Source of the DNA: a virus
IMG/VR virus record: IMGVR_UViG_3300017746_000214
Span: 1-20,679 of that record
Strand: one strand, 5' to 3'
DNA length: 20,679 nucleotides
Numbering within the stretch: the first letter of the stretch is position 1; every line of letters starts with the position of its first letter. A program made the position numbers and the translations under genes. The notes beneath the pieces are model-generated. The model had not been told where the DNA came from and did no database searches. It was given only the letters and a program-made list of their open reading frames with translations. Shown in pieces: positions 1 to 20,679 of the stretch.

Positions 1-6
1 ATTTGA

Positions 7-1419
7 TTATTTAATTAGTTCTAAAAAGTTACCTTCTACACTATAGCCTCGAAGTTGACCATCTTTAATCATATTCCAAGTAGCATCGTCATTGATTCTC
101 ATAGACATCATCCATGTTCCTACAGGTACGTTAAATCCATATAGATTAGATTTATCTAACTCACTGTCTTCTACTAACCATGATTCTAATACTGTATTAA
201 CTTTAGTATTGTCCCCATCATGATTAACATTTGTAGAATTAGTATGATCATCAGCAAAATACTTTTCCGATATTTCTTTAACAGTTTCTTCACTAAAATA
301 TACATAGTATTCTTCATTATCGTCTCCGAGTCTTCTGATTAAATTATTAGGTACCATTACTGGTGCTACCACTATTTGTTGATCTCCTTCTACTACTTGA
401 AATTTGTATTCTTTCTGGAATTTGCCTTTATTTTTATATAAATAACCTCGTAAAGATTTTTGTCTAGATTCTTTGCTATCATAACCATTGAGTGTGCGAT
501 TATTCATTGGTCGATCAACTCTACCTCTTCTGATTAGTAGAATTCTACCATCTTCTGTCTTTGTCATCGCATATCTCATCCATACGTGCTTGCACCTAGG
601 ACCTCCAAGATATTTAAAAATATCATATGTAGAACTACCACCTAAACCAAATCCTGGGTTAACTGTTTGAATTGCCATTCTTTCAATATCTTTTTCTGTA
701 AAGTACTTTGTTCTACTCAATTGAACCATAGCTCTACAAAATTTACGAGAGTTACTAGAGATAGTACCTTCATATTTAAAAACCTCTGTCGTCTCTTCTG
801 TCAGATCCTTTTTTGATTTTAATATATCTAAACCTCCTACTAAATCGAGTACGTTAGAGATAGTTGTTTCACCTTCAAATGCGTGTTCATTGATGTATGT
901 GGTCATAGCAGGATCATGTTCAGTACCAAACTCTTCTGCTGCAATAACTATTTGATCTTCTAATTCTTCTCTAATAGATTTTAGTTTTTTAGAAGCCCAT
1001 TCAATTCCAGCATCTCCACCCCAAGCATCCCATGCAATACCTCCACATCCTTCTGTATATGGAACATCTTTGTGTTGTTGTTGTCTTTTAAATGATGCCA
1101 TTCTTGCGATAGTTTCTTCTGAGATAGGTTCACCTTTTGCTAACTGATTTGCTCTTGCTTTACCACTAGCTTCTAAACAATCACCCCAACCATTCTCTCT
1201 TGCCCAATTCAAAGCTCTCTGAGCATTCTTCTTCGCAGCTTCTGGATAGTCAGTATATGATTCGAATTCTTCTCTTGTGTTCTCCTCGTCTTCTCCAAAC
1301 GCTAACCATGTGTATCCTATAGCAGGTGTTTCTACCAAACTAATAGTATCTACTGACAATTGATCATCATCTCCTAAAAAATCAGGACTGCTAATTAATA
1401 ATTCTATTATTTTCTTCAT
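7..1419 (-). CDS. XkdF-like prohead protease with inserted extra domains
   Basis: A 470-residue protein that probably cleaves scaffold and capsid proteins during head maturation. The C-terminal part (about residues 335-467) has the look of the XkdF-like prohead protease family (Peptidase_S78_2): His400 in NVNHDG, Ser413 in the LESWLVED stretch, then DKSNLYGF, GTWMMSM and a closing GYSVEGNF. His400 and Ser413 are my candidates for catalytic residues. The N-terminus (VDTISLVETPAIG, residues 23-35) also fits this family in Bacteroidota phages. Between them lie a separate module at about 54-150 (ending CGGIAWDAWGGDAGIEWA, with Cys81 and Cys125) and a region at about 215-285 with SRKFCRAMV and GGPRCKHVWMR. 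The gene follows the tape measure gene by 10 bp and ends 6 bp from the window edge; if the ends join, scaffold and capsid genes follow. Family assignment is firm; roles of the inserted parts are unknown. Confidence 0.8.
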   Translation of the reverse strand: MKKIIELLISSPDFLGDDDQLSVDTISLVETPAIGYTWLAFGEDEENTREEFESYTDYPEAAKKNAQRALNWARENGWGDCLEASGKARANQLAKGEPISEETIARMASFKRQQQHKDVPYTEGCGGIAWDAWGGDAGIEWASKKLKSIREELEDQIVIAAEEFGTEHDPAMTTYINEHAFEGETTISNVLDLVGGLDILKSKKDLTEETTEVFKYEGTISSNSRKFCRAMVQLSRTKYFTEKDIERMAIQTVNPGFGLGGSSTYDIFKYLGGPRCKHVWMRYAMTKTEDGRILLIRRGRVDRPMNNRTLNGYDSKESRQKSLRGYLYKNKGKFQKEYKFQVVEGDQQIVVAPVMVPNNLIRRLGDDNEEYYVYFSEETVKEISEKYFADDHTNSTNVNHDGDNTKVNTVLESWLVEDSELDKSNLYGFNVPVGTWMMSMRINDDATWNMIKDGQLRGYSVEGNFLELIK

Positions 1420-1429
1420 AATCTATATA

Positions 1430-3205
1430 TTAGAGTGACGCGAGCTCGTCTATTTTTCTATCTGCTTCTTGTTGGTTAGTCATATCACTTGCAACTACAA
1501 ATGCTTTAATAACTGGTTGACCATCATTAGGTCCAACAGTATTGTCTAATTCAGTTTGTTGTGCTGCTGCATCTAGCGCTGCGTTAGGATCAAATGCAGG
1601 AACTTGTGGCACTGTTATTGAACCACCTCCACCTCCACCGCTACCACCAGCGTTTCCTGGTAGTTTTGTAGAAAGTATCTTTTTAACTGATAATAAACCT
1701 CCAGCTACTGCAACTCCTGCTGCAATAGGTGCTAAAGTAGGACCAACAACTGGTATACCTACAACTGATTTATATGCAGCATTTGCTGACTGATATGTGT
1801 CGATGGTCGTTTGAGCGATCGAAAAAGCTTTTGCAGCTGCACTTCCTTCACCAGCAATTTGTGATAGTGTACCAAATACAGAAGATGCTGTAGCTAATGT
1901 AGCGTCTTTTGCTTGTTGATCAAGCATCTTTTTAAACTCTACTTCTTCTTTATCAACTTGTTTCTTTTTATCTGAAAATGACTTCTTTAGTGCAAGCTTT
2001 TCAGCTTCACTTGCTTTCAAGTTTTCTAGTTCTTCGAGAGCTTTCATTTGTTGTAAATCCAACTCGTTGCGCATTTGGTTAAACGCATCCTCTTCTATAG
2101 TAGCTTGATTTTCTTGAAGTAGATCTCTAATAGTTTTCTTTCTATCTAATTCTTCTAATTCTAATTCTCTTGTTATCTTTTGTGCATCTTGCTTTTTGAG
2201 TTCTAATGCAGTCTCTGCTTCAATTCTACCAGCAGTAGCTTCTGCTAATTGAGTCTCTAACTCTTCTCTCTTTTCGTAATTACCTTCTTGTGCAATTCTT
2301 TGTTGTAATAAAGATTCTTCTAATCTTGTTTGTGTTGCGATGTTCTCTGCAAGCTTCACCTGTGCTTCTCCTACTCTTTCTAATGCAGCTTTACGTTCAT
2401 CATAGGTTAATGTAGTATCTTCTGCTATTTTCTGCTGGGTCTCTAATTCTTTATTTAGATTTGCATTCTCAACTACTAGGGCTTGTTGTTGATCTCTGAT
2501 CGCTCTCGTAGTATTTACTAATTTAGTAGCTGCTACTGTTGCTTCTTCAACTGCTGTTTTAATTTCATTAAATACCTTTTTACCAGTTTCAGCGATCTTC
2601 TCTACAGAGTTATCAACACCAGTAAACACATCGACCATTTCAGTACCTGCTGATTTAACATCATCTAATGCTGCTTGAAATTCACCCATAAATAGGTTTT
2701 TAAATGCAGAACCTACAAAGCCAATAACTTCCATTAAAGAATTGAATCTCTCTATTACGTTATCGACTATGGCTTGTCCAAGATCTTTGACAGCTTGTAC
2801 TGGATCTGAAAAGACTGCCATTAGTGATTCACCTAAACCTGCTGCAAGATCTACTAATTTACCCCATAGAATACCTAGTGTTTCTGTAGCAATTGCTAGT
2901 TTCTTTGAACCTTCTTCACTACTTTGGAAATAGGCAACTAAACTACCTAATGCAACTACAAGTGCACCTATACCTGTTGAGATAATAGCACCTTTTAAAG
3001 TTTTCATTCCAGCAACAACACCCTTTAGAGGACCTGTTATACCTGCGAATTTACCCTTTAACATACCAAGCGCAGAACCTTCGTCACTCGCTTCTTTAGT
3101 TGCTTTTTTAGTTTTACCTAAAGCCGCGTTTAAATCATCTACTGAATTTACTGTTTGGGAGATTCCATCAACCTCAAACGTAATCTTTACTGTTTTTTCT
3201 GCCAT
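1430..3205 (-). CDS. tail tape measure protein
   Basis: A 591-residue protein that probably sets tail length and occupies the tail lumen. Residues about 45-100 are Gly/Ala-rich and hydrophobic (KGAIISTGIGALVVALGSLV), residues about 205-435 are a long charged heptad-like coiled coil rich in Glu, Gln and Lys, residues about 480-510 are a second hydrophobic segment, and a glycine run lies at about 517-528. The C-terminal AFVVASDMTNQQEADRKI pattern is familiar from Bacteroidota phage tape measures. At roughly 0.15 nm per residue the length would predict a tail of about 90 nm; that is a rule of thumb. Unusually, it lies downstream of the putative hub gene. A TATATTTG box overlaps the end of the upstream gene 7 bp before this start. 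Confidence 0.85.
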   Translation of the reverse strand: MAEKTVKITFEVDGISQTVNSVDDLNAALGKTKKATKEASDEGSALGMLKGKFAGITGPLKGVVAGMKTLKGAIISTGIGALVVALGSLVAYFQSSEEGSKKLAIATETLGILWGKLVDLAAGLGESLMAVFSDPVQAVKDLGQAIVDNVIERFNSLMEVIGFVGSAFKNLFMGEFQAALDDVKSAGTEMVDVFTGVDNSVEKIAETGKKVFNEIKTAVEEATVAATKLVNTTRAIRDQQQALVVENANLNKELETQQKIAEDTTLTYDERKAALERVGEAQVKLAENIATQTRLEESLLQQRIAQEGNYEKREELETQLAEATAGRIEAETALELKKQDAQKITRELELEELDRKKTIRDLLQENQATIEEDAFNQMRNELDLQQMKALEELENLKASEAEKLALKKSFSDKKKQVDKEEVEFKKMLDQQAKDATLATASSVFGTLSQIAGEGSAAAKAFSIAQTTIDTYQSANAAYKSVVGIPVVGPTLAPIAAGVAVAGGLLSVKKILSTKLPGNAGGSGGGGGGSITVPQVPAFDPNAALDAAAQQTELDNTVGPNDGQPVIKAFVVASDMTNQQEADRKIDELASL

Positions 3206-3209
3206 CTAT

Positions 3210-3629
3210 CTACAAATATATTCTAGTACCATTTTGAATTACCTTGAGTGGCTCTCCATACACAAAACCTCGTTTCCTACGTTCTATTTGTTTGGTTGTT
3301 GGTTTTTTAATAAACTTTTTAGTGAGATGACCTTCTCTACCTTCTCTAGGTTTATATGACCATGCGAAAAAGACTTTAATTCTATACGTATCAAAGTGGT
3401 TTGAAACCTCGCGATCACTCCAATTAATATCAAATGGTCCTAGGTCTTGTACTGCCCATAGTAGTTCCATTAATCTCTGATCATCTATCTCTCCAGTTAT
3501 TGTGCAATCAATATCTTGTGTATCTATACCACTAACTATGCCAGCAACTAGAGTTAGATCTAAACCAGTCCAATCTAAATCGTATACTGGTTCCATATAT
3601 GCATTGAATTCTTCGTCGTTTAGTCTCAT
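3210..3629 (-). CDS. hypothetical small tail-module protein
   Basis: A 139-residue protein I do not recognise. It is acidic in its first half (MRLNDEEFNAYMEPVYDLDW) and strongly basic in its last 50 residues (KKFIKKPTTKQIERRKRGF). No signal peptide or membrane segment is visible. It sits between the putative tail hub, whose stop is 1 bp upstream, and the tape measure gene, which starts 4 bp downstream, so it is probably co-translated with them. The place between hub and tape measure suggests a tail-tip or tape-measure-associated role, but the sequence itself does not show it. Confidence 0.7.
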   Translation of the reverse strand: MRLNDEEFNAYMEPVYDLDWTGLDLTLVAGIVSGIDTQDIDCTITGEIDDQRLMELLWAVQDLGPFDINWSDREVSNHFDTYRIKVFFAWSYKPREGREGHLTKKFIKKPTTKQIERRKRGFVYGEPLKVIQNGTRIYL

Positions 3630-3630
3630 A

Positions 3631-5787
3631 TTATATAGGTCTGTTATAATTTAGAAGTTTAATTAATTGTACTTTAACTTTACCAGGTTTACCAACTGAT
3701 GCATCTGTTATTTTTTCTGGTTGATAATAGTGTCCATTTAGGAATATTACATCATCGAAACTAAAATTACGTAGATCTTGATCATCTAATATAAATGTAC
3801 CAGTGACTCTCCTCGCGTTTCTATTATATAGCGATGAAATATATGAAGTCCAGTATTCGTTATACAGAGACACTCCTAAATTAGTTGGGAAGCCTGACAC
3901 TAATGAACCCCAATATGCAACATCATTAAACCATAATAATATTTTACCAGAGTTAACCAAAGGCCATCTTTCATATGGACTAACTAATGGATAAAGTCCT
4001 ATAGAACTCGTACTACCTTCTAATTGCCAATCATCACTTGCAGTTTGTAATCCATTATAGTAAAGTAATCTGGTTTTAGGTTTGATTGGTAGACCAATAG
4101 TTAAAGGATCACCATTCGCATCATCAATAGTATCGTATACTTTTAGTTTAGGTAGAATAAATGAACCATTAAATCCACCACCGTCTATCTGTGAAATAGC
4201 TGTTGGAGCCCATTGAGTTTTAATCTTTCTCTCACCAACTAACAACTCATTACCACTATCAAACTCCAAGTGTCCATATGTGTACTTGTATGCATCTCTG
4301 TGATATTTGTTAATATAGTCTTCATCAGCTTCGTGATCAAACATTATAATATCTGTTTGTGTATCAAATAGAGGTTCAATAATTAGATCTGAGCTCAAAT
4401 CAACTTTTTGAGACCAATCATATATTTCACCACTTGCAATGTAATCACCCCATGATTCTATAATAAATACTGTTGGATCATCACGTCTTGGTGCCATTAC
4501 TAATCTAAACGTAGTTAGAAGATCTTTAATAAAATCTATTTGTTTATAATCACAATCAAATTGAGCAGACACATTAACTTCACCTGGTGATGAGAGAGTT
4601 TTAAACTCATTATCTTGACATCTACCTCCGCTTGGTCCTTGCTCAGACACGACTGCTCTCAGTTTATCACCAACATTATAGTTTTTACCACCATTACCAA
4701 CAGAGATATATCCATTATTACTACCAGTACCTGAAGTATCTAATACCCATATAGTAGTACCTGCATATTTTACTTGTAATTCAATATCACCAAAACCTTG
4801 ACCTATTGAATCAACATCACCTGTAAAATCTGTAGAAGCCTGAAATTCATATGTACCTGTGACAGGCACTGTGTATACTCCAGTAGATAAATTAAAGTTA
4901 TTACCAGGATCAAATTCTGTATCAAACTCTAGGACACCTGGTCCTCCGTCTGTGTTAAAAAGATTTGCTCTAAATGTATTACTACTTTGGCTCGTATCAA
5001 GTTCTAACTGAGATGTATTACCAAATCCACTAACATATATCTTTTTAAAATCATTTTCATCAAAGAAACCACCTGGTTCAATAGAGTAACTTGTTTGTGC
5101 AAATATAGCATCAACTAGAGTCTTTGCTCTAACCATAGGTTTAAACCTTGCCAATGGTAGATCATTATTAGTAAAGTTATGTGGACCTGCGAGTGAGATC
5201 TGTGGATCTGCATTTGTAGGTGGGTTAACATCTCCATGATCTATGAGTGGATATAGTACTTGACCATCTTTTAATCCCTCTGTAAATGTAGGTATAATAG
5301 TAAAACCATTCCATGCTTTGTTAGATGGATATGCTCTCCAACTATCTCTAACATTATCAACATTTAAAATATGATTTAAATCAGATAGATCAAGGTCACA
5401 TAGAGAGGCATCACCTATTGCAGATGCGAAGTCTCTGGTTTCACCTAAAAAGATGATCTCATAGTCATTTCTAAATTTAGTAACATTATTATAGATCTTC
5501 TGTAGTCTAACATGTCCTTGTCTAAAAATAACACCATTAACATAGAGCTCTGCTGGTTTTTTAACAGTTACATCAAAATCAGTGTCTTCGATTAGGAAGG
5601 CAAATTTAAAAAAGAGATTATTCTTGCTAGTCGCAGGAACTCTAAATGATCTACTAAATACTGACTTTGCTTCAGCACTTGTAATGTCCTCTATACTAAA
5701 GTTTAGTTTAATAGCGGACTCTTCATACAGATCAATATAGTATGCATCTGATTTTGTGGTGTCTGAGTATACTTTTAGTTGTATCAT
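3631..5787 (-). CDS. tail hub/baseplate protein with C1q-like insertion
   Basis: A 718-residue protein, probably a tail-tip hub or baseplate component. The N-terminus (IKLNFSIEDI, then FSRSFRVPATSKNN, residues 27-57) matches a pattern I know from large tail proteins of Bacteroidota phages and prophages. From about residue 280 to 390 lies a beta-rich segment whose STGVYTVPVTGTYEF core (301-315) resembles the C1q/TNF-like jelly roll often found in phage receptor-binding proteins. The remainder (about 410-718) is beta-rich with many aromatic residues and no known catalytic motif. It starts 1 bp after the preceding tail gene ends and is followed 1 bp later by a small unknown gene. The hub role is inferred from pattern and context; an adhesin role is the alternative. 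Confidence 0.65.
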   Translation of the reverse strand: MIQLKVYSDTTKSDAYYIDLYEESAIKLNFSIEDITSAEAKSVFSRSFRVPATSKNNLFFKFAFLIEDTDFDVTVKKPAELYVNGVIFRQGHVRLQKIYNNVTKFRNDYEIIFLGETRDFASAIGDASLCDLDLSDLNHILNVDNVRDSWRAYPSNKAWNGFTIIPTFTEGLKDGQVLYPLIDHGDVNPPTNADPQISLAGPHNFTNNDLPLARFKPMVRAKTLVDAIFAQTSYSIEPGGFFDENDFKKIYVSGFGNTSQLELDTSQSSNTFRANLFNTDGGPGVLEFDTEFDPGNNFNLSTGVYTVPVTGTYEFQASTDFTGDVDSIGQGFGDIELQVKYAGTTIWVLDTSGTGSNNGYISVGNGGKNYNVGDKLRAVVSEQGPSGGRCQDNEFKTLSSPGEVNVSAQFDCDYKQIDFIKDLLTTFRLVMAPRRDDPTVFIIESWGDYIASGEIYDWSQKVDLSSDLIIEPLFDTQTDIIMFDHEADEDYINKYHRDAYKYTYGHLEFDSGNELLVGERKIKTQWAPTAISQIDGGGFNGSFILPKLKVYDTIDDANGDPLTIGLPIKPKTRLLYYNGLQTASDDWQLEGSTSSIGLYPLVSPYERWPLVNSGKILLWFNDVAYWGSLVSGFPTNLGVSLYNEYWTSYISSLYNRNARRVTGTFILDDQDLRNFSFDDVIFLNGHYYQPEKITDASVGKPGKVKVQLIKLLNYNRPI

Positions 5788-5788
5788 A

Positions 5789-7363
5789 TTATCCTTGTTG
5801 GCTTTGTATGTTATTAGATAGTCTAAACTTTATTTCGTATTGGAAAAGTTTATCCTTTCTGTATGTCTTTTGTGTATATGATTTGTTAGTTATAATAACA
5901 GCTTCGAAAGATGCAGCTCCATAACCAGGCAAATCATTCAGTAAATTCGTTGGTATCTCTGCTCTAACATCTGGTGATGTAAACAGTGACTCGAGTGTTT
6001 TTGCGTCTACGTCTGAAATATATCCAGTAGTTGCAGTAAACTCTACTACATTAACAGAACTATAAACAGTTTCACCTCTATACTCAGGATCCGATTCCCA
6101 TAGTGCTGCACTAGGGTTATATGATGGAGTATGATATGTGTTTTTATTAGTTGTAATCTTTTTAGTATTCTTTGCTCTAAATACATATTGATCTCTAAAG
6201 CCAAATCTGTTTAACCAACTAACTTGCATTGGTTCGTAATCTAAACAGTCTGGTTCTGTTTTAATGTATAACTGTGGTTCACCTAATGGATATACATTAG
6301 CACCTTCTATAGTCTGACTACATTGATTAGGTGTTAGTGTATCAACTTGCGCAACTACAGGATATATCCAATAGTGTGTCCAATCATCATCATTAATCTC
6401 AAATTCAGCTGCTGAACCATCTGTTCTAGTCAAGTAGACATGCTCTAAATTCTTTGGACCTGATCCTATTGTTGTAAAGAAGTATGGATATGTGAGTCCT
6501 ACACCTTCTCTCCAAGTTGTGTTAGGACCTGCACCATTCGCTACGAAATTAGGAATAATTGGGTTTGCGAGTTCGCTAGTACCATTATACATTACTATAT
6601 AGAATCCATCTATACCTTTGACCCATGATTCAGGAGCAGGGTTACCTAGTCTCACTGAATTAATCCATGATTTAGTTGCGTAGTCCTCTAAACCAACATA
6701 GTGTCTACCTATCATAACATTATCTACAATAGCTGTTGGATATGCATAACCACAATCTTGTATTCTCAAGCGATCTTGGTTATCACTCAGTGGTCTAGAT
6801 ATATCGTTAACATATGTGCAATTGTATATACCTTCAGTATCTCCTATAACTTCTGGTGTAAAGAAGTTTTCTGGCAAACCTTGATCATTTTTATCAAACT
6901 GTCTGTTCCACCATGGTTTAACACCACTAAATACTTGATATGGACCACTACTGAGGTTCCAACTTTCTGGTGATGTTGATGTAGAGTTAGTTACACCAGC
7001 TCTAACATAGTATGAAGTAGATTCATTTGTTGCATCTGATAGTATCTTTGGTTGATTAGATCCGAATGGTTGTGTTGAACCTGACACTGTCGTAGGCACA
7101 TAACCTCCAAGTCTATCTGCATCATCTTTACCAACCGAGACATAACTTTGTAATACTGTTTGTATATCGAAGATCGCTGCGTTGTTGGCGTTCTTTGATT
7201 GGTGTAGAGTTGCTAGAAGTACTGAGTTACCTACCGCTGGAGCTTGATCCCATACTTCTAATACAAAGAATGTATTTGTCATCTCTGGATAGTTGATTGT
7301 AAATATCGTTGGTCCGTATGCTGCGTCTATACCAGCTGGCGTTTGTGCTAATGTGAATGCCAT
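5789..7363 (-). CDS. large tail/baseplate structural protein
   Basis: A 524-residue beta-rich protein. The start (YGPTIFTINYPEMTNTFFVLEVW and then NAAIFDIQTVLQSYV, residues about 16-72) and a later SWLNRFGFRDQYVFRAKNT stretch resemble conserved tail proteins of Bacteroidota phages whose precise role is unresolved. It has no signal peptide, coiled coil or catalytic motif that I can see. It follows the gp10-like completion gene by 1 bp and precedes the putative hub by 1 bp, so it belongs to the same tail operon. A distal-tail (Dit-like) or baseplate ring function is plausible from position; the sequence alone does not decide. The A-rich leader has no Shine-Dalgarno sequence. Confidence 0.6.
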   Translation of the reverse strand: MAFTLAQTPAGIDAAYGPTIFTINYPEMTNTFFVLEVWDQAPAVGNSVLLATLHQSKNANNAAIFDIQTVLQSYVSVGKDDADRLGGYVPTTVSGSTQPFGSNQPKILSDATNESTSYYVRAGVTNSTSTSPESWNLSSGPYQVFSGVKPWWNRQFDKNDQGLPENFFTPEVIGDTEGIYNCTYVNDISRPLSDNQDRLRIQDCGYAYPTAIVDNVMIGRHYVGLEDYATKSWINSVRLGNPAPESWVKGIDGFYIVMYNGTSELANPIIPNFVANGAGPNTTWREGVGLTYPYFFTTIGSGPKNLEHVYLTRTDGSAAEFEINDDDWTHYWIYPVVAQVDTLTPNQCSQTIEGANVYPLGEPQLYIKTEPDCLDYEPMQVSWLNRFGFRDQYVFRAKNTKKITTNKNTYHTPSYNPSAALWESDPEYRGETVYSSVNVVEFTATTGYISDVDAKTLESLFTSPDVRAEIPTNLLNDLPGYGAASFEAVIITNKSYTQKTYRKDKLFQYEIKFRLSNNIQSQQG

Positions 7364-7364
7364 A

Positions 7365-7805
7365 TTATATGTCTTCTGTTATTATTTCTGATATGAGATC
7401 AGAGAGGTTTAAAATTGTGTTCGCAGCTTGTGGTGCTGGTGCTATGCTACCTTGCTTCGCAGTTGAAAATTTAAATATATCATTAGGTCCTTTATTATCA
7501 AAAGCAGTAGCATTAGAGACTACACCTAATGGGATAGCTTGACCACTAACTCCGAATATCTGATAGTATCCATAGTAATTCATACCAATATCAATTTGTG
7601 TGCCATTGACTGACGCACGTATACTACCACGTAAACCTTTTGAATTAGGTCTATTTAGATTCTTGCCTGCATTCTCTAATCCACTGATCAACTGAGATGG
7701 TAGATCTGCTGCCACCTGATTTAGTGTGGTAGTAGTTACATTCTCTAACTCAGTAGTGAATTCATCAAGCTCTGCTAATATGTCATCTATATTAGTGTCT
7801 ATCAT
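7365..7805 (-). CDS. HK97 gp10-like head-tail/tail completion protein
   Basis: A 146-residue protein resembling the HK97 gp10-like family, which acts at the head-tail interface or in tail completion. The supporting part is the mid-region at about residues 55-90: a basic loop (NRPNSKGLRGSIRASVNG), then a beta hairpin and MNYYGYYQIFGV, which recalls the YA..vEfGt pattern of gp10 proteins. The N-terminal 45 residues look helical. Its start overlaps the stop of the upstream terminator-like gene by 4 bp and a large tail gene follows after 1 bp. Adjacency to the tail-terminator-like gene supports the call. Similarity is weak, so a structure prediction would be the real test. Confidence 0.6.
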   Translation of the reverse strand: MIDTNIDDILAELDEFTTELENVTTTTLNQVAADLPSQLISGLENAGKNLNRPNSKGLRGSIRASVNGTQIDIGMNYYGYYQIFGVSGQAIPLGVVSNATAFDNKGPNDIFKFSTAKQGSIAPAPQAANTILNLSDLISEIITEDI

Positions 7806-8665
7806 GGTGTTACTGTTTTGTATTCTCTTTTAATAGTACCTGTAATGTCTAATGCATTAGTAATAGCTGATGTGTCTCTTGAATCACCTAAATAAACTCT
7901 GAGCTCTCTGACAGTACCACTACACTCAAATTGAATCTCTTGTGTCCAGTTAACTGTCTCAGTAGAACCTGATGTTTCGAGTAGAGTTAGACCTAATGAT
8001 TTGATCTGTGTCGATGTGTTAGTTACAGTATCATAGTCTACTATGTTTATAGCACGCCAATTCCAATCATCAGTATCGACTAGTGCTTCTATGTCCAAGT
8101 TAATGGTGTACTTCCATTGATTTACATTGAGTGTATCATATGAACAAGGGTTTACACCTGTTCCTAGTAATGCAAATGTTGATGCAGTTGGTAGTGTAAT
8201 GGTCTGTGTATCTAATAGAGTCCATTCTCCGATTGGTGCTACACATGCACTGATAGGATCTGGTATTGCTATTTGGAATGAGGCTGTTGCTCCTGCGACA
8301 TCATCTTGGAATCTCTCTCTAAATACTTGTGTACTTGAGTTTAGTAGTGTGTCTGCGTTAGTTGTGGTGTCGTATCTGAGTACTGAGATAATATCGTTTA
8401 GATATTGTATACAGTCTGACTGAACTGTTAGGACATCTGATGGTGTTAGAGCCATTTCCATTATGATCAGACTAAATGTAAATACTTGTGATTGATTATT
8501 ACGACTAACTCCCGCCGGGACCAAGAAAGCGTATGGATAGTTTGCACCATCACCATCTTCATCGAGTACTTTAATATCACTCAATTGACCATAACCAAAG
8601 TCATAGAGCATTGCGTGGTCGTTAACCGCTCCTTCTATTTTATCTACGATTGATTTGTATGTCAT
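7802..8665 (-). CDS. tail terminator-like protein with C-terminal beta extension
   Basis: A 287-residue protein in two parts. Residues 1 to about 140 begin with TYKSIVDKIEGAVNDHAMLYDFGYG, continue with a YPYAFLVP strand and helix QSDCIQYLNDIISVLR, and end in a beta segment (FQDDVAGATASFQIAIPDP); this layout fits tail terminator or completion proteins of Bacteroidota phages. Residues about 145-287 form an additional beta-rich region (Thr/Asn/Asp rich), perhaps a decoration or carbohydrate-binding domain, which is longer than a plain terminator (usually 130-150 residues). It overlaps its upstream and downstream neighbours by 4 bp each, suggesting translational coupling. The N-terminal call is moderate; the C-terminal role is unknown. 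Confidence 0.5.
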   Translation of the reverse strand: MTYKSIVDKIEGAVNDHAMLYDFGYGQLSDIKVLDEDGDGANYPYAFLVPAGVSRNNQSQVFTFSLIIMEMALTPSDVLTVQSDCIQYLNDIISVLRYDTTTNADTLLNSSTQVFRERFQDDVAGATASFQIAIPDPISACVAPIGEWTLLDTQTITLPTASTFALLGTGVNPCSYDTLNVNQWKYTINLDIEALVDTDDWNWRAINIVDYDTVTNTSTQIKSLGLTLLETSGSTETVNWTQEIQFECSGTVRELRVYLGDSRDTSAITNALDITGTIKREYKTVTP

Positions 8666-9339
8666 CTTCTTTGGTTTTGTATTTGTTGTCTTTGTTTCTG
8701 TTTCTGTCTGTTTAACTCTGCTGTCTGTTTCTCTTTACGCAAAGCCATGAAATTGAGTGCTTCCTTGATATTTAACTTGGTCACTGCGTCTATCTTTAGG
8801 ACATCATCAGATGCAAGATCAACTAGTATTTTATACCAACCCTTCGCAACTTCAGTAGCTGTTTGTTTGTTAGTCTTTGCCATGTCTTCTATATCAGGAT
8901 CTTCATAACTAAACAATGCACTGTACTGTCTATATATCGAATCTCTCCAAGTCATATATGTCTCTATAACATACATGGCTTCTTGTGCATCCGTAGTGGT
9001 GTGTCCGACTCTGTCAACAATTAGGTGTAATGACTTCTCTAAACCCATTGCAAAGTAGTACTCAGCATCAACCCAAACACCAAACTCTAATTCATTAAAG
9101 TCTGGTAGTGGCACTTCTACTCTCTCAGTTAGTGCGTGTGCTACCATTACTACTGCAAGGTGTTTCTGTTGCCAATCCATGTTATCTAACTGGTCTATAG
9201 GTGCACCTGTTAATGTATGGATAATTGCAGTCCATTGTGAGTACTCATTGAAATCATACTTCATTAGGCTTTGCCATTCTTCAATGGTCGGCTTTGAAGT
9301 TATCTGATAGTCTATATCCTCTATGTTAATTGTGATCAT
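8662..9339 (-). CDS. putative tail assembly chaperone-like protein
   Basis: A 225-residue, mostly helical protein. An N-terminal beta segment (MITINIEDIDYQITSKPT) leads into helices with many Trp and Tyr residues, and a segment at about 84-95 (FNELEFGVWVDAEYYF) recalls the 'tfGqfvdle' pattern of phage tail assembly chaperones or small head-tail proteins. The last 25 residues are Lys/Gln/Arg-rich. It is the first gene after the large terminase and the first of the tail block, overlapping the next gene by 4 bp. A TATATTTG box lies 7 bp before the start codon. The functional name is a guess from fold style and position; the existence of the gene is secure. Confidence 0.45.
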   Translation of the reverse strand: MITINIEDIDYQITSKPTIEEWQSLMKYDFNEYSQWTAIIHTLTGAPIDQLDNMDWQQKHLAVVMVAHALTERVEVPLPDFNELEFGVWVDAEYYFAMGLEKSLHLIVDRVGHTTTDAQEAMYVIETYMTWRDSIYRQYSALFSYEDPDIEDMAKTNKQTATEVAKGWYKILVDLASDDVLKIDAVTKLNIKEALNFMALRKEKQTAELNRQKQKQRQQIQNQRR

Positions 9340-9372
9340 ATATGAACAAATATATTAGTTTGTGGTATTGAA

Positions 9373-10593
9373 CTACCTCATACTTCCTATAACTGCATAA
9401 CCACTTGATCTCTTTTGTTTACGATTATAGTTTACAATTGAGAGTGCTATGACTGTATCGTCGTGTAGTCCCGGCGGGTGTGAGTACTTGATTGATCTAG
9501 TATTAGGGTTATAGTCATATGTAAACGTTTCTAACTCAGACCAAAGTGATGGAAACTGATCTCTCGGTGGTAGTCCAATCTCTTGATTATTAGTATCTAG
9601 GATGAGACCTTCTATTATCTCTTGTTTAGATTTATTAGTAGTTATAAATGGATATGTGTTGTAGTACTTGCGGCGAAGATCTTCAAACAGAGGGTCACCA
9701 ACTCCATTCACTTCACACATAACAGTTGCTCGCCATTTAGTGGCTAGTGCAGCTATGTTGTCTATCATCTGAGTCCACTCTGATTTTTGGTCTCTATACC
9801 AATCGACTATGTTACCATCCCAATCCTGTACTATGGCTACTGTCCAGTCATTTGATTTACCGAAATCTACTCCTATAAAGTAGGGTGCTCGTTCTGTTGG
9901 TGTCTTTTGTAATCTTTCTAGGTTTGTAAAGACTTCTCCTCCTGAATCTATAAACTTGGCTAGATATTCCTGTTGGAAAACATTAGTTGGTAGCGTGCGT
10001 TTGGCATCCTCTATGTTCTCTGTGTCAATATATGGTGTGTCATATGAAGAACCAGTGTATGACTTGTAATTAGGATGGTCTGGTGAATTACCAAGTTGGA
10101 ATAGATCATAGAACCAATTCTTGCCTTTAGGTGTACTACAAAATAAAATTTTACGGCCACTAGTTAGAAATATTGGGCGTATAGCTTCTGTCCATGCATC
10201 TGACTTCATGAAACCAGCTTCGTCTAGTATACCAAATTGACAAGTTAAACCTCTGACATTATCATACTTCTCTGCTGATCTGAATAGTATTTCTGAGCCA
10301 TTCTTTAAAGAGATATAGTTTTCTGAGTAGTTACATGATTTGACTAAACCTGATGCTCCTATGGCTGCCATTATTTCTTTTTGTACTTTTGTCGTCTGCG
10401 CATAAATCGGGGAAATCCACAAGACTTTTACTCCTTGATTATTTATTGCCCAGTAGAGTGCGAGATTTATACCCATTAATGATTTACCAAACTGTCTACC
10501 CACACATGCTACATGATATAGCGCATCTGATTCTAGAATACTAGTAATCATTGCTCTTTGTTTAGGATGTGGTGTAAATCCTGTATATCTCAT
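9373..10593 (-). CDS. terL: terminase large subunit (ATPase and nuclease)
   Basis: A 406-residue packaging motor that cuts concatemeric DNA and pumps it into the prohead using ATP. The ATPase half has Walker A GRQFGKS at residues 32-38, Walker B with catalytic Glu in ILDEAG at 122-127, and the coupling motif STPKG at 153-157. The RNase H-like nuclease half carries the acidic residues of the metal site: Asp243 in GVDFGKSND, Glu294 in CEVNGVGD and Asp378/Asp379 in HDDTVIALS. All key residues are present and the length is normal for a compact TerL. It starts 11 bp after the small terminase gene stops. I see no frameshift, intein or intron. Confidence 0.97.
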   Translation of the reverse strand: MRYTGFTPHPKQRAMITSILESDALYHVACVGRQFGKSLMGINLALYWAINNQGVKVLWISPIYAQTTKVQKEIMAAIGASGLVKSCNYSENYISLKNGSEILFRSAEKYDNVRGLTCQFGILDEAGFMKSDAWTEAIRPIFLTSGRKILFCSTPKGKNWFYDLFQLGNSPDHPNYKSYTGSSYDTPYIDTENIEDAKRTLPTNVFQQEYLAKFIDSGGEVFTNLERLQKTPTERAPYFIGVDFGKSNDWTVAIVQDWDGNIVDWYRDQKSEWTQMIDNIAALATKWRATVMCEVNGVGDPLFEDLRRKYYNTYPFITTNKSKQEIIEGLILDTNNQEIGLPPRDQFPSLWSELETFTYDYNPNTRSIKYSHPPGLHDDTVIALSIVNYNRKQKRSSGYAVIGSMR

Positions 10594-10604
10594 ATGATTT
10601 GGTA

Positions 10605-10949
10605 TTACAGCTCTTCAGTCTTTGATTGATTCCAATCTTGATCTCGGTTATCTGAATTAATATCTGGTCCAAAGTTAAATGAAATGTCTTTGAATAGTGA
10701 TTCTCCATCATTACCTGTTACTTCTTGTCTCGCTAATTTAGGGATGATATATTCTGAAAGACGTATCATTATATCCATGGCTTTAGCTGGATCCTCTGAT
10801 GCGACCTGTGAGATCCAGATAGACATTCTATCTAGATTATCTTCTGTTAGTTTTTGGTAGGCTTCTCTAATATGTTGAGTTGCTTTGTTTTTGCTACCCT
10901 TTGGTCTACCGTTTCTATTTATGTTTTCGTCTCCTCCTTTAAATGCCAT
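10605..10949 (-). CDS. terS: terminase small subunit-like protein
   Basis: A 114-residue protein immediately upstream of the large terminase. The N-terminal NRNGRPKGSKNKATQHI (residues 11-27) is the basic GRPKGSKNK signature seen in DUF5681-like and small terminase-like phage proteins that bind DNA. It is followed by helices (REAYQKLTEDNLDRMSIWI and KAMDIMIRLSEYIIPKL) and an acidic, disordered-looking tail. The start overlaps the end of the upstream small gene by 11 bp. The role, recognising the phage DNA for packaging, is inferred mainly from the motif and the invariant small-large terminase adjacency. Confidence 0.75.
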   Translation of the reverse strand: MAFKGGDENINRNGRPKGSKNKATQHIREAYQKLTEDNLDRMSIWISQVASEDPAKAMDIMIRLSEYIIPKLARQEVTGNDGESLFKDISFNFGPDINSDNRDQDWNQSKTEEL

Positions 10950-11100
10950 CTTGATCTGGGTTTTTTTCTAGTTGTTTGTACCTTTTTAATTGTTTGTCTG
11001 CGAATTGTTGTGAATTCGCCCAAAAAGAATAAACTACTTCGGCACTAAATTTAAAAGTTAGTTGTCCTTTCTTGTTTCTGTAAACTAAATAATATTTCAT
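10939..11100 (-). CDS. small hypothetical protein (53 aa)
   Basis: A 53-residue basic protein (MKYYLVYRNKKGQ at the start, then FWANSQQFADKQLKRYKQLEKN) that I do not recognise. A longer frame open from 11172 exists, but I chose the ATG at 11098-11100 because it overlaps the stop of the preceding gene as TAATG, a typical coupling arrangement, and because the longer version would overlap that gene by over 70 bp. The end overlaps the small terminase start by 11 bp. No domain, membrane segment or cysteine motif is visible. It is likely a real, translationally coupled gene of unknown function. Confidence 0.6.
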   Translation of the reverse strand: MKYYLVYRNKKGQLTFKFSAEVVYSFWANSQQFADKQLKRYKQLEKNPDQDGI

Positions 11101-11324
11101 TATACTATATTTAATATTTTTAAATAATATTGGTAGACTTCTTTCTTGGTATTTCTCCAACATCTTCCACAACTACTAGGTTTTTTGTTACCACCAGTTA
11201 TTTTATTGTAAAGTCTAAATACTTCGTTTCTAAATGGTTCGTCTACTGCTACACCATTTCTAATTAGAGTTAGATTTGTTTCAATCCACTCAAACTCTGT
11301 TTCTGTTAGTTTTAATTGTTCCAT
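11100..11324 (-). CDS. small CxxC protein of unknown function
   Basis: A 74-residue protein beginning MEQLKLTETEFEWIETNL. The C-terminal half has KKPSSCGRCWRNTKK at about residues 48-62, a CxxC pair in a basic context that could bind a metal or nucleic acid. I recall similar GRCWRN-type small proteins in Bacteroidota phages near terminase genes but cannot name a function. It overlaps the upstream membrane protein gene by 13 bp and shares one base with the next start (TAATG), so it is embedded in the terminase operon. Confidence 0.65.
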   Translation of the reverse strand: MEQLKLTETEFEWIETNLTLIRNGVAVDEPFRNEVFRLYNKITGGNKKPSSCGRCWRNTKKEVYQYYLKILNIV

Positions 11325-11557
11325 AACGTTCTATCTATTAATTCTGCTGCGACAGCGGAAAAGGCTGCGTATGCGACTCCTATATAACCATATATAATTA
11401 ACTGAGGTCCTATCGTTAACCAAAACGTAAAACATAGTGTGCAACTAAATGGTTTGTCTGGTAGACCTAGTCGTTTAACTATCCACTGATATGCAGGAAA
11501 TTCCTGTATCATTGCGGCCATACTTGCTATTCCTAATAATTTAATCAATAATTCCAT
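11312..11557 (-). CDS. small membrane protein with CxxC motif
   Basis: An 81-residue protein with two likely membrane-spanning stretches: an N-terminal hydrophobic helix (LLIKLLGIASMAAMI) and a longer hydrophobic region at about 45-70 (WLTIGPQLIIYGYIGVAYAA). Between them is a short loop with KPFSCTLCFTFW, a CxxC pair at the membrane boundary. A holin or a phage-encoded inner membrane protein is possible; the CxxC speaks against a plain holin. It overlaps the sigma-like gene upstream by 17 bp and the next small gene by 13 bp, so expression is probably coupled to both. Confidence 0.65.
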   Translation of the reverse strand: MELLIKLLGIASMAAMIQEFPAYQWIVKRLGLPDKPFSCTLCFTFWLTIGPQLIIYGYIGVAYAAFSAVAAELIDRTLWNN

Positions 11558-12164
11558 TGTCTTTTAGTTTTTGTATTATGTGTTCTCTTGCTTCATCTAT
11601 AGCTTCTGATATACTGGTTCTTGGTATTCTAGTTTGTCTACTCAATTCTGAATAATTAGGTTGTTTAACCCACATTTTAAATAAAGTAGAAATATACCAA
11701 AGATGTAGACCTTCACCTTCCATATCTTCTAATATACCATTGATTGCATCTATTTTTAGATCCTTTTCCCAATCATAATCAGTATCTTCAAAAGCTTCAT
11801 CTTGTAATCTGACTCTCAACTTTTTTTTATCAGAGTAGTTTTGAAACTTTGATTGATCATGATCAGTATCAATATCATCTTTAGATAGGTTACTATCATT
11901 AAATAGAAATGGATCGTATGGAAAGATTTTACTATTCTGTCTATACAATTTATGATATGGTGATGTTGAACTGTGGAAGTTACGCCAAATCATACCAGAC
12001 ATAAACTTCATTGCTTCTCCTTTTTTAATTAGTTCATCTCTTCTTGGGTGGATCATAAACTGTTCCATTACATAATGTGCAATTTCTTCATAGTCTCTAT
12101 GCTGAGTTATTTTCTCAGTCATTTTAACTATGTCTTTGTAATGGTTAGTAAAGAATCTGTCCAT
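11541..12164 (-). CDS. putative RNA polymerase sigma factor-like protein
   Basis: A 207-residue protein arranged like a small sigma-70 family member. Residues about 5-75 are helical and could correspond to region 2, including FMSGMIWRNFHSSTSPYHKLY. A disordered, Asp/Ser-rich linker at about 85-130 follows. The C-terminal NYSELSRQTRIPRTSISEAIDEAREHI (170-196) is a convincing helix-turn-helix in the place of region 4. It would redirect host RNA polymerase to phage promoters. Its start abuts the stop of the upstream gene (TAAATG), and three small genes and the terminases follow, consistent with a middle/late switch. Other helix-turn-helix regulators, such as a late-gene activator, are possible. 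Confidence 0.55.
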   Translation of the reverse strand: MDRFFTNHYKDIVKMTEKITQHRDYEEIAHYVMEQFMIHPRRDELIKKGEAMKFMSGMIWRNFHSSTSPYHKLYRQNSKIFPYDPFLFNDSNLSKDDIDTDHDQSKFQNYSDKKKLRVRLQDEAFEDTDYDWEKDLKIDAINGILEDMEGEGLHLWYISTLFKMWVKQPNYSELSRQTRIPRTSISEAIDEAREHIIQKLKDNGIID

Positions 12165-12677
12165 TTATTTTGCTTTCTTTGGTTCGTATGCACCCATATA
12201 ATCGCCAGCTTCTCTTGTAATTTTAAATGTAGAATATCCAAATGTATTTCCTAAATGAACATTAGGGTTGCTTTCTGTTCCTATTAAATTATTGTTTAAA
12301 CATCCAAGTAAATACATCCATACAAATTTAAACCTAGATTTTTTTATATTATATTTAGTTCTGAATGGTTTTTTCATTTGATAATTATAATGAGTACTTC
12401 TACTAGGACTATGTAAATGTTGCTTTTTAAATTCAAAACATAAAACATCTGAAAAAGGTTGTCCAATCAACATATTTTTTTCGAGCTCATCATATGATCT
12501 CAACCAAGCTGGCAATCCATTTGATCTTTTATTACATATTCTGGTTGCATCTGTTATTTCCATAGTGTATCTAACGTCATAACCATTCATAGATGCTAGT
12601 CTATCTGCAAACGCAATGAATAATAATACTCCTTCGTCTTTTATATCTTTTGCCCATAATGGAATATCTATAGTCAT
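12165..12677 (-). CDS. hypothetical protein (170 aa)
   Basis: A 170-residue protein I do not recognise. The first 60 residues (IPLWAKDIKDEGVLLFIAFADRL, then DATRICNKRSNGLPAWLRSYDELEK) look folded and helical; the second half is basic with many Lys, Asn and Tyr residues (QMKKPFRTKYNIKKSRFKFVW). Cys residues are scattered with no metal-site spacing. It lies between the second winged-helix gene (30 bp upstream) and the sigma-like gene, which begins at the next base after this stop. The setting suggests a role in replication or gene control, but nothing in the sequence identifies it. Confidence 0.6.
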   Translation of the reverse strand: MTIDIPLWAKDIKDEGVLLFIAFADRLASMNGYDVRYTMEITDATRICNKRSNGLPAWLRSYDELEKNMLIGQPFSDVLCFEFKKQHLHSPSRSTHYNYQMKKPFRTKYNIKKSRFKFVWMYLLGCLNNNLIGTESNPNVHLGNTFGYSTFKITREAGDYMGAYEPKKAK

Positions 12678-12707
12678 TTTTTTTAATTTAAAGGTTTATG
12701 TATATAT

Positions 12708-13049
12708 TTAAAATACTGGAGACGTACCTGATGATTCTGGTGCACGTTTAGATGGTTCTTTATATTTATATGTAATAGAATAATTGGTTTTACTACCAGC
12801 GTCCTTGTATATCTCTATATGACCTTTTTTATGTAACTGTTCTAAATTATATTTAATATCCTTTTCATGTGTATGTAATATCTGTGATATTTGTCCAGTT
12901 AAAGCTTCACATGGTTTAGTACCATTAGATGTAAATTTCTTTATTAAAGGAAGCAATATCTTTTGAAGACCATTAATTGATCTATCTGTCCATATAGAAT
13001 TTGGTATATTAAAGTCTAGGTTGTCGTAATTTTTATTGTGTATCTTCAT
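12708..13049 (-). CDS. winged-helix DNA-binding protein
   Basis: A 113-residue protein with a probable winged helix-turn-helix domain: LQKILLPLIKKFTSNG (helix 1), CEALTGQISQILHTHEKDIKYNLEQLHKKGHIEIYKD (about residues 47-84, helix-turn-helix plus wing). Such domains occur in phage replisome organisers, in MarR-like regulators and in plasmid initiators. The last 25 residues are disordered-looking. The translation start lies in an 18-bp sequence (minus strand AAAACAAAATATTATGAA) that is identical at the start of the initiator-like gene upstream, so the two may be translated alike. It follows the 52-residue helix-turn-helix gene by 19 bp. Initiator accessory or repressor are both possible. Confidence 0.6.
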   Translation of the reverse strand: MKIHNKNYDNLDFNIPNSIWTDRSINGLQKILLPLIKKFTSNGTKPCEALTGQISQILHTHEKDIKYNLEQLHKKGHIEIYKDAGSKTNYSITYKYKEPSKRAPESSGTSPVF

Positions 13050-13068
13050 AATATTTTGTTTTTATTTT

Positions 13069-13227
13069 TTAGTATGCGTAAACTATTCTTTTAACTGTAG
13101 TTGCTGATCTATTGGTAGCTTCAGCAATTTGCTTTAAACTATATCCATCTAGACGTAGTTTTAAAATAGTTTGTTTTTCTTTACTTGTTAATCTGGTTCT
13201 ACCTTTTGGTAATTCATTGATTTTCAT
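13069..13227 (-). CDS. 52-residue helix-turn-helix regulator
   Basis: A short gene starting MKINELPKGRTRLTSKEKQ and ending in KRIVYAY before TAA at 13069-13071. The LKLRLDGYSLKQIAEATN stretch followed by RSATTVKRI is an almost textbook helix-turn-helix of the resolvase/transposase-like or homeodomain-like kind (helix 2 KQIAEAT, helix 3 SATTVKRI). It would bind DNA as a small repressor or activator. The leader is A-rich (TAAAACAA 6 bp before the ATG) without a Shine-Dalgarno sequence, as in its neighbours. A 15-bp motif lies 46 bp upstream of the ATG at exactly the same spacing as for the initiator-like gene, so both may be controlled together, possibly by this protein. Confidence 0.75.
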   Translation of the reverse strand: MKINELPKGRTRLTSKEKQTILKLRLDGYSLKQIAEATNRSATTVKRIVYAY

Positions 13228-13258
13228 AATTAATTGTTTTATTTAGTTAATATAGTTA

Positions 13259-13288
13259 TTATATAGGAAATGTTCCCTTTGTTTCATA
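13259..13288 (-). promoter_or_regulatory. conserved upstream motif, helix-turn-helix gene
   Basis: The second copy of TATGAAACAAAGGGA (13274-13288) with CTATATAA (13259-13266), overlapping the last bases of the initiator-like gene at its distal edge region. It has exactly 46 bp to the ATG of the 52-residue helix-turn-helix gene. The flanking sequence differs from the other copy, so the shared bases look conserved for function. Confidence 0.6.
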
Positions 13289-13295
13289 TAGACCT

Positions 13296-13898
13296 TTAAA
13301 TATCAATACTATTCAAGAAATGTTCTAGTTCTCGTTTAGTTATGGTTTTGTTGGGTTTGGATGGAGGTGATCTAAAATCACCGTCATCCTCAGATATAAT
13401 AGATTTATTATTATCTATTATATGTATAGTATCTATATGTTGGTCTTGGAGACCAGTATTCTTGTCCTGGAGACCAGTAGTCTTGTCCTCAAGACCAGTA
13501 CTCTTGTCCTGGAGACCACTAGTCTTGTCCTGGAGACCAGTTTTCTTTATTCTTCTAGGTATAGATAGTGGTTGTTTATTTTCTAATCTACGCATCAAAG
13601 AACCAAAATCTAAATCGTAGTTTGTGGTGTCTTTAATTTGTATCAGGATATGTTCATACGTTAATGAGTCAAAGATGTCTCTAACTGCACTGTAACTACA
13701 TCCAGACAACTCTTGATATTTCTCTCTAGTCCAAATAACTTTATCATTCATTGCATAGTCAGAACCAACCATGATATTTAGAATAATTTTTTTAGATGTG
13801 TGTCCTTTTAATGCTGGACTTTTAGTAATAAAATCGAATGAGTAGTGGAATTTGCCTTTGTTATTATCCAGATATTTCTGTAATGTTTTACTTTTCAT
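13296..13898 (-). CDS. winged-helix replication initiator-like protein with internal repeats
   Basis: A 200-residue protein likely to act as replisome organiser. Residues about 34-90 form a winged helix: KKIILNIM, then WTREKYQELSGCSYSAVRDIFDSLTYEHILIQI. Residues 119-153 are five tandem seven-residue repeats of the type TGLQDK, followed by an acidic stretch and a C-terminal helix (TITKRELEHFLNSI), which may contact a helicase or loader. The repeat DNA is a candidate origin (see separate entry), giving the lambda O arrangement of an initiator gene with its own origin inside. No helicase or polymerase is encoded nearby, so host enzymes would be recruited. A regulatory motif lies upstream. A transcription regulator with a repeat linker is the alternative. 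Confidence 0.65.
   Translation of the reverse strand: MKSKTLQKYLDNNKGKFHYSFDFITKSPALKGHTSKKIILNIMVGSDYAMNDKVIWTREKYQELSGCSYSAVRDIFDSLTYEHILIQIKDTTNYDLDFGSLMRRLENKQPLSIPRRIKKTGLQDKTSGLQDKSTGLEDKTTGLQDKNTGLQDQHIDTIHIIDNNKSIISEDDGDFRSPPSKPNKTITKRELEHFLNSIDI
13394..13439. other. AT-rich inverted repeat beside iterons (possible DNA unwinding element)
   Basis: Directly next to the 21-bp repeats lies a very AT-rich stretch containing a perfect 11-bp inverted repeat, ATATAATAGAT at 13394-13404 and ATCTATTATAT at 13413-13423 with an 8-bp spacer. Iterons flanked by an easily melted AT-rich segment inside an initiator gene is the known plan of the lambda origin, so this may be the unwinding element. 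The sequence features are seen; the origin function is inferred. Confidence 0.5.
13440..13544. repeat. five tandem 21-bp repeats (iteron candidates)
   Basis: Five back-to-back copies of a 21-bp unit (plus strand cttgtcctggagaccagta with 2 more bases) fill this stretch exactly: 13440-13460, 13461-13481, 13482-13502, 13503-13523 and 13524-13544. Units are in codon register with the initiator-like gene. Each has the near-palindromic core CTGG-AGA-CCAG or a variant; the first has a perfect TGGTCT-TGG-AGACCA inverted repeat. The core uses codons CTC, CAG, GAC and AAG, which are uncommon in this AT-rich genome, suggesting selection on the DNA sequence and not only on the peptide. Confidence 0.9.
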
Positions 13899-13928
13899 AA
13901 TATTTTGTTTTAATGGTCTTTATGTTCT

Positions 13929-13959
13929 TTATATAGTTTATATATCCCTTTGTTTCATA
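13929..13959 (-). promoter_or_regulatory. conserved upstream motif, initiator-like gene
   Basis: On the minus strand TATGAAACAAAGGGA (13945-13959) is followed by CTATATAA (13929-13936). The 15-bp part and the CTATATAA box recur upstream of the 52-residue helix-turn-helix gene, with the 15-bp part at the identical 46-bp distance from the ATG. The CTATATAA box could be a -10-like element and the 15-bp part a -35-like or operator element. It lies just downstream of an intrinsic terminator, as expected for a new transcription unit. Confidence 0.6.
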
Positions 13960-13973
13960 AAAAAAGTCATGTA

Positions 13974-14008
13974 TAAAAAAAGAGACCTAGAAGAATCTAG
14001 ATCTCTTT
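13974..14008 (-). terminator. intrinsic terminator after tail fibre gene
   Basis: On the minus strand a stem with 13-base arms (AAAGAGATCTAGA at 13996-14008 and TCTAGGTCTCTTT at 13979-13991, one U-G pair) with a 4-base loop runs into an uninterrupted T tract. It lies downstream of the tail fibre region and just upstream of the promoter-like motif of the initiator gene, so it separates the virion block from the replication block. Confidence 0.85.
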
Positions 14009-14161
14009 AACAAAATATATAAAACACCTGGAATTATGATAACCAGGAAATAATAACAAACAACTAAAAAGTAAAAAAGAAGGTGTGGCGCACCGTACGT
14101 AAAAAAGAAATAGTTTGTTTGTTACTAATTATATATCTTTTTTTATTTTTGTTTCAATTTA

Positions 14162-14398
14162 TTATGAAATAACTAAAGCTCCTGCATTTGACACAGTTAA
14201 TGTGTATGCTGTTCCGTCTGGAGATAGCATTGTAATACCATTACCACCAGTTCCACCATCAGGTGCAACTACATACAATGCTCTAACGTGTGTTGTATCT
14301 GCATTTATACTTGTAACTTGTCTTCCCATTGCAACTGCACCTGCTTGACCAGCTGATGTTTGTTGACCGAAAGCAACTGAACCATCTCCTGATGCTAC
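14162..14398 (-). pseudogene. in-frame 3' continuation of tail fibre beyond the stop
   Basis: After the internal TAA the same frame stays open for 78 codons to TAA at 14162-14164. It reads VASGDGSVAFGQQTSAGQ, further AVAMGRQ-type repeats, then ALYVVAPDGGTGGNGITMLS and ends TVSNAGALVIS. This is clearly the rest of the beta-roll plus the fibre tip. There is no ATG at the beginning that would make it an independent gene of sensible length. It is either a remnant after a nonsense change (CAA to TAA would do), a sequencing error in the stop, or a read-through extension. Confidence 0.8.
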
Positions 14399-15556
14399 TT
14401 AAGTTCTACCAAAACTAATAGCATATGAGTTAGTAGCTTCTGCATATTGTCCAAAGGCAGCAGCATGTGTACTTGATGCAACTGCATCCTGCCCATATGC
14501 CATTGCTCCTGTGCCTCCTGATGCACTTGCACCGTTACCAATTGCGATTGAATTACTTGAAGTTGCACTTCCTGTAGCTCCTGTTACAGCACTCTGTACT
14601 GAATTAGAACCAGAACCAGCAGTCATACCAGCGGCTCCTCCACCACCTACTGCGGTAGAATCAATTTGTAAATCACCAGTTGCAGTAATGTTTAAACGTC
14701 TGTCTGTACCACCTGCATCTGACATAATAATACCACCAGCTGTTGGTGTTGAGTCTGTTTGTAGTTCTACAGCTTTCATTGAAACTGTACTTGCAATATT
14801 ACCAGTTACATCTTTACCTAAAGCGATAGCGTCTGTAGCTGTTGCTTGTGCTAATTTTCCAATTGCTATTGCACCTGCTGCCAAAGCGTCAGCTTCTTTA
14901 CCAACTGCTATAGCATCTGTTTGAGTTGCAGATGAACCATATCCACCTACTACTGTAGCTCCTTCAGCACTAGCTGTACTAAATGCTCCGAATACTGCAC
15001 TTGAAAATGCTGATGCTGTTGAACTAGCACCTACTACTACAGCTCTACTACCTGATGCATTAGAACTATCACCAATTGCAGTTGATCTTGATCCTGTTGC
15101 TTGTGCTCCATTACCTATAGCTACATCTTTTTCATTTGTAGCATCAGTATTAAAACCAATTGCAACGTTACTTCTAGCAAAAGCGTCATCTCCACCTGCA
15201 TTAGCTGTATTACCAATTGCAATGTTATTACCACTTGTTGCAGTTGCACCATCACCTAAAGCAATAGTATCTGCTGCTGAAGCGTTTGCTGCTACAGTAG
15301 TTAAAGTAGAAGCTGATTGCATAGAATCAGTTCCAGTACCACTAACTAAACCACCTGATGCAATACCTGTTACGGTTGCTGAAGTAAAGTCTGCATTACC
15401 TGTAAATTTAATTGTTGTTGTTGATGCTTCTAGCGGTAGTTGGTTTCCTACACCGTCAGTGATCACTCTGTTTGTTCCGTTGATTGCTGCATTATCGAGA
15501 GTCTTTAAAAGTCCTTCGTATGATGCATTAATCGCTTGTCCTGTTAATGTACTCAT
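14399..15556 (-). CDS. tail fibre with YadA-like head (Hep_Hag) repeats, truncated by TAA
   Basis: A 385-residue fibre or adhesin that probably binds the host surface. The N-terminus (MSTLTGQAINASYEGLLKTL, then TDGVGNQLPLE) is a familiar virion-attachment start in Bacteroidota phage fibres. Residues about 95-245 and 326-385 consist of roughly 14-residue repeats such as NNIAIGNTANAGG and DAIAVGKEADALAAG, the left-handed beta-roll repeats of YadA/Hep_Hag adhesins; a non-repeat section with a Gly-rich hinge lies between. The frame stops at TAA (14399-14401) in the middle of a repeat, and the next 78 codons in the same frame continue the repeats and a C-terminal tip. It lies 33 bp after the NGSW-repeat gene and is probably co-expressed with it. 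Confidence 0.8.
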   Translation of the reverse strand: MSTLTGQAINASYEGLLKTLDNAAINGTNRVITDGVGNQLPLEASTTTIKFTGNADFTSATVTGIASGGLVSGTGTDSMQSASTLTTVAANASAADTIALGDGATATSGNNIAIGNTANAGGDDAFARSNVAIGFNTDATNEKDVAIGNGAQATGSRSTAIGDSSNASGSRAVVVGASSTASAFSSAVFGAFSTASAEGATVVGGYGSSATQTDAIAVGKEADALAAGAIAIGKLAQATATDAIALGKDVTGNIASTVSMKAVELQTDSTPTAGGIIMSDAGGTDRRLNITATGDLQIDSTAVGGGGAAGMTAGSGSNSVQSAVTGATGSATSSNSIAIGNGASASGGTGAMAYGQDAVASSTHAAAFGQYAEATNSYAISFGRT

Positions 15557-15589
15557 TAGTTATTATTGTTTTTTAATTTTTATTATAAT

Positions 15590-15946
15590 TTAGGTTAAAG
15601 ACCATGTTCTCGTTTCTGATTCCCATAGTACGTTGTTAATATTCCATATAAATGCTGGTAATGGTGCTTCCTCATTTGCAAGTGCCATCCACCAACTTCC
15701 ATTAATAGGTAGTGTAATATTATATGATTCTGCTAATGCTTGAACCCATGACCCGTTACTAGCTTCAGTTACTCCACGAAATTCACATAACGCTTGCAAC
15801 CAAGAACCATTCACAGCTGATGTTATACCTAAATATTCACAGTATGCTTGGATCCATGATCCATTTGTTGGAACTATTACTACTCCTTCTGATTGAACAA
15901 ATACGTATTCTTGTACTGCACTTGTCATATTACTAGTTATTGCCAT
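15590..15946 (-). CDS. NGSW-repeat protein, probably virion-associated
   Basis: A 118-residue protein dominated by four copies of an 18-residue repeat, each beginning NGSW (residues 28-31, 46-49, 64-67 and 82-85) and continuing with a helical segment such as IQAYCEYLGIT or LQALCEFRGVT. The C-terminus (FIWNINNVLWESETRTWSLT) resembles tail-fibre-associated ends in flavobacterial phages. No enzymatic motif is visible. It stands between the holin-like gene and the tail fibre and may be an accessory fibre, attachment or fibre-assembly protein. A TATATTTG box lies 7 bp before the start codon. The function is unknown. Confidence 0.65.
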   Translation of the reverse strand: MAITSNMTSAVQEYVFVQSEGVVIVPTNGSWIQAYCEYLGITSAVNGSWLQALCEFRGVTEASNGSWVQALAESYNITLPINGSWWMALANEEAPLPAFIWNINNVLWESETRTWSLT

Positions 15947-15967
15947 ATAAATTCAAATATAATTTAT

Positions 15968-16150
15968 TTATTGTTGTTTTAATTTAGTCGCAATATCTAG
16001 TGCTCCCTGTGTCCCTATGTAAACTATGCTGATAGTTACCCAATCACTACTAGTTAAACTACCAAAGGTAGCAAGTCCAGTTGCGATTAAAAATACCATT
16101 AGTTTTCTACTCAACCATTTATTTAAAAAAGTATCAATTTTTGATCTCAT
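15968..16150 (-). CDS. holin-like small membrane protein
   Basis: A 60-residue protein with a basic N-terminus (MRSKIDTFLNKWLSRK) followed by one or two hydrophobic segments (LMVFLIATGLATFG and WVTISIVYIGTQGALDI) and a charged C-terminal tail. Size, charge layout and hydrophobicity fit a phage holin, which would make membrane lesions at lysis. The SRKLMVFLIATGL pattern is reminiscent of putative holins in Bacteroidota prophages. No endolysin gene is recognisable next to it, so the name rests on shape only. It follows the connector gene by 56 bp and precedes the NGSW-repeat gene by 21 bp. Confidence 0.5.
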   Translation of the reverse strand: MRSKIDTFLNKWLSRKLMVFLIATGLATFGSLTSSDWVTISIVYIGTQGALDIATKLKQQ

Positions 16151-16206
16151 TCGTTTTAGTTTGTTTTATAAAAGAATACAATTTAGTAATGTTTTCTTTT
16201 CTTGGT

Positions 16207-16797
16207 TTAGTTGATTGGAATCCCTCCAATACAGTCGCAATCGGAGTTACAGTTACATGCTTCTTCATATCGTCTATTATAATATTTTGGAACTACTAAT
16301 CCTGCAAAATATGCAGTTTGATAATCAGGATGCATACCATCTGTTCCAGGTTGTGTGTATTGTGGGAATGTACCACTTGGAAGATCACGTAAATGATCAC
16401 GTAAACGTTCATCATAAAACTGTGCAGTTTCCATTGTGCTATTTCTCAAATACTCTAATTCTTGTAAACTTGTTGGTGCAGTCTCTTCTGAAGTTCCACT
16501 AACAATACCTTTTTCTACTAATTTATACTTTAGTCCAGGTAGCATCATATACACACTGTAGTGCGCTAACATTGGACTGATATAATCGTTTAGTAAACTC
16601 TTTTCGTCAGCAGACAAGTCACCTGCGATGACACCTGCTTTTAATCTATCAAAGAATTTAGTTCCCAATCTGGGCTGGAGATATAGATCTTGACTTTGAA
16701 TAATGAATGGAGTAATTTCTTCCATTCTAACATTATTATCTAGATTAGTATATTGTTTAACTCTCTGTTCGCTAATTAGTAATGCAGTTTGACTCAT
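16207..16797 (-). CDS. head-tail connector/adaptor-like protein (DUF6712-like)
   Basis: A 196-residue protein, probably an adaptor binding below the portal. The start (ALLISEQRVKQYTNLDNNV) and the following FIIQSQDLYLQPRLGTKFFDRLK match a protein I associate with DUF6712-type connector proteins that follow the portal in Bacteroidota phages; the helical middle (LLNDYISPMLAHYSVYMMLPGLKYKL) agrees. The C-terminus contains four closely spaced cysteines (181, 183, 187, 189), as CNCNSDCDC, unusual for an adaptor and perhaps metal-binding. The gene begins 2 bp after the portal stop, which supports the assignment. Confidence 0.65.
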   Translation of the reverse strand: MSQTALLISEQRVKQYTNLDNNVRMEEITPFIIQSQDLYLQPRLGTKFFDRLKAGVIAGDLSADEKSLLNDYISPMLAHYSVYMMLPGLKYKLVEKGIVSGTSEETAPTSLQELEYLRNSTMETAQFYDERLRDHLRDLPSGTFPQYTQPGTDGMHPDYQTAYFAGLVVPKYYNRRYEEACNCNSDCDCIGGIPIN

Positions 16798-16799
16798 TA

Positions 16800-17930
16800 T
16801 TATTCTTCTATTTTTTCTTTAATTTCAATCTTTTCTGCTACAGTTGGTAGTATCTCGTTAGGTACTACATGTAAATTAACTGTTAAACCATAAAACTTCA
16901 AAGCGAATTCAAGCGATGAGGTTAACATTTCTTGTTTTGGTTTAATAGTTGTTGCTAAAAAGTGTTGGTATGCAACCACGATCTCCTCTGCATTATTAGA
17001 AAAGCCTGACGCTTCAGAAATTCCTAAAAGTTTCGCTGAAGTTATTCTATGTGCTGTCATTATACGACTTGTAATTCTTTGTTCAAGTATTGTATAATAA
17101 TCGGAAGAAGAATTCTCAAGTGGTGTAATTTCCATTTCTTCACCAGGTCTACTAAATGACATAAATGCTTTTCCACTGTTTTCCTCACCACTAAATGCGG
17201 CGTTAATCTCAGCGTAAATTTTCTGTCTTTCGTCATTTGTGGGTATACCAGATCTGAACTGGATGAACATGGAAGGATTTAAACCATTTTTCAGGTTCTG
17301 ATTGTGGAAGCGACTGATTCTGGCATCTAATTCACAGTCAGTTAATGCACCCATATATGTTGGAAGAGGATAAAAATCTTGTCCAGGTTGATAGTCATAA
17401 ACATAGTATATCTGTGACGCATCATCTCCTTTATTATCAGTTGGACTAAACTTTTTATATTCTCTTGGTTTATACTTTCTAACATTAGTCCAATCTTCAC
17501 CATAATAATAGTGAGTTACATCTCCTTCTTCATTCTTTTGACCTGATCTAACGTTTGCAAAAGGAATATGATAAATTTCTGATATACGTGTACCTTCTTT
17601 ATTCCAAATTAGGTTTAAACTATAACCTCCAAAAAGAACATAATCTAAAGCTACCTTTTTAAATACAGTATCTAGTGTTTCTCCATCTAGATTTACGTAT
17701 TCGCTTCCTACTTTTAGGAAACCTTGTCCTACAATTGCATCTGTTACTGCGTGACATGCTGTTTGGTGCATTGCAGAAGTGTTGTAAACCTCAATTAGGT
17801 TTTGTGGAAATAGATTATGTAATCCATATTTCATCCAATCTTTTCCTTTTTGTGCTTTAATATTAGGTAGTTCAATTGCTTGGAATTGACCACCTTTTAC
17901 ACTATATAGTGATTCTGGAACTCTACTCAT
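16800..17930 (-). CDS. portal protein
   Basis: A 376-residue protein that would form the dodecameric DNA gateway at one capsid vertex. It has the phage portal order: an N-terminal strand region, YNTSAMHQTACHAVTDAIVGQGF (about residues 49-71), an alpha/beta core with GGYSLNLIWN, and the clip/wing helix region ending in EQRITSRIMTAHRITSAKLLGI (about 285-306), typical of the HK97-like portal family. The C-terminal part (EMLTSSLEFALKFYG) fits the crown. Its length is at the short end. The connector gene follows after 2 bp, and a small unknown gene precedes it by 2 bp. It lies far from the terminase in this window. Confidence 0.85.
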   Translation of the reverse strand: MSRVPESLYSVKGGQFQAIELPNIKAQKGKDWMKYGLHNLFPQNLIEVYNTSAMHQTACHAVTDAIVGQGFLKVGSEYVNLDGETLDTVFKKVALDYVLFGGYSLNLIWNKEGTRISEIYHIPFANVRSGQKNEEGDVTHYYYGEDWTNVRKYKPREYKKFSPTDNKGDDASQIYYVYDYQPGQDFYPLPTYMGALTDCELDARISRFHNQNLKNGLNPSMFIQFRSGIPTNDERQKIYAEINAAFSGEENSGKAFMSFSRPGEEMEITPLENSSSDYYTILEQRITSRIMTAHRITSAKLLGISEASGFSNNAEEIVVAYQHFLATTIKPKQEMLTSSLEFALKFYGLTVNLHVVPNEILPTVAEKIEIKEKIEE

Positions 17931-17932
17931 AA

Positions 17933-18316
17933 TTAATATTCTGGTTTATAATATACGATCGCTTCACGATCTTCGTTGTTTGATATGTACGGAGTAGTAC
18001 CTGTATTACCTCCTGTTTTAGTTATTAATTTAACTACTTGTTTGTAACTCAATCCTAATACAGGATTTGATAGTTCAGCCTCATATATTCCATTAATATG
18101 TTGTACTGCTGGTGCTGACGGTGGAATAATAGCAAAATTAGATCTAGAATATCTAGAATTTCCAGATATTGCTAAACTAACTACATTTAAATCTACTTCC
18201 ATATTACTATGTTGAGATTTAAATACTAAATTCCACTCTCCAAATGCTGAAGATAAATTTGGAATATTCCAAAATAGAAAATTGTCTACATCTTGTCCGA
18301 ATAGTTCTACTGTCAT
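17933..18316 (-). CDS. hypothetical virion-block protein (127 aa)
   Basis: A 127-residue, beta-rich protein that I do not recognise. It has a Trp-containing N-terminus (VDNFLFWNIPNLSSAFGEWNLVF) and a C-terminus with NGIYEAELSNPVLGLSYKQVVKLI and IVYYKPEY. Strand-rich composition without catalytic motifs fits a structural protein. It is the first gene after the intrinsic terminator at 18374-18402 and begins a new unit that continues with the portal 2 bp later. A TATATTTG box lies 21 bp before its ATG. A small head or tail decoration protein is a reasonable guess, but only from context. Confidence 0.6.
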   Translation of the reverse strand: MTVELFGQDVDNFLFWNIPNLSSAFGEWNLVFKSQHSNMEVDLNVVSLAISGNSRYSRSNFAIIPPSAPAVQHINGIYEAELSNPVLGLSYKQVVKLITKTGGNTGTTPYISNNEDREAIVYYKPEY

Positions 18317-18337
18317 TTACGTGTGGTCTGTTTAATA

Positions 18338-18345
18338 CAAATATA
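18338..18345 (-). promoter_or_regulatory. candidate -7 promoter box before the portal unit
   Basis: TATATTTG on the minus strand matches the TAnnTTTG -7 element known from Bacteroidota promoters. It is located between an intrinsic terminator and the next gene, where a promoter is expected. The best -33 candidate (TTG at 18369-18371) has a 23-bp spacer, somewhat long, so the call is tentative. Confidence 0.45.
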
Positions 18346-18373
18346 AAAACTCTGTACTTTGTATATATCAACG

Positions 18374-18402
18374 AAAAAAGGGCAGCATTTCTGCTACCCT
18401 TT
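18374..18402 (-). terminator. intrinsic terminator after tail tube-like gene
   Basis: On the minus strand 11-base arms (AAAGGGTAGCA at 18392-18402, TGCTGCCCTTT at 18377-18387; one U-G pair) enclose a GAAA tetraloop and run into six T residues. It lies 27 bp downstream of the tail tube-like stop and separates the capsid/tube unit from the portal unit. Confidence 0.9.
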
Positions 18403-18428
18403 CATTTTGATTAGTGTTATAAAGCTAA

Positions 18429-18941
18429 TTATGGCACTAAAGTAGCATCTAAAACGTATGCTGGTTCTGTTTCTTGAGAAGAAAGAGTAATTTCATACCC
18501 ATTTCTACTTGCGAAATCACTACCAGTTACGGCGTTAGCTGCACTAGTGTATGCACCTTTTTCTAAACCAAATACCCATGATGTTCCATTCGCATCTGTG
18601 AATGCTACGATCATTTTTTGGTTTTGTGCTGCTAATAGAAATTCGTTTCTTTTAGCTGCATCCATTTTGTTGAAAAATAAAGCTAGATTTTTATCGAAGA
18701 ATAAAGTTCCGTTCTCTACTGAGATTGTTGCGTTTTCGCTATATGAACTAGTTTGTCTAGGAAGATCCCATTCGAACCAATCTGCTGAAGTTACAGCAGA
18801 TCCACCAATGGTGATTCCATCAACTACTCCTGCTGTTTCTGTGAATGAATCAGCTGGTCCATTTAATACTAACGCTTTAACAACCGAACCTGCTCCATCT
18901 ATACAATCTAGGGCAATATTACTGTTTATGTTACATGACAT
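18429..18941 (-). CDS. major tail tube-like protein
   Basis: A 170-residue, beta-rich protein, most likely the tail tube subunit. SADWFEWDLPRQTSSYSENATIS (about residues 53-75), FFDKNLALFFNKMDAAKRNEFLLAAQNQ with strands and a helix, and the closing GYEITLSSQETEPAYVLD fit the tail tube fold seen in Bacteroidota phages, with the sheet-helix-sheet plan and a final strand before a C-terminal Pro. It is located immediately after the major capsid gene, with a 10-bp hairpin between them, and before a strong terminator: the gene pair expected for two high-copy virion proteins. A head decoration protein is the main alternative. Confidence 0.6.
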   Translation of the reverse strand: MSCNINSNIALDCIDGAGSVVKALVLNGPADSFTETAGVVDGITIGGSAVTSADWFEWDLPRQTSSYSENATISVENGTLFFDKNLALFFNKMDAAKRNEFLLAAQNQKMIVAFTDANGTSWVFGLEKGAYTSAANAVTGSDFASRNGYEITLSSQETEPAYVLDATLVP

Positions 18942-18964
18942 ATTATCTGTGTTGTTTTTTTATA

Positions 18965-18991
18965 ATGAGAGAGGCATTACACCTCTCTCAT
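18965..18991 (-). other. perfect hairpin between capsid and tail tube-like genes
   Basis: A perfect 10-bp inverted repeat (plus strand ATGAGAGAGG 18965-18974, CCTCTCTCAT 18982-18991) with a 7-base loop lies in the 61-bp gap. No T tract follows on the minus strand (TATAAAAAAAC follows instead), so it is not a standard terminator. It may protect or process the capsid mRNA or adjust the ratio of the two products. Confidence 0.7.
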
Positions 18992-19002
18992 AGGTTAGTT
19001 TA

Positions 19003-19875
19003 TTATAATGTTCCGTTTTTAGCACATTGGTCTACAGAGTAAACTGAAAGTCCTCTACGGTAGTATGCTCTCATTGCAACTTTATCATTAACGTTATCAT
19101 ATATCATATTGATCGTTTCTGCGTCTGACATTAATCCTGTCGCGAAGATAGCGTATTTAGATGGGAATGCAACGAATGCGTTAGATCCAATGAATCCTGA
19201 AGACTGAACTAACAATGCGTTAGTACCTGGAAGATATACATCTCCAGCTCCATTTTCGAAGTCATAGTGAAACTGATTCGATGCTACAAAAGCGCGAATT
19301 GCCATTCTGTAGTATGAAGGTGATAAAAAGATCACTACATCATCCATTAATCTCACTCTTTCGTCTAATGCATCATATAAATCGTTTAAATCATCTACGA
19401 TAGTTGCTGCTGTAGAAGCTACTGTTTGACCTGAGTCACCTGCTCCTGCTGCTACTGTAATAGCTGCGATTAATGTTGTACCGATAAAGTTAGAGATGTT
19501 TTCCTGAACTGATTTAGAAACATATTCCACTATCGTTTCCTCAAATGGGACTTCTTCTCCACCTACTGCTCCTGGCTTCATTCTTTCTGACATCCAGTAT
19601 TCTCTCAAATCTGTTGGACATAAAGATTGTGCAATTGCTTTGTCTTCTACCGAAATATCGATTTGATCGAAAGTTAGGTTTCCAGCGTCAGCCATGTTAC
19701 AGTCTCTGTCTTGTTCTGTAATAGTTCCGCTAAATACGTTGATAGTACTTGTTGCTGCAGGAACTCCTGTTCTAATAGCTACGTGTTGTAGCTCTTTTGT
19801 GTTTAAAATTGACTCACTCAATAAATCTGTGTTCTCTTGAGTATATGCTGTCAATGCTGCTAAATTAAATGACAT
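19003..19875 (-). CDS. major capsid protein (HK97-fold type)
   Basis: A 290-residue protein that would build the icosahedral shell. It follows the scaffold gene by 13 bp and shows the mix expected for an HK97-fold capsid in Bacteroidota phages: an N-terminal helical arm, E-loop-like strands (TSTINVFSGTITEQDRDC), a long helix at about 112-140 (FEETIVEYVSKSVQENISNFIGTTL), a Gly/Ala-rich region, DERVRLMDDVVIFLSPSYYRMAIRAF, and C-terminal strands ending AMRAYYRRGLSVYSVDQC. It has no built-in scaffolding domain, in keeping with a separate scaffold gene. The call depends on overall pattern and on position next to scaffold and, across the ends, the protease. Confidence 0.8.
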   Translation of the reverse strand: MSFNLAALTAYTQENTDLLSESILNTKELQHVAIRTGVPAATSTINVFSGTITEQDRDCNMADAGNLTFDQIDISVEDKAIAQSLCPTDLREYWMSERMKPGAVGGEEVPFEETIVEYVSKSVQENISNFIGTTLIAAITVAAGAGDSGQTVASTAATIVDDLNDLYDALDERVRLMDDVVIFLSPSYYRMAIRAFVASNQFHYDFENGAGDVYLPGTNALLVQSSGFIGSNAFVAFPSKYAIFATGLMSDAETINMIYDNVNDKVAMRAYYRRGLSVYSVDQCAKNGTL

Positions 19876-19888
19876 ATTATTATTTGTT

Positions 19889-20491
19889 TTATTTGGTTAA
19901 TGATTTACGTCTCAAAGATGATAAATGATCAATACGAGCATCTGCTACTTCTTTAGCAGCTTTAGCTTGTTTCATAAATGATTTTTTGACTGGTTGAGCT
20001 GCAGGAAGATCTGCTACTGCTGCGAATCTCTCAGTTAGTTGAGATAATTCCTCTTTTACTTCAATTACTTCTTTAGAGTAACCTTTAATCATGTCTGCAA
20101 TAGCCTCTAATAAAGAGTCTGCATCCATTTCTTCTTTCTTTGGTTCTGCATCTTCTAGTTCCTCTACAACAACTTCTTCTTCGACAGCGTCGACTACTAC
20201 TTCGTCAATAGATTCTACTAAACCTGCTTCACCAACTGTTACAATTAGTCCAGATTCTGTTTCATGCTTTCCAATCGGAGCCAATACATCTTCTTCTCCT
20301 TCTGGAGTTTCTACGTATAATACTGCACCAACTTCGAGATCGCCATCAGAATATACTGGTGTGCCATCTACAAGAACATCTTTGGCTAATTTAACTTCTT
20401 TCTTCTCGTCCTCTGTTTGTTTAACGTCTACCTTTTTAGGGTCTTCGCCTAACATAACACGAACAGCACTAATTGCTTCTGAAATTGTCAT
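19889..20491 (-). CDS. head scaffolding protein
   Basis: A 200-residue protein, probably an internal scaffold for prohead assembly. The N-terminal third includes KDVLVDGTPVYSDGDLEVGAVLYVE, a small beta domain that I have met in scaffold genes of Bacteroidota phages; the middle is strongly acidic (VDAVEEEVVVEELEDAEPKKEE, about 101-120), followed by a helical, coiled-coil-like part (IKGYSKEVIEVKEELSQLTERF) and a basic C-terminus (KKSFMKQAKAAKE, then RRKSLTK), the usual site for contact with the capsid protein. It starts the capsid unit, upstream of the major capsid gene by 13 bp. Cleavage by the XkdF-like protease would be expected. Confidence 0.75.
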   Translation of the reverse strand: MTISEAISAVRVMLGEDPKKVDVKQTEDEKKEVKLAKDVLVDGTPVYSDGDLEVGAVLYVETPEGEEDVLAPIGKHETESGLIVTVGEAGLVESIDEVVVDAVEEEVVVEELEDAEPKKEEMDADSLLEAIADMIKGYSKEVIEVKEELSQLTERFAAVADLPAAQPVKKSFMKQAKAAKEVADARIDHLSSLRRKSLTK

Positions 20492-20679
20492 ATAGTTGAA
20501 TGTTTTTAGTTAGCGATAGACTTTATGTCCATCTGTAAACATATATATCTACCTCATTAAATGCCAAAAAGTGAAAATAAACGCATAAAAGTTTTTTTAT
20601 GTCAAATATTTGTGGTATATTAGTAGTATACTAATGGAGGTTATTTACCTTCTAAAGAAATTATTTTAAAAATAAACGC
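20492..20679. other. non-coding region upstream of the capsid unit
   Basis: This 188-bp stretch lies upstream of the scaffold gene. It contains a direct repeat of AAAATAAACGC at 20574-20584 and 20669-20679 (the very end), a perfect 7-bp inverted repeat ATTAGTA-GTA-TACTAAT at 20619-20635, and on the minus strand a TTTGACA-containing segment near 20602-20608 that might serve as a distal promoter element. A possible 10-codon frame on the minus strand (ATG at 20540-20542, stop 20510-20512) is preceded by GAGG; I do not call it a gene. It probably holds the promoter and operator of the capsid unit. Confidence 0.5.

Follow-up and report, generated by a model that had tools for sequence, protein, structure and literature searches.

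Little is known about how phages of marine Bacteroidota seize the host polymerase, and the promoters of these hosts are unlike those of E. coli. The housekeeping promoter of Bacteroidota has a TTTG element about 19 nt before TAnnTTTG. Among ECF promoters, those of the SigW type have GAAAC or GGAAC as the -35 element and CGTA or CGTC as the -10 element, separated from the -35 element by a spacer of ~16 nt, as in the phage element described here. For SigW of Bacillus subtilis, part of one report gives the -35 element as GAAACCT with the core GAAAC (PMC6713349). A literature search covering mainly abstracts found no paper on the element of the form TGAAACA-N16/17-TATAAT.

The window, which is the whole stretch of 20,679 nucleotides of viral DNA that was analyzed, carries TATGAAACAAAGGGA at 13945-13959 and 13274-13288, both on the minus strand. 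As the preliminary description had reported, the two copies are exact, with an ATG 46 bp away in each case (at 13898 and 13227). A scan of the whole window found no further site with up to three mismatches. Both copies are also followed by CTATATAA, as had been claimed, but here the spacing differs between the two, with gaps of 8 and 7 bp. The repeated 15-mer by itself is unremarkable and expected in such a window, in which 15 distinct 15-mers are repeated (overlapping ones counted), against a mean of 2.5 and a maximum of 7 in 40 sequences simulated with an order-2 Markov background. The unusual part of the repeat is the shared offset to the ATG. When 100-bp upstream regions were compared in 325 pairs, the TATGAAACAAAGGGA pair gave the longest same-offset identical run, at 15 bp, and in 322 pairs such runs reached at most 8 bp. 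Two further pairs stand out, one through the AAAACAAAATATTATG start region (13 bp) and one through an 11-bp run within a second promoter-like element. Both copies open a frame, ATG AAA CAA AGG GA, that is in phase with the gene but is then stopped. Reading this as an upstream ORF was rejected because conservation does not require that ATG.

Relatives were gathered by TerL, by the 113-aa protein listed below and by a MAG scan. When the 13-bp core of the 15-mer was used as the search motif in the relatives (up to two mismatches), no syntenic copies were returned because conservation is limited to two boxes: upstream of the corresponding early genes, GAAACA and TATAA are kept 16 or 17 bp apart, and what is conserved is TGAAACA-N16/17-TATAAT rather than the whole 15-mer. 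Judged from sequence comparison, the 15-mer almost certainly supplies the -35 element of a phage promoter of this form. The window holds a third copy of the element, which was absent from the preliminary description. The three putative promoters (P0, P1 and P2) and the associated features are as follows.

14129..14155, minus strand: P0, putative promoter GAAACA-N16-TATAA(T), third copy of the element, directly after the last tail-gene ORF
13975..14125, minus strand: predicted small noncoding RNA from P0, with a 5' stem and an intrinsic terminator stem (14008-13979)
13939..13968, minus strand: extra boxes of P1, GACTTTTTT (13968-13959 side) and GATATATA (13946-13939)
13929..13956, minus strand: P1, putative promoter GAAACA-N17-TATAA, with copy 1 of the 15-mer as its -35 part, preceding the gene at 13296-13898
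13296..13898, minus strand: g200, 200 aa, first early gene and probable replication initiator
13443..13541, minus strand: iterons, 4.7 copies of a 21-bp direct repeat within g200
13259..13285, minus strand: P2, putative promoter GAAACA-N16-TATAA(T), with copy 2 of the 15-mer as its -35 part, preceding hth52
13069..13227, minus strand: hth52, 52-aa helix-turn-helix protein (HTH_38, 4.2e-9), sigma region 4-like
12708..13049, minus strand: 113-aa DnaD/O-like protein, with weak matches (phrog_186, 5.7e-5)
11541..12164, minus strand: g207, sigma-like protein, candidate reader of P0, P1 and P2
9347..9372, minus strand: second promoter-like element, TTCA-N14-TATATTTG, after terL
3214..3239, minus strand: second promoter-like element, ATTCA-N14-TATATTT, before a 591-aa tape-measure-like gene

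P1 follows the strong intrinsic terminator at 14008-13979, and a P2-type element also precedes the hth52 homologs in L003, L006 and L101. The extra conserved boxes of P1, GACTTTTTT and GATATATA, may be an operator, or else a promoter that overlaps P1 and is read by the host; GACTTTT-N0-30-GATATATA occurs six times forward and never in reverse in the 39 near contigs defined below, and not at all in 56 others. Calling the downstream genes replication genes, as the preliminary description did, is reasonable in view of the 21-bp iterons in g200 (ATG at 13898) and the weak DnaD/O-like matches of the 113-aa protein. g200 has no family match and, as a query, found no relatives. Such repeats were present in 3 of 29 regions scanned, those of the window, L006 (22-bp repeats at 650-753, in the syntenic region) and L142; since a period of 22 bp is not divisible by 3, selection is probably on the DNA. 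Iterons within the first early gene are likened to lambda-O-type origins. Separately, the frame of the YadA-like tail gene at 14162-15556 is broken by one stop codon (14399-14401) and goes on past the stop as the ORF at 14162-14329.

For counting sites, near-identical contigs were merged, which reduced 144 loci to 95, and the 39 of these that carry a near g207-type protein are referred to as near contigs. Left out of the counts were the duplicates L001, L002, L070 and L071 together with L060-L063 and L065-L069, and loci from L157 onward stand outside the 39- and 56-contig counts. In the dereplicated near contigs, TGAAACA-N16/17-TATAAT occurs at 32 forward and 4 reverse sites; a forward site is present in 17 of the 39, with the window contributing three of the 32, and many of the 22 contigs with no forward site are short fragments. 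Two of the forward sites fall within genes, and the intergenic count was 25 against 0.17 expected, with a maximum of 2 in 300 simulations. No site was found in the 56 other contigs (8 far-sigma and 48 with no sigma hit), and shared descent alone would equally account for the lack of sites in the far clade. The spacing is similarly constrained. In the intergenic DNA of 11 contigs, GAAACA precedes 15 of 78 N16/17-TATAA sites, with a gap of 16 in 11 and of 17 in 4; there was none at 10-15 or 18-21, and no gap except 16 or 17 has more than one GAAACA-TATAA site. Together, 23 gap-16 sites give the consensus tTGAAACAa-N-TATAAt, in which TATAATAACTA is common. The sites follow terminators or come directly after stop codons, and lie upstream of ATGs, and in the MAG contigs C5 and C8 the element is also found on the opposite strand, ahead of opposite-strand genes. 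It should be noted that L064, the sole relative among 10 contigs from an IMG/VR scan with GAAACAAAGGG-N6-12-TATATAA, first came from this motif scan and thus carries a circularity, and that the TerL search recovered it independently; the other nine were excluded from later counts. The idea of a phage-specific promoter is supported by the motif search in related phages that had been proposed as its check: two boxes are conserved in spacing, strand and position, the 15-mer as such not being conserved. The motif had also been said not to match the usual Bacteroidota promoter, and we agree: TTTG-N17-22-TAnnTTTG was found at 0 intergenic sites against 0.41 expected and not at all in the window. TTGACA-N8-25-TATAA was likewise absent from the intergenic set of 11 contigs.

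The interval between P0 and P1 is a gene-free stretch of ~150 nt at the border of late and early genes, from which a transcript is predicted that begins with a stem and stops at the terminator. With hand-chosen positions, 13 of 14 contigs showed the order P0-terminator-P1 (the window, L003, L015, L017, L018, L038, L064, L072, L107, L108, L113, L117 and L148), three of which, L017, L038 and L064, have a relaxed P0 with GAAACT or with TATAT as the -10 element; in L016 the script found no terminator in the P0 survey. The layout of this region is conserved across contigs and its sequence is not. In the window, the folding of the predicted RNA has a z of -3.26, and none of 300 shuffles was equally stable. 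The RNA bodies are above the shuffle-mean stability in 12 of 13 contigs, with p ≤0.01 in only 4 of the 13 and a z of 0.11 in L072, so that structure beyond the terminator appears to be supported unevenly, in some contigs and not in others. Rfam gave no match at the gathering score (best E 0.13, below gathering). In two contigs of the MAG G001 (C5:428-501 and C8:21531-21604; L169 and L172), a P0-type promoter is reversed and stands back-to-back with P1; it faces the tail genes, and the small RNA would therefore be antisense to the layout of the window.

A blind two-box search of near intergenic DNA placed ATTCA-N14-TATATTT above the first element (22 versus 17 contigs). This second element, seen in 26 of the 39 near contigs, has 33 forward and 2 reverse sites, 30 of them at a gap of exactly 14, and lies nearly always 6-10 nt upstream of the ATG of the post-terL or tape-measure gene. 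It is probably a late promoter class, possibly one whose transcripts have hardly any leader, but may instead be an RNA element. Some members of the far-sigma clade also have TATATTT, without the other box, upstream of the post-terL gene, and a search for a distinct promoter in that clade found none (at most 3 of 8 genomes, with simulated maxima of 2-3).

A candidate for reading the first element is g207, which is conserved upstream of TerS/TerL in the relatives. PHROG sigma families match 9 of 18 members of the g207 family (best 2.7e-8) and Pfam Sigma70_r4 matches 5 of 18; the g207 of the window itself has no sigma match in Pfam or PHROGs and no match in the phage collection. Its AlphaFold model (mean pLDDT 80, pTM 0.39) has two confident helical parts. 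In structural comparisons the fold matched complete ECF sigma factors as well as region 4 by itself; the best Foldseek hit had an E of only 0.043, and VIA-align ranked sigma factors first. The model aligns to SigL with Z 10.6 over 150 residues at an rmsd of 16.6, the domain orientation being different, and to sigmaE region 4 on -35 DNA with Z 9.7 at 2.1 Å over 68 residues. The -35 box of the element also fits recognition by an ECF sigma, given the GAAAC core of the SigW box. Because g207 is conserved and has a predicted sigma-like fold, we infer that it is the likeliest reader of TGAAACA-N16/17-TATAAT promoters, with confidence slightly on the positive side.

The element also occurs in unrelated phages. 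An IMG/VR scan with TGAAACA-N16/17-TATAATAACTA gave 58 stretches, some on a shared contig, of which 7 encode a g207-type protein and 5 more have other homologs of window proteins; in the remaining 46, no homolog of a window protein was found within the fetched stretch. None of 20 of these element-bearing records tested matched the g207 family. A PHROG sigma was found in 12 of the 20 (9 with E below 1e-17) and in 5 of 27 control records, which were not length-matched (best E 4.6e-9). GAAACA-N16/17-TATAAT has 59 sites in the 20 records, of which at least 20 are those by which the records were selected; the reversed pattern has 4. In the jumbo phage LR756500, whose sigma is related to that of the other phage group, there are 13 sites against 4 in the control, and 12 of the 13 share a strand. 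Several of these 12 same-strand GAAACA-N16/17-TATAA sites in the 462-kb uncultured phage record (LR756500.1) end in CATATAA. Phages with more distant sigmas had no excess of sites over the control; these were Lak-B2 (5 versus 7) and Lak-A2 (4 versus 6), the crAss genomes cr1_1 (1 versus 2), cr53_1 (0 versus 0) and cr10_1 (0 versus 3), and the Rhizobium phage P10VF (1 versus 0). Since the element is present in records without g207, g207 cannot be the sole reader. The promoter type thus extends beyond g207, and would be read either by several phage sigmas or by a factor of the host. The earlier suggestion that a sigma-like protein reads the motif is plausible: the ECF-size sigma look of g207 speaks in favor, and the presence of the element in unrelated phages without g207 speaks against.

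The host is probably a member of Bacteroidota. Three relatives sit in a MAG titled uncultured Flavobacteriaceae, and one short relative is in an Aliivibrio MAG, where it is probably misbinned. A Shine-Dalgarno-like upstream sequence is present in 1 of 26 window genes, and Shine-Dalgarno sites are described as absent in Bacteroidetes in part of one report (PMC6847099). The three relatives in the Flavobacteriaceae MAG (C5, C7 and C8 of G001; L169-L174) are three different phages of this group of ~24 kb each. Judging by the order of their genes, the window is probably a circularly permuted and nearly complete genome without the extra genes that these phages carry between the protease-like and 200-aa capsid-region genes.

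As a whole, we consider it somewhat more probable than not that the element is a phage promoter class which drives the early operon, hth52 and the small RNA and is read with g207. P1 would start transcription of the early/regulatory operon, P2 that of hth52 and the genes after it, and P0 that of a small terminated RNA, with RNA polymerase reading the element most likely with the ECF-size sigma-like protein g207 of the phage. Because g207 would be made from the operon driven by these promoters, the circuit would have positive feedback. The g207 gene lies downstream of P0, P1 and P2 and would depend on P1/P2, as no separate promoter is seen for it; something else must therefore start the circuit, and this may be some host-read or read-through transcription. 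A different reading, which is possible and in our judgment rather doubtful, is that the element is a promoter read by an ECF or alternative sigma of the Bacteroidota host and active at infection, with g207 serving the late ATTCA-N14-TATATTT class. It would suit the need of early genes for transcription before phage proteins exist, the sharing of the element by unrelated phages and the 8 of 20 such records, many of them fragments, that have no PHROG sigma match; it is weakened by 41 host-family genomes in which TGAAACA-N16/17-TATAAT is not enriched (45 sites versus 41 of the reversed pattern, a comparison that detects a common promoter rather than one with few sites per genome) and by the MAG with three relatives, which has one match outside its phage contigs. 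The link of g207 to late genes is further loosened by the TATATTT box, which also occurs beside part of the far sigma clade.

The fixed box spacing of 16/17, as for -35 and -10 elements, makes it very unlikely that hth52 or some other regulator of the phage uses the element as an operator, with the TATA boxes coming from an overlapping promoter. Further conserved boxes in P1, the DNA-binding type of hth52 and the position of P2 before its homologs would be in keeping with an operator, but hth52 homologs were found only in L003/L070, L006 and L101, against forward sites in 17 of 39 near contigs. The preliminary description had offered an operator for this 52-residue protein, which is left unsupported because no HTH homolog is detectable in most element-bearing genomes and many other, unrelated genes are preceded by the element. 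Almost no weight can be given to a coincidence or a recently duplicated leader: repeated 15-mers are expected in the window (mean 2.5) and both copies open the ATG AAA CAA AGG frame, yet the two-box element is kept in relatives with differing spacers, and the intergenic excess contradicts such an origin.

Returning to the phage promoter, we suggest tentatively, and short of real conviction, that it is a code common to several unrelated, marine and probably Bacteroidota phage lineages, each with its own ECF-like sigma that avoids the host promoter type, and that the group of the window also has a new small RNA and late genes on the second class. A promoter pair, a candidate sigma and a candidate small RNA in a genome of ~20 kb make a small system for promoter switching, and the element is a sequence signature for locating transcription units in uncultured phages.

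Compared with known systems, the element shares the probable host group with the Bacteroidota housekeeping promoter but, as given above, has no intergenic matches to it. The sigma-70-type promoter TTGACA-N17-TATAAT has the same -10 element, TATAAT, and a TTGAAA/ATGAAA hexamer overlaps the phage -35 box at a spacing of 18; it differs in that the conserved phage -35 element is GAAACA. SigW/ECF promoters have a -35 element, GAAAC, like the GAAACA box. The phage -10 element is TATAA(T) rather than that of the SigW type, and the element is therefore not filed as a SigW promoter. The 'sigma-W factor' annotations of crAss-like phages and those of Lak phages are likewise phage-encoded ECF-size sigmas of Bacteroidota phages; these sigmas are relatives of those in the other element-bearing phages. 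Differences are that g207 itself has no match in the phage collection and that the crAss and Lak genomes tested have no element excess.

Follow-up and report, generated by a model that had tools for sequence, protein, structure and literature searches.

A putative replication origin of tandem iterons and paired hairpins inside the initiator gene of a marine tailed phage

The locus and its neighbourhood

The window analysed here is the whole of virus record IMGVR_UViG_3300017746_000214, 20,679 bases of a tailed phage, a marine virus of bacteria; the record may be incomplete, possibly a genome fragment, and its capsid, portal and terminase genes all lie on the minus strand. A 200-residue reading frame on the same strand joins a predicted winged-helix domain to a linker encoded by five tandem 21-bp units and a short C-terminal tail. 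The features of the module are as follows, with the evidence for each.

13296-13898, minus strand: putative initiator gene, 200 aa (winged-helix domain, repeat-encoded linker, short C-terminal tail); open reading frame
13545-13898, minus strand: predicted winged-helix DNA-binding domain, residues 1-118; AlphaFold2 model
13440-13544, minus strand: five 21-bp units, candidate iterons; sequence, Tandem Repeats Finder, codon shuffles, unit extraction
13527-13537, 13506-13516, 13485-13495, 13464-13474 and 13443-13453: invariant GTC-N5-GAC of the units
13394-13423: hairpin 1, AT-rich perfect inverted repeat, 11-bp arms, loop 8; shuffles, compensatory changes
13359-13389: hairpin 2, GGATG-GA-GGTGAT..ATCACC-GT-CATCC on the plus strand; folding, compensatory changes
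13296-13358, minus strand: coding sequence of the C-terminal tail (..KTITKRELEHFLNSIDI); alignments, with partial likeness to the tails of other initiators
12708-13049, minus strand: 113-aa DnaD-like winged-helix neighbour, candidate helicase-loading partner; PHROG, homologues
13979-14008, minus strand: terminator-like hairpin with a T-run, upstream of the initiator gene and marking the limit of the module; one found against 0.5 expected from shuffles

Between the initiator and DnaD-like genes a 52-residue helix-turn-helix protein (MKINELPKGRTRLTSKEKQTILKLRLDGYSLKQIAEATNRSATTVKRIVYAY) is encoded at 13069-13227 on the minus strand, and a similar protein is found at 7279-7419 of the related locus L003. 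An almost identical A-rich leader (..AAAACAAAATATTATG) stands at the start of both the DnaD-like gene (13045-13065) and the initiator gene (about 13894-13914). A fibre-like, repeat-rich reading frame (AIG.GA repeats; 14157-15556, minus strand) contains an in-frame TAG at 14399-14401, past which the same frame runs on for about 78 codons (VASGDGSVAFGQQTSAGQAG..); this TAG may be a genuine stop, an error in the sequence or a site of read-through. GC skew over the 20.7-kb record is uninformative, with no usable origin signal.

Five 21-bp units in the initiator gene

Direct reading, Tandem Repeats Finder and unit extraction agree on the five tandem 21-bp units at 13440-13544 that the first-pass annotation had described. 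Tandem Repeats Finder reports 13443-13541 with period 21, 4.7 copies, 87% matches and a score of 156, the other arrays in the window scoring 41-46. The self-match score of the gene is 61; the highest among 200 codon shuffles is 13, which puts the array far outside what chance would give in a gene of such make-up. Its internal symmetry had been given as a CTGG-N3-CCAG dyad in each unit, which is present in only two of the five; GTC-N5-GAC is present in all five, occurs seven times in the whole window and extends in the AT-proximal unit to a perfect TGGTC-N5-GACCA. The dyad of the window array is by itself not significant (p=0.10).

Read on the minus strand the units encode KTGLQDK, TSGLQDK, STGLEDK, TTGLQDK and NTGLQDQ. 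The core codons had been described as unlike the codon use around them, and this holds for GAC (24%), AAG (26%), CAG (23%) and CTC (7%), which are minority codons, but not for GGT, the commonest glycine codon (57%). Identical codons among the units could also be explained by recent duplication. A reading confined to the protein would make the array just that, a flexible TGLQDK linker grown by recent 21-bp duplication without any function in the DNA, and in the window it suits both a period that is a multiple of three and units that encode a tidy heptad.

The repeats persist in DNA and not in peptide

Searches with the window protein returned no direct homologue in viral_contigs or phages, and a search with the repeat-peptide pattern no match; in genome_contigs the TerL scan yielded no more than a short contig from an Aliivibrio MAG. 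Relatives, in more than 100 uncultivated viral loci, were reached via the large terminase (TerL) and a conserved sigma-like neighbour, and many have a winged-helix gene of about 150-250 residues at the same position, upstream of that neighbour. Four of these genes (L015, L116, L130 and L139) are homologous to that of the window. The first-pass annotation had set the comparison of homologues as the point on which its reading could fall: all four hold a period of 21-22 bp in the DNA, while their peptides are unrelated. The array is of 22 bp in L116 (4.4 copies), L139 (3.8) and L130 (3.3), and of 21 bp in L015 (3.8), where it continues past the stop codon into non-coding DNA. Elsewhere the period is 22 bp in L006 (4.7 copies), L118, L102 and L111, and 24 bp in L131 and L136. 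When a 22-bp period is read as codons the peptide differs in every copy, and still the DNA repeats.

Significant internal self-match (p<=0.01) was found in 24 of 32 syntenic initiator genes of related uncultivated phages, a proportion not to be taken as unbiased, as the 32 were hand-picked for their position and winged-helix character once tandem repeats had been given a first look. The contrast in lag is independent of how they were picked. In 18 of the 24 the lag is not divisible by three (22, 23 or 31 bp), such that copies are read in different frames, whereas among control reading frames of the same loci 11 of 164 were significant and every one of those 11 lags is divisible by three. Non-triplet lags in the initiator genes against only triplet lags in the controls indicate that selection acts on the DNA, as had been proposed from the window.

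Most of the significant controls are a tail protein with real peptide repeats. These repeats, of 21 and 54 bp (L063 1857-2291, L114 1749-2270, L060 2256-2699), belong to relatives of the window tail protein at 15590-15946 (NGSW-like motif) and contrast with the initiator arrays; that the same phages do contain genuine protein repeats speaks for the linker-only explanation. It is opposed by the non-triplet periods, by the unrelated peptides of homologues and syntenic genes, and by the array that is partly non-coding. A purely protein-level repeat is, in our estimate, very improbable. On the evidence of the relatives, the protein-repeat-only reading and chance were both rejected as sources of the array.

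Palindromic iterons with arms that change between phages

The repeat sequences and their peptides vary between phages; what recurs is the period, the position within the gene and the palindromic layout. The iteron of several families consists of two four-base arms, one the reverse complement of the other, around five bases, and the arms change from phage to phage: TGCA-N5-TGCA (L102), TGCC-N5-GGCA (L114), GGAC-N5-GTCC (L118 and L090), GGTC-N5-GACC (L120) and AGAC-N5-GTCT (L085). With units permuted by column, palindromy reaches p<=0.05 in 11 of 25 arrays and a combined p of 6e-11, a statistic to be read knowing that some of the phages are mutually related and that the spacer of five was suggested by the same data.

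Exchange of the binding domain together with its repeats

An exchange is seen between two of the loci, L017 (6855-7352) and L038 (5407-5910), which share 82% identity upstream of the gene and 93% downstream of the module. Over the binding domain and the iterons identity falls to 50%, i.e. they are unrelated there, and over the last 141 nt of the gene, comprising twin hairpins and tail, it is 92%. The gene after the initiator has likewise been exchanged. Such a swap is the outcome expected if the binding domain reads its own iterons, and it shows which parts of the putative origin are specific and which are constant.

Protein fold and replication context

The window protein has no Pfam or PHROG match by itself, and a PDB sequence search gave nothing significant. 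Since neither Pfam profile Phage_rep_O (PF04492) nor RepA_N matched, it is not filed in either family; its relative L006 scores 15.7 bits with Phage_rep_O, under the cut-off of 28.7. Folded alone at full length the protein reaches a pLDDT of 32. With a five-row alignment, AlphaFold2 models the winged-helix domain at a mean pLDDT of 78, 85-92 in the core, as helices followed by a beta wing, and residues 1-118 are thus predicted with good confidence to be a winged helix. Structural matches are middling (Z about 8), to CRP-type winged helices and the DnaD N-terminal domain.

The homologues L130, L116 and L139 match PHROG families for replication initiation, O-like or DnaD-like proteins with best E values of 4e-8 to 1e-5, and among relatives at large the matches to these families include L131 (7e-17), L003 (3e-11), L006 (2e-9) and L130 (4e-8). 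The 113-residue neighbour matches the DnaD-like helicase loader PHROG 186 weakly (5.7e-5) and the O-like PHROG 345 (2.3e-4), and its homologues in L003, L017 and L029 are 52-55% identical and hold the same position. Downstream genes of the relatives encode a DnaC-like loader (L098, 5e-12), a DnaB helicase (L113 and L104) or a small DnaD-like protein.

In L008, L064, L083 and L094 a primase-helicase module stands instead (DUF5906 in L094, the other three judged by similar sequence), and no tandem array was seen in that stretch. This absence, together with repeats that travel with the initiator's DNA-binding domain and not with the terminase, argues against a site of DNA packaging (pac/cos) or recombination, which might otherwise be suggested by terminase genes a few kb downstream of the module in those related phages that show both. 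We find such a function very improbable, and on the comparison with relatives the packaging-site reading was rejected.

An array bound by the encoded protein need not be an origin, as its role could lie in autoregulation, in copy control or in partition: operator arrays commonly accompany winged-helix proteins, control functions are frequent among iterons, and the folds matched are mostly transcription regulators. The array lies, however, within the coding region and far from the start of the gene, the neighbours and the relatives' family matches point to replication functions, and the flanking AT-rich and hairpin elements suit an origin. A regulatory array of this kind is in our view unlikely.

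AT-rich DNA and a twin hairpin beside the array

The 60 bp 3' of the window array are 77% AT. Within the window's family the AT content 3' of the array is 77, 72, 78, 80 and 80%, against 67, 62, 70, 70 and 66% for the gene, and over all families together the difference (68.3% against 67.1%) is not significant. The 11-bp perfect inverted repeat reported here at 13394-13423, with a loop of 8, stands up to scrutiny, being matched by none of 100 codon shuffles of 110 bp (p=0.01). It proves to be the first of two hairpins, the second (13359-13389) being an addition to the earlier account; jointly they have a z of -6.1, and none of 200 shuffles is as stable.

Two successive hairpins 3' of the iterons are present in each of the four window-family members that have a full 3' tail (L015, lacking the usual tail, was left out) and in all six of family 3 (L003, L017, L009, L062, L075 and L089). 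At these ten loci folding gives z of -4 to -7.5, with 0 of 200 shuffles as stable, and in sliding windows over the neighbourhood the twin-hairpin site ranks first or second in all ten; in five loci of families 2 and 4, from which the twin hairpin is absent, the corresponding place is unremarkable. Compensatory changes occur at 8 of the 22 pairs in the window's family and at 8 of the 26 in family 3, small samples of four and six sequences. A covariance model built on the ten regions together recovered no more than 6 pairs, since the columns of the two families are not homologous, and it was set aside. Family 2 has AT-rich 12-bp direct repeats at the place of the twin hairpin: in L006, L102, L111 and L114 the last iteron is followed by CATATA and then by 12-bp repeats such as TACTAGATAAGG, with no twin hairpin.

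The computation of hairpins does not distinguish RNA from DNA structure, and the twin hairpin, though not the array, might act in the mRNA, in pausing, processing or translational control of the next gene. The strong RNA folding (z as above) and a site 80-140 nt before the stop codon favour such a role; against it, the hairpins sit where lambda-type origins have their unwinding region, and no Rfam family matched in the window. An mRNA element is a possibility to be taken seriously, if less likely than not.

Comparison with known in-gene origins

Origins inside genes are already known from lambda O, SPP1 gene 38 and pSK41 rep. In gene O of lambda, four iterons, inverted repeats that each take two O molecules, precede a 39-bp AT-rich block (PMC6022878), and in Stx lambdoid phages there are six iterons and O is longer by 13 residues (PMC7466680). 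The lambda O precedent that had been invoked is an apt one, the order being the same: iterons as inverted repeats and then an AT-rich block, inside the gene (PMC6022878, PMC7466680). Like lambda, the window would have an in-gene origin with tandem inverted-repeat iterons, an AT-rich block 3' and a loader gene next; unlike lambda, it has five 21-bp iterons of other sequence, a conserved hairpin pair, no Phage_rep_O match and a neighbour that is DnaD-like, not lambda P. SPP1 oriL, in gene 38, combines direct repeats with an AT-rich unwinding element, a loader and a DnaB-type helicase (PMC6316719). The window shares the direct repeats within the initiator gene, and its AT-rich segment would be the counterpart of the unwinding element; SPP1 has a second origin elsewhere, and no sequence relation between the two was found.

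In the staphylococcal RepA_N plasmid pSK41 the N-domain, a winged helix, binds boxes midway along rep, and the linker encoded by the origin is dispensable; in the chimeric pPR9 N-domain and origin were swapped as a unit while the C-domain stayed (PMC5703833). The exchange between L017 and L038 is of the same kind, although the window, unlike these plasmids, comes from a phage, has no RepA_N match and encodes a much shorter C-terminal tail. To our knowledge the origin of RSF1010 does not lie inside its initiator gene. RSF1010 oriV resembles the window in having iterons and short stem-loops, ssiA and ssiB, which are used for priming (PMC4234260); there they are read by a plasmid primase, and beside the window's array no primase of that type was identified. 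What is new here lies in how wide the series is, in palindromic arms that differ from one phage to the next, and in the twin hairpin, a less familiar feature among in-gene origins.

A model for initiation

The in-gene DNA repeats across relatives, the replication neighbours and the cassette exchange support the view, first put forward in the first-pass annotation, of an origin within the initiator gene, and we consider it very probable that the locus is an origin of theta-type replication lying inside its own initiator gene. Selection on the DNA of the repeats, their palindromic layout and position, the joint exchange of domain and repeats, and the conservation of the hairpins are each established by sequence comparison; that the window protein binds the array, and that melting, helicase loading and the start of replication follow there, we infer.

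Dimers of the winged-helix protein would occupy the five palindromic iterons of 21 bp, which, being about two helical turns apart, would present themselves on the same face of the helix. The bound dimers would bend and strain the DNA such that the AT-rich block and hairpin 1, beside the last iteron, open. The replicative helicase could then be loaded via the C-terminal tail and the neighbouring DnaD-like protein, and a loading or priming site might be offered by hairpin 2, perhaps also by hairpin 1, where the strands are single. The 'compact self-contained replicon' proposed earlier is an overstatement, as a helicase or loader would still be needed.

More tentatively, and with some doubt on our part, the families with twin hairpins may embody an origin design of their own: a cassette that changes fast, made up of the binding domain and its own in-gene iterons, beside a constant hairpin pair for single-strand loading or priming. 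If so, phages could change the specificity of the initiator without rebuilding the rest of the origin. The series comprises more than 20 natural, putative in-gene origins with different repeats, from phages with no close cultured relatives in the collection searched, and its non-triplet periods reveal selection at the DNA level without experiment. It offers in the twin hairpin a candidate priming or loading element, and its paired initiator and iteron sequences would make the recognition code of winged-helix initiators readable.

Follow-up and report, generated by a model that had tools for sequence, protein, structure and literature searches.

Why does the fibre gene of this virus carry an in-frame stop codon, with a well-preserved reading frame on its far side? 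The window, that is, the whole stretch of DNA that was analysed, is a virus record of 20,679 bases and probably a fragment. It encodes a portal, a terminase, a tape measure protein, a weak capsid match and a maturation-protease-like domain. The first four lie on the strand of the fibre gene, which places this gene in a structural-gene location. In addition, profile search detected the YadA_head repeat (PF05658) in the 385-aa part of the product, as in phage fibres built of YadA head repeats. The protein is a probable host-binding fibre of a phage, and it presumably belongs to the virion.

Past the early TAA, the minus-strand frame is open for another 78 codons until it meets a TAA at 14162-14164, which is followed by a second TAA. 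The full-length fibre would have 464 aa, versus 385 aa with the early TAA. The peptide encoded past the stop contains a YadA_head repeat of its own (E = 1.5e-5, profile search) and a conserved C-terminal end, DTTHVRAL...GGNGITMLSPDGT...NAGALVIS, while several stops occur in the remaining two frames of this stretch. When used as a query, this peptide matched 33 loci in viral contigs, the closest being 97-99% identical. The post-stop frame is therefore not a product of chance, given its identity to intact genes, its YadA_head repeat and the stops in the other frames. The original prediction had placed the TAA and the 78 intact codons correctly, and its claim that matching repeats carry on in the same frame is borne out by the profile match and by the intact homologs. 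The features of the locus are listed in Table 1.

Table 1. Coordinates of the fibre gene, its early stop and its mosaic segments in the window
Feature	Position	Strand	Description	Evidence
Fibre gene as it stands	14399..15556	(-)	385-aa ORF with YadA-head-like repeats, ending at the early TAA	ORF list; Pfam YadA_head E=6.8e-14
In-frame TAA	14399..14401	(-)	sense codon, mostly serine, in 18/18 related contigs	
Post-stop codons (78)	14165..14398	(-)	two further beta-roll repeats and conserved C-terminal end	97-99% aa identity to L001-L004; dN/dS; read-through model
Original gene end, TAATAA	14159..14164	(-)	common to L001, L002, L003 and L005	alignment
Swapped module: fibre end and 3' flank	14119..14641	(-)	88-93% DNA identity to L001-L005	blastn
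Second mosaic block, same gene	14837..15353	(-)	86.5% DNA identity to L009/L010, arranged differently there	blastn

In the relatives, the fibre gene is uninterrupted at this site. The position is covered by 18 distinct contigs, some of them near-identical to one another and so not 18 independent lineages, and none of them has a stop there. A natural nonsense allele is expected to have intact homologs that carry a sense codon at the same position, as is the case here. The residue is mostly serine and sometimes alanine; the codon is TCG in the nearest relatives and TCA in several others, including six contigs checked at the codon level. At the neighbouring codons 3 and 7, the window has TCA versus TCG in its nearest relatives, and this phage encodes serine mainly by TCA (181 TCA versus 11 TCG). 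A change from TCA to TAA takes a single base. Hence the earlier proposal that one base change explains the stop holds, whereas its example of CAA to TAA is not supported, since the relatives have serine or alanine at this position and not glutamine, and a CAA origin was rejected. Slippage, which had been considered unlikely, is indeed so: the frame is the same on both sides of the stop, and the relatives align there without an indel. The search for and alignment of relatives, proposed earlier as a check, thus found every covering contig open at the site.

The part of the gene beyond the stop was under purifying selection in the past. Between the window and its relatives, dN is 0.012-0.018 and dS 0.36-0.41 after the stop, as compared to 0.064-0.109 and 0.24-0.66, respectively, in the 60 codons before it. 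Relative to the nearest relatives, dN/dS is about 0.03-0.05 in the post-stop part and 0.13-0.45 in the pre-stop part. The window has 10 private synonymous changes after the stop, and its only private amino-acid difference there is D61. Because most outgroups have the same residue as the window at D61, this change more plausibly occurred on the other branch, and no amino-acid change after the stop can be assigned to the window branch. If the whole window branch had been unconstrained, about 23-28 amino-acid changes would be expected, taking every private synonymous change to have occurred on that branch. As a rough bound, the unconstrained fraction of the branch is at most about 13%, or 26% if only half of these changes lie there. 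A young stop, an erroneous one and one that is read through would all fit, and the substitution data alone do not separate these cases. Preservation of the frame beyond a stop points to recency or error; on its own, it does not indicate read-through.

The gene is also mosaic. The end of the fibre and its 3' flank, a segment of about 520 bases, are a swapped module, because the contigs that match it so closely (L001-L005) show only 67-76% identity in their other stretches matching the window (blastn). After a shared GGNGIT module, the relatives carry differing ends, which is the pattern expected if phages exchange the ends of their fibres. In one related contig (L046), two adjacent fibre genes of the same family are present (3681-4973 and 5001-6833), versus one in the window. 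No match to the fibre or its end was found among named phage records, and no relative of the fibre end was found in bacterial genomes. The terminase has matches among phage records, all of them below 60% identity (31% for the record listed first). No host was assigned, given these low terminase matches and the lack of a fibre match in a named phage.

Several other features were noticed around the gene. A promoter-like TTGAAA-18-TATAAT (14157-14128, minus strand; 11 of 12 matches) lies just past the fibre gene and is conserved after the same gene end in L001, L002, L003 and L005; the region overall has no excess of such sites. A terminator-like hairpin of 13 pairs with a T run (14008-13979, minus strand) separates the fibre gene from the next gene (13296-13898, minus strand), which encodes five copies of a short TGLQDK-like repeated peptide. 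Upstream of the fibre gene, a 118-aa protein (15593-15946, minus strand) carries four NGSW-containing repeats and has only a weak match to an unnamed family.

For structure prediction, the C-terminal 165 residues, read through the stop, were modelled as a monomer; known YadA-like heads are trimers. The model is a beta-roll. Its confidence is good in the middle (block means of 81-96 for residues 31-120) and low towards either end. Beta-strands are predicted at 81-83, 95-97 and 109-111, and the stop corresponds to residue 87 of the modelled fragment. The stop therefore lies in a gap between the regular strands, and two strands would be lost together with the C-terminal end.

Taken together, we consider it probable that the early TAA arose recently, when one base of a serine codon was changed in the C-terminal module of a mosaic YadA-head-like fibre gene, and that the phage population indeed carries this nonsense change. 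A single base change from a serine codon to TAA would leave a fibre without its last two predicted beta-roll repeats and its C-terminal end. The product may be a shorter or a non-functional fibre, and fibre function would likely be altered or lost. Such a truncation could be tolerated, since a fibre gene may be non-essential or soon replaced.

The main rival is an error in the consensus or assembly, the population having a sense codon and the TAA being a miscalled base or part of a chimeric or low-coverage stretch in this repeat-rich mosaic gene. The stop is known from a single contig and is absent from all the others, and the searches returned no near-identical contig from other samples. The near-total lack of decay after it is equally expected of an error or of a read-through stop. 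Moreover, the change implied from a serine codon is C to A, a common damage-type error. However, the contig does not look error-rich: in a scan of homologous frames covering about 10.6 of the 20.7 kb, this TAA was the sole stop interrupting coding-strand homology. The scan flagged further stops, but these belonged to the other strand, to a different frame of the portal gene or to a gene's own end. The differences near the stop are also ordinary synonymous ones. An error is thus possible, but we hold it to be the less likely of the two. Both the nonsense variant and the base error offered by the original prediction fit the data; its CAA origin is unsupported, and its read-through option finds no positive support. 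In either case, the early stop would be nothing out of the ordinary, whether the truncation is very recent or the sequence is in error.

Read-through would mean that the TAA is leaky, so that a fibre would usually stop at 385 aa and occasionally extend to 464 aa, giving two fibre lengths within one virion population. The intact and formerly constrained frame would suit this option, but recency explains the lack of decay equally well. Programmed read-through is expected to combine a conserved stop with coding selection after it; here the selection is present, but no relative has a stop at the site. Furthermore, of the three stops, TAA is as a rule the one least prone to leak in bacteria, and it is the regular terminator of this phage, ending 21 of 25 genes. 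A suppressor tRNA was also considered; the window, itself probably a fragment, contains no tRNA gene. In the literature searched, no precedent for read-through of a tail-fibre stop was found, a P2-like case concerning a frameshift. We therefore regard a leaky TAA as improbable. Still more doubtful is a split gene, in which translation would restart at an in-frame ATG (14329), and the C-terminal 55 aa would be made separately and then join the fibre. Such an ORF is present (14329-14162), but its ATG lies 69 bases past the stop and is a conserved Met of intact fibres, so that it is not there as a start, and no relative has a split version. Finally, reassignment of the stop codon is ruled out in practice, since a recoded TAA should be avoided as a terminator and frequent in frame, whereas here it is the regular terminator (TAG and TGA end two genes each) and only one in-frame case interrupts coding-strand homology.

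If real, the stop shows a natural truncation of a fibre shortly after its origin, in a family of genes whose ends are exchanged between phages, although it adds little to what is known of the turnover of fibre genes. The nearest folds to the fibre are YadA-like heads (for example, 3s6l and 3wp8). By profile and fold, the fibre shares the beta-roll repeat of the heads of trimeric autotransporter adhesins such as BoaA (3s6l), AtaA (3wp8) and YadA (1p9h). Unlike in these adhesins, the repeat lies here in a phage structural module, and the profile scan found no autotransporter anchor domain. Loss of fibres by tiny changes is well known from precedents such as the side tail fibre gene stf of lambda. 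This fibre is absent in the laboratory strain. Mutations that abolish it occur readily, and growth in top agar selects for them; among 21 large-plaque mutants, 19 were mutated in stf, mostly by insertion or deletion of a single base (PMC2762979). The lambda fibre belongs to a different family, and its lesions are mostly frameshifts in single-base runs, whereas the present one is an in-frame nonsense codon seen in sequence alone. Nevertheless, lambda shows that fibre loss can be tolerated or even favoured (PMC2762979), and in both phages a fibre gene is broken by a tiny change while its downstream part is still intact.
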